Positions 1 to 64,000 of a DNA stretch of 64,000 nucleotides are shown here, in pieces. The DNA lies in the NCBI RefSeq assembly GCF_030466405.1, contig NZ_JAGGJF010000001.1, positions 1 to 64,000 of the forward strand, in the 5' to 3' direction. The position numbers and the translations under genes were made by a program. Every line of letters begins with the position of its first letter. The stretch's first letter is position 1. The notes under the pieces are model-generated. The model was not told where the DNA came from. It did not search any database and saw only the letters and a list, made by a program, of their open reading frames with translations. This stretch comes from Pseudidiomarina terrestris (GTDB lineage Bacteria; Pseudomonadota; Gammaproteobacteria; Enterobacterales; Alteromonadaceae).

Positions 1-1
1 A

Positions 2-97
2 GAATACATCGATTATTACAACACCAAACGTATTAAGCTCAAACTAAAAGGCCTGAGTCCGATTGAATATCGAACCCAGACCTTGGAAGCCGCTTAG
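2..97 (+). CDS. IS3-family transposase OrfB, C-terminal end (partial)
   Basis: The frame is open from the window edge and ends TAG at 95-97, giving about 31 residues. The piece contains the stretch [15 protein letters not shown], typical of the extreme C-terminus of IS3/IS150-group OrfB integrases, just after the DDE catalytic core. The rest of the element lies left of the window. It is followed at once by a sequence resembling an IS3-type terminal repeat, which agrees with this call. Whether the element is intact cannot be judged from this end. Confidence 0.8.
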
Positions 98-100
98 AAA

Positions 101-127
101 TGAGTCCAACTTTATGGGGTCACTTCA
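101..127. mobile_element. Right terminal inverted repeat of an IS3-family element
   Basis: Read on the minus strand the sequence starts TGAAGTGACCCC and continues into an AAAGTTGGACT block. This is the usual layout of terminal repeats in IS150-like IS3 elements. It begins only a few bases after the transposase stop. The exact outer base and any 3-5 bp target duplication cannot be confirmed without the left end. Confidence 0.6.
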
Positions 128-183
128 TTACCGCGGGCTTTTTTATTGCGTTTCCGATTAGAGCGTCGTTAGGTGCCTACGAC

Positions 184-1704
184 CTAATCGTCTTCATCCT
201 CGTTGTGCATCTCCAGATTCGCGTCTTCAGTATCGCCCTGAGCATTACGGGCAACATCATTACGCGCTGCATCCAGACGATCCAGATAGCCCTGGTTAAT
301 ATCACCGGTGATGTACTCGCCGTTAAAGACTGAGCTTTCAAACTGCGTGATCGACGGATTCTCTTCCTGGACCGCAGCGAGCAGATCGGTCAGGTCCTGA
401 TAGATAAGACCATCAGCTTTGATCAACGCGTTGATTTCTGAGGCTTCACGACCATGACCAATGAGTTCGTTGGCGCTTGGCATATCGATGCCATAAACAT
501 TCGGGAACCGGATTTCAGGTGCAGCTGAGGCAAAATAAACCTTATTCGCGCCGGCTTCACGTGCCATTTCGATGATTTGTTCGGACGTCGTGCCGCGCAC
601 AATAGAGTCGTCGACTAAGAGCACATTTTTACCACGGAATTCAGCGCCAATGGCATTCAGCTTGCGGCGGACCGCTTTACGGCGAAGGGTTTGACCCGGC
701 ATAATGAAGGTGCGACCGATGTAGCGATTTTTTACAAAACCTTGCCGATACGGCAGGCCGAGTACGTTCGCCATTTCCAGTGCAATATCACAGCTGGTTT
801 CTGGAATTGGAATCACCACGTCAATATCCAGATCAGCGTAATCACGTTTGATCTTCTCACCTAACTTACGGCCCATATTTACACGTGATGCGTAAACTGA
901 AATCTTATCGATAAAGGAGTCTGGCCGCGCAAAATAGACGTATTCGAAAATACATGGCACGTGTTGCGGGTTGTCCGCGCACTGACGCGAGTAAAGCTCA
1001 CCATCTTCGGTGATATAAATAGCTTCGCCTGGCTCCACATCGCGCACGTACTTGAAGCCTGTACCATCAATAGCCACGCTCTCAGAGGCAACAATATACT
1101 CGTTACCATTGGCGGTTTCACGCTGACCTAACACCAGCGGGCGGATGCCCCATGGGTCACGGAAGGCCACCACGCCGTGGCCAATAATCATTGCCACAAC
1201 CGCGTAAGCACCGCGGATCTGACGGTGTACCCGGCTGACGGTTGCAAACACATCGTCCGGCGTCAGTTGCAGACTTTGCTGCTGATAAAGTTCATGCGCA
1301 AAAATGTTCAATAGGATCTCGGAATCCGAGGTGGTATTAATGTGCCGACGCGCCTTAGCAAACAACTGCTCCTGCAATTGTTCTGCATTGGTCAGGTTGC
1401 CATTATGCGCCATTGCAATACCAAACGGCGAGTTCACATAAAACGGCTGAGCTTCTGCTGAACTCGAGCTACCAGCGGTGGGGTAACGCACATGCCCAAT
1501 ACCCACGCGACCGGCTAAGCGATGCATGTGACGCGTATGAAAAACATCTCGCACCAATCCATTCGCCTTGCGCAAACGCAGTGTATTGTTATGAACGGTC
1601 ATGATCCCTGCCGCATCCTGTCCGCGATGTTGTAACATCGTCAGACTGTCATACAAGGCCTGGTTGACCGGATCTTTACCCACTATACCCACAATGCCAC
1701 ACAT
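184..1704 (-). CDS. purF: Amidophosphoribosyltransferase
   Basis: PurF catalyses the first committed step of purine synthesis, using glutamine and PRPP to make 5-phosphoribosylamine in the cytoplasm. The 506-residue product matches the usual length (about 505). It starts MCGIVGIVG, so processing of Met1 exposes Cys2 as the N-terminal nucleophile of the glutaminase domain; the [11 protein letters not shown] motif follows near residue 25. The phosphoribosyltransferase half carries the PRPP loop [16 protein letters not shown] at about 360-375. A GAGG sits about 11 bases before the ATG. It follows cvpA by 20 bases, the same order as in Escherichia coli. The acidic C-terminal tail (residues 490-506) is unremarkable. 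Confidence 0.97.
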
Positions 1705-1724
1705 GCTACGACAACCTCATTTGC

Positions 1725-2210
1725 TTAGTTGGGGAGAAAACTCGAAGTTTGCTCAAAATATTCAAAAAACCATTGGATGAAAATACCGAAATGCGGTATC
1801 AGCAAGGACTGTTGCCACCATTCGGCGCCGGCCAGACCGGTAAAACTATCCATAAAGAACAGTAACGCGCTGACAATCAGCACCCCGCGCAGGGCTCCGA
1901 AGACACCCCCGAGAATGCGATCCGTGCCGGTCAACCCGGTCTTATGGACCAGTTGGCCCAGCACGTAGTTCACGACGGCACCGACAATTAGGGTACTGAC
2001 AAAGAGCGCTAACGCAGCGACGGCGTTACGCACCATAGGATCATCAAGACGGGTAAACCAACTGGCGAGATCTTCATAGTACCAGCTGGCAATAAAGAAT
2101 GCGGCGACCCAAACGGCTAGCGACATGGCTTCTTTCACGAAGCCGCGCACCAGACTCACCAGTGTCGACAGCGAAATCACAATTAGAATGGCATAATCAA
2201 TCCAGACCAT
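1725..2210 (-). CDS. cvpA: CvpA family inner-membrane protein
   Basis: The 161-residue protein has about four hydrophobic segments (roughly residues 5-22, 30-48, 62-86 and 103-122), the normal CvpA topology and length. In E. coli CvpA is needed for colicin V production and has been linked to envelope stress tolerance; its molecular activity is not settled. The position between dedD and purF is conserved across enteric and marine gammaproteobacteria and supports co-transcription with purF. Confidence 0.93.
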   Translation of the reverse strand: MVWIDYAILIVISLSTLVSLVRGFVKEAMSLAVWVAAFFIASWYYEDLASWFTRLDDPMVRNAVAALALFVSTLIVGAVVNYVLGQLVHKTGLTGTDRILGGVFGALRGVLIVSALLFFMDSFTGLAGAEWWQQSLLIPHFGIFIQWFFEYFEQTSSFLPN

Positions 2211-2288
2211 AAGGGCTATCCCAAGGCTGTTGAAGACGCGCGCAGTTTATCAGAAACCAGCGAAAAAAACGCCACTTTTTATTCAGCT

Positions 2289-2861
2289 TTACGGTTCGAA
2301 TCGCACCACCCGCCCCTCCAGGCCGGTAAGCTGCTTAAGCTCGGGGAGTTGTTGTTCAAGTTCGCTTTGCGACAGTGCGGGACCGACCAGCAGTCGGGTT
2401 AAGGTTTTGCCTTGCACCTGCACGGGCTCACGGTAAGCAGCAAAGCCTTGCTGTTGCAGCTGCTGGATGAGCTGGTCAACAGATTCGGCGTTACCAAAGG
2501 CGCCCAGCTGGATGACCCAGCCCGGTTCTTGTAATGACTCTGAGCTTGGGGTCGGTTGCGTCTGAGCGGCATTGGCTTCGCGTTCTGCAACGGCTGTCTC
2601 ATCCAGTGCCGGCGCGGCATCAGCCGTTTCCGTCACAGTCTCAGTACTTGCCGGGGAAACCTCAATTGCTGTGCCCTCGAGTTCGGCCGCCGGCAAGGTC
2701 ACTTGCTGTTCGATCACGTCCGTCTCCGGCTGCAGTGGCATCGCTTCAAAATCTTGCTGTTGCCGAACCTGTTTGCCATCCAGCAGCTCGGGCAAAATAA
2801 TCACCGCCAGAGCGACCAATATAATAGTGCCAACAATCCGGTTCTGTAATTGCGATGCCAT
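2289..2861 (-). CDS. dedD: SPOR-domain cell-division protein DedD
   Basis: The 190-residue protein has one N-terminal membrane segment (about 9-26, GTIILVALAVIILPELL), a low-complexity periplasmic linker rich in Ala, Glu and Thr, and a C-terminal SPOR domain (about 112-188) beginning GWVIQLGAF. SPOR domains bind denuded septal peptidoglycan, and DedD is a non-essential divisome protein. The gene begins 2 bases after folC, so the two are probably translationally coupled. Confidence 0.93.
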   Translation of the reverse strand: MASQLQNRIVGTIILVALAVIILPELLDGKQVRQQQDFEAMPLQPETDVIEQQVTLPAAELEGTAIEVSPASTETVTETADAAPALDETAVAEREANAAQTQPTPSSESLQEPGWVIQLGAFGNAESVDQLIQQLQQQGFAAYREPVQVQGKTLTRLLVGPALSQSELEQQLPELKQLTGLEGRVVRFEP

Positions 2862-2863
2862 GC

Positions 2864-4132
2864 TTACTCCGCTTCGGGGATTTTAGCCACAGTGTAGAAC
2901 GACCCGCACACCAATACTAGGGGTTGCGAGTCAGATTCGCGCGCAGCCTGACATGCGGCCTGAAAAGCCGCAGTCACCGCCGGGAATTCGTGCACCGATG
3001 CCCCAGGCAGTGCGGCCGCTAACTCCGCCGCCGCAGCACCACGCGGAGCTTCCAGGTCAGCGACAAACCAACGCTCTACCACCGGCGTAAGTTCCGCGAG
3101 GGTACCGGGAATATCTTTATCTTTCAGCATACCCACCACAGCGAAAACCGGACGCTGCGGGAATCGTTGCTGCAGATAGTTCGCCAGAAATGCCGCCGCA
3201 TGTGGATTATGCGCAACATCCAACAGATAATCAGGCTCCCCGGCGACAAACTGTAAGCGCCCCGCTTCACTGGCGCGCAGCAAACCTTGCCGTAGCGCCT
3301 GCTCGGACACGGGCAACGGTAACAGCTCCAGGGCCATCAGAGCAGTCGCGGCATTAGGCAGAGGTAAACTGGGTAGGGGTAAGTCGTGCAACTGGCTGTG
3401 GCGGCCACTGAAGCGCCAGCTTTGCCCATCTGCTGCCAGTTGGTAATCAAAATCAGTTCCTACCCGGACGGGATGAATGTCACGCGCCGCCAACGCGCTG
3501 AACACTTCTGCGGGGAAATCGGGCTCACCAATGACCGCAGCCTTACCGGGACGAAAAATACCTGCCTTTTCCCGCGCAATACCTGTGCGGTCATCACCGA
3601 GAAAACCGATGTGGTCAATACCCACGGACGTGACAATGCCGACGTCCGGGTCAATACAGTTTACCGCGTCGAGCCGACCGCCCAGACCCACTTCCAGAAT
3701 CCAGACATCCAGCGCGTGTTGTTGCATAAGCCAGAATGCCGCCAGTGTGCCAAACTCGAAATAGGTCAGGGAGGTATCCTGCCGAGCTTGTTCAACGGCC
3801 TGAAAGGCGCGGACATGCTCGCCCGCGTCGAGCTGCACGCCATTGACGCGCACGCGCTCTTCGTAGACGCGCAGGTGTGGAGAGATATAGACCCCGGTGC
3901 GATAGCCGGCAGCACGCAGCATGGTTTCCAGGTAGCGCACCGTTGACCCTTTACCATTCGTTCCGGCAACGGTGATCACCTGTGCTGGAGCTGGGTCAAT
4001 GGCGAGCCGCTGTCTGACCCGTTCTACGCGTTCAAGACCGAGCTCAATTTCGCTTGGATGCAAGGCCTCTAAATAACGCAGCCAGGCGTCTAGCCCGGCT
4101 GTCGATGAAGGTGCGGATACAGTAGCGTTCAT
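2864..4132 (-). CDS. folC: Bifunctional dihydrofolate synthase / folylpolyglutamate synthase
   Basis: FolC adds glutamate to dihydropteroate and extends the polyglutamate tail of tetrahydrofolate using ATP. The 422-residue protein has the ATP P-loop VAGTNGKGST at about 56-66, the family motif GLGGRLDAVN at about 148-158 and HIGFLGDDR downstream. Length and domain order are normal. It begins 8 bases after the accD stop and sits in the conserved accD-folC-dedD block. Confidence 0.96.
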   Translation of the reverse strand: MNATVSAPSSTAGLDAWLRYLEALHPSEIELGLERVERVRQRLAIDPAPAQVITVAGTNGKGSTVRYLETMLRAAGYRTGVYISPHLRVYEERVRVNGVQLDAGEHVRAFQAVEQARQDTSLTYFEFGTLAAFWLMQQHALDVWILEVGLGGRLDAVNCIDPDVGIVTSVGIDHIGFLGDDRTGIAREKAGIFRPGKAAVIGEPDFPAEVFSALAARDIHPVRVGTDFDYQLAADGQSWRFSGRHSQLHDLPLPSLPLPNAATALMALELLPLPVSEQALRQGLLRASEAGRLQFVAGEPDYLLDVAHNPHAAAFLANYLQQRFPQRPVFAVVGMLKDKDIPGTLAELTPVVERWFVADLEAPRGAAAAELAAALPGASVHEFPAVTAAFQAACQAARESDSQPLVLVCGSFYTVAKIPEAE

Positions 4133-4140
4133 AGGTTGGA

Positions 4141-5004
4141 TTAGTATTCGTCGGCCACCGGCGCATGATGTTGGAACTTAGCCAACAAGGATGCAATACG
4201 ATTGCGCATCTGGCGACGGTCAACAATCATATCGACAGCGCCATGGTCGAGTAAAAACTCCGCCCGCTGAAAGCCTTCGGGCAGTGTCTCACGCACGGTT
4301 TGTTGAATAACCCGTGGTCCGGCGAAACCAATCAAAGCTTTCGGCTCGGCAATATTCACGTCACCAAGCATGGCAAGACTGGCCGATACGCCGCCCATAG
4401 TGGGATCGGTCAGTACTGAGATAAAAGGTAAGCCCTCTTCGCTCATTCGTGCCAGCGCTGCTGATGTTTTCGCCATCTGCATGAGGGACATTAAGGCTTC
4501 CTGCATGCGGGCTCCGCCCGACGCAGAAAAACAAATCAGTGGAATACGTTCACGCAAACAAACCTCGGCCGCTTTGACAAAGCGCGCGCCCACCACAGAG
4601 GCCATTGACCCGCCCATGAATTCAAATTCAAAAGCAACGGCAACAACAGGCATGCCCTTGAGCTTACCTTTTTGCGCGACCAAAGCGTCTTTTTCACCGG
4701 TCGCTTTTTGTGCTGCAGCGATACGATCTTTGTATTTCTTTGAGTCACGGAACTTCAGGATATCTTTTGGCTCAAGTTCGGCACCAATTTCACTACCGCT
4801 GCCATTATCCAGAAAACTGTCCAGGCGGCGACGCGCTGACATACGCATGTGGTGATCACACTTAGTGCACACATGCAGGTTGCGTTCCAGATCTGCGCTA
4901 TAAATGATGGCATCGCAACTACTGCATTTCGCCCATACTCCCTCGGGAATATTGCGACGTTTACCGCTTTTGGGCTTTGCAAGAATTCGCTCAATCCAGC
5001 TCAT
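4141..5004 (-). CDS. accD: Acetyl-CoA carboxylase carboxyltransferase subunit beta
   Basis: AccD pairs with AccA to transfer the carboxyl group from biotin to acetyl-CoA, making malonyl-CoA for fatty-acid synthesis. The 287-residue protein has the N-terminal four-cysteine zinc finger (CSSC near 27-30 and CTKC near 46-49) followed by the crotonase-like carboxyltransferase core with [21 protein letters not shown] and [14 protein letters not shown]. The gene usually between truA and accD in E. coli, dedA, is absent here; a 100-base gap takes its place and may hold a separate promoter. Confidence 0.97.
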
Positions 5005-5088
5005 ATCGTTTCATTCATCTCAATTGGTTGTTGGGGCAAATTGCCTGAACTCCCTGTATTAAAGCACACTACGACCTTATCTTGCAGT

Positions 5089-5100
5089 AAAAAGTGGTCT
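5089..5100. promoter_or_regulatory. Candidate shared operator upstream of accD
   Basis: The 12-mer AAAAAGTGGTCT lies 85 bases upstream of the accD start. The same 12 bases occur in the same orientation about 50 bases upstream of fabB (11613-11624). Both genes are fatty-acid synthesis genes. The GGTCT part loosely resembles half of a FadR-type site, but the match is too weak to name the regulator. Confidence 0.3.
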
Positions 5101-5106
5101 TATTAG

Positions 5107-5916
5107 TCAGCTTCCGGGAGCGTTTTCGGGCAGCCATAGAGGCCCGGCAGGACACTTTGGAAGTGCATACTGGGCCGGATAATCGACCTGCACTAAATAC
5201 AAGCCTGCAGCTTTTGCCGTCGCTGCGGCGAGCGTGCGATCGCGCTGCATAAGTAACTCTCCCGGCCAGGACACGGGTTGTTCGCCGCGCCCTACTTCCA
5301 GCAACGTACCGACAATATTGCGCACCATATGGTGTAAAAAAGCATTGGCGGCGATATCGATGACCACAAAATCACCGTGGCCACTGACGTCAATGTGGGT
5401 GACACAGCGATTGGGTGAGTTGGACTGACATTGCGCTGCGCGAAAAGCACTAAAATCATTCTCGCCGAGTAGCGCCTGTGCCGCATCGTGCATGCGCTGG
5501 ACATCAAGATCAAAGTGGTAATGGCTCACCCCACGACCCAGGATCGCCGGACGCAACCGGGTATTGCAGATAATGTAACGGTAACGCCGGCCGGTGGCGC
5601 TGAAGCGCGCGCTAAAATCATTATCAACTTGATGCACCCAGCGCACCGCCACATCTGCTGGCAAATTACTGTTCACACCCATGGTCCAGGCCGCTGGCGT
5701 GCGTGCTTCGTTACTGTCAAAGTGCACCACCTGTCCGGTGGCATGCACGCCTGCATCTGTACGTCCGGCACAGACCACTTCGATCGGCTGGTTAGCAACT
5801 TTGCTAAGCGCCCGTTCAAGCACCTCCTGAACGCAGGTCACTTCCCGTTGTCGTTGCCAGCCAAAATAGTTACTGCCGTCGTATTCAATACCAAGCGCAA
5901 AGCGCGTACTACTCAT
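5107..5916 (-). CDS. truA: tRNA pseudouridine(38-40) synthase
   Basis: TruA isomerises uridines 38-40 in the anticodon stem of many tRNAs. The 269-residue protein shows the TruA start pattern [18 protein letters not shown] and the catalytic aspartate in [15 protein letters not shown] at about residue 53. Length matches the family. Its start overlaps the fimV stop by 4 bases, so it is probably translated from the fimV message. Confidence 0.97.
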
Positions 5917-7976
5917 CGCCCGCCCTGTTCACTTAATTTTTTTAATAATGCAGTCGCTTCTTGCTCTGCTTCCTCATCGCCGCAGCCCTGAATGCCTTCA
6001 AGCAGGTCGCGGGCATCGTCCACTTCACCCATATCGATATAGACTTGCGCCAAATCCAGGCGGGCAGCGGGTGATTTACTTTCATCCAGCATGGCTTCTG
6101 TGGACAGATCGTAATCGTGATCGCCGTCATGGTCTCCGGCCAGAGCATCATTGATCTTGTCCTTATCGTAAGGGTCAACCTGCTCTTCGCTGGCCTCGGT
6201 ATCGGCCTCTTCCATCAGCGCGTCAATCGACAAGTAATCATCATCCGCATCCGCCGTGTCGGTTTTCTTGTTCTTTGTGACTGGCGTTTCGGTGTCACTG
6301 TCAGCCGCTGGTTTCTGCTCCGGCGCCGCTGAGGTGGTCATGTCATCATCTAAGCGCAGTCCGCCAAAGGAGTCTGCTGTATCAGTGTCAGTTTGCTCAA
6401 CGACGCGGTATTCACTTACATCTTCAGGTTCAAGTGGAACTGCGGTTTCATCGTCCTCTGGTGAACTCGGTTCAAACGCGAGTAACTCATCCACTTGTTT
6501 CGAAATAGGATCCACATCCTCGTCATCTGCTGAGGTATCGGGAGCCGGCTCGTCATCGGCATGTTCGCGCAGATAAGCATCCAGATCGACATCCGAAACT
6601 TCGACATCTTCGACATCGTCATCGTCAGATGTGACGGGTTCGAGCGCTTCCTCTTGCCATTCCGAGCTGGTTTTATCGGTACGCTCGGATACTTCATCAC
6701 TCACTTTTCCGCTAACATCCTCAGCAGGTTCGTCTGTTGCTTCTGTTACTTCGGTTGCTTCGCTGGCCGGGCGGGTTGTCGTCTCTGCTGCAGCTGCTAA
6801 CTCAGTTTCCTCGATAGTATCTGGCGTGGCAGCCCGATCTTCTATGGTTGCAGATTCAGCTGCTGGCTCTGGTGTGCCTGACACTGCAGGCGGCACTGCA
6901 GAATCCTTTTCTAGCGCTGGCTCAGTGCCGATCTCCCGTTCCAGACGACGCACATAAGCGAAATACCACAAGCCACCCAACAGCAGGATCAGTAGCAACG
7001 CCAGGCCGCCCAGATGCAGCGGTTTTAATAACCAGTCCATCCAGCTCTGCTGCTTGCTGGAGCGCGTTGCCACTGGCTGCGGTTCAGACTGAGTCGCGAC
7101 CGGACGTTCCGCTGTGGAGGTATCCACTGCAGTTTGGTCGGCTTCAGCTGCGCTCTCAGTAACTTCAGTCACCTGTTCAGTGTAGCCAGGCACTTCAGCG
7201 TCAGTCGGCTGCGCTGCTGTCATTTCCGCTTCTTCTGCGGCCATGCCAGGGTTCACCTCACTGGGTTGCTGCGCTACGCCCTCAGCAGTCAGCTCCTGAG
7301 TCCCCTCTGCATTGAGCTCTTGCGCAATACTTTCCATTTCTGCTGAGGCACGCTGTTCGTCAGCGGCGCGTTGGCGCAACACGCGTAATTCGCGGGTGAC
7401 AGCTTCCAGCCGTTGCTGCAGATCAGTGTTCTCACTTTGCAGATTCTCAATTAAATCTATGGACTCTGACAACTGGCCGCGCAGGGCCTGCATTTCAGAA
7501 ACTGAGATTGCGATTTGACCTTCAACCTCGGCGCCGGTGACGGGTGTCTCATCGGCGGCAGCGGTGCGGGTTGGTGCTGTGGAAGCGGCCTGCTCTGCGG
7601 CGGCCTCAGACGTCGAATCGGTTGTGGCTGTGTCTGCGGTTTTATCAGCTGGCAATGATGCCTTAGGTGTGGTTTCACCGGCCGTCTGCTCGCCGAGCGC
7701 CGGGATGTCCAGGTAAAAACCGGTGTACATGAAGTCCGGTCGATTATCACGGAAGGCGCGTGGATTTGCCGCGACAATGGCATCCATCATTTCAAACAGA
7801 CTGACGCCGCGTTGTCGACCATAGTAGGTCGCTATGCTCCACATGGTGTCGGTAGGGACAATCGGACCGAACTGATCAGGTTGCCAACGTGATGCACGCG
7901 AGCCCTGCTGTGCCATAGCAGTCGCGGAAACCGCAACAAGAACTGCCAAAACTGCAGCCATAATAATCCGTGTCAT
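5913..7976 (-). CDS. fimV: FimV-like inner-membrane polar hub protein
   Basis: FimV proteins bind peptidoglycan and organise polar structures and type IV pilus function. I chose the ATG at 7976 because it starts a normal signal peptide ([17 protein letters not shown]) and leaves a GAAAGGA upstream. The 687-residue product has a LysM-like N-terminal part with [12 protein letters not shown] near 40-55, a periplasmic coiled coil (about 155-210), one membrane segment (about 310-335), a long acidic cytoplasmic stretch rich in Asp, Glu, Thr and Ser, and the conserved C-terminal TPR-like cap (about 620-685, [20 protein letters not shown]). It is shorter than Pseudomonas FimV (about 920). The asd-fimV-truA order is typical. 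Confidence 0.9.
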
Positions 7977-8033
7977 CACGTGTCCATCCTTTCTAGCTGT
8001 CATTATCGAATCCGAAAAAGGTCAAAAACCTAT

Positions 8034-9050
8034 TCAAATATAGTCGTTTATCAAATGTTCAGCAATTTGAATACTATTGGTCGCTGCGCCTTTGCGGACG
8101 TTATCGGCAACCACCCACAAATTCAGCCCTTGCGGATGAGAAATATCGTTGCGCACGCGGCCGACAAATACTTCGTCATGCCCGGTGGCGTGGCTCACCT
8201 GGGTCGGATAGTCCGCATTGTCGTCAAACAGCACAACACCGGGCGCCTGGCGCAATAATTCTTTAGCCTGCAATGCATCAATAGGCTGTTGTGTCTCAAT
8301 GTGAACCGCCTCAGCATGCCCGAAAAAAACCGGTACGCGAACGGCAGTGGCGTTCACCCGAATATCGGGATCGGCAAAGATTTTTTGTGTTTCCCACACC
8401 ATTTTCATTTCTTCTTTGGTGTAGTCATTGTCCATAAATACGTCAATTTGCGGTATGCAGTTAAACGCCATCTGCCGCGCGAAATAATCGCTTTCCAACG
8501 GCCGGCCGTTCATCAGTTGCGCTGTTTGCTGCGCCAGGGCATCCATCGCTTCCTTGCCCGCACCCGAAACGGACTGATAGGTCGCCACATTAATCCGTTC
8601 AATACCAACAGCGTCATAAATGGGCTTAAGTGCCACCAGCATCTGGATGGTCGAGCAATTCGGATTGGCAATGATGTTGCGATTGCGAAAGTCAGCCAGC
8701 GCGTGGGCATTTACCTCAGGCACAACCAGTGGAACGTCTTCTTCGTAGCGAAATTCCGAGGTGTTATCAATGACAATGCAGCCGGCTTCTGCAGCGCGTG
8801 GCGCAAATTCACGGGAGATACTTCCGCCAGCTGAGAAGAACCCCAATTCGACCTGGGTCCAGTCAAAGCTATCCGCGTCCAGCACTTCGACGTCTTCGCC
8901 ACGAAATTTAATGGTCGAACCGGCAGAACGGCTGCTGGCTAATGGGAAGAGCTGCGCCACCGGAAATTTGCGGGATTCCAGTAATTCGATCATGTGTTGA
9001 CCGACTAATCCAGTCGCGCCAAGTACCGCAACATTAAATGCTCGTGACAT
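8034..9050 (-). CDS. asd: Aspartate-semialdehyde dehydrogenase
   Basis: Asd reduces aspartyl phosphate to the semialdehyde with NADPH, feeding lysine, diaminopimelate, threonine and methionine synthesis. I used the ATG at 9050 (MSRAFNVAVLGATGLVGQ) because it puts the dinucleotide-binding glycine loop at the N-terminus as in homologues; an upstream extension of 25 residues looks non-coding. The 338-residue protein has the catalytic cysteine in NPNCSTIQM (about 131) and the YQSVSGAGKEAMD motif. The intact cysteine marks it as an active Asd rather than an Usg-like paralogue. It starts 2 bases after pdxB. Confidence 0.95.
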   Translation of the reverse strand: MSRAFNVAVLGATGLVGQHMIELLESRKFPVAQLFPLASSRSAGSTIKFRGEDVEVLDADSFDWTQVELGFFSAGGSISREFAPRAAEAGCIVIDNTSEFRYEEDVPLVVPEVNAHALADFRNRNIIANPNCSTIQMLVALKPIYDAVGIERINVATYQSVSGAGKEAMDALAQQTAQLMNGRPLESDYFARQMAFNCIPQIDVFMDNDYTKEEMKMVWETQKIFADPDIRVNATAVRVPVFFGHAEAVHIETQQPIDALQAKELLRQAPGVVLFDDNADYPTQVSHATGHDEVFVGRVRNDISHPQGLNLWVVADNVRKGAATNSIQIAEHLINDYI

Positions 9051-9052
9051 GC

Positions 9053-10234
9053 TTACTCCTCTTGTGTTGCCGTCTGAAATGTTAGTTGGGCGAGTCGTTG
9101 TTGCCAGGCGACAGAGTCTGCCCAATCACCTGTGCTTAAGTGTAGCTGATTAAGTTCGCTGCGTACCGCATACTGTGCCCGCAGTGCATCAAACTCAGCT
9201 GGAGTACAAGGCACTGCCCGTAACGCTGCATCGTCCTTACGGATATCGTAACAGCGCAAAATCCAGTGCGCCAGCTGCTGCCAGTCTGGCGCCTTGTCAG
9301 CCCGCAAGCCCTGGATCTGGCCTTGCGGATAACGGCCCAGCAACGTTGCCAATGACGGCAATTGTAAGCTCAGCTGCTGATCCGTCAACCACTTATTCAG
9401 CAGTTGCCAACTGCCGCCAAGTTTACCCGCCAGGCTATGCCCGGCGATATGAGGCGTGGCCAATTGCAGATAGGGTAACAACGCCGCTGAGATCTGTGGC
9501 TCATGTTCCCAGACATCAAGTACCACGTCTAAGTCAGACTGCTGTTGCAGCCGGTTTAACAAAGCTTGTTCCGCAATCACTGGTCCACGGCTGGCATTGA
9601 TAAGCCAGGTGCCCGGCGCCAGCTGAGCCAACGCCTCAGCGTCAAACATATGCCAGGTCGGGTGAGGTCCTTCACGCTGCAGTGGCACATGACAACTGAT
9701 CATTTGCGAGTTCAGCACGCGTTGCCAGTCGTCGTGTACAGCCAGGGTACTTGAGCCCTGCTCGAGGAGGGGCGGATCGTAGTAATGCACGCTTAGCCCT
9801 AAGCCGGCAAGTCGTTGTCCCGCCGCCCGTCCGGTATTGCCAGCTCCGACAATGGCCACCTCACCCTCGGGCAAGCCACCGCGTTGCAGCGCCAGCGCTG
9901 CCGCTGCACTGGCCACATAATCGCCAACCGCATTGGCGTTCACCCCGGGAGTGCTGTGAAAACTTAGTCCTGCGGCCTGCACTGCCGCCTGGTCGACGTG
10001 ATCCGTGCCGATAGTGGCGCTACCCAGCCAGCGTAGCTTGGGCGCTTGCGCCAGCAGTTGTGCATCGACTTTGGTCACCGAGCGAATAAACATCGCCTCC
10101 GCTCGTGCCAGTTGTTCGGCACTGGGTAAACGGCCACCAAACCGCTCCAGTTGCAGCGCAATGCCACTTTGGCGGGCGACCACAGCAACCAGCGAGTCTA
10201 ATTCCGGTAAATTGGCATCGGCGAGTAGGTACAT
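9053..10234 (-). CDS. pdxB: Erythronate-4-phosphate dehydrogenase
   Basis: PdxB oxidises 4-phosphoerythronate in the DXP-dependent pathway to pyridoxal 5'-phosphate. The 393-residue protein starts MYLLADANLPEL; an in-frame TTG nine bases upstream is less likely. It has the D-2-hydroxyacid dehydrogenase fold: SATIGTDHVD (about 76-85), a Rossmann loop VAIVGAGNTGRAAGQR (about 115-130), the catalytic Arg in LINASRGPVI, and His in TPHIAGHSLAGK. The C-terminal dimerisation domain typical of PdxB (DUF3410) follows, with total length only slightly above E. coli (378). Confidence 0.95.
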   Translation of the reverse strand: MYLLADANLPELDSLVAVVARQSGIALQLERFGGRLPSAEQLARAEAMFIRSVTKVDAQLLAQAPKLRWLGSATIGTDHVDQAAVQAAGLSFHSTPGVNANAVGDYVASAAAALALQRGGLPEGEVAIVGAGNTGRAAGQRLAGLGLSVHYYDPPLLEQGSSTLAVHDDWQRVLNSQMISCHVPLQREGPHPTWHMFDAEALAQLAPGTWLINASRGPVIAEQALLNRLQQQSDLDVVLDVWEHEPQISAALLPYLQLATPHIAGHSLAGKLGGSWQLLNKWLTDQQLSLQLPSLATLLGRYPQGQIQGLRADKAPDWQQLAHWILRCYDIRKDDAALRAVPCTPAEFDALRAQYAVRSELNQLHLSTGDWADSVAWQQRLAQLTFQTATQEE

Positions 10235-10270
10235 GGCATCCAACGGCTAAAGTCCAAAGCCTAAGCATAC

Positions 10271-10298
10271 AAAAAGGCGCGCCGTAGCGCACCTTTTT
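10271..10298. terminator. Bidirectional intrinsic terminator between fabB and pdxB
   Basis: The hairpin has an 8-base stem (AGGTGCGC on the minus strand pairing with GCGCGCCT, one G-U) and a 4-base loop. It is flanked by an A-run and a T-run so that it can work in either direction. It lies just downstream of fabB and so ends the fabB message before pdxB. Confidence 0.85.
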
Positions 10299-10350
10299 CA
10301 ACGGAAATCGAGCTTAATTTACAAAGTAAGCCGAAGCCTAAACCTTTGCT

Positions 10351-11562
10351 TTACTTGTATTTACGCATCACCAGAGTGGCATTGGTGCCACCAAAACCGA
10401 AGCTGTTCGACATCACTGTGGTCAGCTCTACCGGCTTCATTTCGGTGATAATGTTCATGCCCTCGGCGCCTGGGTCGAGGTTATCAACATTAATCGATGG
10501 CGCGACAAAACCATACTCTAACATTAACAATGAATAGATGGCTTCGTGAACACCAGCAGCACCTAAGGAGTGACCTGTCATTGCTTTGGTCGCACTGATC
10601 ATAGGTGTCTGCTCAGGGAAAACTTCCCGGATGGCTTCCAGCTCTTTGGTATCACCCACCGGCGTACTGGTGCCATGAGTGTTGAGGTAGTCGACAGGGG
10701 TATCCACAGTTTCCATCGCCATTTGCATGCAGCGGATCGCGCCTTCACCCGATGGAGCGACCATGTCGTAGCCATCTGAAGTCGCGCCGTAACCAACGAT
10801 TTCGCCGTAGATTTTGGCGCCGCGAGCCAGCGCTGTTTCAAGCTCTTCAATCACCACGATACCGCCACCGCCGGCGGGTACGAAACCATCGCGGTCAGTG
10901 TCGTAAGTACGCGACGCTTTACTCGGCGTATCGTTGTACTTAGTGCTCAATGCGCCCATGGCATCAAATTCCATGCCCAGCGTCCAGTGCAGCTCTTCAC
11001 CACCACCGGCAAAGACACGGTCTTGTTTACCCAGCTGAATCAGTTCCAGCGCATGACCGATACAATGTGCAGAGGTCGCGCAAGCAGAGCTGATGGAGTA
11101 GTTCACGCCTTTGATTTTAAAAGGTGTAGCAAGGCACGCAGAAGTGGTAGAGGCCATGCAGCGTGGGACCATGTAAGGGCCAACGCGCTTAACGCCTTTC
11201 TCACGCAAGGTATCCGCTGCAGCGACCTGATGCTCGCCAGAAGCGCCACCAGAACCCACTACCAGACCCGTACGCGGATTTGACACCTGCGACTCGTCCA
11301 GACCTGCATCCTCAACTGCTTGCGCCATAGCCATGTAGGCATAGGCTGCAGAGTCCCCCATAAAGCGTAACGCTTTACGGTCAATGTGGTCCGCTGGATT
11401 TGCACGGACGGGTCCCCAGACCTGACAACGCAAGCCCATATCGGCAAATTCTTGAGAATATTCAATACCTGAACGTCCGGCTTTCAGAGATTCAAGTACT
11501 TCTTTTTGGTTCACGCCGATACTCGACACGATGCCGATACCGGTTATCACTGCTCTTCTCAT
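10351..11562 (-). CDS. fabB: 3-oxoacyl-[acyl-carrier-protein] synthase I
   Basis: FabB condenses malonyl-ACP with acyl-ACP and is needed for unsaturated fatty-acid synthesis in gammaproteobacteria. The 403-residue protein has the full KAS triad: Cys in [14 protein letters not shown] (about 163), His in [12 protein letters not shown] (about 298) and His in [14 protein letters not shown] (about 333). A GGAAA precedes the ATG. It is transcribed alone, between the terminator on its downstream side and the divergent mnmC. Confidence 0.97.
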
Positions 11563-11612
11563 TCTAGTTTCCTGTCTTGCTGAGCGCAGGTGTATGTTAG
11601 CTTAGTTCTGCA

Positions 11613-11624
11613 AAAAAGTGGTCT
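11613..11624. promoter_or_regulatory. Candidate shared operator upstream of fabB
   Basis: AAAAAGTGGTCT is identical to the 12-mer upstream of accD at 5089-5100 and has the same orientation relative to the gene. It lies in the 134-base gap between divergent fabB and mnmC. Fatty-acid genes are commonly controlled by FadR, FabR or PsrA, but none of their consensus sites is clearly met. Confidence 0.3.
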
Positions 11625-11696
11625 GCTTTCCGCAATATTAAGTAAAAATTGTTACACTATTGCGTATTCTTCATCGTCGAAGTTCGAGATTACTCT

Positions 11697-13541
11697 GTGA
11701 CCAACCCTACTCACGCTCAAGTTACGTTTAATGAATTTGGTTTACCCGTTGCCACGGTATTCGATGACATCTACTTTAACAATGAAAACGGTCTCGCCGA
11801 AAGTAATTACGTCTTTATTCAGCATAATGATCTACTGACCCGCTGGCAACTTGAACGCGAACGGCCTTTTGTGATTGCTGAAAGTGGTTTTGGCACCGGC
11901 CTCAATCTGCTGGTCTGCTGGGAGCAGTTCCTGCAGCATGCCCCCGCCGACGCAACCTTACATTTTATCTCCTTCGAAAAGCATCCTTTAACGCCGGTCG
12001 ATCTGGCACGGGCGCTGGCCGCGTTTCCGCAGTTGAGCGAACCGGCGGCAGAGCTTATCGAGCTCTACCCTCCGGCAGAACCCGGCTGCCATCGTCGCCA
12101 TCTGGCCAATGGCAGGATTATTCTGGATCTGTGGATCGGTGATATTCACCAGCAGCTCCCGGCCTGGCTTCCTCATGCTGCGGACAGCGTTGACGCATGG
12201 TTTCTGGATGGCTTCGCGCCGGATAAAAATCCAGATATGTGGCAGCCAGAACTTTATGCGGCAATGGCCACCAGTTGTGTTGCCGGAGCCACCTTTGCCA
12301 CCTTTACCGCAGCGGGCAGTGTTCGTCGGGGCTTGCAGCAGGCTGGGTTTGAAGTCGCTAAAGTTAAAGGCTTCGGCCGTAAACGCGAGATGCTGTGCGG
12401 TCAGCTGCCCAAGGTTGCTGCGCGCCCGCAACCGCCGCAGACCGAAGCCGTAACTATTATCGGCGCCGGTATCGCCGCGGCCTGTGTCGCGCACGAGCTT
12501 AGCCAGGCAGGTGTCAGCACAGAAATCTTCAGCACTGCCGTTGCGGATGCCGCCTCCGGTAATCCACAAGGCGCGGTGTACCCCTTGCTGCATGCCGAGC
12601 GCAGTCCTCTGGCCGATTACTTCTGCATGGCCTTCGGCTATGCCACGGGCTTCTATCAGCAACAGACACCCGCGCTCTGGCACCCGGTTGGGGTGGTGCA
12701 GTTGGCCTACACGGACGCACGCCAGCAACGTTATAATAAAATTAGTCAGGATTCAGCGTCCGGAGGCCCGGGCTACGATACCGCCCTGGTTCGGGCACAA
12801 ACCAGCGCAGAGACTCAGCAACTTTGGCAAGCCCTACCTCCCTGCCCCAGTTTGTACTACCCCAGCGGCGGCTGGTTGTCGCCCAGACAGGTGGTGAGCC
12901 AGCTACTGGCCAATCATCTCGTACACCAAGGCGCCGTGCTGCAATGCATCAGCAGAAGTAGCGCTGCTGATGGCCAATGGCAACTGGAATTCGCCGACGG
13001 TCAGGTGGAGCACCGCTCGCGGGTGGTGCTGGCCTGCGGCGCCAATCTGAAACACTTGCTTGAACCCTTTGCTGTTAAGCTGCAGAACGTGCGGGGCCAG
13101 GTCACTCAGGTGAAAGCCAACGCGGTTTCAGCGGAGTGCCCTCTGGTGGTGTGTTACAAAGGCTATTTTACCCCTGCTGTTGCCGGCCTGCATTGTGTCG
13201 GGGCGACTTACGCGCGCGATAGCGAAGACCTCAGTACCCGCACAGCGGATGAACAGGAGAACCTTAGCAATTTGCAGGATAACCTGGCGCCCTTGCACTG
13301 GCCTCAAGAGCTTGAGCCGGTTGCCAACCGGGCCGCCATTCGTAACACCACCAGAGATCATTTACCGCTGGTAGGCGAGCTTGAAGAGGGGCTCTGGGTG
13401 CTCGGCGGACTGGGATCGCGTGGCTTTACCGCCGCGCCGTTGGCGGCAAATGCGCTCACCGCCGCATTATTGCAGCGGCCGTTGCCTTTGCCAGCACAGC
13501 TGTGGCAGCGTCTGCAGCCACAGCGTTTGCGTAATGAGTAA
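11697..13541 (+). CDS. mnmC: Bifunctional tRNA mnm5s2U biosynthesis protein MnmC
   Basis: MnmC completes 5-methylaminomethyl-2-thiouridine at the wobble base of several tRNAs. The FAD domain removes the carboxymethyl group and the methyltransferase domain adds the methyl. I chose the GTG at 11697 because it puts the FDDIYFNNENGL motif at the same distance from the N-terminus as in E. coli. The 614-residue protein has the SAM-binding ESGFGTGLNLL (about 61-71) in the N-terminal half and the FAD-binding TIIGAGIAAACVAHEL (about 253-268) in the C-terminal half. It is convergent with yfcL, as in E. coli. Confidence 0.95.
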   Translation: MTNPTHAQVTFNEFGLPVATVFDDIYFNNENGLAESNYVFIQHNDLLTRWQLERERPFVIAESGFGTGLNLLVCWEQFLQHAPADATLHFISFEKHPLTPVDLARALAAFPQLSEPAAELIELYPPAEPGCHRRHLANGRIILDLWIGDIHQQLPAWLPHAADSVDAWFLDGFAPDKNPDMWQPELYAAMATSCVAGATFATFTAAGSVRRGLQQAGFEVAKVKGFGRKREMLCGQLPKVAARPQPPQTEAVTIIGAGIAAACVAHELSQAGVSTEIFSTAVADAASGNPQGAVYPLLHAERSPLADYFCMAFGYATGFYQQQTPALWHPVGVVQLAYTDARQQRYNKISQDSASGGPGYDTALVRAQTSAETQQLWQALPPCPSLYYPSGGWLSPRQVVSQLLANHLVHQGAVLQCISRSSAADGQWQLEFADGQVEHRSRVVLACGANLKHLLEPFAVKLQNVRGQVTQVKANAVSAECPLVVCYKGYFTPAVAGLHCVGATYARDSEDLSTRTADEQENLSNLQDNLAPLHWPQELEPVANRAAIRNTTRDHLPLVGELEEGLWVLGGLGSRGFTAAPLAANALTAALLQRPLPLPAQLWQRLQPQRLRNE

Positions 13542-13548
13542 GCAGACG

Positions 13549-13827
13549 CTAACTCGCAGCCGTCTCTAACTTCGCCACCATATTAGCGATATGCTGTTGA
13601 TCTGCGGGGCTTAACTCGTGTTTGGTTTCGTCCAACGCTGCCTTAAGGCTTGGCAGTACTGCGGCAGGTTCAGCCCGGTCATGCAGTTCCAGCTGCGCCA
13701 CCACCAGATCAAAATGGCCTCGCAGATAACCACTGGCAAAAAGCTCGTCGTCATCACCATCGTGTACTGCCTGGTCAAAAACCTGCTCTAACTGCTCAAT
13801 AAACTGATCAAACTTCTCGTTCTGCAC
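13549..13827 (-). CDS. yfcL: YfcL family protein
   Basis: This 92-residue protein shares with E. coli YfcL the hallmark run DDELFASGYLRGH and the C-terminal ELSPADQQ motif, and it occupies the same place next to mnmC. The start codon is GTG (13825-13827) with GAGG six bases upstream. The protein is acidic and helical in appearance with no signal peptide or membrane segment. No biochemical function is established for the family. Confidence 0.88.
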   Translation of the reverse strand: MQNEKFDQFIEQLEQVFDQAVHDGDDDELFASGYLRGHFDLVVAQLELHDRAEPAAVLPSLKAALDETKHELSPADQQHIANMVAKLETAAS

Positions 13828-13830
13828 GTT

Positions 13831-13944
13831 CTACCTCACTAAAGCGCGTCTGTATGCTTCATCTTCACCGACGTCATGTTCATCAACATGCTCATCAAGA
13901 AATGGCGCGGCAGAATACCACAAAACCGAGGCTTTCTGGTACAC
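13831..13944 (-). CDS. Possible 37-residue ORF upstream of yfcL
   Basis: An open frame with a GTG start at 13944 and a TAG at 13831-13833 ends inside the ribosome binding site of yfcL on the same strand. The predicted peptide has a basic start and an acidic, helix-like second half (DEHVDEHDVGEDEAYRRAL). No ribosome binding site is evident at its GTG, and it overlaps the likely fldB promoter region. It may be a leader peptide or chance. Confidence 0.18.
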   Translation of the reverse strand: MYQKASVLWYSAAPFLDEHVDEHDVGEDEAYRRALVR

Positions 13945-13993
13945 TAGTGCAACGATTTATGCCACGCCAAGCTACGAGATAAAGGTTAGCGAC

Positions 13994-14518
13994 ATGACCG
14001 ACAAAATAGGCCTGTTTTACGGTTCCACCACCTGCTTTACAGAAATCGCAGCAGAAAAAATTCAAGCCCAGTTCCCGCCAGGACAGGTTGAGTTATTTAA
14101 TATCAAAGATGTCCCGCTTAAAGAAGCCGAGCAGTTCGACAACCTTATTTTCGGTCTTTCGACCTGGGATTTTGGCGAAATTCAGGAAGACTGGGAAAGC
14201 CGTTGGGACGAAATCAGCGAGCTGGACTTAGCGGGGAAAGTTGTCGCTCTCTTCGGTATGGGCGACCAGGTCGGCTACACCGACTGGTTTCAGGATGCCT
14301 TAGGCATGTTGCACGACGAGCTCGCCGCCAGTGGCGCAACCCGCATTGGCTTCTGGCCTAATCAGGGCTATGACTTTGCCGCCTCGAAAGCGTTGACGCC
14401 GGACGGTGAGTTTTTTGTCGGCCTGGCCCTTGATGAGGACACCCAGTATGACTTGAGCGAAGAGCGCATTCAGCAGTGGGTGGCGCAACTGCATCAAGAA
14501 TACGCGGAAGTTAGCTAG
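13994..14518 (+). CDS. fldB: Flavodoxin FldB
   Basis: A 174-residue FMN-binding electron carrier. The phosphate-binding loop is YGSTTCFTE (about 9-17), and the isoalloxazine-stacking Trp lies in STWDFGEIQEDWE (about 56-68), followed by GMGDQVGYTDWFQDALGMLHD. The match to E. coli FldB is closer than to FldA. FldB-type flavodoxins are linked to stress responses and to reductive activation reactions. AAAGG lies before the ATG. Its stop overlaps the convergent HIT gene stop in the four bases CTAG. Confidence 0.94.
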   Translation: MTDKIGLFYGSTTCFTEIAAEKIQAQFPPGQVELFNIKDVPLKEAEQFDNLIFGLSTWDFGEIQEDWESRWDEISELDLAGKVVALFGMGDQVGYTDWFQDALGMLHDELAASGATRIGFWPNQGYDFAASKALTPDGEFFVGLALDEDTQYDLSEERIQQWVAQLHQEYAEVS

Positions 14519-14967
14519 TCACTTTCACCCGTCAAACCGAGACGCTGGCGCCATACGGCACAGCGCTCTTGCGCATGTTGCCCGGTATGTCGTAGCGCAG
14601 CGGAATGTCCCCACACCGGACCGGGCCAGGCTGGGTCGCCAGGCTCGCGCAACAGCAAGTGGACATGCAACTGCGACACCACGTTCCCCAACGCCCCGAC
14701 GTTGAGCTTGGCCTGTGGCCGCCACTGCTTCAACTTCTGACTTACGTGCTGAATCTCGAGCGCCAGCTGTTGCTGCTGCGCGGCAGGTAAATCCAGGAAC
14801 TCCACCACGTCCGCAACCTTTGGCACCAGCACCAACCAGTCGTAGCGACTGTCATCGAATAACAGCACTTCCGATAACTGCATCGCCCCTAGTCGCAAAC
14901 AATCGTGCGCTAGCCGCTGATCCAGCACGAACGGGTTACTTTCACTGCCAGGTTTGTTATAACGCAT
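14515..14967 (-). CDS. HIT-domain nucleotide-binding protein
   Basis: A 150-residue histidine-triad family protein. The active site appears as QLHVHLLLRE (about 99-108), where Gln occupies the first triad position as in the bacterial subfamily with a QLHxH motif. A WPGPVWG motif follows, also typical of this subfamily. HIT proteins hydrolyse or transfer nucleotide monophosphates; the substrate here is unknown. It is divergent from the metalloprotease gene with only 38 bases between starts. Confidence 0.85.
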   Translation of the reverse strand: MRYNKPGSESNPFVLDQRLAHDCLRLGAMQLSEVLLFDDSRYDWLVLVPKVADVVEFLDLPAAQQQQLALEIQHVSQKLKQWRPQAKLNVGALGNVVSQLHVHLLLREPGDPAWPGPVWGHSAALRHTGQHAQERCAVWRQRLGLTGESD

Positions 14968-15005
14968 GGATGACCCATTTAAGTTTCTGTAATAAGGATA
15001 CCCTC

Positions 15006-17372
15006 ATGAAAAAGCTCATGTTGGCACTTGTGTTCTCAGTTATCAGCTGGTGTAGCTTCACCGCTCATGCTGAAGCCTTGCCACCGATCAGCGACTATAC
15101 GGCCGAAATGGAAGCGCACACTGGCTTCTTTACCTTCTATCATCAGCAGGACACCGGCCATTATTATCTGAAGATTCCCCGCAATGAACAACAGTTCATT
15201 TTTCAAACCAGCTTACCCTGGGGGCTTGGGTCTAACGATATTGGCCTGGACCGCGGTCAACTGGGCTCGACCCGCCTGGCCAGTTTCACCGTGCAGGGGA
15301 ATAAAGCCCTTCTCGTTCACCATAATACCTATTTCCGCGCCAGTTCAAGCAACGCCGCGGAACGTGCCAGCATCGATGAAGCCTTTGCCGACTCGGTGAT
15401 TGCGGGCTTTACCGTAGTGGCAGCGGATGAGCAGGCCGTCATCATTGATTACACGCCTTTTTTACTTAGTGATACCCATGGCGTGGTCGAGCGACTGGCG
15501 CAAACGCAGCAAGGCAGCTACAAAGTCGCCGCCGATCGCAGCGTCATTTACCCGGCCCGCAGTAAAGCTTTTCAGGACAATACCGAGCTCGAAGCGAAAG
15601 TCACCTTCAGCGGCCAGGGCAAAGGCGCTTACGTGCGTCAGGTTGCTCCTGATGCCGACCACCTGACCTTGCACCTGCATCATTCGTTTATCCGATTGCC
15701 AGATGAAAGTTACGCCACCCGCGAATTTCATCCGCAAAGCGGCTTCTGGGCAGAGGAACACCGGGACTACGCAGCGCCGCTGGGCGAGTCAATGGCGGTC
15801 AAGTACATCCCCCGCCACCGCTTAGCGAAAGGCGAAACCATTACCTATTACCTTGACCCAGGTGTACCTGAGCCGGTCCGTAGTGCATTGCTTGAAGGCG
15901 CACGCTGGTGGCAGGACGCCTTTGCCGCTGCCGGTCATCCGAATGGCTATGAGGTCAAAGAGTTACCTGCTGGCGCAGACCCGATGGACATCCGCTATAA
16001 CGTGATTCAGTGGGTCCACCGAGCTACGCGCGGCTGGTCTTATGGCTCGTCGGTCATCGACCCACGCACTGGTGAAATCTTAAAGGGGCACGTCACCCTC
16101 GGTTCGCTGCGAGTGCGTCAGGATATGCTGATTGCCCAGAGCTTACTGGCGCCCTATGCAGAGAACCTCAGCGAGGAACAACAGCAAGCGCTGGTTGCTG
16201 ACATTGAAGCAATGGCGCTGGCACGGATCCGTCAGTTATCTGCCCATGAAGTCGGTCACACCCTAGGCATCGCGCATAATTTTGCTGCCAGTGCCGATGA
16301 CCGCGCCTCAGTCATGGATTATCCGCACCCACTGATCAGTATTGCCACGGACACCGGCAACCTCACTCTGGCCAACGCTTATGCAGAAGGAATTGGTCTC
16401 TGGGATAAACAGGTTATTCGTTACGGCTATGGCGAAGGTGGTCGACAGCTGGCCCGCATCATTGCCGAGAACAAGGAGCTGGGCCTGAGCTTTATTTCAG
16501 ACCCCGACGCGCGGCCAGTTGGTGGTGCTCACCCTGATGCCCACTTATGGGACAATGGCAGCGACGCGGTTGCTGAACTTGAACGGGTACTGGCGGTGCG
16601 TCAGACCGCGCTGCAACAATTCGGCTTAGCGAATCTCAAAAGTGGAATGCCGGTCAGCGATCTACGCGCTATTCTTGTGCCAGCCTACCTGTTGCATCGC
16701 TACCAGACAGAAGCAGCGGTGAAAATGATAGCTGGCGAACACTATCGTTACGCGGTTAAAGGCGATGCCGAAGTCATTCGCCGTCCCGTCAATGCAGCCC
16801 AGCAACAACGAGCTCTTAAAGTTCTGGCGCAAACCTTTAGTGCCGAGCAACTGGCACTACCGGCCAGCGTCCGCGAGGTGTTGCTGCCGTTTGCCTACGG
16901 TAGTGGTAGCACACGTGAGAATTTCGCCGGCAACACCGGCCTTATTCCGGACCCAGAAACCATGGCCGCCAGTGCTGCGCGCTTTAGCTTACAGCTACTG
17001 CTGCACCCTGAGCGCCTTGAGCGTCTGGCCCAGCAGCATCAGCATAATCCGGAGCTGCCAGACGTGGCCGCAGTATTCGCTACCATTACCCGCACGGCCA
17101 TTACACCGGCCCGCAGTGGCGTTGCCACAACACTTGCTGAGCGCGTTGCTTTTGAAGCCTTAACGGCGGTAGCAGAGCTGTATCAACGACCGCTGAGTCC
17201 GGTGCTGAAAGGCCGGGTGTTACACTTTATTGAGAGTGAACAGCGCGCCTGGCAAGCAGCTTCGGATAGCGCCGCCCGCAGCTTAGCTCTGACCGCCATC
17301 AAGCAACTGATGGACGATGGCACATGGCCCCTCAAAGGCGCACCAGCACTGCCACCCGGTTCACCGATTTAA
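15006..17372 (+). CDS. Exported zinc-dependent metalloprotease (DUF5117/DUF4953 type)
   Basis: The 788-residue protein begins with a signal peptide (MKKLMLALVFSVISWCSFTAHA) and has AAGGA before the ATG at 15006; the frame is open further upstream but that extension runs antisense to the HIT gene. The zinc motif HEVGHTLGIAHN (about 415-426) is the extended HExxHxxGxxH metzincin form, with a Met-turn candidate in SVMDYPHP about 20 residues later. The arrangement matches large bacterial zinc-dependent metalloproteases carrying DUF5117 and DUF4953 regions, found in marine bacteria and Bacteroidetes. Probable periplasmic or secreted protein degradation; the substrate is unknown. Confidence 0.88.
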   Translation: MKKLMLALVFSVISWCSFTAHAEALPPISDYTAEMEAHTGFFTFYHQQDTGHYYLKIPRNEQQFIFQTSLPWGLGSNDIGLDRGQLGSTRLASFTVQGNKALLVHHNTYFRASSSNAAERASIDEAFADSVIAGFTVVAADEQAVIIDYTPFLLSDTHGVVERLAQTQQGSYKVAADRSVIYPARSKAFQDNTELEAKVTFSGQGKGAYVRQVAPDADHLTLHLHHSFIRLPDESYATREFHPQSGFWAEEHRDYAAPLGESMAVKYIPRHRLAKGETITYYLDPGVPEPVRSALLEGARWWQDAFAAAGHPNGYEVKELPAGADPMDIRYNVIQWVHRATRGWSYGSSVIDPRTGEILKGHVTLGSLRVRQDMLIAQSLLAPYAENLSEEQQQALVADIEAMALARIRQLSAHEVGHTLGIAHNFAASADDRASVMDYPHPLISIATDTGNLTLANAYAEGIGLWDKQVIRYGYGEGGRQLARIIAENKELGLSFISDPDARPVGGAHPDAHLWDNGSDAVAELERVLAVRQTALQQFGLANLKSGMPVSDLRAILVPAYLLHRYQTEAAVKMIAGEHYRYAVKGDAEVIRRPVNAAQQQRALKVLAQTFSAEQLALPASVREVLLPFAYGSGSTRENFAGNTGLIPDPETMAASAARFSLQLLLHPERLERLAQQHQHNPELPDVAAVFATITRTAITPARSGVATTLAERVAFEALTAVAELYQRPLSPVLKGRVLHFIESEQRAWQAASDSAARSLALTAIKQLMDDGTWPLKGAPALPPGSPI

Positions 17373-17398
17373 TGGCCTTCGGGTTGCTTTGACACAAA

Positions 17399-17430
17399 CA
17401 AAAACAGCGCCAGATGGCGCTGTTTTTGTT
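17399..17430. terminator. Bidirectional intrinsic terminator
   Basis: A perfect 8-base stem ACAGCGCC / GGCGCTGT with a short loop is flanked by A and T runs. It lies between the convergent metalloprotease and M28 peptidase genes and can serve both. Confidence 0.9.
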
Positions 17431-17449
17431 TAGCTGCTTTCACTACCAG

Positions 17450-19084
17450 TTAATCGAGGTCAGCAAAGAATGAATCCGGCAACCAGCGCGGGCGATCAGG
17501 GTCGTTAGCAATGGTTTTACCGATTTCATAATTAATATTGGTAAATACCACACCGGCCTGATAATTGATGGGTAAGCTGGTTTCATCGCTTGGGCGGTGA
17601 TAATGCTCAGCAAAAAACTGGCCCCATATTTCGCCGCCGTTCTCTTCTTCTCCTTTGGCGGTAAAGCCCGTCATCAGGAAGACCGCAGGCACACCTTTTT
17701 TAACAAAAGGATAGTGATCTGAACGGGTAAAGATGGCTTGCTCAGGCATAGGATCTTCGCTCAGCTCAATACCATATTGGCCCGCAGCTTCAGCAACCGA
17801 CTCACCTAAAGTTGAATGGGTTGAGCCAAAGGCGATGACGTCGGCAAAGTCATACAACAAGACCGGCATATCCAGATTCACATTGGCAACGATCTGTTGC
17901 AATGGCACCGTAGGGAAGTGGGCAAAGTAGTCCGCTCCTAACAAGCCGCGTTCCTCAGCAGTCACTGATAAGAATAAAATCGAACGCTTGGGTGCTTGTT
18001 CCGCCTCGACAAACATACGCGCAGTTTCCAGTAACACGCTTACGCCACTGGCGTTGTCCATCGCACCGTTGTTGATGTGATCATCCTGGCTAAGGTCCTG
18101 CGTCATGCCGATGTGATCGGAGTGCGCGGTGTACAGCACGAACTCATCTTTCAGGTCAGGATCACTACCTGGCAGGATCCCGGCCACGTTAGGGCTGCTG
18201 ATTTCTTCATGTTCAGACGCCCGGCTCATCGTCACTGCAACAGCAAGTTCGAAAGGCTTGGGTTGCTCTTCTTTTTCCAGTTGCGCGAAGATTTCATCAA
18301 GGCTAATTGCGGCATTGGCGAACAAAGGCTCCGCGGCCTGGTAATCAAGGTAAGCACTACCGACGATATTTTTGTAAGCCAGGTTTGGTTCACCATCGGG
18401 ACTCAACCAGGTCACACTGGGTGCGCGCTGATACATTGCACTGACCTTAAACGGCCGAACTTCTTCCCGCGCCGGTGTATGCAAGGAGATAACTCCAACC
18501 GCACCACGCTCCGCGGCAAAGCGAGTTTTGCTGCTATTCAGGTGCGCACCTTCTTCGCTCGGTAAATCAGCTGGGCGGCCACTTAACATGACCACAATTT
18601 TGCCATCAACATCGACATTGGCGTAATCATTAAGGCCAAACTCTTCTGAGACCAGACCGTAACCGACAAAGACGACAGGTGCTGTTACTTCACTTTTTTC
18701 GGCGTACGCACTGGGTCCCATCAGGAACTCTTTGCCGAATTCTAATTCAACTTGTTCCGCGCCCGTATCAACAATGAAGTTGGCACTTCCCTCTTTCAGA
18801 CTGCTACGGCGGAACTTAATCCGTTGGTAATAGGTACCATCGTCACCCGCAGGTTGAAGGCCCAGAGCTTTAAATTCCGAGACAATATACTGCGCGGCGA
18901 TTTCATGTCCCCGACTTCCCGTGTCGCGTCCTTCCAGCGCATCACTGGCCAAAAATTCCAGGTGCGCCTGCAGGGTTTTAGCATCAGCGCTGACGGCTGC
19001 ATGCGCGGGTGCAGCTGCTTGCTCGGTGCAGGCCAGCAGGCCCGTCGACAAGAGCGCTACACCCACTAACGTACGAATTCGCAT
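17450..19084 (-). CDS. M28 family zinc peptidase, lipoprotein
   Basis: The 544-residue protein starts with a lipoprotein signal (lipobox LLAC, Cys at about 19), so it is probably anchored in the outer or inner membrane. A PA-type insert occupies roughly 130-250. The M28 zinc site is visible as YTAHSDHIGM, DNASGVSVLLETARM, the catalytic Glu pair in TAEERGLLGADYF, NVNLDMP and SDHYPFVKKGVPAVF. These peptidases release N-terminal amino acids from peptides. It is one of four peptidases within 11 kb. Confidence 0.92.
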   Translation of the reverse strand: MRIRTLVGVALLSTGLLACTEQAAAPAHAAVSADAKTLQAHLEFLASDALEGRDTGSRGHEIAAQYIVSEFKALGLQPAGDDGTYYQRIKFRRSSLKEGSANFIVDTGAEQVELEFGKEFLMGPSAYAEKSEVTAPVVFVGYGLVSEEFGLNDYANVDVDGKIVVMLSGRPADLPSEEGAHLNSSKTRFAAERGAVGVISLHTPAREEVRPFKVSAMYQRAPSVTWLSPDGEPNLAYKNIVGSAYLDYQAAEPLFANAAISLDEIFAQLEKEEQPKPFELAVAVTMSRASEHEEISSPNVAGILPGSDPDLKDEFVLYTAHSDHIGMTQDLSQDDHINNGAMDNASGVSVLLETARMFVEAEQAPKRSILFLSVTAEERGLLGADYFAHFPTVPLQQIVANVNLDMPVLLYDFADVIAFGSTHSTLGESVAEAAGQYGIELSEDPMPEQAIFTRSDHYPFVKKGVPAVFLMTGFTAKGEEENGGEIWGQFFAEHYHRPSDETSLPINYQAGVVFTNINYEIGKTIANDPDRPRWLPDSFFADLD

Positions 19085-19186
19085 AAATCTTCCTATTTCA
19101 ACAGTCTAAAAAAATGATTCTAACCAAGCTCAACAGCAGAAACGAGTGAATGTTGCAAAGCTTTGTAATGGATTGTTTCAAAACCC

Positions 19187-19214
19187 TTGAACCTGTCTGA
19201 ATATGTTATATTAT
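19187..19214 (+). promoter_or_regulatory. Promoter of the zinc receptor gene
   Basis: TTGAAC (19187-19192) and TATTAT (19209-19214) are spaced by 16 bases. The -10 element lies inside the Zur palindrome, so repressor binding would block polymerase. Confidence 0.6.
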
Positions 19215-19219
19215 AACAT
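19203..19219. promoter_or_regulatory. Zur box
   Basis: ATGTTATATTATAACAT is a perfect 8-1-8 palindrome that matches the core of the enterobacterial Zur consensus (ATGTTATANTATAACAT). It lies 40 bases before the start of a receptor with histidine-rich loops. Zur with zinc would repress the gene. Confidence 0.88.
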
Positions 19220-19259
19220 TACATACGTTAGGGTAAAAACAACCTCCCAGGAGCACTTA

Positions 19260-21452
19260 ATGTTGAAGTACAGCCCACTCGCTTTGCTACTTGCGCAAAT
19301 GTTTAACAGTCCGGCAGCTGCCGACGAACAAGCCCAGGAGCATCAACACGAAGATACTGAAGTCATCGTCATCAGCGCCTCGCCGCTGGCGCGCACCGAG
19401 CTTAACTCAGCTCAGCCGATTTCAGTAATAAGTGGCGATGAGTTACGTGAAAAGCAAGCACACACACTGGGTGAAACCCTGGCGAAAGAGCCTGGCATCA
19501 CCGGTACACACTTTGCCCGGGTCGCTTCAAGTCCGATCATCCGTGGCTTAGATGGTCCGCGCGTTAAGATTACACAAAACGGCTTAGATACTGCGGATGT
19601 GTCCCGCGGCAGCCCTGATCATGCAGTCACTACAGAAACCTCAGTAGCACAGCAAATTGAAATTTTGCGTGGCCCAGCCACCCTGCTGTATGGCAGTGGC
19701 GCCATTGGTGGCGTGGTGAATGTGGTCGATGAGCGCATCGCCCAGGATTTCGTGGGCGACACCCGCGGCTTTTTTGGCGGGAACCTTGCCAGCGTTGATA
19801 ACCTGAGCGACGCCAGCGCCGGCTTAACCACTGATATTGGCCAGACCGTCTGGCACATTGACGGCTTTAACCGCAGCAGTAATAACTATGAAGTACCCAC
19901 CTTCACCAATGATGAAGGTGAGCGCGTGTCGGTCATTGAAAACTCCTTTGTAGATGCGGCCGGTGGCACCTTAGGCGGCAGCTATATCTTTGATAACGGT
20001 TACGCCGGACTGTCGTACTCACGGCTTGAACAGACTTATGGTATCCCGGGTCATCATCATGGCCACGAAGATGAACCTGAAGACGAACACGCAGACGAGC
20101 ACGGTGATGAGCATGGCGCTGAAGAAGAAGTGCTGCCTTATGCTGATTTGGTGCAGGACCGGGTGCAGCTACACGCCGGTATTCTGAATCCGGTTGAGGG
20201 CATCGAAAAACTTGAACTTCGTTACGGCTACACGGATTATCAGCATCAGGAAATTGAAGGTTCAACGCCATCGACGACCTTCACCAATGAGCAGCACGAA
20301 TTACGGCTTACCGCCAACCACCACCTGACCGGTGACTGGTATGGCGCCATTGGTTACCATGGCTTTAGCCAGAGCCAGCAGGCCTTTGGTGAAGAAGCGT
20401 ACACGCCGCCGAGTGAAACAGACCGTCACGGCCTGTTTTGGCTGGCAGAAACGCAAACCGACGGGCTCAACTGGCAAACCGGAATTCGCTACGAGCACGT
20501 GGCGATTGATGCGCCAACACTAGCGTTTGGCACCACCAGTTACGAGTTTGAACCCGTTTCCGCTTCATTTGGTGTCAGTTATCAGTGGCATCCGCAGGTA
20601 CGTTTAAACGCTAATTTCAGTCACGCACAGCGCGCGCCGTCTGCCAACGAGCTATTCGCCAATGGTGCCCACCTCGCGACTCAGACCTATGAATTGGGCC
20701 TGGGCTACGAATTACACCAGGAAGGCGAGCACGCTTATGCGATTGAAGCCGGCACAGAACGGCCGCTGCTGGAAAAGTCCAATAGTCTGGACTTAGGTGC
20801 GCATATTGAATCCGATGGCAGTCACCTACATATCAACCTGTTTGCCAACCGCATAGATAACTATATCTATGAGGCTTTTACCGGCCTGAATAGCGCTGAT
20901 CTCTTTATCGAAGATGACCATGGCCACGAAGACGAGCATGAGCACGAAGAAGAAATTGGTCATGAGCCTGAAGGCGAGCACGATCATGAAGAAGGCTTGT
21001 CTGTCATTCAATACGTGCAGCGCGATGTGCTGCTGTTTGGTTACGAGATCAGTGCCCGCTGGCAGTTGACTGATCAGTGGCGCCTGAATGCGTTTAGTGA
21101 TTATACCCGTGCCTACACGACCGACGGCCAGGAGAACCTGCCGCGGTTACCGGCACAGCGCATCGGCACTGACCTGACCTACAATCAGGGCAGCTGGGAA
21201 ACCCAGGTCGGCTATATTTGGCATAGTCAGCAAACACGTACTGCAGCCTATGAATCAGCAACACCAAGTTATGGCTTGTTAAATGCCCAGTTCAACTGGT
21301 TCCCACAGGCCTTTGCCACGACGAACCTGAGCATTTATCTGAAAGGTGAAAATCTGACAGACAAACTTGGTTATGTGCACACGTCGTTCCTGAAAGACGA
21401 CGCACCTGTGGCGGGTCGTAGTTTCAGTATTGGCATCCGCGGCGAATTCTAG
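19260..21452 (+). CDS. TonB-dependent receptor, probable zinc uptake (ZnuD-like)
   Basis: The 730-residue outer-membrane receptor starts MLKYSPLALLLAQ with AGGAG upstream; the ATG at 19260 is preferred over an earlier in-frame start that would lie inside the operator. It has a TonB-box-like start (EVIVISASPLARTE, about 34-47), a plug domain with EILRGPATLLYGSGAIGGVVN, and a barrel ending in Phe. Two loops are rich in His, Asp and Glu (about 280-307 and 557-588), as in the zinc receptor ZnuD of Neisseria. With the Zur box this makes zinc the likely substrate. Heme or nickel import is less likely. Confidence 0.88.
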   Translation: MLKYSPLALLLAQMFNSPAAADEQAQEHQHEDTEVIVISASPLARTELNSAQPISVISGDELREKQAHTLGETLAKEPGITGTHFARVASSPIIRGLDGPRVKITQNGLDTADVSRGSPDHAVTTETSVAQQIEILRGPATLLYGSGAIGGVVNVVDERIAQDFVGDTRGFFGGNLASVDNLSDASAGLTTDIGQTVWHIDGFNRSSNNYEVPTFTNDEGERVSVIENSFVDAAGGTLGGSYIFDNGYAGLSYSRLEQTYGIPGHHHGHEDEPEDEHADEHGDEHGAEEEVLPYADLVQDRVQLHAGILNPVEGIEKLELRYGYTDYQHQEIEGSTPSTTFTNEQHELRLTANHHLTGDWYGAIGYHGFSQSQQAFGEEAYTPPSETDRHGLFWLAETQTDGLNWQTGIRYEHVAIDAPTLAFGTTSYEFEPVSASFGVSYQWHPQVRLNANFSHAQRAPSANELFANGAHLATQTYELGLGYELHQEGEHAYAIEAGTERPLLEKSNSLDLGAHIESDGSHLHINLFANRIDNYIYEAFTGLNSADLFIEDDHGHEDEHEHEEEIGHEPEGEHDHEEGLSVIQYVQRDVLLFGYEISARWQLTDQWRLNAFSDYTRAYTTDGQENLPRLPAQRIGTDLTYNQGSWETQVGYIWHSQQTRTAAYESATPSYGLLNAQFNWFPQAFATTNLSIYLKGENLTDKLGYVHTSFLKDDAPVAGRSFSIGIRGEF

Positions 21453-21550
21453 CGCATTGGTTGTGCGATCTGTCGCAGTGCAAGGGAGCTTGCAGCCTGC
21501 TTTGTTACACTAGTAGCGTATTACGTTTAACGACTACAAGGAAAGCAGGC

Positions 21551-23821
21551 ATGCGAGCCCTCGCGCTAAGTTTTGTATTAAGCCTATTACTGGTTACCGA
21601 AGTTACTGCACAAAGTACCGCCAGTAATGAAAATTTCGGCCGTGCCCAGCTCTCCATCGAGCGGATCTTTTCAGCACCCGACCTCACCACGGTCGCGCCC
21701 GCGAACCTTAAATTTTCGCCGGACGGCGCCCATATCGCCTACTTACGCGCCAGCCCTGACCAGCCGCAGGTGAATGACCTTTGGGTGTACGATGTACGCC
21801 AGCAGGAACATCGTTTGCTGGTCGCTTCCTCAGCACTGGTGGCCGACCCCACTCAAATGTCTGCGGCTGAGCGTGCGCGCCGCGAGCGTATGCGTATCCG
21901 CAAGAGCGGTATCGTTGACTATCAGTGGTCACCAAGTGGTGAGCAACTGCTGATTCCAATTGCCGGTCAGCTCTATCTGGTCACACCTGCGGCGGCCGCT
22001 GCAGAACAGTCCGCCGAACTTCAGGTACAACAACTTACCCGTGAGACAATGAACGCGACCGATGCGCGTTTTTCACCACAAGGCAACTTTGTCAGTTTTG
22101 TTCACGCCGGTGCGCTTTACAGTATTGAACTTGCTGGCAGTGAGCTGCGGCAGATCAGTGGCTCCGGTAGCGCCACCCTAAGCTACGGTGTCGCTGAATT
22201 CGTTGCGCAAGAGGAAATGAAACGCATGACAGGCTACTGGTGGAGCCCTGATGAAGCCAGCATTGCCTTCACCCGGGTTGATACCAGTGGCGTCGACCTT
22301 GATGCCCGCACAGATGTTTACGCTGATCGCACGGAGCTGGTGCAACAACGTTATCCTTTCACCGGCAGCGCCAACGCAGAAGTTGATTTGGGGTTATACG
22401 ATCGCAGCGGTGATGATGTCCGCTGGCTGGGGCTGCCTGAGCGTCACCGCGAAGGTTATCTGGCGCGGGTGAACTGGCTCCCTGATAGTTCACAAGTCAG
22501 CTACCAGTGGCAAACGCGAAATCAGCAACAGCTGACGTTATACCTGCAACCGCGCAGCACGAAAGATGCAACCGCTGTGCTCACCGAAACCAGTACCAGC
22601 TGGATCAACCTGCATCATGATTTGGTATTTCTTGACGATTCCCGCCATTTCATCTGGGCCTCGGAGCGCAGCGGCTTTAAACACCTTTATCTCTATCGCA
22701 CTGATGGTAGTCTGATTCGTCAGTTAACCAGCGGCGACTGGCAAGTCGACAGCATTAGTGCCGTCGATGACACCACTGGCTTTATTTATTTTACCGGGCG
22801 CAAATCAAGCCCACTGGAGCGCCACCTTTACCGCGCCAGTATGACCACAGCGTCGCCGGGGCAGCCGGTACAACTCAGCCAACGCAAAGGCATGCATACC
22901 GTCACTTTTGCCGGGGACCAACGTAGCTACATTGACAGTTTTTCCAGCAGCACCCAGCCACCGCAGGTGAGCCTGCACGGCCCGACCGGAGAGCGGGTGG
23001 CCTGGTTGCACCAGAATATTATTGATGAGAAGCACCCGCTTTCCAGCTATCTGGCCAATTGGTCCTATCCGGAATTCGGACAGCTGCGAAGTAGTGATAA
23101 TCAAACCCTTTATTATCAACTGACTAAGCCAACCCATATGGTGGATAATCAGACCTACCCGGTCATTGTTATGGTCTACGGCGGTCCCCGCGCGCAGCGC
23201 GTCACCAATAGCTGGGGAGATTACTTCAGCCAATACCTGGCGCAGCGCGGCTTTGTCGTCTTCAAGCTGGATAACCGTGGTAGTGGCAACCGTGGCAAAG
23301 CTTTTGAGCAGGTCATTTATCGCAACCTGGCTCAGGCGGAAGTTCAGGATCAGGTCATTGGCGCTGAGTTTCTGCAATCACTTCCGTACGTTGATGATGA
23401 TCGTATCGGCGTGTTCGGCCACAGCTACGGTGGTTACATGGCTCTGCATCTTATCCTGCGTCACCCGCAGCATTTTCAGGCTGCCGTGGCAGGCGCGCCG
23501 GTGACCGACTGGCGACTTTACGATACCCATTACACCGAGCGTTACATGGGCACGCCACAGGACAATCCTGAAGGCTATCGGGCCGCTGACGTACTGACTT
23601 ATGCCGAGCAACTGGAACAGCCCTTGCTGATTTACCATGGCATGGCCGATGACAATGTCTTGTACACGCACACCGCAAAGCTGAGCTATGCGTTGCAGCA
23701 AGCCATGCTGCCTTTTGAACTCATGGCCTATCCGGGCAAACAACATGGCCTGCGTGGGCGGGAAACCTCGATTCATCGCTATCGACTGATCGCAGACTTT
23801 TTTGCGCGCCAATTACAATAA
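21551..23821 (+). CDS. S9 family dipeptidyl peptidase IV-like peptidase
   Basis: The 756-residue protein starts with a signal peptide (MRALALSFVLSLLLVTEVTAQ) behind AAGGA. An N-terminal beta-propeller domain (about 40-470, DPPIV_N, including the EFVAQEEMKRMTGYWWSPD run that carries the Glu pair binding the substrate amino terminus) precedes the alpha/beta-hydrolase domain. The catalytic Ser is in GHSYGGYMA, Asp in MADDNVLY and His in GKQHGL. Family members remove Xaa-Pro dipeptides from peptides in the periplasm. Confidence 0.93.
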   Translation: MRALALSFVLSLLLVTEVTAQSTASNENFGRAQLSIERIFSAPDLTTVAPANLKFSPDGAHIAYLRASPDQPQVNDLWVYDVRQQEHRLLVASSALVADPTQMSAAERARRERMRIRKSGIVDYQWSPSGEQLLIPIAGQLYLVTPAAAAAEQSAELQVQQLTRETMNATDARFSPQGNFVSFVHAGALYSIELAGSELRQISGSGSATLSYGVAEFVAQEEMKRMTGYWWSPDEASIAFTRVDTSGVDLDARTDVYADRTELVQQRYPFTGSANAEVDLGLYDRSGDDVRWLGLPERHREGYLARVNWLPDSSQVSYQWQTRNQQQLTLYLQPRSTKDATAVLTETSTSWINLHHDLVFLDDSRHFIWASERSGFKHLYLYRTDGSLIRQLTSGDWQVDSISAVDDTTGFIYFTGRKSSPLERHLYRASMTTASPGQPVQLSQRKGMHTVTFAGDQRSYIDSFSSSTQPPQVSLHGPTGERVAWLHQNIIDEKHPLSSYLANWSYPEFGQLRSSDNQTLYYQLTKPTHMVDNQTYPVIVMVYGGPRAQRVTNSWGDYFSQYLAQRGFVVFKLDNRGSGNRGKAFEQVIYRNLAQAEVQDQVIGAEFLQSLPYVDDDRIGVFGHSYGGYMALHLILRHPQHFQAAVAGAPVTDWRLYDTHYTERYMGTPQDNPEGYRAADVLTYAEQLEQPLLIYHGMADDNVLYTHTAKLSYALQQAMLPFELMAYPGKQHGLRGRETSIHRYRLIADFFARQLQ

Positions 23822-23861
23822 GATATACTAAGCGCATCAATTTGATTCAAGGAGTGATTTT

Positions 23862-24263
23862 ATGATGCGCTTTCTCTCTCGGCGACTCGTCATGCCGAAC
23901 GACCTTAATTTTGCCGGCTCGCTTTTCGGTGGCCGTATTCTCGAATGGATCGACGAAGAAGCCTACATTTTTGCTGCTTGCCAGTTAGACGCAAAAAGCC
24001 TGGTGACCAAACATATTGGTGCCATCAGCTTTGAAACATCTGCGTATCAGGGCGATGTGGTTGAATTTGGTCTGGGCGTGAAACATGTCGGCCGCAGTTC
24101 GTTAGCGCTGACCTGCGTGGTACGTAATAAACAAACCAAACAGAACATTTGTGTTGCCGATGATATTGTCTTTGTGCATATCGATCCGGAAACCCGCCTG
24201 CCCCAACCGCATGGCAAAACCAAAGCTGAACTTGAGTCGATAAAAATAGAAACGCCGGAATAA
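23862..24263 (+). CDS. Hotdog-fold acyl-CoA thioesterase (YciA-like)
   Basis: A 133-residue single hotdog domain with the pattern PNDLNFAGSLFGGRILEWIDEEAY, which holds the conserved Asn and Asp of the YciA/acyl-CoA hydrolase group. It hydrolyses acyl-CoA to free acid and CoA; chain preference cannot be read from sequence. AAGGAG lies before the ATG. Its stop codon lies in the loop of the following terminator. Confidence 0.88.
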   Translation: MMRFLSRRLVMPNDLNFAGSLFGGRILEWIDEEAYIFAACQLDAKSLVTKHIGAISFETSAYQGDVVEFGLGVKHVGRSSLALTCVVRNKQTKQNICVADDIVFVHIDPETRLPQPHGKTKAELESIKIETPE

Positions 24264-24276
24264 TCCGGCGTTTTTT
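24251..24276. terminator. Intrinsic terminator enclosing a stop codon
   Basis: AACGCCGGA / TCCGGCGTT forms a perfect 9-base stem around a 4-base loop and is followed by a T-run. The TAA of the thioesterase gene (24261-24263) sits within the loop. The A-rich left flank allows it to serve the convergent aminopeptidase as well. Confidence 0.9.
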
Positions 24277-24299
24277 GTTGCTTGCGTTTACTGCCAGCG

Positions 24300-25829
24300 T
24301 TACTTGTGCAGATAGGCGCCGGCAAAACAAGTCACAGGGGCGCCACTTGGCTTACCATGCTGCCAATCGCCCCCCTCAATACCACTTCCCGCAATATCAA
24401 CATGCACGTACGGGATCGGATGATCACTATCATTACCGTGGCGATCAAGGCCGGCCGCAATGGTCAGAAATGCCATAGGGAATTGATGCCCACGACGAGT
24501 GGTCGCCGAGGGACCGTTGTTACTGGACAATAGATCATCAGATTTAGTGCGTGGCGCCACAAAAGCGAAGTCTTCCCGGCGTGACCAACTGATTTCAGTC
24601 GGATCGCCATACACCTCACCAGCTTCCCACAGCTTATCTGGCAAGCCCTGCGCCCGGGCCGGACCGTTGGGCACTAAAGCACTGTAAGGGCCTTTCGCTA
24701 AAGCTGCATGGCCGGTTAAGGTTGCCACACTGAATAACTGCGGCCGCGGATAGTTTCCGGCCTGCACCCGTAGGTGCGACAGCAAATCAGCCAGCACCAG
24801 TCGGCCCTCGGCATCGGTATTGCCGATGCGCACCCGCACACCACTATGGGCCTTGATAATTTCGTCGGCAACAAAAGCTTCGGCGCCGATACTGTTGCGC
24901 ACCACACCTAACTCAGCGACAACGCTGACAGTGTCCGGACGCATTTCAGCAACGGTTTTGACAAAACCGGCAACGCCCGCCGCGCCACCTTTATCCCGGC
25001 TCATGCCGGCCATGTGACCACCAATCTTGAGGTCAGCGCCGCCAGTGTCATAAACAATCCCTTTGCCGGCAAACATCAGCGTCTGTTCCGCCGCAGGAGC
25101 GTTGTATTCCAGCCGGATCACACATGGCCAGTGGCGTTCAACATTCAGCGACGCACGTCCTACGGCCATCAGCAGTGGATACTCGTGCTGCAACTGTTGA
25201 ATATCATCAATCACAGTGACTTTTACCGGCGTATGGGCAAATGCCTGCTGGCAGTATTCCGCAAAGCGCGGCGGTGCCATCCGCTCAGGCTCGGTACCGC
25301 ATAAGTCGCGGGCAACCCGCTTACCGGCTTCGACAGCAGCCAGCCAGTCGCTGTCCAGCGTGCCTAACACGCCCACTCCAGTGATGGTTTCAATGCTTTC
25401 TTCGCCCAGCGCTTCACGCGCTTCCAACGGCTCATAGAGTGCCTGGCAAAAACCCCAGTAGGCAACCGCTTCGGCCTGACCATAGCGAGCATCGTCCTGG
25501 GTCCCAAACACCACCAGCAGCGGCTTAGTAACGCCAGCTTGCTGAGCAATACGAGCGCCGGCACCGGCGGCATCAGAGAACGCCCGGACATCGTCAAAAT
25601 CACGCGTCAGCGGACCCGTTGGCGCCGTGATCAAACGGCCACCAAAAACGTCAGCAGCAACGAGTAACGGCTGCTTGCCAACCCGTTGGTCATAGTCTTT
25701 TGCACGTTCAACAAAATCAGCAAATTCCGCCGGTACTGCCTGCGCGAAATCCCCCACTAAGATCACTGCGTCGTATTCGGCATGCGCAGTGCTGTAACTT
25801 TCAACTACTTCAACTGTTGGAAATGCCAT
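24300..25829 (-). CDS. M17 family leucyl aminopeptidase
   Basis: A 509-residue cytosolic metallo-aminopeptidase. The start at 25829 (MAFPTVEVVE) is chosen for its GAGGA six bases upstream and because the longer frame would run into cysS. The two-metal site is intact: GKGIVYDTGG (Lys and Asp), SRDKGGAAG (Asp), and NTDAEGRLVLADLL (Asp and Glu, with the Arg). The sequence differs enough from PepA that I give no symbol; it belongs with the PepB-like branch or a separate marine branch. It follows cysS by 22 bases on the same strand. Confidence 0.9.
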   Translation of the reverse strand: MAFPTVEVVESYSTAHAEYDAVILVGDFAQAVPAEFADFVERAKDYDQRVGKQPLLVAADVFGGRLITAPTGPLTRDFDDVRAFSDAAGAGARIAQQAGVTKPLLVVFGTQDDARYGQAEAVAYWGFCQALYEPLEAREALGEESIETITGVGVLGTLDSDWLAAVEAGKRVARDLCGTEPERMAPPRFAEYCQQAFAHTPVKVTVIDDIQQLQHEYPLLMAVGRASLNVERHWPCVIRLEYNAPAAEQTLMFAGKGIVYDTGGADLKIGGHMAGMSRDKGGAAGVAGFVKTVAEMRPDTVSVVAELGVVRNSIGAEAFVADEIIKAHSGVRVRIGNTDAEGRLVLADLLSHLRVQAGNYPRPQLFSVATLTGHAALAKGPYSALVPNGPARAQGLPDKLWEAGEVYGDPTEISWSRREDFAFVAPRTKSDDLLSSNNGPSATTRRGHQFPMAFLTIAAGLDRHGNDSDHPIPYVHVDIAGSGIEGGDWQHGKPSGAPVTCFAGAYLHK

Positions 25830-25851
25830 AGCTATCCTCGTTGTTGTTAAT

Positions 25852-27234
25852 TTAGATACGCCGCCAGCGTGTGCCCTGCGGGGTATCTTCAAGTTCAATT
25901 CCTAGTGCTAGCAACTCATCGCGCGCAGCATCTGCCGCTGCCCAATCTTTGTTCGCCCGCGCGCTGTTGCGGCGTTCGATCAGCGTTTCAATCGCGGCAC
26001 TGTCTGGCTCCGAGCCCGTTGCGCCACTTTGTAAGAACTGTTCTGGCTGCTGTTGCAACAAACCGAGTATGCCACCCAGATGTTTCAGTATTGCAGCAAA
26101 TTGTGCCGCCTGCTCAGGCGTTTCCGCGCGGTTGACTTCCCGGGCCAGATCAAACAGTACCGGCAGCGCTTCCGGCACGTTGAAATCATCATCCATCGCC
26201 TGCTCAAAACGCTCCGTATAAGTGGATGCCAGCCCGGCATCGAAAGCAGTTTCAGGAGCATCCCGCAGTGCCGTATACAGCCGTTCCAGACCCGCCCGTG
26301 CCTGATCCAGATTATCGGTCGAATAGTTCAGCTGCGAACGATAATGACTCGACACCAGGAAATAGCGGACGGTTTCTGCATCGTATTCCGCCAGCACGTC
26401 ACGAATGGTAAAAAAGTTACCCAGCGACTTTGACATCTTCACGGCATCGACCTGGACCATACCGCTGTGCATCCAGAAGTTCACATAGTCAGTATTGTTG
26501 GCACAGCAGCTTTGCGCCACCTCATTTTCATGATGGGGGAAGATCAGGTCAGAACCGCCACCGTGAATATCAAAATGTTCACCGAGATGGCGCTTATTCA
26601 TTGCCGAGCATTCAATGTGCCACCCCGGACGCCCTTCCCCCCACGGCGACGACCAGCTGGGTTCGCCCGCTTTGGCCCGCTTCCACAGGACAAAGTCCAG
26701 CGGGTCGGTCTTATTCTGTGCCACATCAACCCGTGAACCGGCCTGCAACTGCTCAAGATTTTGCTTGCTCAAGCGGCCATACTTGTCAAAACTGCTGACA
26801 TCAAACAACACGTCGCCATCGTCAGCGACGTAGGCATGGCCGCGTGCGATCAAGGTTTCGATCATGGTGATAATATCGCCCATATGGCCAGTGACCGTAG
26901 GTTCAATGTCCGGGCGTAACAGGTTCAGCGCATCAAAATCATCGTGCATCGCTTGGGTGAAGCGCTCAGTCACGGCAGCGATGGCTTCGTTATTTTCGTT
27001 CGCGCGACGAATGATTTTATCGTCGACATCGGTGATATTGCGAACATAAGTCACCTTGTAACCTTTAGCTCGCAGGTAACGCACGACAACGTCAAAAGCG
27101 ACATAGGTGCGCGCATGACCGATATGACAGTAGTCGTAAATCGTCACCCCACAGACATAGAGCTTCACCTCGCCAGGGGTGATCGGTTGAAAAGCTTCTT
27201 TACTACGGCGCAGGGTATCAAAAATGGTCAACAT
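25852..27234 (-). CDS. cysS: Cysteinyl-tRNA synthetase
   Basis: A class I synthetase of 460 residues, the standard length. It shows the HIGH motif ([13 protein letters not shown], about 35-47), the KMSKS motif (VKMSKSLGN, about 264-272), and the zinc ligands Cys in [10 protein letters not shown], Cys in GWHIECSAM and His in [11 protein letters not shown]. The cysS / ppiB / lpxH neighbourhood, with cysS divergent from ppiB, is conserved in gammaproteobacteria. Confidence 0.97.
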
Positions 27235-27368
27235 GCAATTTACGACTCCAAACTAAGGTTCTTAAGCTGGTTATGATAACGCATGGTGTAGCCTTCTCAC
27301 AAACAGTGCTAAACTGTTGCCAGATTTATTTCATATCTAATCTATCAGTCTGAAAATGGAGTGACCTC

Positions 27369-27869
27369 ATGCAAGTTACATTGCACACGAATCATGGTGC
27401 GATTACGTTGGAATTGTACCCGGAACAAGCCCCGAAAACCGTTGAGAACTTTTTACGCTATGTACGCGAAGGCTTTTACAGTGAAACACTGTTTCACCGC
27501 GTCATCAAAGGTTTCATGATTCAGGGTGGCGGCTTCAATAAAGAAATGGTGCAAAAAACCCCTCATGAAGCGATCGATAACGAAGCTGACAACGGTCTGA
27601 AAAATAAAAAAGGCACCGTTGCCATGGCCCGTACTCAAGATCCACATTCGGCGACCAGCCAGTTCTTTATTAACCTGGCAGACAACGAGTTCCTGAACTT
27701 TAAAAATGAAAGCATGGGTGGCTGGGGCTACTGCGTTTTCGGTGAAGTTGTCGACGGTATGGACGTAGTCGAAGAAATTGGTCAGGTCTACACCACTCAG
27801 GCCGGTTTCCATCAAGACGTGCCAAAAGACGACGTCGTCATCGAGAAAGCCACGGTTGACGGTGAGTAA
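27369..27869 (+). CDS. ppiB: Peptidyl-prolyl cis-trans isomerase B
   Basis: A 166-residue cytoplasmic cyclophilin. The core active-site Arg is in [15 protein letters not shown] (about 38-52), followed by [21 protein letters not shown] and a [16 protein letters not shown] block. No signal peptide is present, which separates it from PpiA. It lies 8 bases upstream of lpxH. Confidence 0.96.
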
Positions 27870-27877
27870 CACCACGC

Positions 27878-28633
27878 ATGGCAACCTGGTTCATCTCTGA
27901 TTTGCATCTGAGCCCGGCCCGGCCAGATATCGCGCATTTGTTTTTTGATTTTTTGCGCGATTCAGCGCGGGCCGCGGATCAGCTGTTTATCCTGGGCGAT
28001 CTTTTCGATGCCTGGATCGGCGATGATGACACCAGTAGTTTTGCGGCGCAGGTCCAACAGGAATTGCGCCGTTTTACTGACCACGGCATCCCCACTTATT
28101 TCATTGCCGGTAACCGCGATTTTCTTATTGGCAGACGTTTTGCCAACGCCACCGGAATTGAATTGCTTGATGACCCCACCGTCATCGATTTATACGGCAC
28201 GCCGACGCTGCTTCTGCATGGCGACCTACTCTGCACCGACGACCACAGCTATCAGCGCTTTCGCCGCTGGATACGTAAACCCTGGCTGACGCGCTCACTG
28301 TTGCGCCTGCCACTGTCATTGCGTATGCGGATTGCCAATAAATTACGTGCGTCGAGTAAAACGCAGGGGCCCTTGAGTGAAGCCGAACTTGCCATCATGG
28401 ATGCCAACCCGGATGCGGTGATTCATGATTTTATGAAGTTTGATGTAGAGCAAATGATTCATGGTCATACCCACCGCCCTGCGGTGCACCAGCATGACCT
28501 ACCCGATGGCCGCCAGGCAACCCGCATTGTCCTTGGCGACTGGTACACTCAGGGCAGTATGCTCAAAGTTACGGCTCAGGGTTACCAACTTATACAACAG
28601 CCTTTGCCTGAGGCCGACCACTGTGAAATTTAA
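27878..28633 (+). CDS. lpxH: UDP-2,3-diacylglucosamine diphosphatase
   Basis: LpxH cleaves UDP-2,3-diacylglucosamine to lipid X in lipid A synthesis at the inner membrane. The 251-residue calcineurin-like phosphoesterase has all metal motifs: SDLHLSP (about 6-12), LGDLFDAWIGDD (about 41-52), AGNRDFLIG (about 77-85), HGD (about 113) and HGHTHRP (about 196-202). Its 3' end overlaps the convergent miaE by 44 bases. Confidence 0.96.
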   Translation: MATWFISDLHLSPARPDIAHLFFDFLRDSARAADQLFILGDLFDAWIGDDDTSSFAAQVQQELRRFTDHGIPTYFIAGNRDFLIGRRFANATGIELLDDPTVIDLYGTPTLLLHGDLLCTDDHSYQRFRRWIRKPWLTRSLLRLPLSLRMRIANKLRASSKTQGPLSEAELAIMDANPDAVIHDFMKFDVEQMIHGHTHRPAVHQHDLPDGRQATRIVLGDWYTQGSMLKVTAQGYQLIQQPLPEADHCEI

Positions 28634-29372
28634 AGTCTTCATCAGCTGACTGAATCAGCTGCGCTTCCTGCTCGCCAAAAAACGCCACTCTGCTGGCAAT
28701 ATCTGCTGTCGCAATCTGCTCTGCCAGGGTCAGGTAATCCTGATAGTGCCGTGCTTCTGAACGCAGCAATGACACGTAAAACTCGCCTATAGGCCCAGGC
28801 AGCCGTGGTGCAAGTCTGGCGAAGCGTTCGCAGGAACGCGCCTCGATATAAGCACCACAAATTAACTTATCGACCAGCGTAGCGGGCTCATGGGTTCGCA
28901 CATGCCGCAGCAGCTCCCGCGCATAACGGCTCGAGCTGACGTTTTGGTACTGAATACCATGACTTTCGGCGATCTCCAGCACCTGATAGAAATGGTGCAG
29001 CTCCTCTTTAATAAGCAGTACCATTTTATCAATCAACGCTTGGCTATAAGGGCTGTCCGCACGCGCAGTCATGGCTTTTTTCAGGCCTTTTTGATGCTTC
29101 AACTCGCGCCAGTCGCCGCGCATCCGGTAGGTAAAATCTTCATAAGGTTGCAGCCACTGTAACAACGCATCACCACTTTCCTGGTCTACCGCGTAGCGGC
29201 GAATGAGCAGCATCGCACTTTGCGCAGCTTTTAACTCGCACACCATATGATCGCATAACAGGATGGATAAGTTCTCTGGCTTTTCGGCTTCCGCCAGCCA
29301 CTCGGCAGGAGTTTCACACCTTAAAAAATCACGTACGGGCGATAAGAGCTGTTCGATAGCTGCTGAGTTCAT
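28590..29372 (-). CDS. miaE: tRNA-(ms2io6A)-hydroxylase
   Basis: MiaE hydroxylates the isopentenyl group of ms2i6A37 in tRNA using a di-iron centre. The 260-residue protein has the ferritin-like ligand pattern: Glu and His in LCDHMVCELKAAQSA, EELHHFYQV, EARSCERFA and SEARHYQDY. The start at 29372 (MNSAAIEQLL) fits homologues better than an in-frame start 12 bases upstream. The enzyme is present in only some gammaproteobacteria. Confidence 0.92.
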   Translation of the reverse strand: MNSAAIEQLLSPVRDFLRCETPAEWLAEAEKPENLSILLCDHMVCELKAAQSAMLLIRRYAVDQESGDALLQWLQPYEDFTYRMRGDWRELKHQKGLKKAMTARADSPYSQALIDKMVLLIKEELHHFYQVLEIAESHGIQYQNVSSSRYARELLRHVRTHEPATLVDKLICGAYIEARSCERFARLAPRLPGPIGEFYVSLLRSEARHYQDYLTLAEQIATADIASRVAFFGEQEAQLIQSADEDFKFHSGRPQAKAVV

Positions 29373-29458
29373 AGGGAAGACCAAATCACAAAGTTAATCA
29401 TCAAAAGACTGGCGCGCTAGTGTACTAAGAAATTGCCGGAATTGTCACTGAAAAAGCC

Positions 29459-29489
29459 TTGACTCTGCTGAAAATCCGACCAATATAGA
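29459..29489 (+). promoter_or_regulatory. Candidate promoter of the Yip1-family gene
   Basis: TTGACT (29459-29464) is followed by AATATA after 17 bases or by TATAGA after 19. The 192-base gap to the divergent miaE holds no other clear signal except an AT-rich run before the ribosome binding site. Confidence 0.45.
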
Positions 29490-29564
29490 TAGTAAGTCGA
29501 CCCAAAAATCGGCGTAAAAAAATAATAATAAATTTTACAAAACAACGAGAAGTAGAGGTTCACC

Positions 29565-30161
29565 ATGATTTTGAATCACATTTGGGGACTGTACGCACAC
29601 CCTCGCGAAGAGTGGAAAAGTATTGACGCACGTCATGAGAGTATGACCTTTGCCTTAAGTCATATCCTTATTGTTGCATTAATACCCTGTGCTGCGGCCT
29701 ACTACGCATCTGCAGTACTTGGCTGGAGTATTGGCGCCCGTGAAGAGACTTACCTGACACAAAGTAGTGCGATTACCATGGCAGTTGCTATGTACGTGGG
29801 CATCATTGTGGCTGCATTTGCACTGGCATATTTAATTCACTGGATGGCTAAAACTTTCGGTGCTGCGCCAACCTTCACCCAATCGATGGAGCTCGCCGCT
29901 TATACAGCAACGCCTGCCATCATGTCGGGAGTTGCCGCACTTTATCCTGAGTTGTGGTTTGTTACTATGGCTTTCTTAGCCGGCGTCGCTTACTCCGTGT
30001 ATTTGCTTTACTCAGGCGTCCCTATCCTTATGCATATTCCCGAAGAGCGCGGCTTTATTTATGCCAGCTCAGTGGTTACCGCGGGCCTTATTATGCTTGT
30101 CGTCCTGATGGTGACCTCGGCAATGGTCTGGACCAATGGCTTCATGCCACAGTTCATGTAA
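29565..30161 (+). CDS. Yip1 family inner-membrane protein
   Basis: A 198-residue protein with about five membrane segments. It starts MILNHIWGLYAHPREEW, and this Trp-Gly/Pro-x-x-x-Trp opening is the mark of bacterial Yip1/YIPF-domain proteins. The function in bacteria is unknown. It stands alone, with its own promoter candidate and two terminators behind it. Confidence 0.82.
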   Translation: MILNHIWGLYAHPREEWKSIDARHESMTFALSHILIVALIPCAAAYYASAVLGWSIGAREETYLTQSSAITMAVAMYVGIIVAAFALAYLIHWMAKTFGAAPTFTQSMELAAYTATPAIMSGVAALYPELWFVTMAFLAGVAYSVYLLYSGVPILMHIPEERGFIYASSVVTAGLIMLVVLMVTSAMVWTNGFMPQFM

Positions 30162-30165
30162 TAAA

Positions 30166-30189
30166 AATAAGCTCTGCTTATTCTTTTTT
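30166..30189 (+). terminator. First of two tandem terminators
   Basis: AATAAGC / GCTTATT with a 3-base loop followed by CTTTTTT, starting a few bases after the Yip1-family stop codon. Confidence 0.8.
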
Positions 30190-30217
30190 AAAAAGCTGGC
30201 CTCTGTCAGCTTTTTTT
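30190..30217 (+). terminator. Second of two tandem terminators
   Basis: AAAAGCTG / CAGCTTTT with a 7-base loop followed by more T. It directly abuts the first hairpin. Confidence 0.8.
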
Positions 30218-30367
30218 ATGCGCCCTGCAAATCAAAATGTCGGCTAACCTGGCCCTCTTATCGCAAGTTTGTAGGGTTTTGCGGGGGCTTGTGCGTACAA
30301 TAGTAAAATCATTGCCAATTTTCTGATAGTCTGTGCCAGATTAAACCATTCAACGACAGGTAAATGT

Positions 30368-31666
30368 ATGCGGGATAATAACAAAAAGCTCAGCTTAACA
30401 ACGCGTATCGTCATCGGTATGTTTTCGGGCGTCGCCGTCGGCTTCTTCTTGAAACTCTTTTTTCCAGACAGTCTTTTCGTCGAAGGCTACTTGACCAAAG
30501 GTTTGTTCCACGTCGTTGGGCAAATATTTATCAGTTCACTGCAAATGCTGGTAGTGCCATTAGTGTTTGTATCACTCGTGGTCGGTACCTGCTCCATCAG
30601 CGACCCAAGTAAACTCGGTCGACTCGGCGGTAAAGCGGTAAGTCTGTACATGGTCACTACCGCCATTGCGATTTCATTCGCAATTTTCGCTGCCGTCCTC
30701 ATTCAACCAGGTGCGGGCGTTGAATTACAATCCGATGCCACCTTTGAGCCAAGTCAGGCGCCTTCTCTGGCTCAGGTGATTATCGACCTGTTCCCGAAGA
30801 ATCCGTTCTCGGCTATGGCCAGCGGTAATATGCTGCAAATCATCGTTTTTGCGCTGCTGTTTGGTATTGCGATGGCATTGGTCGGAAAACCTGGTGACCG
30901 CTTACGTGGCTTCTTTGAGGACTTCAACGAAGTCATCATGAAACTTGTCATTATTCTGATGAATCTGGCCCCTTATGGTGTCTTTGCGCTGATGGCGAAA
31001 CTCTTTAGCGAGACTCAGTTTGAGACCATCTTCAGTCTCGGCAAGTATTTCTTGCTGGTGTTCTTCGTGCTGATTTTACACGGGGTCGTCACCTACTCGC
31101 TGATCCTCAAAGGACTGACAGGTTTAAGCCCTTGGACCTTCCTGAAAAAAATGCGCGAAGTGCAGATTTTCGGCTTCAGTACCTCAAGCAGTAACGCAAC
31201 CATTCCAGTCACCCTGGAAACCGTGACTAAACGGCTTGGTGTCAATAACAGTATCGGTTCTTTCACGGTGCCACTGGGTGCGACCATCAACATGGACGGC
31301 ACTGCAATTATGCAGGGTGTCGCCACTGTTTTTATTGCGCAAGTCTACCTTGTCGACCTCAGTATTGCCGATTACGCAATGGTAGTACTGACCGCAACAC
31401 TTGCCAGTATCGGCACCGCAGGCGTACCTGGCGTTGGCCTGATTATGCTGGCCATGGTCCTTGGACAAGTTGGCTTACCGGTGGAAGGTATTGCCCTCAT
31501 TATTGGTGTCGATCGCTTACTTGATATGACGCGTACCTCAGTGAATGTCACCGGTGATGCGATGGTGAGCCTAGTGGTTGCGAAAAGCGAGGGTGAGCTG
31601 GATGAGAAAATATTTAATGACAGTGAAGCCGACCTGAAAGAACGCGACGTTGCAGATCAGCTGTAA
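30368..31666 (+). CDS. Dicarboxylate/amino acid:cation symporter (DAACS family)
   Basis: A 432-residue symporter of the GltP/DctA/GltPh family. The re-entrant loop 1 serine motif STSSSNATIPVTLETV (about 273-288) and the NMDGTAIMQG motif in TM7 (about 311-320) are intact, as is the DRLLDMTRTSVNVTGD motif of TM8. Glutamate, aspartate or C4-dicarboxylates are likely substrates, with Na+ or H+ coupling. It is a single-gene unit. Confidence 0.93.
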   Translation: MRDNNKKLSLTTRIVIGMFSGVAVGFFLKLFFPDSLFVEGYLTKGLFHVVGQIFISSLQMLVVPLVFVSLVVGTCSISDPSKLGRLGGKAVSLYMVTTAIAISFAIFAAVLIQPGAGVELQSDATFEPSQAPSLAQVIIDLFPKNPFSAMASGNMLQIIVFALLFGIAMALVGKPGDRLRGFFEDFNEVIMKLVIILMNLAPYGVFALMAKLFSETQFETIFSLGKYFLLVFFVLILHGVVTYSLILKGLTGLSPWTFLKKMREVQIFGFSTSSSNATIPVTLETVTKRLGVNNSIGSFTVPLGATINMDGTAIMQGVATVFIAQVYLVDLSIADYAMVVLTATLASIGTAGVPGVGLIMLAMVLGQVGLPVEGIALIIGVDRLLDMTRTSVNVTGDAMVSLVVAKSEGELDEKIFNDSEADLKERDVADQL

Positions 31667-31675
31667 ATCGAACCC

Positions 31676-31698
31676 AGGGGGCGTGTTAAAACGCCCCC
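31676..31698. terminator. Possible weak terminator between convergent genes
   Basis: GGGGGCG / CGCCCCC forms a strong 7-base stem with an 8-base loop, overlapping the end of the minus-strand lipoprotein gene. Neither strand has a good T-run after it, so the call is tentative. Confidence 0.4.
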
Positions 31699-32387
31699 AT
31701 TTCCCGCCAGACAAAACGCATTAATTCTCGGGTATCGACGGTCATAGTTTCAGTATTGCCGCGTATGGCTTGCTGCATGAGCTGCTCGAGTAATGGCCCT
31801 AAAACGCTGTCTACCCATTCCTGGCTGGTTTGCTGGCTATGCACCGGGGGTAGCTCCAAGCGTTTAAGTTTAACGCTTAGCACGGGCTTACCCTGATCAA
31901 ACAGATTCACTACGACATCTTCCAGAGTCACGGCATCGACACTCCAGAAAACTTCCTCACTGGCACGTTGCACCGGTAACTGAGCCTGTACCTTGTCGAT
32001 AAGGTCGTGAAGATTTGACTGCCCCTCACCGTAATAGGCAATCGTCAGTTGCGCGTTGCTGATTTGTGCGCGTTCCAGGCGCAAGTGTTGCTGTTGCTGA
32101 GTCAGCCAGTCGCCGTTTAACCGGACTTGCTCCGCCCATAGCAACTGGTTCAGGCCAGCGTCGAGTTGCGGCACCCGCGTTTTCACACCAACATCGGTGG
32201 CCAGTAACTCGGCGGTCAGGGTGTTCAATTCAAAAGCGCTGTAACTAAAGTCTGCATCGTAATTTTTATCGACACGTTCCGTAAGTTGCTGCGCAACGCG
32301 TTCAGACAAGGTTTGCTCGGGTACGGCTTCAGCGCAGCCCGACATAGCGAGGGCCAGAACCCCTCCGAGCCAAACAAATTTGTTCAT
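31686..32387 (-). CDS. Uncharacterised lipoprotein
   Basis: I do not recognise this 233-residue protein. The chosen start (MNKFVWLGGVLALAMSGC) gives a lipoprotein signal with Cys at about 18. The mature part is mixed alpha/beta and repeats phrases such as AEQVRLNGDWL and VTLEDVVVNLFD that resemble AsmA/DUF945-type proteins of the envelope, but the match is weak. It lies just downstream of the smrA-like gene on the same strand. Confidence 0.65.
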   Translation of the reverse strand: MNKFVWLGGVLALAMSGCAEAVPEQTLSERVAQQLTERVDKNYDADFSYSAFELNTLTAELLATDVGVKTRVPQLDAGLNQLLWAEQVRLNGDWLTQQQQHLRLERAQISNAQLTIAYYGEGQSNLHDLIDKVQAQLPVQRASEEVFWSVDAVTLEDVVVNLFDQGKPVLSVKLKRLELPPVHSQQTSQEWVDSVLGPLLEQLMQQAIRGNTETMTVDTRELMRFVWREMGAF

Positions 32388-32388
32388 G

Positions 32389-32973
32389 TTAGAGTCCTTG
32401 TTTCTGACGCTTTTGATGGAGTTCGCGGTTTTCGTGCTTTTGTTCCGCATTTTTACGCAACATCACATACACCGAGCCGGCTCCGCCATGGTGCCGTTGC
32501 GCACTATGGTAGGCCATTACGGGTTCAAGCTGCTGCAGCCATTTTGCCACGTAACTTTTAAGTAACGCCGGATGAGGTTTGGAATGACGCCCCATACCAT
32601 GGACCACAATCGCCGACCGCACTCCGCGCCGGTGACAAAGCTGAATGAACTCAAACAGCGCTTCACGAGCACGGCGCAAAGAATGGTGGTGCAGGTCCAG
32701 GGTCGCCTCGATCGTGTACTGCCCTTGCTTTAAACGCTTAAATACGCCGTGTTGCACGCCATCACGACGGAACTCCACCATCGCCTCAGGCTCAACGAAG
32801 TCGACGAACTCCATCGACAAGTAATTGATATCATCTTCCAGGTTCTTCTCAGCCGCTTTCCTGCGGGCAGCCTGCGCCGCCGTTGGCTTGGCTTTCTGAG
32901 GTTCAATGACATCACTGGCCAGGGGTTTTACGCCGGCCATTTCTTGTAAAAACTCATCAAAATCGTCACTCAT
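32389..32973 (-). CDS. smrA: Smr-domain DNA endonuclease SmrA-like
   Basis: A 194-residue protein with a C-terminal Smr domain. It shows TLDLHHHSLRRAREAL (about 91-106), the IVVHGMGRHSKPHPALLKSYVAKWL motif and HHGGAGSVYVML near the end. The N-terminal 80 residues are charged and match the extension seen in E. coli SmrA. Smr domains have nicking activity in vitro; the cell role is unclear. It is separated from sohB by 12 bases. Confidence 0.88.
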   Translation of the reverse strand: MSDDFDEFLQEMAGVKPLASDVIEPQKAKPTAAQAARRKAAEKNLEDDINYLSMEFVDFVEPEAMVEFRRDGVQHGVFKRLKQGQYTIEATLDLHHHSLRRAREALFEFIQLCHRRGVRSAIVVHGMGRHSKPHPALLKSYVAKWLQQLEPVMAYHSAQRHHGGAGSVYVMLRKNAEQKHENRELHQKRQKQGL

Positions 32974-32985
32974 AACTACTCCAGT

Positions 32986-33975
32986 TTACGACTTTGTTAA
33001 AAACTCCCGAATACTGGTTAGTACGGCAGTAACGTTCTTTCCGATCCGTTCACCAAGCGGGCGTTTCTCGTAATAGCGGATGTGGTAAATACCATGGTCC
33101 TTGCAGCGTGCCAGCAACCAGCTGTCGGTGGTACAAATTTCATCAACCAGATCCATTTCTAAGGCTTTTTCTGCGGTCCAGTACTCCCCCGTTGCGACCT
33201 GATCAAGGTCAACTTTGGGCCGGTACTGAACGATATGGTTCTTAAACTGAGCGTGGATTTGCTCCAAATCTTCTTTAAACTTACGTCGCCCAGCATCCGT
33301 GTTCTCACCAAATACCGTTAAGGTGCGTTTATAATCGCCAGCGGTCACGGTTTCAAAATCAACATCGTGTTTTTTCAGCCAGCGATGAAAGTTTGGTAAT
33401 TGTGCAACCACACCGATAGAACCAATGATAGCAAAAGGTGCAGCAATAACTTTATCCGCCACCGCCGCCATCATGTAACCACCACTGGCTGCTACTTTAT
33501 CGACACCAATAACAAGCTCAAGTTCAGCATCACGCAGGCGTTGCAGTTGCGCTGCACCAAGACCGTAGCCGTGGACGACGCCGCCAGGGCTCTCTAAACG
33601 GACAAAAACCGTATCACCAGCTTTAGCTGCACCTATCACGGCGTTAACCTCGCGCTGCAGATTGTCGACCTCATGCGCGTCTAGGCTTCCCTTGAAGTCA
33701 ATCACGAACACGCGTTGCTCGGCAGCTTGTTCGTTTTTCTCTGCTTTGCGTGCTTGCTTTTGCGCCTGCTTACGCTGTTTCTTGCCTAAGGTTTCCAAGC
33801 TGATGGTCTGAGCGCTGTCACGCAGATCTCGCGACAGATTCCTGACCTGTAACTCTCCGTCTTGTCGTCGCTGCCGCTGGGCCGCATTACTTATGATGGC
33901 AACGATCAACATCACCACCATCAGAATAATGGCAGCTTTCACCACGAAGTCCGCTATTTCTAGTATAAACTCCAT
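32986..33975 (-). CDS. sohB: Inner-membrane protease SohB (S49 family)
   Basis: The 329-residue protein starts MEFILEIADFVVKAA behind GAGGA at 33975; a longer frame is not supported. One N-terminal membrane segment (about 8-28) is followed by a charged Lys/Gln/Ala coil (about 60-85) and a ClpP-like S49 domain. The catalytic Ser is in VAASGGYMMAAVADKV and the supporting loop in IIGSIGVV. It is probably a periplasmic-facing peptidase related to SppA. Confidence 0.93.
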   Translation of the reverse strand: MEFILEIADFVVKAAIILMVVMLIVAIISNAAQRQRRQDGELQVRNLSRDLRDSAQTISLETLGKKQRKQAQKQARKAEKNEQAAEQRVFVIDFKGSLDAHEVDNLQREVNAVIGAAKAGDTVFVRLESPGGVVHGYGLGAAQLQRLRDAELELVIGVDKVAASGGYMMAAVADKVIAAPFAIIGSIGVVAQLPNFHRWLKKHDVDFETVTAGDYKRTLTVFGENTDAGRRKFKEDLEQIHAQFKNHIVQYRPKVDLDQVATGEYWTAEKALEMDLVDEICTTDSWLLARCKDHGIYHIRYYEKRPLGERIGKNVTAVLTSIREFLTKS

Positions 33976-34012
33976 AATATCCTCGTCTGGGAACTCACTT
34001 TGGTTTGCCGTA

Positions 34013-34040
34013 TAAAAAAGGGCCGACAAGCGGCCCTTTT
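34013..34040. terminator. Intrinsic terminator downstream of the VolA-like lipase
   Basis: AAAGGGCCG / CGGCCCTTT stem with a 5-base loop and A/T flanks. On the minus strand the T-run follows the hairpin, so it ends the lipase message before sohB. Confidence 0.85.
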
Positions 34041-34066
34041 GCAACTCATGAGACTAATTATACAGG

Positions 34067-36457
34067 TTATTGCTTGATCACTGCAGTGTTGGTCACCGGA
34101 ATTGCGGTTGCATCGGTGCTAAACCAGCCTGCTGCCTGCAGCTGCATTTCCATGGTGGCTGCAGCTGAAGCGGATGGATCCACAATTGAACCATGGTCAC
34201 CAGCAATGAAGCGCACCGCACCGGACACCGTTGACCCGTCCGTACTTGCTGTGGTTTGCGTGATCGCAGGTAACTGTAATGCACTAATCAGCGGCTCAGT
34301 ACCTGCCAGAGGTTTACCCTGAACAGCGTTAGGGATGACCTGGTCAGGCAATACATCAGCACCATTACCGACGACTTCCATCAGGTGAATCGGGCTGTCG
34401 TTCGCGACGACCTGAGCTGCATAATTAATAGGGTCTGCAGAATCAACCACCGCTTGAGCGGCGAAGGCAAACTGCTCGAATACACTATTAACTTCAGCTT
34501 GTTCCGCTGCTGACAGACTTGCCCAGAACTGCTGATACACTTGAATTAATAAGCCCTGGAACTGCGGCGAAGTCGGTGCAACACCTGCTTGTTGCGCGGC
34601 GCTGTTCACAGCTGCAGCAAAGTCTTCATTTGCTGCATAGAGCAACTGACTCTTCACAACAGGACCAAATGACGGCGACGCTAACAAGAAGTTCGCAATG
34701 CTGGCACCCGGCGCCATTAAGGAGGTCGCGTTGACTTTAAATAAGCCTGAAGCTGGCGCCAGAGAGCCTGACATAGGCTCATTCGCCATAGCTGTGAAGC
34801 CTGTACCTGCAATCGCACCCAATGAGTGACCAATGAAGAACACGTCCTGACCATTCAGTGGAGCGCCCATCGCAGCGTTAAGACTTAAACGCAGGCCCAA
34901 CAAGTCGGAAATTGACTGACGCAGGTTGTCCCGGGCCGTCAACAGACTGCCAAGGTTCATGTACGCAGTCGCACTACCTGTGGTCGCGTTGATTGGACCG
35001 TAGCCACGATCACCGTGTAACGGGTGGTCAATCGCCACAGAAGCAAAGCCCATCACCGACAACGTTCCGGCGATACCAAAGGCATTTGTTTTCTCACCGG
35101 TAATACCATGCTGGAAAATCACCACTGGCCAGCCGTTTGCCGGCTCAGAGATTGGCGCAAGACCCTGTGCAGCACGTACCATATTCGCAGTATCAACATC
35201 AGGAACAGTAACAATCGCAGGAACATCAACGGCAGCAGTTGTTGCTGGTACCGGGTTGAACTTGGTCAGATGACGTTCTTCATCGATGCCTGGGAAATCG
35301 TAACAATTGTAGGGTGGTAACAGACGCGTTGGATCTTCAAATGCAAGAGGATCAATCGCCCCGGCGGGTAACGCACCCGCTTGTACCGCACCTAAAATCG
35401 ACGCCGGACTATCACACATTGCGCGCCAGCGACCGTTTAACGGCGCTTGCGGATTTTCTGCCGTCGGCACAGCTGAGTAATAAGGCAAGGTGACCTGCCC
35501 TTGATACAACTGCGCGGACGCTGCTGCCAGGTATGCAGGGTCTTGCGGATTCTCTGCTAAACGACCTGAAGCCACCAGTACGTCAGCCACAGTCATGCCG
35601 GTCGGCTGTGCCATCAATGCTGGCCCGCCGCCTTGTGAGAACTGCTGTGCCATCAACCCTTTAATTGCACCGAAGACATCTGTAATCGACTGGGTGGTGA
35701 AACTTGAAGTCAAAATAATTTCACTACGGTCAACACCTGCTGCAACCAGCGCATCTTCATGGCTGTTGATCAGACGTTGCAAGCCTACTGCCGAGGCGTC
35801 CCCGGAAACTGGGTTGCTATCAGCATCACGTTTCATCAGACCATAGGTTTGCGATGGTTTTACATCACGTCCCATAGTGTCCTGAATATTGGTGGTGAGC
35901 ACTGCCACGTAGCCGGTTTTAGCCTTTAACGGACGCAATGGGATAACCGCGACGCCAGCCGGGCCGGTAGCGCGCACGATGAAGTCAACACCATGCGTCA
36001 GTTCACCGGCCACGGCACAAGTTGCCGCCGGGCTTGCTGCTGCACAATCAGGGCTGACTGCACTGCCGCCCATGATGGTTTCGAATAAACGTACGCTACC
36101 TGCTGCTTCCAGGGTGGCAGCGTCAACTTCGATGGTGTTGCCATTTTCGTCCAGTGGCAACGAGAAACTGAAGGTCAGCGTCGAGTGCGTGCCCCAGCCA
36201 TCAAGGCCGTTCAGAGCGACTTGCGGGTCGCTGTTGTCTGATGGGTCAGCCACCGGGATGTTCAAGGTGCCATCGACACTACCACTCAACAAAATATTTG
36301 AAGGTACTGGAATTGCACCATTACTCGGGTCGAATACTGCGCGAGTCGCGTTGACTTGGAATTCTGTTGTTGCTGAAGGTGGTGCTTCTTCGCCACTACC
36401 GCAACCAGCTAAGGTAAAGGCACTAGCAATGGCCGTTACAAGCAAGAGTTTTTTCAT
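34067..36457 (-). CDS. VolA/Pla-1/cef family extracellular lipase, lipoprotein
   Basis: The 796-residue protein starts MKKLLLVTAIASAFTLAGC, a clear lipoprotein signal with lipidated Cys19. The alpha/beta-hydrolase nucleophile elbow is FIGHSLGAIAGTGF (about 555-568). N-terminal sequence features such as RAVFDPSNGAIPVPSNILL are characteristic of the VolA/Pla-1/cef group, which includes the surface-exposed lysophospholipase VolA of Vibrio cholerae. A role in taking fatty acids from external phospholipids is likely by family. A 237-base gap separates it from the divergent yciK; nothing more specific was seen there. Confidence 0.88.
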   Translation of the reverse strand: MKKLLLVTAIASAFTLAGCGSGEEAPPSATTEFQVNATRAVFDPSNGAIPVPSNILLSGSVDGTLNIPVADPSDNSDPQVALNGLDGWGTHSTLTFSFSLPLDENGNTIEVDAATLEAAGSVRLFETIMGGSAVSPDCAAASPAATCAVAGELTHGVDFIVRATGPAGVAVIPLRPLKAKTGYVAVLTTNIQDTMGRDVKPSQTYGLMKRDADSNPVSGDASAVGLQRLINSHEDALVAAGVDRSEIILTSSFTTQSITDVFGAIKGLMAQQFSQGGGPALMAQPTGMTVADVLVASGRLAENPQDPAYLAAASAQLYQGQVTLPYYSAVPTAENPQAPLNGRWRAMCDSPASILGAVQAGALPAGAIDPLAFEDPTRLLPPYNCYDFPGIDEERHLTKFNPVPATTAAVDVPAIVTVPDVDTANMVRAAQGLAPISEPANGWPVVIFQHGITGEKTNAFGIAGTLSVMGFASVAIDHPLHGDRGYGPINATTGSATAYMNLGSLLTARDNLRQSISDLLGLRLSLNAAMGAPLNGQDVFFIGHSLGAIAGTGFTAMANEPMSGSLAPASGLFKVNATSLMAPGASIANFLLASPSFGPVVKSQLLYAANEDFAAAVNSAAQQAGVAPTSPQFQGLLIQVYQQFWASLSAAEQAEVNSVFEQFAFAAQAVVDSADPINYAAQVVANDSPIHLMEVVGNGADVLPDQVIPNAVQGKPLAGTEPLISALQLPAITQTTASTDGSTVSGAVRFIAGDHGSIVDPSASAAATMEMQLQAAGWFSTDATAIPVTNTAVIKQ

Positions 36458-36694
36458 GAGGCTTCCCCAATCCTTGTTCGTGTTGTTATGTTTTGAGCAC
36501 CTGTAGATGCTTTTGTTTATCTCGCCTATCATCGCCTTTTATAACTGGTAGGACAAGACGCACACTTAACAAAATTTTATACACCGCTGACGCCTAAGAT
36601 AAAAGTATTTTTCAAGAATTTCTCGCCAGTAGCTGAGAATCCAGACAAAAAACAGTAAACTGAGACACAACATTCACAGCAAGTGTAAGCCGAA

Positions 36695-37441
36695 ATGACA
36701 GACATACATAAAGACAAAGTAGCAAATTATAACCTGGAAGGAAAAGTAATCTTAGTCACCGGTGCCGGAGATGGTATTGGCAAGGAAGCGGCTATGACCT
36801 TCGCCGATGCCGGTGCCACGGTTATTTTACTCGGTCGCACGGTCAGCAAGCTGGAGCTTGTCTATGACGCTATACTGGCCGCAGGGGGCCCGCAGCCGGC
36901 GATTGTCCCACTTGATATGAAAGGCGCGACTAAGACTCATTACCAGGGGCTGTGCGCGACTATCGAAGAGCAATTTGGTCGTCTTGACGGGTTATTACAA
37001 AATGCCAGTTTGCTAGGTGTCCTGTCCCCTTTCGAGCATATTGACCATGGCAGCTGGAACGATGTTTTGCAGGTCAATGTCACCGCACAGTTTATGATGA
37101 CCCAAGCTCTGATGCCGGTACTGAAAAAAGCACCTCATGCCTCGATTGTCTTCACCTCCTCCGGTGTGGGTCGTAAAGGTCGCGCGTTCTGGGGGCCTTA
37201 CGCAGTGAGTAAGTTTGCTACAGAAGGTTTAGCACAGGTCATGGCGGATGAATACGAAGGCAGCAACGTCCGCGTTAATGTTATCAACCCCGGCGCAACG
37301 CGCACCAGCATGCGCTCACGCGCCTACCCTGGCGAAGACCCGATGAAGCTAAAAACACCAGCAGATCTTATGCCAACCTACTTATATTTGATGAGCGACG
37401 CCAGTCTCGACGTCAACGGTCAATCTTTAGACGCTCAATAG
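36695..37441 (+). CDS. yciK: YciK family short-chain oxidoreductase
   Basis: A 248-residue SDR with the NAD(P) loop TGAGDGIG (about 23-30), LLQNASLLG in place of the usual NNAG, and the catalytic Ser-Tyr-Lys as SSGVG...YAVSKFA (about 154-175). The length and the QNAS variant match E. coli YciK. The substrate is unknown. Confidence 0.93.
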   Translation: MTDIHKDKVANYNLEGKVILVTGAGDGIGKEAAMTFADAGATVILLGRTVSKLELVYDAILAAGGPQPAIVPLDMKGATKTHYQGLCATIEEQFGRLDGLLQNASLLGVLSPFEHIDHGSWNDVLQVNVTAQFMMTQALMPVLKKAPHASIVFTSSGVGRKGRAFWGPYAVSKFATEGLAQVMADEYEGSNVRVNVINPGATRTSMRSRAYPGEDPMKLKTPADLMPTYLYLMSDASLDVNGQSLDAQ

Positions 37442-37449
37442 CATTCATC

Positions 37450-37474
37450 GCCTCGGCTTCGGTCGGGGCTTTTT
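37450..37474 (+). terminator. Intrinsic terminator after yciK
   Basis: GCCTCGGC / GTCGGGGC stem (G-U pairs allowed) with a TTCG tetraloop and a T-run. Confidence 0.88.
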
Positions 37475-37478
37475 CTAG

Positions 37479-37507
37479 TTGACATATAGGGTACGGGGGT
37501 ATACTTT
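37479..37507 (+). promoter_or_regulatory. Promoter and CsoR-type operator of csoR-copA
   Basis: A consensus TTGACA (37479-37484) precedes TATAGGGTACGGGGGTATA (37486-37504), a G-tract flanked by inverted TATA bases, typical of CsoR/RcnR-family operators. TATACT (37500-37505, spacer 15) or TACTTT (37502-37507, spacer 17) would be the -10. The operator fills the space between the two elements, so bound repressor would exclude polymerase. Confidence 0.7.
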
Positions 37508-37544
37508 AACCCTTAATCAATTGACCGTTTTCGAGGCACCCTAA

Positions 37545-37832
37545 ATGAAAACAACAGCCACACCGCATCCTGACGCATTAAAAACTAATCTGGCCCAGCG
37601 CCTCAAGCGCATTGAGGGGCAGGTCCGTGGACTGCAAAAGCTTATTGAGAACGATACCTACTGTGATGACGTTCTAATGCAACTGGCATCCGTGCAATCG
37701 GCGTTGAATGGCGTCGCTAAAAAACTCCTGAGTCAGCATATGCAGACTTGTGTCAAAGCACGCTTAAATGCCGGTGATGACTCGGTACTCACCGAGCTTG
37801 ATACCACCATTGAACGACTGCTAAAACGCTGA
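37545..37832 (+). CDS. csoR: CsoR-type copper-sensing repressor
   Basis: A 95-residue all-helical DUF156 protein. The copper ligands of CsoR are visible as Cys in TYCDDVL (about 40) and HxxxC in SQHMQTCV (His about 65, Cys about 69). That X-H-C pattern points to Cu(I) rather than nickel (RcnR) or formaldehyde (FrmR). It sits directly upstream of copA behind a matching operator, so copper would release it and allow export. Confidence 0.9.
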   Translation: MKTTATPHPDALKTNLAQRLKRIEGQVRGLQKLIENDTYCDDVLMQLASVQSALNGVAKKLLSQHMQTCVKARLNAGDDSVLTELDTTIERLLKR

Positions 37833-37870
37833 AGCCCCATCCATCAACGAATCTACCGACAGGTGACGCG

Positions 37871-40120
37871 ATGAAACAACAGACTATGCAATTACAGCTC
37901 AGTGGCATGAGTTGCGCCGGTTGCGCGAAAAGCATCGAGCGTGCGCTCAGTGAGGTCAATGGGGTTGATGAGGTTCACGTCAACTTTGCCACCGAAATCG
38001 CTGCTGTAAAGGGCACCAAACTCGATGGGCAGAAACTCACTGCCGCCGTAAAAGCGGCTGGCTACGATGCGCAAGCGATAGACCATAGCCAACCGGCAAC
38101 GAGTGACCCGCAAGCACAGGCACAGCAGCGACAACTGGTTAAGTTTATTATCGCTGCCCTCCTCTCTCTGCCACTTTTATACACCATGTTCGGGCATTTC
38201 AGCTGGACTGAAGGGGTACCGGTACCCGACCTGCTGATGTCCCCCTGGCTACAGCTCATGCTGGCCACCCCGGTGCAATTTGTCATCGGCTGGCAGTTCT
38301 ATCGAGGCAGTTACCATGCCTTGCGCGGTGGCGCGGCGAATATGGACGTTCTGGTCGCATTAGGAACCTCCGCGGCATACTTTTACAGCATCTATCTGGC
38401 CTGGTTCGACGACACTTTCCAACGTCATGACGGCCTCTACTTTGAAACCAGTGCCGTACTGATTACTCTGATTGTGTTAGGGAAGTGGTTTGAAGCCCGG
38501 GCTAAAGGCCGCTCTTCAAATGCAATTCGCCAGCTGCTCGAGTTACAACCGGCCAAAGCCCTGCTAGAGCAAGATGCTGATAGCACCAAGCAGGTTGCTG
38601 TTGCTGATCTTCAGGTCGGTGACATTGTCCACGTTCAGCCGGGACAGAATGTGCCCGTTGATGGTGAAGTTATCAGTGGGTCAAGTGCCATTGATGAGTC
38701 CATGTTGACGGGTGAGAGTATGCCTGTCAGTAAATCGGCCGGCGACAAAGTGATTGGCGGTACCTTGAACACCACCGGTTTTATCCGGGTGCAGGTCAAA
38801 CAAACTGGCGCCGATACTGCATTGGCTAAAATTGTTAAAGTGGTTGAACAGGCGCAAACTTCGAAAGCGCCGATTCAACGCTTAGCGGATAAAGTCGCTG
38901 GTATATTTGTTCCTGTCGTCCTCGTCATTGCCTTGCTGACCTGCCTGATCTGGTTCTTCTTGCTGGCCCCGGGTGACTGGCGACAGGCGTTCGAGTCCAC
39001 CGTTGCGGTGCTGGTTATTGCCTGTCCTTGTGCGTTAGGCCTGGCCACCCCTACTTCCATTATGGCGGGTTCAGGACGCGCCGCCCAGGCAGGTGTACTG
39101 TTCAAACAAAGCGCTGTACTGGAAATGACGCATACCATCGACACCATTGTGTTCGATAAAACCGGCACCCTGACCGAAGGTAAGCCTAAGCTGACGGATT
39201 TTGAGCTGCTGAGTGAGACCATATCCAAGTCAGCTATCGCTGGCTTGTTACTGGCTGTCGAGAAGCAATCCGCCCATCCTTTGGCGCAGGCTATTGTTCG
39301 CGGCACTGAAAGTCTCACTGAATCTGCTACAACGCCCAAGGTGAAAGAATTTTCTGCATTACATGGTAAAGGCGTCAGCGCCACTATTATCGGGCTGGAC
39401 GGTGATGTGGAGCACACGCAGCACGCTCTGATCGGTACGCTGCGGCTACTAAAAGAGCACGATACTGTCATCAGCCCCGCTGCGGAACAGCGCTTTCAGG
39501 AGCTGCAACAGCAAGGTAAAACGGTGATGGCCGTTGCCGTCAACCAGCAACTGGTCGCCTATGTCGCGGTTGCAGATACCTTGCGCGAGACAAGTAAAAA
39601 CGCATTACAGCTGCTGCGCCAGCGCGGCCTCAAATTAATCATGCTGACCGGTGATAACCGACAGACGGCACAAGCGATCGCTGAGCAACTGGGCATTGAC
39701 GAGGTCATAGCTGAAGTCTTACCTGAAGACAAAGCCAGGCAAATTAAGCAACTACAAGCTGAAGGCAGGTGCGTGGCCATGGTCGGAGATGGTGTTAACG
39801 ATGCTCCTGCGCTGGCGGTAGCGGATGTTGGCGTGGCGATGGGCTCGGGCACTGACGTCGCTATTGAAACAGCAGATATTGCATTGTTACGCGCTGATCT
39901 GCAGACCCTGGTGCATGCCATTGAGATGAGTGAACTCACACTGCGTAATATTCGACAAAATTTATTCTGGGCCTTCGCTTATAACACATTAGGTATTCCC
40001 ATTGCTGCAGCAGGTCTGCTTGCACCTTGGCTGGCAGGCGGCGCCATGGCGCTAAGTTCGGTGTCAGTCGTACTCAATGCGCTGCGGTTGCAAAGGGTAA
40101 AACTATCGAGTGTGCAATGA
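37871..40120 (+). CDS. copA: Copper-exporting P1B-type ATPase
   Basis: A 749-residue Cu(I) exporter. It has one N-terminal heavy-metal domain with MSCAGC (about 14-19), the transport motif CPC in VIACPCALGLATP, the phosphorylation site DKTGT, HP in SAHPLAQ, and GDGVNDAPAL. E. coli CopA has two N-terminal metal domains, so this is the single-domain form. It removes cytosolic copper to the periplasm. It is 38 bases after csoR. Confidence 0.95.
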   Translation: MKQQTMQLQLSGMSCAGCAKSIERALSEVNGVDEVHVNFATEIAAVKGTKLDGQKLTAAVKAAGYDAQAIDHSQPATSDPQAQAQQRQLVKFIIAALLSLPLLYTMFGHFSWTEGVPVPDLLMSPWLQLMLATPVQFVIGWQFYRGSYHALRGGAANMDVLVALGTSAAYFYSIYLAWFDDTFQRHDGLYFETSAVLITLIVLGKWFEARAKGRSSNAIRQLLELQPAKALLEQDADSTKQVAVADLQVGDIVHVQPGQNVPVDGEVISGSSAIDESMLTGESMPVSKSAGDKVIGGTLNTTGFIRVQVKQTGADTALAKIVKVVEQAQTSKAPIQRLADKVAGIFVPVVLVIALLTCLIWFFLLAPGDWRQAFESTVAVLVIACPCALGLATPTSIMAGSGRAAQAGVLFKQSAVLEMTHTIDTIVFDKTGTLTEGKPKLTDFELLSETISKSAIAGLLLAVEKQSAHPLAQAIVRGTESLTESATTPKVKEFSALHGKGVSATIIGLDGDVEHTQHALIGTLRLLKEHDTVISPAAEQRFQELQQQGKTVMAVAVNQQLVAYVAVADTLRETSKNALQLLRQRGLKLIMLTGDNRQTAQAIAEQLGIDEVIAEVLPEDKARQIKQLQAEGRCVAMVGDGVNDAPALAVADVGVAMGSGTDVAIETADIALLRADLQTLVHAIEMSELTLRNIRQNLFWAFAYNTLGIPIAAAGLLAPWLAGGAMALSSVSVVLNALRLQRVKLSSVQ

Positions 40121-40196
40121 CGAACGATGACAAGCATTGTGGCTCTGCCATGCTTAGTTTATCTTAGGGGGGTCAATTCGCAATTTTGGGTGCTTT

Positions 40197-41234
40197 ATGC
40201 TCGCAAGTATTATGATCGCCAGTACACTCGCCGCAACGATGTTAACCAGTGCCACGGCAATAGAGCTAGAAAGACTTCCGACCCGCCCGGACGTGCACTG
40301 GATAGGAGTCAGCACGCCTAGTCCTGATGTGGTCTGGATCAGCGGTAGTAAGGCCACCATCGCGCGCAGCGTTGATGCCGGGCAAACCTGGAATTACAGC
40401 ACCCCCTCCAACTCAACCCTGGAGTTTCGCGATATTGAAGGCCTAGATGATCAACATGCCTTTGCCTTGAGCATTGGCAAGAATGGCAATTCGCGCATTT
40501 ATTACACCAACAATGGTGGCGACAGCTGGCAGCTGCGTTACCGCGCCGGTGGCAACCAATTTCTAAATTGCTTTGCCATAGCTCCAGAAACGAATGAAGT
40601 TTGGGGCTTTGGCGATAGTATCGATGGCAAGTGGGATCTGTTGCGCTCTACTGATGGCCGAAACTGGCTGTCGTCAAGCAATGCCGTAGGTAGCCCGCCA
40701 CTTAGTGCTGAAGGCGGCCTTGCTGCCAGTGGCGGTTGTGTGCGTTATGGCAAAAATGCCTGGGCGATTGGCACCGCGAATGCTGCAACCGCACGCTTAC
40801 TTGTTAAACGCAGTTTTGGTATCCGCTTTAAAGCTATAGAAACACCTCTACCTGCGGGTCCCGGTGCCGGAATCGCCAGCGTCTGGCCATTCGCTGAAGA
40901 TCACGTGCTCATGGTGGGAGGTGACCTGAAGCATGCAGAGCGCCGTCCGCGCATCGTCGAGTACAAAGACGATAGTTTTACACCCTTGGCCGAGCCGCCC
41001 CTTAGCGGCGCACTTTATAGCCTCACAGTAACGCGAGATAAACAGCTGATTGTCAGCAATCCGTCGGGCGCAGCCCTGTTGCCCTCGGTCGACAGCAACA
41101 ACTGGCTGCCTCTCAGCGATGCCAACATCTGGAATTCAGCCTGTAATGTTGATGCCTGTTACTTCGTCGGGAAAGAAGGCTACACGGGCAAGCTTAGCTT
41201 GCCAGTAACGCCATCCCCCCAGACACGTGACTAA
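40197..41234 (+). CDS. Exported Ycf48/BNR-type beta-propeller protein
   Basis: A 345-residue protein with a signal peptide (about 1-21). The mature part contains repeats of the form SVDAGQTWNYS, YTNNGGDSWQLRY and RSTDGRNWL, which are BNR/Asp-box repeats of Ycf48-like six- or seven-blade propellers. Bacterial members are periplasmic and little studied. It follows copA by 76 bases but no copper-binding motif is seen; the Cys residues near the C-terminus (CNVDACYF) could form a disulfide. The gene end overlaps the convergent desulfurase gene by 41 bases. Confidence 0.78.
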   Translation: MLASIMIASTLAATMLTSATAIELERLPTRPDVHWIGVSTPSPDVVWISGSKATIARSVDAGQTWNYSTPSNSTLEFRDIEGLDDQHAFALSIGKNGNSRIYYTNNGGDSWQLRYRAGGNQFLNCFAIAPETNEVWGFGDSIDGKWDLLRSTDGRNWLSSSNAVGSPPLSAEGGLAASGGCVRYGKNAWAIGTANAATARLLVKRSFGIRFKAIETPLPAGPGAGIASVWPFAEDHVLMVGGDLKHAERRPRIVEYKDDSFTPLAEPPLSGALYSLTVTRDKQLIVSNPSGAALLPSVDSNNWLPLSDANIWNSACNVDACYFVGKEGYTGKLSLPVTPSPQTRD

Positions 41235-43305
41235 CATTACAAAAGCCGAACCGGGTCAGAACTTGTGCCGCCACTGCACTGCGATTGCCTGAGCGGCATA
41301 AGCAGATGATAGGCCGGTTTTTGAAGTCTTCCCGGTGGTCATAAAGAAACTGTACGAGACGGGTCAGCGGCACGTTCATGACTTGCGCTGGTAATTGCAG
41401 TGGGGTGACCTGATGTTCTTGTTGCTCACGCACGTCAAGTACCAGTGTTTCCGGCCGGCGCAACCATTCCTGCTGCTGTTCGGGCGCAATATTGACCAAC
41501 TGGCAGGGCTGCCCTTCCCCTTTTAATTCGCGCAATTGAGAGGCAATGGCGAAGTCATCATCCCACTTCCGACAGACCAAAGTATGCTCACCTAACACGC
41601 TTTCCAGCACCTGCGGTGCCGCTTGCTCGCCGACAAAGGCAAAGTCCACTCGCGCGCCAGCGGTGGGTTCAATCGGTGAGCTCAATAGATACACCGGCTG
41701 CCGGCTACCGACCCGGTACAAGCGCCGATTGCCGACCAGTAAACAACCGTCCGTGGGCACATCGCAATCGACCGGCGTGGAGCAATCGGCCTGAGCAGCT
41801 AATGGCCAGCCGACGTTATCGCGTTCAGCATCGCAGCCACTGGCACACAGCAACTGTGCCAGCATGGCTGCAGTACTGTCATCGCCTTGTGGCTCTGTGG
41901 TCACTACAGCTTTTACACGATAGTGCTGACACGCTACTAATTTCTCTATCCGGTCAGCGAGTTGCGGGATGGGGTCGATAACGGCCATTTCACGTGCAGA
42001 GCGGTCGATCACCAGATAGCAGCATTGAGCATCGAAGCGCAGCTGCACGACACCGTCCAGCTCACTGTCGAAGTCTTCATTGGTATCACTCAGTAGTAAA
42101 CAGGAATGCCGCAGTGCTTGCGCAGCTTCTTCAATCCGCGCACAAGCCGCGTCAACGGTCGCCTGCTCCGTGGCCGGACCAAAGGACAACCGAATCGCCG
42201 ACTGCGAACGCCAGTCATCAAGGCCCATGGCGTCCAGTACGTAGCTGCGGGTGACTTTTGAACTGCAGGCCGAGCCGGAGCTTACGCGAATATTGGCGGC
42301 GTCAAAGACGTCCATAATATCGCGCGAAGGTACGCCTCTTACAGAAAAGTTCAGGGTTGTTGGCACTGAGTATTCAAACGCATGATTCAGTTCCAGGGTC
42401 GGAAATGCAGTGCGCAAAGCTGCCAGCAATTGCTCACGATACGCCCCCAGGGTCGCTACCGGCTTAAAGACTTGCTGCTCACGGTCAAGCAACAACTCAA
42501 ACAAAGTGTGCATGGCCGCTATACCCGGCAGGTTTTCAGTGCCTGAACGGAAGCCCTGCTCCTGGCCACCACCGATGATGAGTGGCGTAAAGGCAGCATG
42601 TTCGCGTACATATAAAAAGCCAATCCCTTTCGGTCCGTAAAGCTTGTGACCGCTGAATGGCGCATAGTCGATGCTGGTTTGCGCCAGCTGTAACTGCCCT
42701 TTACCAAGCATCTGTACACAGTCGACCATCCAGGGAACGCCTGGTGCATGTTGGCGAATGACCTTTTCAAGCGTCGCTAAATCTTGACGAACGCCGGTCT
42801 CATTATTTACCGCCATGGTTGAAATCATCAAGGCGTGTGGCAAGTGCTGAGCGATAAAATCAAGATCCAGTAAGCCATTTCGATCGACTGGAATCGCTTT
42901 TAACTCAGCCTTTGTCCCTAGTAACTCGTTCCAGTGAGCAAGAGCCTGAGGAACGGCTTTGTGCTCCGTCGCACCGTAGAGAAGGTACTTTCCGGCGGTA
43001 ACCTGGCCCTGCTTCCGCGCTGCGGTCAGCGCAGACAGCACAGCGGTCTGAATGCCTTCTGTTGCGCCACTGGTAAAAACCAGCTGCCCGCGTTCGGCGC
43101 CAATCACCTCACAACCTAAGCGACGCGCATTATCCAGGATGTAACGTGCCTGCAAACCGGTAATATGGCTGCTGCTAGGGTTACCAAACACCTGTTCCAT
43201 GGTATGTGATACGGCACGCGCAATTTGCGGCAACACGGGAGTAGTTGCATTGCAATCAAGATAAATTTCATCATCTTTCGGACGTATGTGTACTGGCGTG
43301 ACCAT
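41194..43305 (-). CDS. Cysteine desulfurase / degenerate MBL-fold / rhodanese fusion
   Basis: The 703-residue protein has three parts. Residues about 13-395 form a class V PLP enzyme of the NifS/IscS type: YLDCNATTP, TEHKAV, NNETG, the PLP Lys in SGHKLYGPKG (about 217), RSGTEN, and the persulfide Cys in SSGSACSSKVTRS (about 343). Residues about 415-590 resemble the metallo-beta-lactamase fold of persulfide dioxygenases (YLVIDRSAREMAVIDPI) but the metal motif HxHxDH is replaced by TTEPQGDD. Residues about 605-703 are a rhodanese domain with the loop CRSGNRS. The protein could pass sulfur from cysteine to the rhodanese Cys internally. The ATG at 43305 is preferred to a GTG three codons earlier. 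It follows the nqr operon. Confidence 0.85.
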   Translation of the reverse strand: MVTPVHIRPKDDEIYLDCNATTPVLPQIARAVSHTMEQVFGNPSSSHITGLQARYILDNARRLGCEVIGAERGQLVFTSGATEGIQTAVLSALTAARKQGQVTAGKYLLYGATEHKAVPQALAHWNELLGTKAELKAIPVDRNGLLDLDFIAQHLPHALMISTMAVNNETGVRQDLATLEKVIRQHAPGVPWMVDCVQMLGKGQLQLAQTSIDYAPFSGHKLYGPKGIGFLYVREHAAFTPLIIGGGQEQGFRSGTENLPGIAAMHTLFELLLDREQQVFKPVATLGAYREQLLAALRTAFPTLELNHAFEYSVPTTLNFSVRGVPSRDIMDVFDAANIRVSSGSACSSKVTRSYVLDAMGLDDWRSQSAIRLSFGPATEQATVDAACARIEEAAQALRHSCLLLSDTNEDFDSELDGVVQLRFDAQCCYLVIDRSAREMAVIDPIPQLADRIEKLVACQHYRVKAVVTTEPQGDDSTAAMLAQLLCASGCDAERDNVGWPLAAQADCSTPVDCDVPTDGCLLVGNRRLYRVGSRQPVYLLSSPIEPTAGARVDFAFVGEQAAPQVLESVLGEHTLVCRKWDDDFAIASQLRELKGEGQPCQLVNIAPEQQQEWLRRPETLVLDVREQQEHQVTPLQLPAQVMNVPLTRLVQFLYDHREDFKNRPIICLCRSGNRSAVAAQVLTRFGFCNVSHVSGGMALLAS

Positions 43306-43344
43306 AATCACCACTTTAGTGTTGGATTTTTAGTAATTGTGCAC

Positions 43345-43557
43345 TTAGTTGATTCGGTTTTTTTGCCACTCTTGTTCTTTTGCCATGCGCGCTTTTTTAT
43401 CATCACAAGGCTCATCACAATCGCAAGCTTTGTCCATGCCAAGGCTGGCAATACCGCCGCAACTACCTGAGATGGTTTTGCGTTGTACAATAAACCCAAC
43501 CGACATGGCCAACACCACAACTAAAAAGATGCCGAAAACTAATAAAAATAACCCCAT
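43345..43557 (-). CDS. nqrM: Na+-NQR maturation protein NqrM
   Basis: A 70-residue protein (the ATG at 43557 starts the membrane segment MGLFLLVFGIFLVVVL). After the single membrane segment it has the conserved cysteines SCGGIASLGMDKACDCDEPC of DUF539. NqrM is needed for correct assembly of the NQR complex, probably by delivering iron to the NqrD/NqrE site. Its place at the end of the nqr-apbE operon is standard. Confidence 0.93.
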   Translation of the reverse strand: MGLFLLVFGIFLVVVLAMSVGFIVQRKTISGSCGGIASLGMDKACDCDEPCDDKKARMAKEQEWQKNRIN

Positions 43558-43570
43558 GCGACCTCCTGAG

Positions 43571-44587
43571 TTACTGCAAAAAAGGTTTGAACGCTGTACT
43601 AGTGTACTCTTTAAACTCGCCGTTTTCACGTGCGATCAACATCACCGCCAGTTGCTGGGCTTCAGCAAAAGCCAAAGCTGCTTCTGGTCCCATCACCGTC
43701 AGCGCAGTCGCGTAGGCGTCGGCATCCATACAGCTGTCGGTAACCACCGTCACCGAGACGAGATTATGCTGTACCGGACGGCCCGTACGTGGATCGATAA
43801 TATGGGAGTACCGAATCCCATTCTGTTCAAAGTAATTACGATAGTCGCCAGATGTTGCCACGGCATTATTACCAGGCTCAATGATACGTTGGGCAGCTCG
43901 CTGGGTGCTTTCCGGCCGTTCGATGGCGATTCGCCACGGTTGATTGCCAGGCTTGCTACCTTTCATGATCATCTCACCACCGATCTCGATCAGGTAGTTC
44001 TGGATCTCCATCTGCTCGAGTAAGCGCGCGACCCGGTCCACGGCATAACCTTTGGCAATAGTTGACAGGTCAACGTAGAGGCCGGGAACATGTTTTTGCA
44101 ATTGATGATTTTCAACCGTTAAGTGTTGATAACCCATCTGCGCCAGCGCAGTGGCAAGCTCTTCATCAGAAGGCACCCGCTCAGGCCGTTGTTCAGGACC
44201 AAAGCTCCATAAGTTAACAATTGGACCTACAGTCACGTCCAGCAGACCGTCAGTTTGCTCCGCGATCTCTAACGAGCGGCGCACCACCTGTTCCAGTGAA
44301 CGTGAGATCACCACCGGCTCAGTCGTTTGCTTTTTATTAAACAGGGATAGCTCTGACTGCGGATCATAGGTCGACATTTGACTGTTGATCTGCTCGAGCA
44401 GGCCATCGACCCGTTCCTTCACTTTCTCCGCATCATGCCGGGGATTCGCCGAGACATAGCGAATATGGTAGGTCGTACCCATAGTATCGCCAGACACCGC
44501 GACCTGCTGCGGCGCATGGCTACAAGAAACGAAAAAGGCTAGCCCTACCAGGGCTAGCCAAATTAGACGTAATGATGATTGATTCAC
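43571..44587 (-). CDS. apbE: FAD:protein FMN transferase
   Basis: A 338-residue ApbE that attaches FMN by phosphoester bonds to Thr in NqrB and NqrC. An N-terminal lipoprotein-type signal (FFVSC, Cys about 22) puts it in the periplasm. The conserved motifs GDTMGTTYHIRY, LDVTVGPIVNLWSFGP, DLSTIAKGYAVDRV and HIIDPRTGRPV are present. It lies between nqrF and nqrM. Confidence 0.95.
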   Translation of the reverse strand: MNQSSLRLIWLALVGLAFFVSCSHAPQQVAVSGDTMGTTYHIRYVSANPRHDAEKVKERVDGLLEQINSQMSTYDPQSELSLFNKKQTTEPVVISRSLEQVVRRSLEIAEQTDGLLDVTVGPIVNLWSFGPEQRPERVPSDEELATALAQMGYQHLTVENHQLQKHVPGLYVDLSTIAKGYAVDRVARLLEQMEIQNYLIEIGGEMIMKGSKPGNQPWRIAIERPESTQRAAQRIIEPGNNAVATSGDYRNYFEQNGIRYSHIIDPRTGRPVQHNLVSVTVVTDSCMDADAYATALTVMGPEAALAFAEAQQLAVMLIARENGEFKEYTSTAFKPFLQ

Positions 44588-44604
44588 CTTACTTATCCAC
44601 CTTT

Positions 44605-45846
44605 TTATCCGCCGAAGTCATCCAGCATGATATTTTCGTCTTCCACGCCCAGATCCTTGAGCAAGTTAATCACTGCGGCATTCATTACCGGTGGACCACA
44701 CATGTAGAATTCACAATCTTCAGGCGCTTCGTGATCTTTCAGATAACGCTCGTAAAGAACATTATGAATAAAACCAGTATCGCCATCCCAATCATCTTCC
44801 GGCTGCGGATCAGAAAGTGCCACATGCCATTCAAAGTTGTCATTCTCACGTTGCAACATATCGAAGTCTTCAACGTAGAACATTTCTTTCTTCGAACGTG
44901 CACCGTACCAGAAGCTGATCTTACGATCGGTGTTAATACGACGGAGCTGGTCAAAGATATGCGAACGCATTGGCGCCATACCAGCACCACCACCAACAAA
45001 GACCATTTCCGCCTCGGTTTCTTTGGCGAAGAACTCACCAAACGGACCAGAAATAGTGACTTTGTCACCCGGACGTAAGCTAAAGATATAAGATGACATT
45101 TTACCTGCTGGCAGGCTCAGGTCGTTCGGCGGCGGTGTTGCACAACGCACGTTCAACATGATGATGCCTTTCTCATCCGGGTAGTTCGCCATCGAGTAAG
45201 CACGCACAACTTCTTCATCAACCTTGGATTCGATATCAAAGAAACCAAACCGTTCCCAATCGCCACGGAATTTCTCTTCGATGTCGAAATCTTTATAGCG
45301 AATGTGATGCGGTGGAGCTTCGATCTGGATGTAGCCCCCTGCGCGGAAAGGTACGTCCTCTCCTTCTGGCAACTGCACCACAAACTCTTTAATGAAGGTC
45401 GCGACGTTATCGTTCGACTTCACTTTACAGTCCCACTTACGAATACCGAAGACTTCCTCGGGAAGTTCGATCTTCATGTTTTGCTTAATGTTCACCTGAC
45501 AAGACAGACGTACGCCTTCACGCGCTTCTTTCTTGTTGATGTGGTCACGCTCGGTCGGCAGAATATCACCACCGCCCTCAGTAACTTTCACGGTGCACTG
45601 GCCACATGAACCACCACCACCACAGGCAGACGATACGAAGATACCCGCATTCGCCAAAGCGCCTAATAACTTGGTGCCTGGCTGCGTGGTAATTTTCTTG
45701 TCTTCATCTTCGTTAATCAAAATCTCGACATCACCCTGGGGTACTAACTTTGATTTAGCGAACATAATGATCGCAACCAAAATCAATACGATTAGGGTAA
45801 ACATGCCTACGCCGAGCGCTATTAATGTCAATTCTTGCCCTTGCAT
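44605..45846 (-). CDS. nqrF: Na+-NQR subunit F (NADH dehydrogenase entry subunit)
   Basis: NqrF oxidises NADH and passes electrons through FAD and a 2Fe-2S cluster. The 413-residue protein has one N-terminal membrane segment (about 8-30), a ferredoxin domain with [10 protein letters not shown] and a fourth Cys in LSCQV, an FAD motif RAYSMANYP, and an NAD site [12 protein letters not shown]. Length is standard. Confidence 0.97.
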
Positions 45847-45891
45847 CGACTCGTACCTCTTAATTATCCGTTGCTAGTGTTACTGGTGCTG

Positions 45892-46500
45892 TTACAGGGA
45901 TACGCCAGAGAATGACATAAAGCCCAATCCGATCAGACCCACTGAAATAAAGGTAATACCCAGGCCACGTAAGCCATCAGGAACGTCAGAGTATTTCAGT
46001 TTCTCGCGCACAGCTGCCAAAGCAACAATCGCCAGCGCCCAACCTACACCACTACCAATACCGTAAACGACACTTTCGCCGAAGTTATAGTCACGCTCAA
46101 CCATGAAAGAAACACCACCGAAGATGGCGCAGTTTACGGTGATCAACGGCAAGAAAATACCTAGTGCGTTGTAGAGAACAGGCACGTATTTATCCAACGC
46201 CATTTCCAGGATCTGAACCAAAGCTGCAATTACCCCGATGAACGCCAGGAAGCGCAGGAAACTCAGGTCCGCATCTGGAAATCCAGCCCAGCTCAAAGCG
46301 CCTGGGGCCAGAATGTTGTGATAAATAATATTGTTTACCGGTACCGAGATACCTAACACCACGATGACGGCAACGCCCAGACCAAAAGCAGTGCTTACTT
46401 TTTTCGATACTGCCAGGAACGTACACATCCCCAGGAAAAACATCAGGGCAAGGTTTTCGATGAATACCGATTTTATAAATAAACTTACATAAGCTTCCAT
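45892..46500 (-). CDS. nqrE: Na+-NQR subunit E
   Basis: A 202-residue integral membrane subunit with six membrane segments. NqrE and NqrD form an inverted pair holding an intramembrane iron centre; the Cys in LGMCTFLAV and in [10 protein letters not shown] are the expected ligands. Confidence 0.97.
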
Positions 46501-46510
46501 GATCGGCTCC

Positions 46511-47146
46511 TTAATCCTTTGGCTCTACTTGTTCTGGACGGAAAGTACGCAGTATCCAGATGAACGCGCCAATAACAAAGAACGCGCTTGGCGGGAACAA
46601 CAGGAATCCAACCGGTTGATACCAGCCACCCTCTGAAGCCAGAGCGAAGATTTGCGTACCGAACAGGCTACCTGAACCAAATAGCTCACGGATAAAGCCG
46701 ACAAACAGCAATACCACCGAGTAACCCAGACCGTTACCGATACCATCGAGGAACGAAAGGCCTGGCGAGCTCTTCATCGCGAAAGCTTCCGCGCGTCCCA
46801 TAACGATACAGTTGGTAATAATCAAACCAACGAAGACCGAGAGCTCTTTAGCGATGCTGTAGGCATAGGCACGAAGTATCTGGTCAACAACAATAACCAG
46901 ACTCGCGATAATCGTCATTTGCACGATAATGCGCACGCTTGATGGAATATGATTCCGAATCATTGAGATAAACAAGTTCGAGAATGCGGTAACCATGGTC
47001 AGTGCGATACACATGACCACGGTATTTTCCATCTTCGACGTAACTGCCAATGCCGAACAAATACCAAGGATCTGCAGGGCAATAGGGTTGTTCGCAAAAA
47101 TCGGTCCAAACAGGACTTCTTTCATTTCTTTTGCACTACTAGCCAT
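46511..47146 (-). CDS. nqrD: Na+-NQR subunit D
   Basis: A 211-residue six-segment membrane subunit paired with NqrE. Cys in LGICSALAV and in [15 protein letters not shown] match the ligand positions. Its start overlaps the end of nqrC by 8 bases. Confidence 0.97.
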
Positions 47147-47930
47147 TGTTCAGCTCCCCCTTGCGAATTTTGTCTAAAAGTGGGCCATAAGCCTTGTCGC
47201 TAAACCAGTAATCAACCAGGTATTCAACACCATTACTGGTCAGTGTGGCACCTGATAATGCATCGATATCATGGTTTTCCTGGGCTGGGTTCTTCATCAC
47301 GTCGAACTGCACTTCTTCATAATTGTCGCCGTAGATTTGTTTACCTTCCCACTGGGCCACCCATTTAGGGTTTTGAATTTCACCACCTAAACCTGGTGTC
47401 TCACTATGCTCGTAAAAGTTCACACTACGAACAGTCGACAAGTCCGGTTGCAAAGCGATCAGACCATACATGGTACCCCACAGTCCGTAACCACGGATGT
47501 AAAGCACTAAGGTCTGCAGTTCACCTTGCTCATTATTGATGAAATAAACCTTGGTTACGTCTTCACGCGCGCCGATACCTGCGATGTCCTCGCTCTTATC
47601 GAGTTTGGTGCTCCATTCAGGCTTATTCGCAGCCGCGATGGGATCGTAGTTCACCGGCCCCAGGTCGTTGGCTTGTTCAACCACTTCCAGGGTGTTCAAG
47701 TTAATCAACTTGGTCTCAACCCGCTGGTTAAAGAGTTCAACGACGCTGGTATCCGGCTGCAGCAAGCCAGCGGCGTCAAGTACGTTACGCTGCATATCTA
47801 ACGCTGCATTCTTCTGTTGAATAGGCTTTAAGCCCACAGCTGCACCAGACACGACAACGGCGCAAACCAAACAGAGGATGACGACAACGAGTAATGTTTT
47901 ACTTAACGATTCGTTTTTCTTATCAGCCAC
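47139..47930 (-). CDS. nqrC: Na+-NQR subunit C
   Basis: A 263-residue periplasmic flavoprotein anchored by one N-terminal membrane segment (about 9-31). The FMN attachment Thr lies in the SGATLTS motif (about 224-230), the target of ApbE. It overlaps the nqrB end by 8 bases. Confidence 0.97.
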
Positions 47931-49119
47931 GAGCTAACCTCCGTTTAATGTTCGCCTGTACAACAAAGTGGTCAAACAGCGGAGCAAATACGTTCGCGAA
48001 CAGAATCGCCAACATGATGCCCTCTGGATAAGCAGGGTTCACCACACGGATGAGTACAGTCATGGCGCCAATCAAAAAGCCATAGAAAAATTTCGCGCGG
48101 TTGGTAAAAGATGCCGAGACCGGATCTGTCGCCATAAACATCATACCAAAGGCAAAACCACCAACAACTAAGTGCCAGTGCCAAGGCATCTGGAACATAG
48201 CATTGGTTTCACTACCAATCACATTGAACAGCAGCGACAGCGCCACCATACCCACAAACACGCCTGAGACAATCCGCCAGGACGCAATGCGGAAATAAAT
48301 CAGTGCCAGACCACCAATCAGGATCATCAGCGTTGATACTTCACCTACGGAGCCTTGAATGTTGCCGAGGAAAGCATCCCACCACATGTCCATGTTATCG
48401 AAGTAGTTTTCACCTACCGCAGCCCGACCAAGTGGGGTTGCGCCGGAAAAACCATCGACCGCGGTCCAGACTTTGTCGCCCGAAATCTGTGCCGGGAACG
48501 CAAAATAAAGGAACGCCCGACCGGTCAATGCCGGGTTAAGGAAGTTACGACCCGTGCCGCCAAAGATTTCCTTACCGATGACCACACCAAAGGTGATACC
48601 CAGAGCCACCTGCCATAACGGAATGGTTGCTGGCAAGATCAGCGCAAACAGCACTGAGGTCACGAAGAAGCCTTCGTTAACTTCGTGCTTACGCACTGTT
48701 GCAAAGAGCACTTCCCAGAAACCACCAACGATAAAGGTCGTGGCGTAAATAGGAACAAAGAAGCAGGCGCCATACCACATTTTGGTACCCCAGCCTGCAT
48801 CAGCGAAATCACCGCCAAGAAGATGGAACAGGCCAACCTGCCAGGCATCGGAAAGCTCATAGCCAGTGGCTAACGCCATCGCTGCCTGGTTACCCACGTT
48901 GTACATGCCCCAGAACATCGCCGGGAAAGTCATCATCCACACCAAAATCATGATGCGTTTCAGATCAACATTGTCTTTTACGTGGGTCGAATTTTTAGTG
49001 ACCTTACCAGGCGTATAGAGAATAGTTGCCACGGCTTCATACAGGGCATACCACTTCTCATATTTGCCGCCTTTTTCAAAGTCCGGCTCAATCCGCTCAA
49101 GATAATTTTTTAAGCCCAT
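47923..49119 (-). CDS. nqrB: Na+-NQR subunit B
   Basis: A 398-residue membrane subunit with about ten membrane segments that carries covalent FMN and riboflavin and forms part of the Na+ path. The FMN Thr is in [10 protein letters not shown] (about 227-236). It is 2 bases downstream of nqrA. Confidence 0.97.
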
Positions 49120-49121
49120 GA

Positions 49122-50465
49122 TTAGACCTCTTCTTTCTGAATCGTGGTCAACACGTTACGCAGCACCGGGCCGTACTCATATTTACCTGGGCAAACATAG
49201 GTACATAGCGCCAAGTCTTCTTCGTCTAGCTCCAGACAGCCCAATTGCTGAGCTTCGTCGGTATCACCTGACAGCAAGTCGCGTAACAGAATCGTTGGAA
49301 GAATATCCAACGGCATGATGCGCTCATAGTTGCCGATAGGCACCATTGCGCGGTCTGAACCATGAGTTGAAGTGGTCATGGTGAACAATTTTTTCGGCAG
49401 CAAATGACCTGCAAAAGCACGCGTCACTGAGTGTTGATCGACACCAGGTTTAATCCAACCAAGGAATTCTTTCTCATCACCCTCAGGCAGCACGCTCACT
49501 TGCATGTGGAAGCGGCCTAACCACTGATGGGCATCATCGACCTTATGGCCGTTGAGAATTGAACCAGAAACAATGCGTTGCTTACCATCAGCAAGCTCGC
49601 CCTTGGTGAGCTCCTTCAGGTTTGCCCCCATTTGGGTACGCAGTAAGCGTGGATTTTTCACGCTAGGGCCACCCACGGCAACAACGCGCCCGGTGTAAAT
49701 TTCACCGGTGGTGAACAATTTACCGTAAGCAATCGCGTCCTGATAAGTAATGTGCCAAACCTGTCGTTTGACGCTGACCGGTTCCAGGAAATGAATGTGC
49801 GTTCCGACCAAGCCTGCTGGGTGCGGACCTTTAAAGCTTTCGACCTGAACCTCAGCATCGCCGGTTTCTACTTTCGCATCGGCAGCCTTGGTCACATAAA
49901 CCTTGCCTTTAGTCAGATTGCTCAGCACTTTCAAACCATCAACAAAGGCTTGCTGCTCTTCCGCAATAATGACGGCGGGATCACCAGCTAACGGATTTGA
50001 GTCCATTGCATTGACAAAAATAGCCACGGGTTCAGCATCAAGCTCTGGCGAGCGGCTGAATGGGCGGGTGCGTAAGGCAACCCATTGACCTGAGTTGTTT
50101 AATTGTTCGACAACTTTTTCCCGGTCAAGGTTAGCCAGCTCTTTGCTTTCGTATTTCGCAAAGGTTTCTTGCTCGTCACCATCGATTTCGATGACAACAG
50201 CTTGCAAGACACGCTTGGCGCCACGCAGTACGTCTTTAACAACGCCAGCTGCTGGTGCGGTGAATTTAACCCCTGGGTTTTTTTTGTCTTCGAAAAGTAC
50301 CTGGCCTTTTTTTACGCGATCCTCAACCTTGACATGCATGGTTGGGCGCATACCCACATACTCTTCACCCAGAACGGCAACGGTGGTGATGGACTCACCA
50401 TCTTCGATAGTTTGCTGGGGAGCCCCGGCGATCGGGATATCCAGCCCTTTCTTGATCGTAATCAT
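49122..50465 (-). CDS. nqrA: Na+-NQR subunit A
   Basis: A 447-residue cytoplasmic subunit involved in ubiquinone reduction. I chose the ATG at 50465 ([14 protein letters not shown]) because homologues start the same way; a GTG four codons upstream has a slightly better-placed ACGAG, so the start is not fully certain. [10 protein letters not shown] and VGTHIHFL are family motifs. It is the first gene of the eight-gene nqr operon. Confidence 0.95.
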
Positions 50466-50640
50466 ACGCGTTTGCACTACTCGTTAGGGAAGATGAATCT
50501 TTCTTCAGTAACGCTGCTCAAGCAGCCCCCTGAAACCTGATAAATCATATAGTTAGCGCAATAAGCTAGGGCGAGCCGAGAACTCACTGCACTGAACGAA
50601 TTTTATACATAGTCACCTAGGGCGGGCATTTTAGCACTTT

Positions 50641-50676
50641 TGTGCCGTGCGTTACCACCTTACACGGCACATTTTT
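50641..50676. repeat. Inverted repeat between fabV and nqrA
   Basis: TGTGCCGTG and CACGGCACA form a perfect 9-base stem with a 13-base loop. A T-run follows only on the plus strand, whereas both flanking genes are on the minus strand. It may still shape the fabV 3' end. The rest of the 257-base gap must hold the nqr promoter; an AT-rich TATAAAAT near 50603-50610 (minus strand) is a weak -10 candidate. Confidence 0.55.
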
Positions 50677-50722
50677 GAGGTACTAAAACCAGTTTATGAA
50701 GTGATACGTAACTGAGCCTGAA

Positions 50723-51904
50723 TCAAGACCAGTCCACTTGCGGATCGACATCGGCATCATAGTCAACGCCCGCCATACCAAATCCAAATAGTTTCAGAAA
50801 GTCAGAGTGATACTCTTCGTAATCTGCCAACTCATGGAAGTTATCCTGGTTCACTTTATCCCAGAGCTCTTTCACTTTAGCCTGAGTTTCTTCATTGGTT
50901 TCCTTGCCATCCATACGCATGCGCCCGGCTCCATCGAGGATCGGCTCATCGCCGTATAGCCCCTCGCTGAATAAGCCATAAATCTGCTCAATACAGCCTT
51001 CGTGGGTACCTTCGTCTTTCATGACACGATAAATAAGCGAGATATAGAGTGGCATAACCGGAATTGCCGAGCTGGCCTGGGTCACCAACGCCTTTAAGGA
51101 TGAAACATAGGCTTCCACATTGAGCTCGCGGTGCTCGCCGCGAATCGCTGTCGCCGCGCGGTCCAGGTCTTCTTTCGCTTTACCGATGGTGGCATGACCA
51201 TAGATAGGCCAGGTCAATTCTTTACCAATGTAGGTGTAAGCTGTGGTTTTCGCATTGTCGGCTAGAACATCGGCGTCTGCCAAGAATTTCAGCCAACGTT
51301 CCCAGTCTTCGCCACCCATCACTTTAACGGTGTTTTCAATTTCTTCTTCAGTGGCCGGCTCAAGGGTGATTTCCTTCACTTCGTCCTTGTCCGTGTCGTA
51401 GGTCTTGGTCGTATAGGCTTTACCCACGGGCTTCAATGTTGAACTGTAAACTTCACCAGTATCGGGGTCTTTACGCTTAGGCGACGCCAGGCTGTAGATC
51501 ACCAGATCAACTTTGCCCATATTGGCTTTAATTTTTTCGATGGCTTGCGCTTTCACTTCGTCGGAGAAGGCATCGCCATTAATGGTGTCTGCGTACAAAC
51601 CCTCTTCATGCGCAGCATCATGAAAGGCTGCTGTGTTGTACCAGCCAGCAGTGGCAGTTTTACGTTCGGTCGGTTCTTTCTCGAAGCATACGCCCAGGGT
51701 CTTCGCGCCAGCGCCGAAAGCGGCGGTAATGCGCGAGGCAAGGCCGTAGCCCGTTGATGAGCCAATCACCAGCACACGCTTTGGCGCGCCTGCAATCTCG
51801 CCTTTGCGCTTCACGTAGTCGACCTGTTCCTGCACATGCTTAGCACAGCCCACCGGGTGCGCATTTGTACAGATAAATCCACGAATCTTTGGCTTAATAA
51901 CCAT
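50723..51904 (-). CDS. fabV: trans-2-enoyl-[ACP]/CoA reductase FabV
   Basis: FabV performs the last reduction in the fatty-acid elongation cycle and, unlike FabI, is insensitive to triclosan in the species tested. The 393-residue protein has the nucleotide loop VIGSSTGYGLASR (about 46-58), the YSLASPKR motif and the Y-x8-K catalytic motif in PIYGHATIGKAKEDL (about 234-248). It is a single gene. Confidence 0.96.
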   Translation of the reverse strand: MVIKPKIRGFICTNAHPVGCAKHVQEQVDYVKRKGEIAGAPKRVLVIGSSTGYGLASRITAAFGAGAKTLGVCFEKEPTERKTATAGWYNTAAFHDAAHEEGLYADTINGDAFSDEVKAQAIEKIKANMGKVDLVIYSLASPKRKDPDTGEVYSSTLKPVGKAYTTKTYDTDKDEVKEITLEPATEEEIENTVKVMGGEDWERWLKFLADADVLADNAKTTAYTYIGKELTWPIYGHATIGKAKEDLDRAATAIRGEHRELNVEAYVSSLKALVTQASSAIPVMPLYISLIYRVMKDEGTHEGCIEQIYGLFSEGLYGDEPILDGAGRMRMDGKETNEETQAKVKELWDKVNQDNFHELADYEEYHSDFLKLFGFGMAGVDYDADVDPQVDWS

Positions 51905-52009
51905 AATATTGTCCTGTTCCTTGTCTCGCTTTAGGTCTCACTGTACCTGTAGTTTAACCGACAGCTGGCGTAAAACACATCTGATTAGTTTAGTCTTTCT
52001 ACAAAGAGG

Positions 52010-52354
52010 TCATGAGCTTGCATCAACTTTACTACCGCCGCGACAGGCCGGTGAACCCGGGACCTGGCGAAGGTTTTCCCACTCAGCGGAGGTATAGGTG
52101 TGCAATGCCAGTGCATGCACGGGCCCGGCCAACGCCGCGCTTAAGAGTTTATTAATCGTGCGATGGCGCTGCAGTAGACGTTGTCCGCTGAAGGCGTCGC
52201 TGACGATGACCACCTTAAAATGGGAATCGTCCGTTGGGGTGCCGTGCAAATGACTCTCATTGGTCACTTGCAGATAGGTGACAGGTAGGCCTTCGTTGAG
52301 CTGTCGCTCGATGAAGCTAGCTGTATCCGGCGTTAACGTAGATTGCTCTGGCAT
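52010..52354 (-). CDS. bolA: BolA family protein
   Basis: A 114-residue BolA. The central HFKVVIVSDAFSGQRLLQRHR and VHALALHTYTSAEW blocks match E. coli BolA. BolA binds 2Fe-2S clusters with monothiol glutaredoxins and affects morphology and stress genes. It starts 3 bases after the upstream lipoprotein gene, so the two are cotranscribed. Confidence 0.95.
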   Translation of the reverse strand: MPEQSTLTPDTASFIERQLNEGLPVTYLQVTNESHLHGTPTDDSHFKVVIVSDAFSGQRLLQRHRTINKLLSAALAGPVHALALHTYTSAEWENLRQVPGSPACRGGSKVDASS

Positions 52355-52357
52355 AAG

Positions 52358-52837
52358 TTAATTTTCCTCGCTCGAACTATCAAGGGCACTGAAACAAATC
52401 CGCTTGTCGCGCCCCAGCCGCGCCAGCGCGTCTAGCAATGAAGGCATGGGCTTTTCGCGCGCTGTCGCAACGCGATAAGACTGTGAGCTGACGGTGCCCC
52501 ACTCCTGCCACAACAATACCCCGTGCTCGCTATACAAGGCGGCGAGCTCAGCGAGTCCTCGCTGACGGCGCTGCGGCAATGCCGAGGGTTCCTGCACCAA
52601 CCGCCAGCGATTCAAGTCTTCTTCTGTTGCCAGCAGCGCATCGTTGATCTTGTTGCGACAAAAGCTTAACTGGAGGGTGCCTTCGCTGACCTTCCAATCG
52701 GCATTGGGAAGGTGCATCAGGTTCACCTGTTGCACTCGCTGCAGCGCACTGTCATCAGAAACTGTAGCTGGTGAACAGCCGACCAGCAAACCGAGTGCTG
52801 CGAAAAGCGGGAGAAAAAGACCGTTGAGCTTTGCCAT
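52358..52837 (-). CDS. Uncharacterised lipoprotein upstream of bolA
   Basis: I do not recognise this 159-residue protein. It has a lipoprotein signal (GLLVGC, Cys about 21). The mature region is short, with two further cysteines (about 60 and 149) that could pair. E. coli has the lipoprotein gene yajG upstream of bolA, but I see no clear similarity. The 180 bases before it hold no strong signal. Confidence 0.7.
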   Translation of the reverse strand: MAKLNGLFLPLFAALGLLVGCSPATVSDDSALQRVQQVNLMHLPNADWKVSEGTLQLSFCRNKINDALLATEEDLNRWRLVQEPSALPQRRQRGLAELAALYSEHGVLLWQEWGTVSSQSYRVATAREKPMPSLLDALARLGRDKRICFSALDSSSEEN

Positions 52838-53017
52838 ACAAAGACTTTCTTTTGTAAACGAACCGAGGGGCTATCATAACGCAGATGAAAAGACAGGAGA
52901 ACATCCTTGTTCAGTCGAAATGGTGTTATTCCTTAACTCCATTTCTTAATCCTTAAACGAACTTTATACAAGTCGTTTACAAAAATCAACTCCTGTAATC
53001 AACACTATTTAAACTTT

Positions 53018-54850
53018 TCAATCTTCTTTTTCTCGTTTCTGCTTAACTGCTTGCTCTTCCGAGGTTTCTTCCACGGTCACTAGTGCAATAATCTGCCAGC
53101 CTGGTTTGGGCTCAAAGGTGTGATCCGTTGTAAAGACATGAAACGATTTCCGCTCATCCATAGCAAACATCGGGATAGCACGGTTGCCGTAGCGCTTCTG
53201 ATAATCTGTGAAGTTGAAGTTTTCAGTAAGATTAGTGGTTTTCATTTGCGCGCCCTGAAAAGTCAGGCTGGCCAGCTTCGAGAAGGTGACCCCTTTACCG
53301 AAAAGTTTTAAGCGTTCCCGATAACTTTCCGATAACTGATTGCGTGCCGGCGCTTCGTGCTCATTGGTGGGCAAGCCGTAAATTTTGCTGCGACTGAACC
53401 AATCCATAAAGTGCAGGGCGACAACCGGGTTCAACTGTTTGTAGGGCGATAAAATCAATACCCTTCCTATCCCCGTCAAATCCATGTTGTTTTCCGCATG
53501 ATCGGAGGTCGGATTGCCAAAGTACACGGGCAGATTTTCCATCCGCGCCTGTTTGATATTTTCCCAGTTGGTGTCGGCCAGCAATACAGGTAATTCCTGC
53601 TCTTTAAGGGCCTTGGCGATACGCCGGGCCGTGATATTGGCACCAAAAATCAGAAAGCCGTGTGCGGGTGGTTCCCGTAATTTCAGTGCGTGGGCAAGCG
53701 GCTTGGCCGTCAGACTTTGCAATACCACTGTGCTCAGGATGACTAAAAAGACCAGCGGCACCAGAAGTTCCGCTTCCGCCCAGCCATCTTGTTGCAGTTT
53801 CAACGCAAATAGCGCCGAAACTGCAGCGGCCACAATCCCTCGAGGTGCAATCCACGACAACAGTATCTTTTCTTTAAAGTTCAGTTTGGTGCCGATGGCC
53901 GATAACCAGACGCTTAACGGACGCACGACAAAAATGATGACCGCAAGCAATACCACCGCAGGCATCCCCAGCTCACTGAAGGCTGCCATGTCAAGACGCG
54001 CAGCAAGAATGATAAACAGGCCGGAAATCAACAATACGCTTAAGGTTTCTTTAAACTCAAGAATATCGTCAAGGTTGAGATTACGGGTATTGGCCATCAC
54101 CATGCCCATTACCGTGACTGTCAGTAGCCCGGACTCGTGCTGCAGAGCATTTGACGCGGCAAAAACACCCAGCACGATCGCCAAGGTAGCGACATTTTTC
54201 AGATAATGTGGGAACCATTCTTTGCGTAAGGCCGTGCCAAGCAGTTTACCGGCAGCGAAGCCTAAGGCAAAGCCAACGCCGATGGTAATGGTAAAGGCTT
54301 GCACAGCCTGCATCATGCCCGCGCCCTGGCTGGCAATAATGAATTCGTATACCAACACCGCTAACAGCGCGCCAATGGGATCAATGATAATCCCCTCCCA
54401 GCGCAGGATATTGGCAACGTTTGACTTAGGCCTGACCGAGCGCAGCATCGGCATGATCACGGTGGGTCCTGTCACCACCACTAAAGCCCCAAATAAAGCC
54501 GCAAGTTCCCAACCAAAATCAATCAACAGATAAGCCACGACGGAGGCTACAATCCAGGTGACCAGCACGCCGATGCTGACCAGGTGGGTCACCATGCGGC
54601 CGTGGCCACGAATTTCATTGAGCTTAAGGGTCAGGCTGCCCTCGAAGAGGATGATTGCGACCGATAGGGACACCACCGGAAACAACAGGTCGCCAAACAG
54701 GGTATTGGGGTGCAACCAGCCGAGGCCGGGACCCACCAACATACCGACGAGCAACAGAGGCAATATCGCTGGAATTTTGAGGCGCCACGCCGACCATTGG
54801 CATAAAATCGACAGCACACCTATGAGTGCAAGAGCTGACATACTTGACAT
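53018..54850 (-). CDS. CPA1 cation:proton antiporter with C-terminal nucleotide-binding region
   Basis: The 610-residue protein has about 12 membrane segments in the first 390 residues, with GPTVIMPMLRS and WEGIIIDPIGALLAV, the Asp-containing core of NhaP-type exchangers. It is followed by a TrkA-N-like domain starting FLIFGANITARRIAKAL (about 401-417) and a further regulatory tail. It probably exchanges Na+ or K+ for H+ across the inner membrane, gated by the cytoplasmic domain. It is divergent from the iron transporter genes. Confidence 0.9.
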   Translation of the reverse strand: MSSMSALALIGVLSILCQWSAWRLKIPAILPLLLVGMLVGPGLGWLHPNTLFGDLLFPVVSLSVAIILFEGSLTLKLNEIRGHGRMVTHLVSIGVLVTWIVASVVAYLLIDFGWELAALFGALVVVTGPTVIMPMLRSVRPKSNVANILRWEGIIIDPIGALLAVLVYEFIIASQGAGMMQAVQAFTITIGVGFALGFAAGKLLGTALRKEWFPHYLKNVATLAIVLGVFAASNALQHESGLLTVTVMGMVMANTRNLNLDDILEFKETLSVLLISGLFIILAARLDMAAFSELGMPAVVLLAVIIFVVRPLSVWLSAIGTKLNFKEKILLSWIAPRGIVAAAVSALFALKLQQDGWAEAELLVPLVFLVILSTVVLQSLTAKPLAHALKLREPPAHGFLIFGANITARRIAKALKEQELPVLLADTNWENIKQARMENLPVYFGNPTSDHAENNMDLTGIGRVLILSPYKQLNPVVALHFMDWFSRSKIYGLPTNEHEAPARNQLSESYRERLKLFGKGVTFSKLASLTFQGAQMKTTNLTENFNFTDYQKRYGNRAIPMFAMDERKSFHVFTTDHTFEPKPGWQIIALVTVEETSEEQAVKQKREKED

Positions 54851-54917
54851 AATTTAAGGTACTCCTTGTCTTTCCAGTAACTGTCATTACCTCTAATGAG
54901 ATACTTCATCTTGCTAG

Positions 54918-54945
54918 TTGATAATCATTCGCATTTAAGTACAAT
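54918..54945 (+). promoter_or_regulatory. Fur-box promoter of the ferric iron ABC operon
   Basis: TTGATA (54918-54923), 16 bases, then TACAAT (54940-54945). A Fur-like 7-1-7 site TGATAATCATTCGCA (54919-54933) overlaps the -35 and differs from TGATAATnATTATCA at two positions. Iron-loaded Fur would repress the operon. Confidence 0.75.
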
Positions 54946-54986
54946 ACTAGAATATCCATTTCGCACTATTACGAGGTTAGCCCCTT

Positions 54987-56015
54987 ATGAGATTACCGCA
55001 AATGCAAAAACTCTTATCGCTGAGTGCCTTAGCACTCGCATTCTCGGCATCTATCGCCAACGCAGCAACAGTAAACGTCTATTCTGCGCGAAAAGAAGCC
55101 CTGATCAAACCCGTACTGGAACAGTTTAGCGAAAAAACCGGCATTGAGGTGCGCTTACTGACCGGAAATGGCAATGCTTTGCTCGCGCGGCTTGAGAATG
55201 AGGGGGAAAATACTCCCGCTGACTTATTCCTGACCGTTGACGCCGGAAATCTCCATCGCGCTGCTGAAGCAGACATATTTCAGCCAATTACAGATAAAAG
55301 TATCCTCAGCAAAGTGCCTTCGCACCTGCACGGTACTGATAACCTGTGGATTGGTCTGAGCTTACGCGCCCGACCTATTTTTTACGCCAAAGACCGGGTC
55401 GACCCAAGTGAGCTTTCAGGTTATCAGGATCTTGCAGCAGACAAATGGGATAACAATGTTTGTATTCGCTCATCTGATAACATTTATAACCAGTCACTGA
55501 CGGCTGCTCTGATCGAGCACTGGGGCGTTGAAGAAACCGAGAGCTGGGCCCGTGGCCTGGTCGATAACTTTGCCAAGCCTCCGGTCGGTGGTGACCGCGA
55601 CCAGATCAAGGCCGTCGCCGCTGGGGTCTGCGACCTTGCTGTTGCCAACACCTATTATCTGGGGCTGATGGAAGCATCCAGCGATGCCGAAGAGCGCGAA
55701 GCCGCTAGTAAAGTTGCGATATTCTGGCCTAACCAAACTAGTTTTGGCACCCACGTAAATGTCTCGGGGATCGGTCTGACCAAGCATGCGAAGAATAAAG
55801 CAGCGGCGCAGCAGCTGATGGATTATCTGCTTTCACCTGAAGCCCAACAGTGGTACGCCGCAACCAATAACGAGTACCCCGCAGTTGAGGGGGTCGAGTG
55901 GAGTGAGCCGCTACAGAACTGGGGCCAGTTTAAAATGGACGACCTGGAAATGGCCGTGCTTGGCGAAAATAACGCAGTTGCTGTCAAACTAATGAACCGC
56001 GCAGGCTGGCGTTAA
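54987..56015 (+). CDS. fbpA: Ferric iron ABC transporter, periplasmic binding protein
   Basis: A 342-residue FbpA/FutA-type protein with a signal peptide (about 1-27, ending ANA). The mature start VNVYSARKEALIKPVL and the paired tyrosines in ANTYYLGLM (about 213-214) are the iron ligands of this family. GAGG lies 9 bases before the ATG at 54987. Its stop shares one base with the start of the permease gene (TAATG). Confidence 0.93.
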   Translation: MRLPQMQKLLSLSALALAFSASIANAATVNVYSARKEALIKPVLEQFSEKTGIEVRLLTGNGNALLARLENEGENTPADLFLTVDAGNLHRAAEADIFQPITDKSILSKVPSHLHGTDNLWIGLSLRARPIFYAKDRVDPSELSGYQDLAADKWDNNVCIRSSDNIYNQSLTAALIEHWGVEETESWARGLVDNFAKPPVGGDRDQIKAVAAGVCDLAVANTYYLGLMEASSDAEEREAASKVAIFWPNQTSFGTHVNVSGIGLTKHAKNKAAAQQLMDYLLSPEAQQWYAATNNEYPAVEGVEWSEPLQNWGQFKMDDLEMAVLGENNAVAVKLMNRAGWR

Positions 56016-57682
56016 TGCTGTCAAAGTGGCGACAAATCTCCCTGGTAGCCTCAGCACTTATGCTGGGGCTTCCTTTATTTGTCATTGTCGCCGCCCTGCT
56101 TGCCCTGCCTTTGGGGGGCGATTTCACCACTCTCTCCCATTTGTGGGATACCGTTATCCCGGAATATGTGCGGCACTCACTGCTGCTCATGCTGGGTGTC
56201 GCCGTTGGCGTGATAACCCTGGGCGTCGGCACCGCCTGGTTAACCACCAGCTGTCGCTTCCCGGGACAACGCATCCTTAGTTGGGCATTGCTGCTCCCGC
56301 TGGCAATGCCTGCCTATATCACGGCGTATACCTACACCGGTATGCTTGACTATAGTGGCCTGGTGCAGACGTCCTTGCGCGATGCTTTTGGCTGGGGCTA
56401 CGGTGATTATTGGTTCCCGCAAATTCGCAGTCTTGGCGGCGCAATTGTGGTGCTGAGTCTGGTGTTGTTTCCTTATGTTTACCTGATTACTCGCGCGACC
56501 TTCCTGCAACAGTCGGCGACCACCCTGGAAGCCGGTCGCAGTCTAGGCCTATCCCCCTGGCAATGCTTCTGGCGTATCGCTCTACCGCTGGCCCGGCCCG
56601 CCATTGTCACCGGTGCCACGCTGGCGTTGATGGAGACCCTTGCTGATTACGGCACGGTGCAGTATTTCGGCGTCACCACCTTCACCACCGGAATCTTCCG
56701 TACCTGGTACGGACTGGGCGATTTAACCGGTGCGCTACAATTGGCGGGGCTCTTACTGGCAGCCGTCATCGCATTAATTTTGATTGAGCGCTGGTCGCGC
56801 AAACAAGCGCGTTATGACCAGCGCAACCCGCGACCTGCCGCACCTTTTCAGTTGCGTGGCAGCAAAGCCTGGCTGGCAAGTGCCGCGTGCTGGCTGCCAT
56901 TACTGCTTGGCTTTATCCTACCCGCGCTGCAGTTGACCAGCTGGTCGATCGAGCGCTGGCAGGTGTGGACCGATGCGGATTTCTGGCAGCTGGCCTGGAA
57001 TAGTTTTGCCTTGGCGTTTACCGCGGCCCTGCTGGTGGTGACGGTTGCACTTTGGCTTGCTTACGGGCGTCGGCAACTGCCCACGAAACTGGTGCGCACC
57101 AGCGTCGCCTTTGCCGGCCTGGGCTATGCCATTCCGGGATTGGTGATTGCAGTTGGCTTGCTGGTCTTGCTCAGCGGCGCAGATCAAATGATTATTGCTG
57201 CCAGTGAGAGCCTGTTTGGCTGGGATCCCGGACTGTTACTTTCAGGAACTCTATTCGCATTACTGTTCGCCTATACCGTCCGCTTTTTAAGTGTTGCCCT
57301 GCAGACGGTGCAAGCGGGACTCGCCGAGATCCGCCCCAGTATGGATGAGGCGGCGCGCATCCACGGCTACCGACCGTTTCAGGTGCTCCGCGCCATTCAC
57401 CTGCCGTTGCTGCGGCCAAGTGTACTGACTGCCATCATTCTGGTCGGTGTCGATGTCCTGAAAGAACTTCCGGCAACACTGGTTTTACGCCCCTTTGACT
57501 TTAATACCCTTGCGGTGCGGGCTTATGAGATGGCCGGTGACGAGCGTCTGGCGGATGCCGGACCACCGGCGCTAATGATGGTCATGGTGGGCTTAATTCC
57601 GGTTATTCTGCTTTCGCGAGCTATGTTAAAATCGCAGCAACATGCATTGAAGGAGCAAGATTTTGTCCCTGTTACAGCTTGA
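56015..57682 (+). CDS. fbpB: Ferric iron ABC transporter, permease
   Basis: A 555-residue permease with two fused BPD-type domains and about 12 membrane segments. The first EAA loop appears as LEAGRSLGLSPWQCFWRIALPLARP (about 170-195) and the second as DEAARIHGYRPFQVLRAIHLPLLRP (about 445-470). This double-domain form is normal for FbpB/SfuB. Confidence 0.94.
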   Translation: MLSKWRQISLVASALMLGLPLFVIVAALLALPLGGDFTTLSHLWDTVIPEYVRHSLLLMLGVAVGVITLGVGTAWLTTSCRFPGQRILSWALLLPLAMPAYITAYTYTGMLDYSGLVQTSLRDAFGWGYGDYWFPQIRSLGGAIVVLSLVLFPYVYLITRATFLQQSATTLEAGRSLGLSPWQCFWRIALPLARPAIVTGATLALMETLADYGTVQYFGVTTFTTGIFRTWYGLGDLTGALQLAGLLLAAVIALILIERWSRKQARYDQRNPRPAAPFQLRGSKAWLASAACWLPLLLGFILPALQLTSWSIERWQVWTDADFWQLAWNSFALAFTAALLVVTVALWLAYGRRQLPTKLVRTSVAFAGLGYAIPGLVIAVGLLVLLSGADQMIIAASESLFGWDPGLLLSGTLFALLFAYTVRFLSVALQTVQAGLAEIRPSMDEAARIHGYRPFQVLRAIHLPLLRPSVLTAIILVGVDVLKELPATLVLRPFDFNTLAVRAYEMAGDERLADAGPPALMMVMVGLIPVILLSRAMLKSQQHALKEQDFVPVTA

Positions 57683-58778
57683 TCATTTACAAGTGAATAT
57701 TGGTCAGCAGGCTATTGTCCGTAGCGTGACGGTGAGCCTGGAAGCAGGGGAAATCGGCTGTCTTCTCGGTCCCAGCGGCTGTGGTAAAACCACCCTACTC
57801 CGTGCCATTGCTGGCTTTCAGCCGGTGGCCACTGGCAGTATCAGTCTTGCTGGCAAAACGGTTTCAGCTCCCGCCTTCACCCAAGCCCCGGAAAAACGTG
57901 GCATTGGCATGGTATTTCAGGATTTTGCGCTATTTCCTCATCTCACCGTTGCCGACAACATTGGCTTCGGTATGCGCCATGCCAGTCATGCTGAAAAGCT
58001 TTTGCGGGTTGATGAACTGCTTGAGCGAATCAGCTTACCGGGTTATCAAAGCCGCTACCCCCACGAGCTTTCCGGCGGTCAGCAACAACGTATCGCGCTG
58101 GCCAGAGCACTGGCACCGCGGCCACGCCTGCTGTTACTTGATGAGCCTTTCTCTAGTCTCGATGCCGAGCTGCGCGAGCGACTTGCCATAGAAGTAAGGG
58201 AGCTGCTGAAAAAAGAACAAATTACCGCCTTACTGGTGACCCATGATCAGCAGGAGGCCTTTGCTATGGCCGATAAAGCCGGTGTGATGTACCAGGGGGA
58301 GTTGTTGCAGTGGGAAACGCCCTATCAGCTTTATCATCAGCCACGGCATCAGATGGTGGCTGACTTTATTGGTCACGGTGTGTTATTGCAAGGCACGGTC
58401 AACGCCAGCGGCGCGATGGCATCGCCGCTGGGGATGCTGGAACATCCAAGTCTGAACAACGTGGAGGGTGGAACTCCGGTCAATTTCCTGGTCCGCCCTG
58501 ATGACCTGGTCCCGGATCCTAAGTCGCGGCTACGCGGCAGAATCAAAGCGCGTGGCTTTCGCGGTGCGCACAACCTGTACAGTGTCGAGCTGGTCAGTGG
58601 TGTCGAAGTACTCACTTTGAGCCCCTCCCACGAACAGCTGGAGGTCGGCTCTGAGATTGGCTTACGCCCCGACTTTGACCACCTGGTGGTGTTTGCTGCG
58701 GATCACTGCGAACTCCCCGGCTTCCATAGCCAGGCCCCGGCATTTAAACCGGTGTTACCAAAAGCGCAAACGGCGTAG
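57663..58778 (+). CDS. fbpC: Ferric iron ABC transporter, ATPase
   Basis: A 371-residue ABC ATPase with Walker A GPSGCGKTT (about 36-44), signature LSGGQQQRIALARAL, Walker B LLLLDEPFSSLD and a switch His in VTHDQQEA. A C-terminal TOBE-like domain follows. The start is a TTG with GGAG eight bases upstream, overlapping fbpB by 20 bases. The rare start may tune ATPase yield relative to the permease. Confidence 0.93.
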   Translation: MSLLQLDHLQVNIGQQAIVRSVTVSLEAGEIGCLLGPSGCGKTTLLRAIAGFQPVATGSISLAGKTVSAPAFTQAPEKRGIGMVFQDFALFPHLTVADNIGFGMRHASHAEKLLRVDELLERISLPGYQSRYPHELSGGQQQRIALARALAPRPRLLLLDEPFSSLDAELRERLAIEVRELLKKEQITALLVTHDQQEAFAMADKAGVMYQGELLQWETPYQLYHQPRHQMVADFIGHGVLLQGTVNASGAMASPLGMLEHPSLNNVEGGTPVNFLVRPDDLVPDPKSRLRGRIKARGFRGAHNLYSVELVSGVEVLTLSPSHEQLEVGSEIGLRPDFDHLVVFAADHCELPGFHSQAPAFKPVLPKAQTA

Positions 58779-59711
58779 TAAAAGGAATTCGACCACCGCA
58801 ATCACCGCCAGCGAGCCACAAAAAATCCAGAAGGCCTGATCGCTTTCTACGCCCGGCATACCACCGATATTGATGCCAAAGACCCCGGTCAGGAAGCTGA
58901 TCGGTAAAAACACACCAGCGATAACTGACAGCCAATAGGTATTACGATTCATTTTCTCGGCAACTTCCTGCTGCAGATGTTCTCGCAACATCCAGACCTG
59001 CTCCAGTAACATTTCCAGCGACTCTAACTCCCGCTGCGTACTATCGCGTTCGTTTACCAGCCACTGCACATTGTCTGTCTCCAGCCATTTCACCGCATCT
59101 ACCGCCAGGCGCTCAATGGCTGTCAGCTGTGGGCGTACAAAGCGGACCAGCCGTAACATGCGCCGGTGTAACTGGGTGAGATGTCGTTGCCGCTCGCTGG
59201 TGCCACCAGTCGTATCGTCTTCCAGCTGCTCCATTTCAGCTTCAATCACGTCCAGCAGCTCTTCCAGCCTGTTGTTGATTTCTTCTATCAGCATCACCAG
59301 AAAGTCGTGCAGCGACTCTGGTCCTTGTTGCTGTTTTAACCGCTCGCGTAGCACTCCGACCGAGCGCAAAGGCCGTTTGCGGAAGCTGTAAATATTCCCT
59401 TTGTAATACAAGATCCGCAGACTCAGCATATCCTCAGGCCGCTCACCTTCGGTCAGATTGACCCCTTTTAAAATCAGTAAGAAACCATGGGCGTTGCGCT
59501 CGAACCGTGGCCGGGTATCCTCTTCCAGCACCGCATCAATTAAGGGTTCCGGGATGCCTGAGTTTTGCAACCACTCCTGGATACCGGGCTGATCACGTTG
59601 AATGTGAAACCAGCTATTTTGTCGATCATGGAAGTCGCTCTCAATCGCCTGGGCGGGATGAGTGCTGAAGTCCCAACTATCGATCATAAATTCGGGACGT
59701 TGCTCTGTCAT
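58755..59711 (-). CDS. zntB: ZntB/CorA family metal transporter
   Basis: A 318-residue CorA-superfamily protein with a large cytoplasmic helical domain and two C-terminal membrane segments (about 259-279 and 291-312). The pore-end motif is GINIGG rather than the GMN of magnesium CorA, which fits ZntB. Zinc or other divalent cation transport is likely; direction cannot be told from sequence. The end overlaps fbpC by 24 bases. Confidence 0.85.
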   Translation of the reverse strand: MTEQRPEFMIDSWDFSTHPAQAIESDFHDRQNSWFHIQRDQPGIQEWLQNSGIPEPLIDAVLEEDTRPRFERNAHGFLLILKGVNLTEGERPEDMLSLRILYYKGNIYSFRKRPLRSVGVLRERLKQQQGPESLHDFLVMLIEEINNRLEELLDVIEAEMEQLEDDTTGGTSERQRHLTQLHRRMLRLVRFVRPQLTAIERLAVDAVKWLETDNVQWLVNERDSTQRELESLEMLLEQVWMLREHLQQEVAEKMNRNTYWLSVIAGVFLPISFLTGVFGINIGGMPGVESDQAFWIFCGSLAVIAVVEFLLLRRLRFW

Positions 59712-59809
59712 ACGTGCTCCTTGAAATCACATTCCCAACGACTAATGTTTAACGTTACAATAGCAGCCACAAGGCAATTCGACATCAACTATAATCAAAA
59801 GGACAGTAC

Positions 59810-60775
59810 ATGTTAATCGCTGTTGTCGCAGTACTTTTTGGTCTTGCTTTACTGGTCTGGAGCGCGGATCGCTTCGTTGATGGTGCAGCCGCAACCGCTG
59901 ACCATTTAGGTATGCCGCCGCTACTTATCGGCATGGTTATTATCGGTTTTGGCACCTCGGCACCGGAGATGGTGGTCTCCGCGTTGGCGTCAATGCAGGG
60001 TAATCCAGGACTCGCTCTGGGTAACGCCTACGGTTCCAACATCACCAACATCGCGCTGGTGCTGGGTATTACTGCTGTGTTAGCGCCTATCGCCGTGAGC
60101 AGTCAGGTATTAAAGCGCGAAATGCCCATCCTTATTGCGGTTACCTTACTCGCCGCCTGGCCCCTTTACGATTTGACCATCACCGCTATTGAAGCCTGGA
60201 TGTTACTGGCGATTTTCGCAGCCTACATGGGTTGGAGCATTTATCAGGGCATGCGCGGCAAAGACGACGCCCTCGCGGCAGAGTTCGATCAGGAGCTCAA
60301 AGCCCACAAGATGCCCATCGGCAGGTCTGTAGTGTGGCTGGTTGTCGGTTTAATTCTATTGGTCATCAGCTCAAGAATACTGGTCTGGGGCGCGGTTGAT
60401 ATTGCCACAGCACTTGGCGTCAGTGACCTGGTGATAGGCTTGACGGTGGTTGCTATCGGAACATCCTTGCCAGAATTAGCATCGGCCATCGCAGCGGTGC
60501 GTAAAAACGAGCATGATCTTGCCTTTGGCAACGTGATCGGCTCAAACATGTTCAACACATTGGCAGTAGTGGGTATCGCCGGGGCCATTCACCCTATTCA
60601 GCTCGAAGCTCTGGTCCTTAGCCGTGATTGGCTAACTATGACGGCGCTGACGTTCTTACTGGCAATCTTTAGTTTCCGCATTAATCGCCCCACCCGACTG
60701 AACCGAATTCAGGGTGTAATACTATTACTTTGCTATAGTACCTATACTATCTATCTTCTGAAAACGGGGTTCTAA
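59810..60775 (+). CDS. Calcium/sodium antiporter (CaCA family, YrbG-like)
   Basis: A 321-residue exchanger with about ten membrane segments. Both alpha repeats are visible: GFGTSAPEMVVSALA with GNAYGSNITNIALVLG, and GTSLPELASAIAAV with GNVIGSNMFNTLAVVG. AAGGA precedes the ATG. It lies 1 base upstream of the DUF3429 gene. Confidence 0.93.
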   Translation: MLIAVVAVLFGLALLVWSADRFVDGAAATADHLGMPPLLIGMVIIGFGTSAPEMVVSALASMQGNPGLALGNAYGSNITNIALVLGITAVLAPIAVSSQVLKREMPILIAVTLLAAWPLYDLTITAIEAWMLLAIFAAYMGWSIYQGMRGKDDALAAEFDQELKAHKMPIGRSVVWLVVGLILLVISSRILVWGAVDIATALGVSDLVIGLTVVAIGTSLPELASAIAAVRKNEHDLAFGNVIGSNMFNTLAVVGIAGAIHPIQLEALVLSRDWLTMTALTFLLAIFSFRINRPTRLNRIQGVILLLCYSTYTIYLLKTGF

Positions 60776-60776
60776 A

Positions 60777-61211
60777 ATGATGCAAGAACGAGCGATCAGT
60801 TCAGCACAGCGGCTGGGTTACGCCGGGCTTATACCTTTTCTCGTCTTTACCATGGGCGGGTTACTGGATGTTTACGCTGATCATTCGTTAAGACTCTTCG
60901 TCATTTACAGTGCACTCATTCTGAGTTTTCTCGGTGGTGTGCACTGGGGGCTGGCGATGGCACGGGATGATAGTCCCACCCGCGAATTGCGCTGGAGTAT
61001 GTTACCGACCATCGTCGGTCTGGCACTTCTCTTTGCCGGAGTATGGATCACCCCACTGACCATGCTTATTGTGCTGGCCTTTGCCCACCTGTTCTGGCTC
61101 AACTTCGAAAAACGCCATGTTCGCAAACACCTTTGGTACATTGAGCTGCGCTCGCGGCTGACCTTTACGGTCGTAGCGTTGCATGTGATTTTGATCATTA
61201 TTTCACTGTAA
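60777..61211 (+). CDS. DUF3429 family membrane protein
   Basis: A 144-residue protein with four to five membrane segments and the family pattern LGYAGLIPFL and FLGGVHWGLA. The function is unknown. The one-base gap to the antiporter gene suggests one transcript. Confidence 0.82.
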   Translation: MMQERAISSAQRLGYAGLIPFLVFTMGGLLDVYADHSLRLFVIYSALILSFLGGVHWGLAMARDDSPTRELRWSMLPTIVGLALLFAGVWITPLTMLIVLAFAHLFWLNFEKRHVRKHLWYIELRSRLTFTVVALHVILIIISL

Positions 61212-61247
61212 CTTACCAGACAGCACAACACAGAAGCAAAACACGGT

Positions 61248-61276
61248 TGCGAATCGTTCGCATTTGTATTATTATT
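61248..61276 (+). promoter_or_regulatory. Fur-box promoter of bfd
   Basis: TTGCGA (61248-61253), a 17-base spacer and TATTAT (61271-61276). The -35 is covered by TGCGAATCGTTCGCA (61249-61263), a near-perfect 7-1-7 inverted repeat of Fur-site design. It lies 40 bases before bfd. Confidence 0.72.
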
Positions 61277-61302
61277 TGGATCAGGTTTGAAGCGAGGTCC
61301 TT

Positions 61303-61527
61303 ATGTACGTTTGTCTCTGTAAAGGTGTAACAGATAAAACTATCCAGCGTGCCGTCCACGATGAAGGCGTCAGCAGCATGCGCGAACTTCGCCAGCAATA
61401 CGGCGTTGCCTCGCAGTGTGGTTGCTGTAAAAGCTGTGCCAAAGACGTTTTGACTGAAGCTGTTAAAGAGCGAAATACTCGTTTTCTTGAAGATGCCTTA
61501 TTGCAAACAACGGTATGCTACACTTAA
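61303..61527 (+). CDS. bfd: Bacterioferritin-associated ferredoxin
   Basis: A 74-residue protein with the four 2Fe-2S ligands CLC (Cys4, Cys6) and CGCCKSC (Cys39 and Cys42 region). Bfd reduces the iron core of bacterioferritin to release Fe2+. It lies directly before two bacterioferritin genes and is probably induced under iron limitation through the Fur site. Confidence 0.94.
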   Translation: MYVCLCKGVTDKTIQRAVHDEGVSSMRELRQQYGVASQCGCCKSCAKDVLTEAVKERNTRFLEDALLQTTVCYT

Positions 61528-61551
61528 GCTAGATATCATTATCATCTAGCT
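61527..61551 (+). repeat. Inverted repeat before the first bacterioferritin gene
   Basis: AGCTAGAT and ATCTAGCT form a perfect 8-base stem around ATCATTATC. The interior resembles Fur half-sites (ATCATTATCAT). The right arm touches the AGGAG ribosome binding site. It may be a Fur site, an RNA hairpin limiting translation, or both. The left arm begins at the bfd stop codon. Confidence 0.5.
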
Positions 61552-61562
61552 AGGAGTGTGTA

Positions 61563-62039
61563 ATGCAAGGCGAACCTAAAGTTCTGCAAGAACTTAATCG
61601 AATTCTTACCCGCAAGCTCACAGCCATCAACCAGTACTTTCTACATGCGCGCATGTACAAGAACTGGGGTTTTGATGCGTTAAACAGCACCATTTACAAA
61701 GCGTCCATTGAAGAAATGAAGCACGCCGATGTCATCATCGAGCGGCTGCTCTTTCTTGGTGGTCTTCCCAATCTTCAGGATCTTAGCAAGCTCTTTATCG
61801 GCGAAGAGCCGCGCGAGATGCTTGAGTTAGATCACAAAATGCAGGCCGCTGACGTTGAAGCGTTGCGTGAAGCCATCACCCTTTGTGAAAAGCATCAGGA
61901 CTACGTTACCCGCGATCAGCTGAGTGACATCCTGGACCAGCAAGAAGAGCATCTTGACTGGTTAGAGACGCAACTGGAACTGATTACCCATCTGGGTCTG
62001 AGCACCTACCTACAAACCAAACTTCATAAGGAGTCGTAA
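61563..62039 (+). CDS. Bacterioferritin, heme-type subunit with incomplete ferroxidase site
   Basis: A 158-residue bacterioferritin that aligns without gaps to E. coli Bfr. It keeps the heme ligand Met52 (EEMKHAD) and Glu51, His54 and His130. Three di-iron ligands are changed: Glu18 to Lys, Glu94 to Gln and Glu127 to Gln. It is therefore unlikely to oxidise iron by itself and probably contributes heme to a mixed 24-mer with the next gene product. AGGAG precedes the ATG. Confidence 0.93.
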
Positions 62040-62040
62040 C

Positions 62041-62511
62041 ATGGCTTTAGATTCCTCCGCAGTTGTTACGCAACTCAATCGCCTGCTGGCCTTTGAACTC
62101 ACGTCCATCGATCAGTACACGGCGCATTCGCGGCGCTATGAAGATATGGGCTTGAATAAGCTCTACGAGCGCATCAATCAGGAGATTGATGACGAGCGCC
62201 TGCATGCTGATCTGTTGATCCGTCGCATGCTGTTTCTCGGCGGCCGACCCGACATGGATAAACGCGAACCACATACCATCGCAGATGATGTGCCCACCAT
62301 GCTCAGCAACGATCTTGAACTGGAGCGCAACAATGCCAAAACCTTGCGTGAAGTCATTGATTTCTGTGAGCAGGAAGGTGACTTTGTCACCCGCACCATG
62401 CTGGTTGGCATTTTACAGGACACAGAGGAAGATCATGCTTACTGGTTGCGTCAGCAACTCGAGTTGATTGATCGCCTTGGACTTGAGCTTTACCTGCAGG
62501 CACAAATGTGA
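62041..62511 (+). CDS. Bacterioferritin, ferroxidase-type subunit lacking the heme Met
   Basis: A 156-residue bacterioferritin starting 1 base after the previous gene. All six di-iron ligands are present (Glu19, Glu52, His55, Glu95, Glu129 and His132 in its own numbering), but the heme Met is replaced by Arg53 (DERLHAD). It is complementary to the upstream subunit, as in the two-subunit bacterioferritins described in Neisseria and Magnetospirillum. Confidence 0.93.
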   Translation: MALDSSAVVTQLNRLLAFELTSIDQYTAHSRRYEDMGLNKLYERINQEIDDERLHADLLIRRMLFLGGRPDMDKREPHTIADDVPTMLSNDLELERNNAKTLREVIDFCEQEGDFVTRTMLVGILQDTEEDHAYWLRQQLELIDRLGLELYLQAQM

Positions 62512-63521
62512 CGAAAGCGACTACCACAGACGTCGTATCGAACATCGTAACGACAATTAGAGAAGCATTTCACTGGCTCAATAGCGAGCTGTTCAGTGTT
62601 GGCGAAACCGCGGTCACTTATGGCGCGGTTTTGCGCTTTGTGCTCATTCTGGTGGCCGCCTGGATCGTCTCGGTACTGTTGCAAAAAGCCCTGCACCGCT
62701 ATGCCAACTTCCGCAACAGTCTTGCACCTTCCTCGGTCTACGCGCTTAAGCGAATCACCCACTACGTCGTGTTGCTGGTGGGTTTTTTGCTGGCGGTTTC
62801 ATCCATTGGTATTGATTTAACGAAGTTTGCTATCTTCGCCAGTGCCTTAGGTATAGGTGTTGGTTTTGGTCTGCAGAATCTGATCAGCAACTTTGTCTCG
62901 GGGATTATCCTTCTATTTGATAAGACCCTGAAAGTTGGTGATTTTGTTGAGCTGGAGTCAGGTGTCACCGGTGAAGTCCAGGAAATTAATATCCGTAGCA
63001 CCATTATTACCACCAATGACAATATCGATATTATTGTTCCGAATTCGGAGTTTGTCAGTGGCCGGGTCACCAACTGGACCATGCGCGACACCTACCGGCG
63101 TATTAAAGTCTCTTTTGGGGTCGCCTATGGCACTGATAAAGAATTGGTCAAAAAAGCGGTGCTTGAAGCTGCTGAGCGCGTGCCGCATACCTTAACGGAC
63201 ACGCATCATCGTCCGCCACAGGTATGGCTGGTCGAATTTGGCGAAAGTGCCCTCAATTTCGAACTGGTGGTCTGGCTCAGACCAGAGGCGGTCAATCGCC
63301 CTGGTGCCGTGCAGGCAGCCTTTATGTGGGAAATTCACACGTCGCTGATGGAACACAAAATCGAGATCCCTTTCCCGCAACGCGACTTGCACGTCAAGAC
63401 CTGGAACGGCGAGAAAGCACAAGTGCACTTTATGCAAGATCGCTCATCGACAGCATCGACGGAGAACGAGGAGCCCGCTCCGGAGCCTCCTTCCAAAAAC
63501 GACGCTGCCGAGGAGCTCTAG
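62508..63521 (+). CDS. MscS family small-conductance mechanosensitive channel
   Basis: A 337-residue channel protein with three or more membrane segments (about 43-60, 84-104, 113-133). The pore helix and beta domain are visible as ALGIGVGFGLQNLISNFVSGIILL and KVGDFVEL, then VPNSEFVSGRVTNW. It protects against osmotic downshift. The GTG start overlaps the bacterioferritin stop (GTGA), which suggests coupling. It has a short N-terminus, more like YbdG/YnaI-type small members than MscK. Confidence 0.9.
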   Translation: MTKATTTDVVSNIVTTIREAFHWLNSELFSVGETAVTYGAVLRFVLILVAAWIVSVLLQKALHRYANFRNSLAPSSVYALKRITHYVVLLVGFLLAVSSIGIDLTKFAIFASALGIGVGFGLQNLISNFVSGIILLFDKTLKVGDFVELESGVTGEVQEINIRSTIITTNDNIDIIVPNSEFVSGRVTNWTMRDTYRRIKVSFGVAYGTDKELVKKAVLEAAERVPHTLTDTHHRPPQVWLVEFGESALNFELVVWLRPEAVNRPGAVQAAFMWEIHTSLMEHKIEIPFPQRDLHVKTWNGEKAQVHFMQDRSSTASTENEEPAPEPPSKNDAAEEL

Positions 63522-64000
63522 TCACTTAAGCGTTGACGAAGCTCATCCACGCAACCAGGGTCATCAATGGTCGATGGAATAGCCACCTGGCTATCCCCAT
63601 CGGCCAGTTGCCGTAACAGGCGCCGTAAGATTTTACCTGAACGTGTTTTTGGCAAGCGCGGCACCACATGGACCTGACGTAAACACGCCACCGCCCCAAT
63701 TTCATCACGAACCCGCTGCACCAGTCGCTGACTCAACACCTCTGGCGCGATGGTCACACCATCTTTAACAATCACCAAGCCCAAGGGTACCTGACCTTTG
63801 AGCTCGTCGGCCACGCCAATGACAGCGCATTCTGCAACGGCCGGATCCATCGCCAGAATCTCTTCCATTTCACCGGTCGAAAAGCGATGACCAGCGACAT
63901 TAATTACATCATCCGTTCGCCCCATGATGAACACATAACCGTCATCATCTTTGTAACCCCCGTCACCACTGCTGTAAAAACCTGAGAACTCACGCAGGTA
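63518..64000 (-). CDS. prpE: Propionyl/acetyl-CoA synthetase, C-terminal part
   Basis: The frame stays open from the right window edge and encodes about 160 C-terminal residues of an AMP-forming acyl-CoA synthetase. GYVFIMGRTDDVINVAGHR is the A8 motif region, and LPKTRSGKILRR holds the catalytic acetylatable Lys of motif A10. The ending TIDDPGCVDELRQRL resembles PrpE more than Acs, but the specificity pocket is outside the window. The stop overlaps that of the MscS gene in CTAG. Confidence 0.8.
   Translation of the reverse strand, partial: YLREFSGFYSSGDGGYKDDDGYVFIMGRTDDVINVAGHRFSTGEMEEILAMDPAVAECAVIGVADELKGQVPLGLVIVKDGVTIAPEVLSQRLVQRVRDEIGAVACLRQVHVVPRLPKTRSGKILRRLLRQLADGDSQVAIPSTIDDPGCVDELRQRLSD

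Follow-up and report, generated by a model that had tools for sequence, protein, structure and literature searches.

The window analyzed here, a 64,000-nucleotide stretch of Pseudidiomarina terrestris DNA, carries on its minus strand a run of nqr genes followed by a long open reading frame that encodes three joined domains (Table 1). Initiation at the ATG gives a protein of 703 residues and initiation at a GTG at 43314 one of 706, and on the 703-residue frame the order of domains is cysteine desulfurase, MBL-fold domain and rhodanese. The stop codon of nqrM (whose start codon was picked within the listed ORF) ends 39 bases ahead of the fusion ATG, and Pfam finds Fer2, FAD and NAD domains, Rnf-Nqr twice, FMN_bind and NQR2_RnfD_RnfE over the stretch from nqrF to nqrB.

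Table 1. Features of the fusion gene and the adjoining nqr genes in the window.
Feature	Position	Strand	Evidence
Three-part fusion CDS, 703 aa	41194..43305	(-)	ORF list; same fusion in relatives
Rhodanese domain, residues 604-700	41206..41496	(-)	Pfam PF00581 4e-9
C670 codon in rhodanese loop CRSGNRS	41296..41298	(-)	kept in 96/97
PDO-like MBL-fold domain, metal ligands lost, residues ~413-596	41518..42069	(-)	AlphaFold2, Foldseek, alignment to intact homologs
TTEPQGDD (469-476) replacing (D)THGHADH	41878..41901	(-)	alignment to intact relatives
Group I (IscS/NifS-like) cysteine desulfurase domain, residues 14-398	42112..43266	(-)	Pfam Aminotran_5 2.8e-57; NCBIfam NifS/DndA/IscS models below cut-offs; structure 3lvj
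C347 codon, presumed persulfide-forming Cys	42265..42267	(-)	kept in 97/97
K221 codon, presumed PLP lysine	42643..42645	(-)	kept in 97/97
nqrM, directly upstream of fusion	43345..43557	(-)	Pfam PF04400 4.7e-23; conserved in relatives
apbE	43571..44587	(-)	Pfam PF02424 1.9e-97
nqrF, nqrE, nqrD, nqrC, nqrB	44605..49119	(-)	Pfam; order conserved in relatives

That two genes had been run together by annotation is ruled out by the presence of one frame in nearly all relatives: in a GTDB scan that included MAGs, 29 of 30 Idiomarina/Pseudidiomarina-type loci encode the fusion in a single frame, the exception being one MAG (L064) in which it is split into two. The annotated public copy that was examined is named in general terms as an aminotransferase class V-fold PLP-dependent enzyme.

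Pfam places Aminotran_5 at residues 14-386 and Rhodanese at 608-699 (E-values in Table 1), with no match between them at E ≤ 1. By its sequence the N-terminal domain is a group I, IscS/NifS-like cysteine desulfurase of predicted activity, having the Aminotran_5 fold, the PLP lysine, the stacking histidine and the Cys loop. It is matched by the IscS-type structure 3lvj (E 5.1e-57), and H115, K221 and C347 are kept in all 97 distinct homologs; by analogy with IscS, C347 is presumed to be the persulfide-forming cysteine and K221 the PLP lysine. The domain scored below every listed NCBIfam equivalog cut-off (25 of 26 families shown), for instance 262.7 against 530.75 for NifS, 230.8 against 643.2 for IscS and 238.6 against 480 for DndA. 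At the other end of the protein is a single-domain rhodanese that exceeds the PF00581 cut-off and presents the catalytic CxxGxR loop as CRSGNRS, with C670 and R675 in place, so that the two catalytic cysteines, C347 and C670, lie in one chain as expected of the CD-Rhd class. The rhodaneses of Aliidiomarina-like relatives have diverged, none of the five reaching the Pfam cut-off, and in these the loop cysteine is kept; one relative (L137) lacks the rhodanese.

The middle region is predicted to be an MBL fold of the ETHE1/persulfide dioxygenase (PDO) type. An AlphaFold2 model of residues 403-612 had a pLDDT of 85.6, and its best Foldseek match was 4chl (ETHE1/persulfide dioxygenase, E 2.2e-8), followed by 4efz, 5ve4 and 4ysb. 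In agreement with this, the sequence of an intact relative (L006) matches the fusion protein BpPRF (5ve3) across both the MBL and rhodanese domains with E 1.7e-23. Intact homologs have THGHADH, GHT, GD and SHDY in the same alignment columns, and the iron triad of human ETHE1 is given in PMC4383860 as His79/His135/Asp154. The window protein belongs with the PDOs by fold, whereas the His/His/Asp triad is gone from it and from all 36 scored Idiomarinaceae(-like) proteins. The full-length model (pTM 0.58) has a low-confidence linker at residues 400-412, and consequently does not set the geometry between C347 and C670. The genome has eight MBL-superfamily matches (not each classified), among which the intact PDO domain as query retrieved at E ≤ 0.001 only GloB (TIGR03413 above cut-off), and thus no separate PDO that would replace the lost function was found there.

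These results bear out the original prediction, made from the sequence of the window, which placed a three-part fusion at this position (strand unstated) behind an nqr-nqrM operon, which Pfam confirms, with apbE and nqrM directly preceding the fusion. Its reading of the N-terminal enzyme as having all IscS-type catalytic residues, of the rhodanese as having its Cys loop, and of TTEPQGDD as standing where HxHxDH should be all hold. It proposed a comparison of the modeled middle region with ETHE1/PDO and a collection of homologs, and named as grounds for refutation a middle region that does not fold as MBL or an artefact of two separate genes; the modeled fold is of the ETHE1/PDO kind, and the fusion recurs in relatives as a true single gene.

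The iron site has been lost in varying degrees among relatives. All seven MBL ligands are present in 38 of the 97 distinct homologs, another 21 retain the PDO iron triad while missing at least one of the seven, and 38 have lost the triad (36 Idiomarinaceae(-like) proteins and two others). Left out before counting were L064, L066 (a plain desulfurase-level match from Thermotogota) and the identical copies L145, L160 and L161, while L137 and L221, the latter without a readable rhodanese end, were scored as misses. A loose HxHxD match in L177 and L226 is located in the rhodanese, outside the middle domain, and L214, although missed by the Cys-loop pattern, reads TGSAC. In a second family (49 distinct proteins from 80 carrier genomes) HxHxDH is found in none, the rhodanese loop in 48, and the middle domain is absent altogether from six; most of this domain is also gone in all five distinct Aliidiomarina-like proteins, and hence it is not essential in those lineages. 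With an intact form as query, a sample of 369 genomes from the class gave a match in the genome of the window only, a result that taken alone would mislead, as 10 of 398 genomes in a phylum sample matched, one of them from a distant family.

Quick trees (SH-aLRT, no bootstrap) gave two changes, that is, independent losses, for the 97 rows, and four when 49 of these rows were combined with 27 rows of the second family and a single distant IscS outgroup. Long branches meet in the second tree, which leaves the place of Aliidiomarina and the exact number of losses unsure. The trees and sequences support the conclusion that the site was lost more than once, in lineages other than the nqr-linked one as well. 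A tie between loss and nqr linkage is ruled out, since losses are also seen without nearby nqr (L132, L133 and the second family). On our best reading, a fusion that oxidized cysteine persulfide was converted, repeatedly, to a relay from desulfurase to rhodanese.

In Idiomarinaceae the placement of the gene next to nqr is genuine and conserved, but it does not prove function. The fusion and nqrM are adjacent and codirectional at all 31 loci from L035 to L065 and at 8 of a further 40; each of these eight has an Idiomarinaceae-like genus code, and three of them are repeat copies. All examined Idiomarinaceae loci, and no other examined relative, have the fusion after nqrM, so that by adjacency and co-direction it is a candidate member of the nqr operon in Idiomarinaceae(-like) genomes only. 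This order suggests a role as dedicated sulfur donor for Na+-NQR, in which the fusion would be co-expressed with nqr-apbE-nqrM and feed the intramembrane [2Fe-2S] cluster of NqrD/E. Consistent with such a role, the gap between nqrM and the fusion is 0-185 bases (counted from the first possible start codons), no terminator- or promoter-like site was found at 43150..43700 (a weak test, as shuffles expect 0.7 of each), and the junction is uninterrupted while genes farther downstream vary (e.g., copA/csoR present or absent). In addition, NqrM is a proposed maturation factor that seems to be required for the NQR [2Fe-2S] cluster, according to a review (PMC12174285). PMC6209661 describes the production of active NQR with no nqrM co-expressed, but the host had an nqrM of its own, and the result is therefore neutral for the proposal. 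However, nqr was absent from the flanks of 20 of 20 other relatives (~6 kb), 32 of the 40 further loci (~6 kb, less where contigs end) and 27 of 27 second-family loci (~4 kb or less), and the genome encodes a separate IscS and IscU. A YCF48-like gene beyond the fusion is also kept in all 31 loci, and thus the adjacency to nqrM may be plain synteny. Our literature search found no paper joining the nqr operon and a cysteine desulfurase. We therefore regard a dedicated donor as rather unlikely, and it is likewise improbable that loss of the dioxygenase iron site and capture after nqrM together made a dedicated sulfur arm for the Na+-NQR [2Fe-2S] cluster in Idiomarinaceae; the fusion is nonetheless a candidate sulfur source for the NqrD/E cluster. 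The sulfur carrier TusA, which in Pseudoalteromonas THAF3 is encoded two genes upstream, was rejected as a conserved neighbor, since tblastn with that one short sequence found it at none of the 118 context loci.

Could the middle domain simply be decaying by drift and deletion, with no role of its own, after PDO activity became useless? The graded series from full site to triad kept, triad lost and domain deleted, including its near or complete removal in the Aliidiomarina-like and second-family proteins noted above, is what decay would produce. Moreover, dead forms show gaps at 17 columns that intact forms conserve, so the dead domain has also shed pieces. Against this, the domain is under purifying selection in six Idiomarinaceae pairs, for which the ratio of domain dN to gene dS was 0.018, 0.042 and 0.087 (one, four and one pairs), compared with 0.075 (3 pairs) and 0.105 (10 pairs) for groups with an intact site, its dN being low and near that of the desulfurase. 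Although ligand columns scatter in the dead forms, of 30 positions in the middle domain that are conserved across 26 intact forms, 17 remain so across 30 dead forms, and 31 columns are invariant among 26 dead copies. Together with the confident predicted fold, these observations make decay alone an unlikely account. That the domain has a new job, with C402, C428 and C459 carrying persulfide on its way from C347 to C670, is very improbable, for while these cysteines are frequent (91, 92 and 84 of 97 homologs, respectively) and neither C428 nor C459 is opposite a cysteine in the BpPRF alignment, all three are equally frequent in intact-PDO forms and so did not arise with loss of the site, they are missing from Aliidiomarina-like and several second-family members, and the two-domain CD-Rhd functions without a middle domain, as described in PMC8931425.

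We consider it likely that the protein is a persulfide relay descended from an older three-activity enzyme. The original prediction that loss of the metal site would turn a sulfur-oxidizing module into a persulfide relay or scaffold gains support from the homologs with full, partial and lost sites and from the purifying selection. In such a relay the PLP domain would load C347 with sulfur taken from L-cysteine, the persulfide sulfur would pass from C347 to C670, and the rhodanese would deliver it to a thiol, either on a protein or on a small molecule. As the iron ligands are gone, the middle domain should no longer oxidize persulfide to sulfite, and the window protein probably passes sulfur on instead of oxidizing it; the dead domain may be retained, still folded, to space the two active domains or to serve as a docking body between them. 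The intact-site form, which we assume to be ancestral, would link the desulfuration of cysteine with the oxidation of persulfide, leading to the prediction that intact forms convert cysteine sulfur to sulfite and dead forms deliver sulfur. Intact, dead and deleted forms would then represent a natural series in which an oxidase module leaves a sulfur-handling protein.

Our literature search found no description of a desulfurase-PDO-rhodanese fusion, although each part has known counterparts. IscS/NifS group I desulfurases share the fold and catalytic residues of the N-terminal domain; the window protein differs in falling below each listed NCBIfam cut-off and in its two extra domains. ETHE1/PDO proteins (4chl, 4ysb) share the fold of the middle domain, which lacks all three iron ligands. 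BpPRF (5ve3, 5ve4, 5ve5) likewise has an MBL-fold PDO followed by a rhodanese; the intact relative finds its best sequence match in this protein, across both domains, and the dead domain resembles it closely in fold, but BpPRF has no desulfurase and its PDO motifs are present. CD-Rhd of Pseudorhodoferax sp. Leaf274 joins a desulfurase and a C-terminal CxxGxR rhodanese in one chain, as does the window protein; by its published description (PMC8931425) it is a 54 kDa, two-domain form without the MBL part. There, Cys334 of the desulfurase donates sulfur to Cys466 of the rhodanese, from which it reaches roGFP2. Such transpersulfidation is demonstrated for the Pseudorhodoferax protein only, the equivalent step in the window protein being predicted. 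CD-Rhd and PDO-Rhd, both established fusion types, are connected by the three-domain form.

The window protein matches Aminotran_5 and Rhodanese in Pfam, with no Pfam match in the region between them. Its N-terminal domain matches the NifS, DndA and IscS models of NCBIfam, all with scores under their cut-offs, and the solved structures closest to it are IscS-type desulfurases. Elsewhere the genome has an IscS-like gene adjoining an IscU as well as a third desulfurase match, which by match length and identity only may be SufS/CsdA-like; the fusion is thus an extra desulfurase. An AlphaFold2 run on residues 403-612 (26 sequences) gave a middle-domain model (pLDDT 85.6, pTM 0.84) for which the top Foldseek match in the PDB was human ETHE1 (4chl, E 2.2e-8), followed by a Burkholderia MBL protein (4efz), then the persulfide dioxygenase (PDO)-rhodanese fusion BpPRF and the ETHE1 of Myxococcus; the TM-scores were modest, near 0.55. 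This model and ranking lead us to predict a PDO-type MBL fold, and together with the Pfam and NCBIfam matches they bear out the original prediction of a desulfurase, a PDO-like middle domain and a rhodanese. The full-length model has three folded parts and an uncertain linker (pLDDT 80.1, pTM 0.58).

Features of the fusion gene and its neighbors
Feature	Position	Strand	Basis
Three-part fusion ORF	41194..43305	-	703 aa, ORF reading
YCF48-like gene	40197..41234	+	Pfam YCF48 match, sub-threshold
Metal-sensitive repressor + heavy-metal P-type ATPase pair	37545..40120	+	domain matches

Seven ligand positions were scored in 97 distinct proteins, with an intact relative (L006) as reference. All seven ligands are present in 38 proteins; 21 keep the iron triad (His79, His135 and Asp154 in human ETHE1; PMC4383860) with the Asp and/or third His of the first motif gone; and the triad is gone in 38. 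Besides the window protein, the last group takes in 30 found by scanning named GTDB genomes (29 of them Idiomarina/Pseudidiomarina-type, the other from Aliidiomarina), five from genomes that have a genus code in common with named genomes, and a pair (L132 and L133) from one other genus. Five distinct Aliidiomarina-like proteins (599-613 aa) are mostly missing the middle domain, and their rhodanese has diverged (0/5 at the Pfam cut-off). Desulfurase H115, K221 and C347 are present in all 97 proteins and the rhodanese Cys in 96. Scattered homologues (L034, L163, L164, L162, L137) have an altered first motif or lack the otherwise common Cys459, which suggests further partial change in other genera.

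Counting the window's own genome every time, 32 of the 295 genomes searched in the order carry the fusion (E <= 1e-100); in the family 96 of 246 do, from 17 of its 52 genera (E <= 1e-80). A phylum sample of 398 yielded 10 (E <= 1e-75), and a class sample of 369, queried with an intact form, yielded 1, the own genome. Of the 32 loci returned by the named scan, 30 are Idiomarina/Pseudidiomarina-type (including MAGs, one with no closer title than gammaproteobacterium), one is from Aliidiomarina, and the last, from Thermotogota, matches at plain desulfurase level. Among named relatives, Pseudidiomarina halophila comes closest, at 90% identity. Matches covering 68-74% of the window protein also lie in three plasmid records from Pseudoalteromonas; the fusion in one of these, THAF3, was read whole and keeps the iron triad, its first motif being without the last His. 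A TusA-family sulfur carrier gene (L234:3448-3666) lies two genes upstream of this fusion; tblastn with one short query found TusA near none of 118 other loci.

Through one phylum match, G1129, we reached a distant family with the fusion in 80 of 245 genomes (E <= 1e-100). The 49 distinct proteins examined come from 49 of the carriers, and none has HxHxDH within residues 380-560. The rhodanese loop is kept in 48. The Cys-loop pattern likewise matches 48, and the protein that misses it reads TGSAC. The middle domain is absent from six (510-526 aa), and GWP is kept in 32 of the 43 long proteins. In one locus, L221, the C-terminal part is seemingly out of frame and the rhodanese end unreadable; either the gene is broken or the sequence contains an error.

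Because the intact site matches true PDOs in all motifs, it was probably the ancestral state. The triad-lost state requires two changes on a desulfurase-domain tree of 97 rows, and the lost/kept state four on a second tree, built from 49 of those rows plus 27 from the second family with IscS as the outgroup. There the second family groups as a single clade (support 99), with intact sequences next to it (support 83), and the short form requires five changes, at least four by well-supported branches. This tree also separates Aliidiomarina from Idiomarina, possibly through a long-branch effect. The trees are quick and the exact number unsure; they support more than one loss of the site.

For the Idiomarinaceae dead domain, domain dN over gene-wide dS was 0.018, 0.042 and 0.087 (1, 4 and 1 usable pairs, all with dS below 2); the desulfurase domain gave similar values (0.036, 0.027 and 0.073). 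Thirty middle-domain positions are near-invariant in 26 intact forms, and 17 of them are equally constant across 30 dead forms (G418, Q421, C428, D444, P445, R452, C459 and G499-W500-P501 among them); the ligand columns scatter, and 17 more columns conserved in intact forms are deleted. Dead forms retain 152 of 175 conserved desulfurase positions and 17 of 27 in the rhodanese. The low dN and the retained positions show that the dead domain is maintained as a trimmed folded body rather than drifting freely; other lineages manage without it.

The fusion follows nqrM, as originally noted for the window, and does so on the same strand in all 31 loci of one set (L035-L065). Of another 40 loci, 8 show this order too, three of these being copies; every such locus belongs to Idiomarinaceae or their genus codes. 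No nqr genes were found in the flanks examined of other relatives (20/20, 32/40, and 27/27 second-family loci with flanks), and no terminator-like site was found at the window's nqrM-fusion junction. NqrM is seemingly needed for the NQR [2Fe-2S] cluster (PMC12174285). The linkage supports, without showing, a candidate role of the fusion in NQR assembly.

The YCF48-like gene lies tail to tail with the fusion, and in the window the two share 41 bases at the fusion's 3' end; a homologue is downstream in 31/31 loci L035-L065, and four loci from another genus (L128, L129, L154, L155) also have one close to the fusion. The repressor/ATPase pair sits between the YCF48-like gene and one we take to be SDR-like; only some relatives have it at this position.

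Most likely, sulfur of cysteine would form a persulfide on C347, pass to C670 as a second persulfide and from there to an acceptor, the retired dioxygenase serving as the connecting body between desulfurase and rhodanese. The relay reading of the original prediction largely stands, with the amendment that site loss is repeated and also occurs outside the nqr-linked family. What is new is that the fusion has three domains, that its oxidase site was lost repeatedly, and that it is linked to nqr within a single family. We infer the C347-to-C670 transfer from the precedent of CD-Rhd, the two-domain desulfurase-rhodanese of Pseudorhodoferax, whose catalytic residues are Cys334 and Cys466 (PMC8931425); the spacing between these two Cys is 132 residues, compared with 140-152 between the catalytic Cys of the second-family short form.
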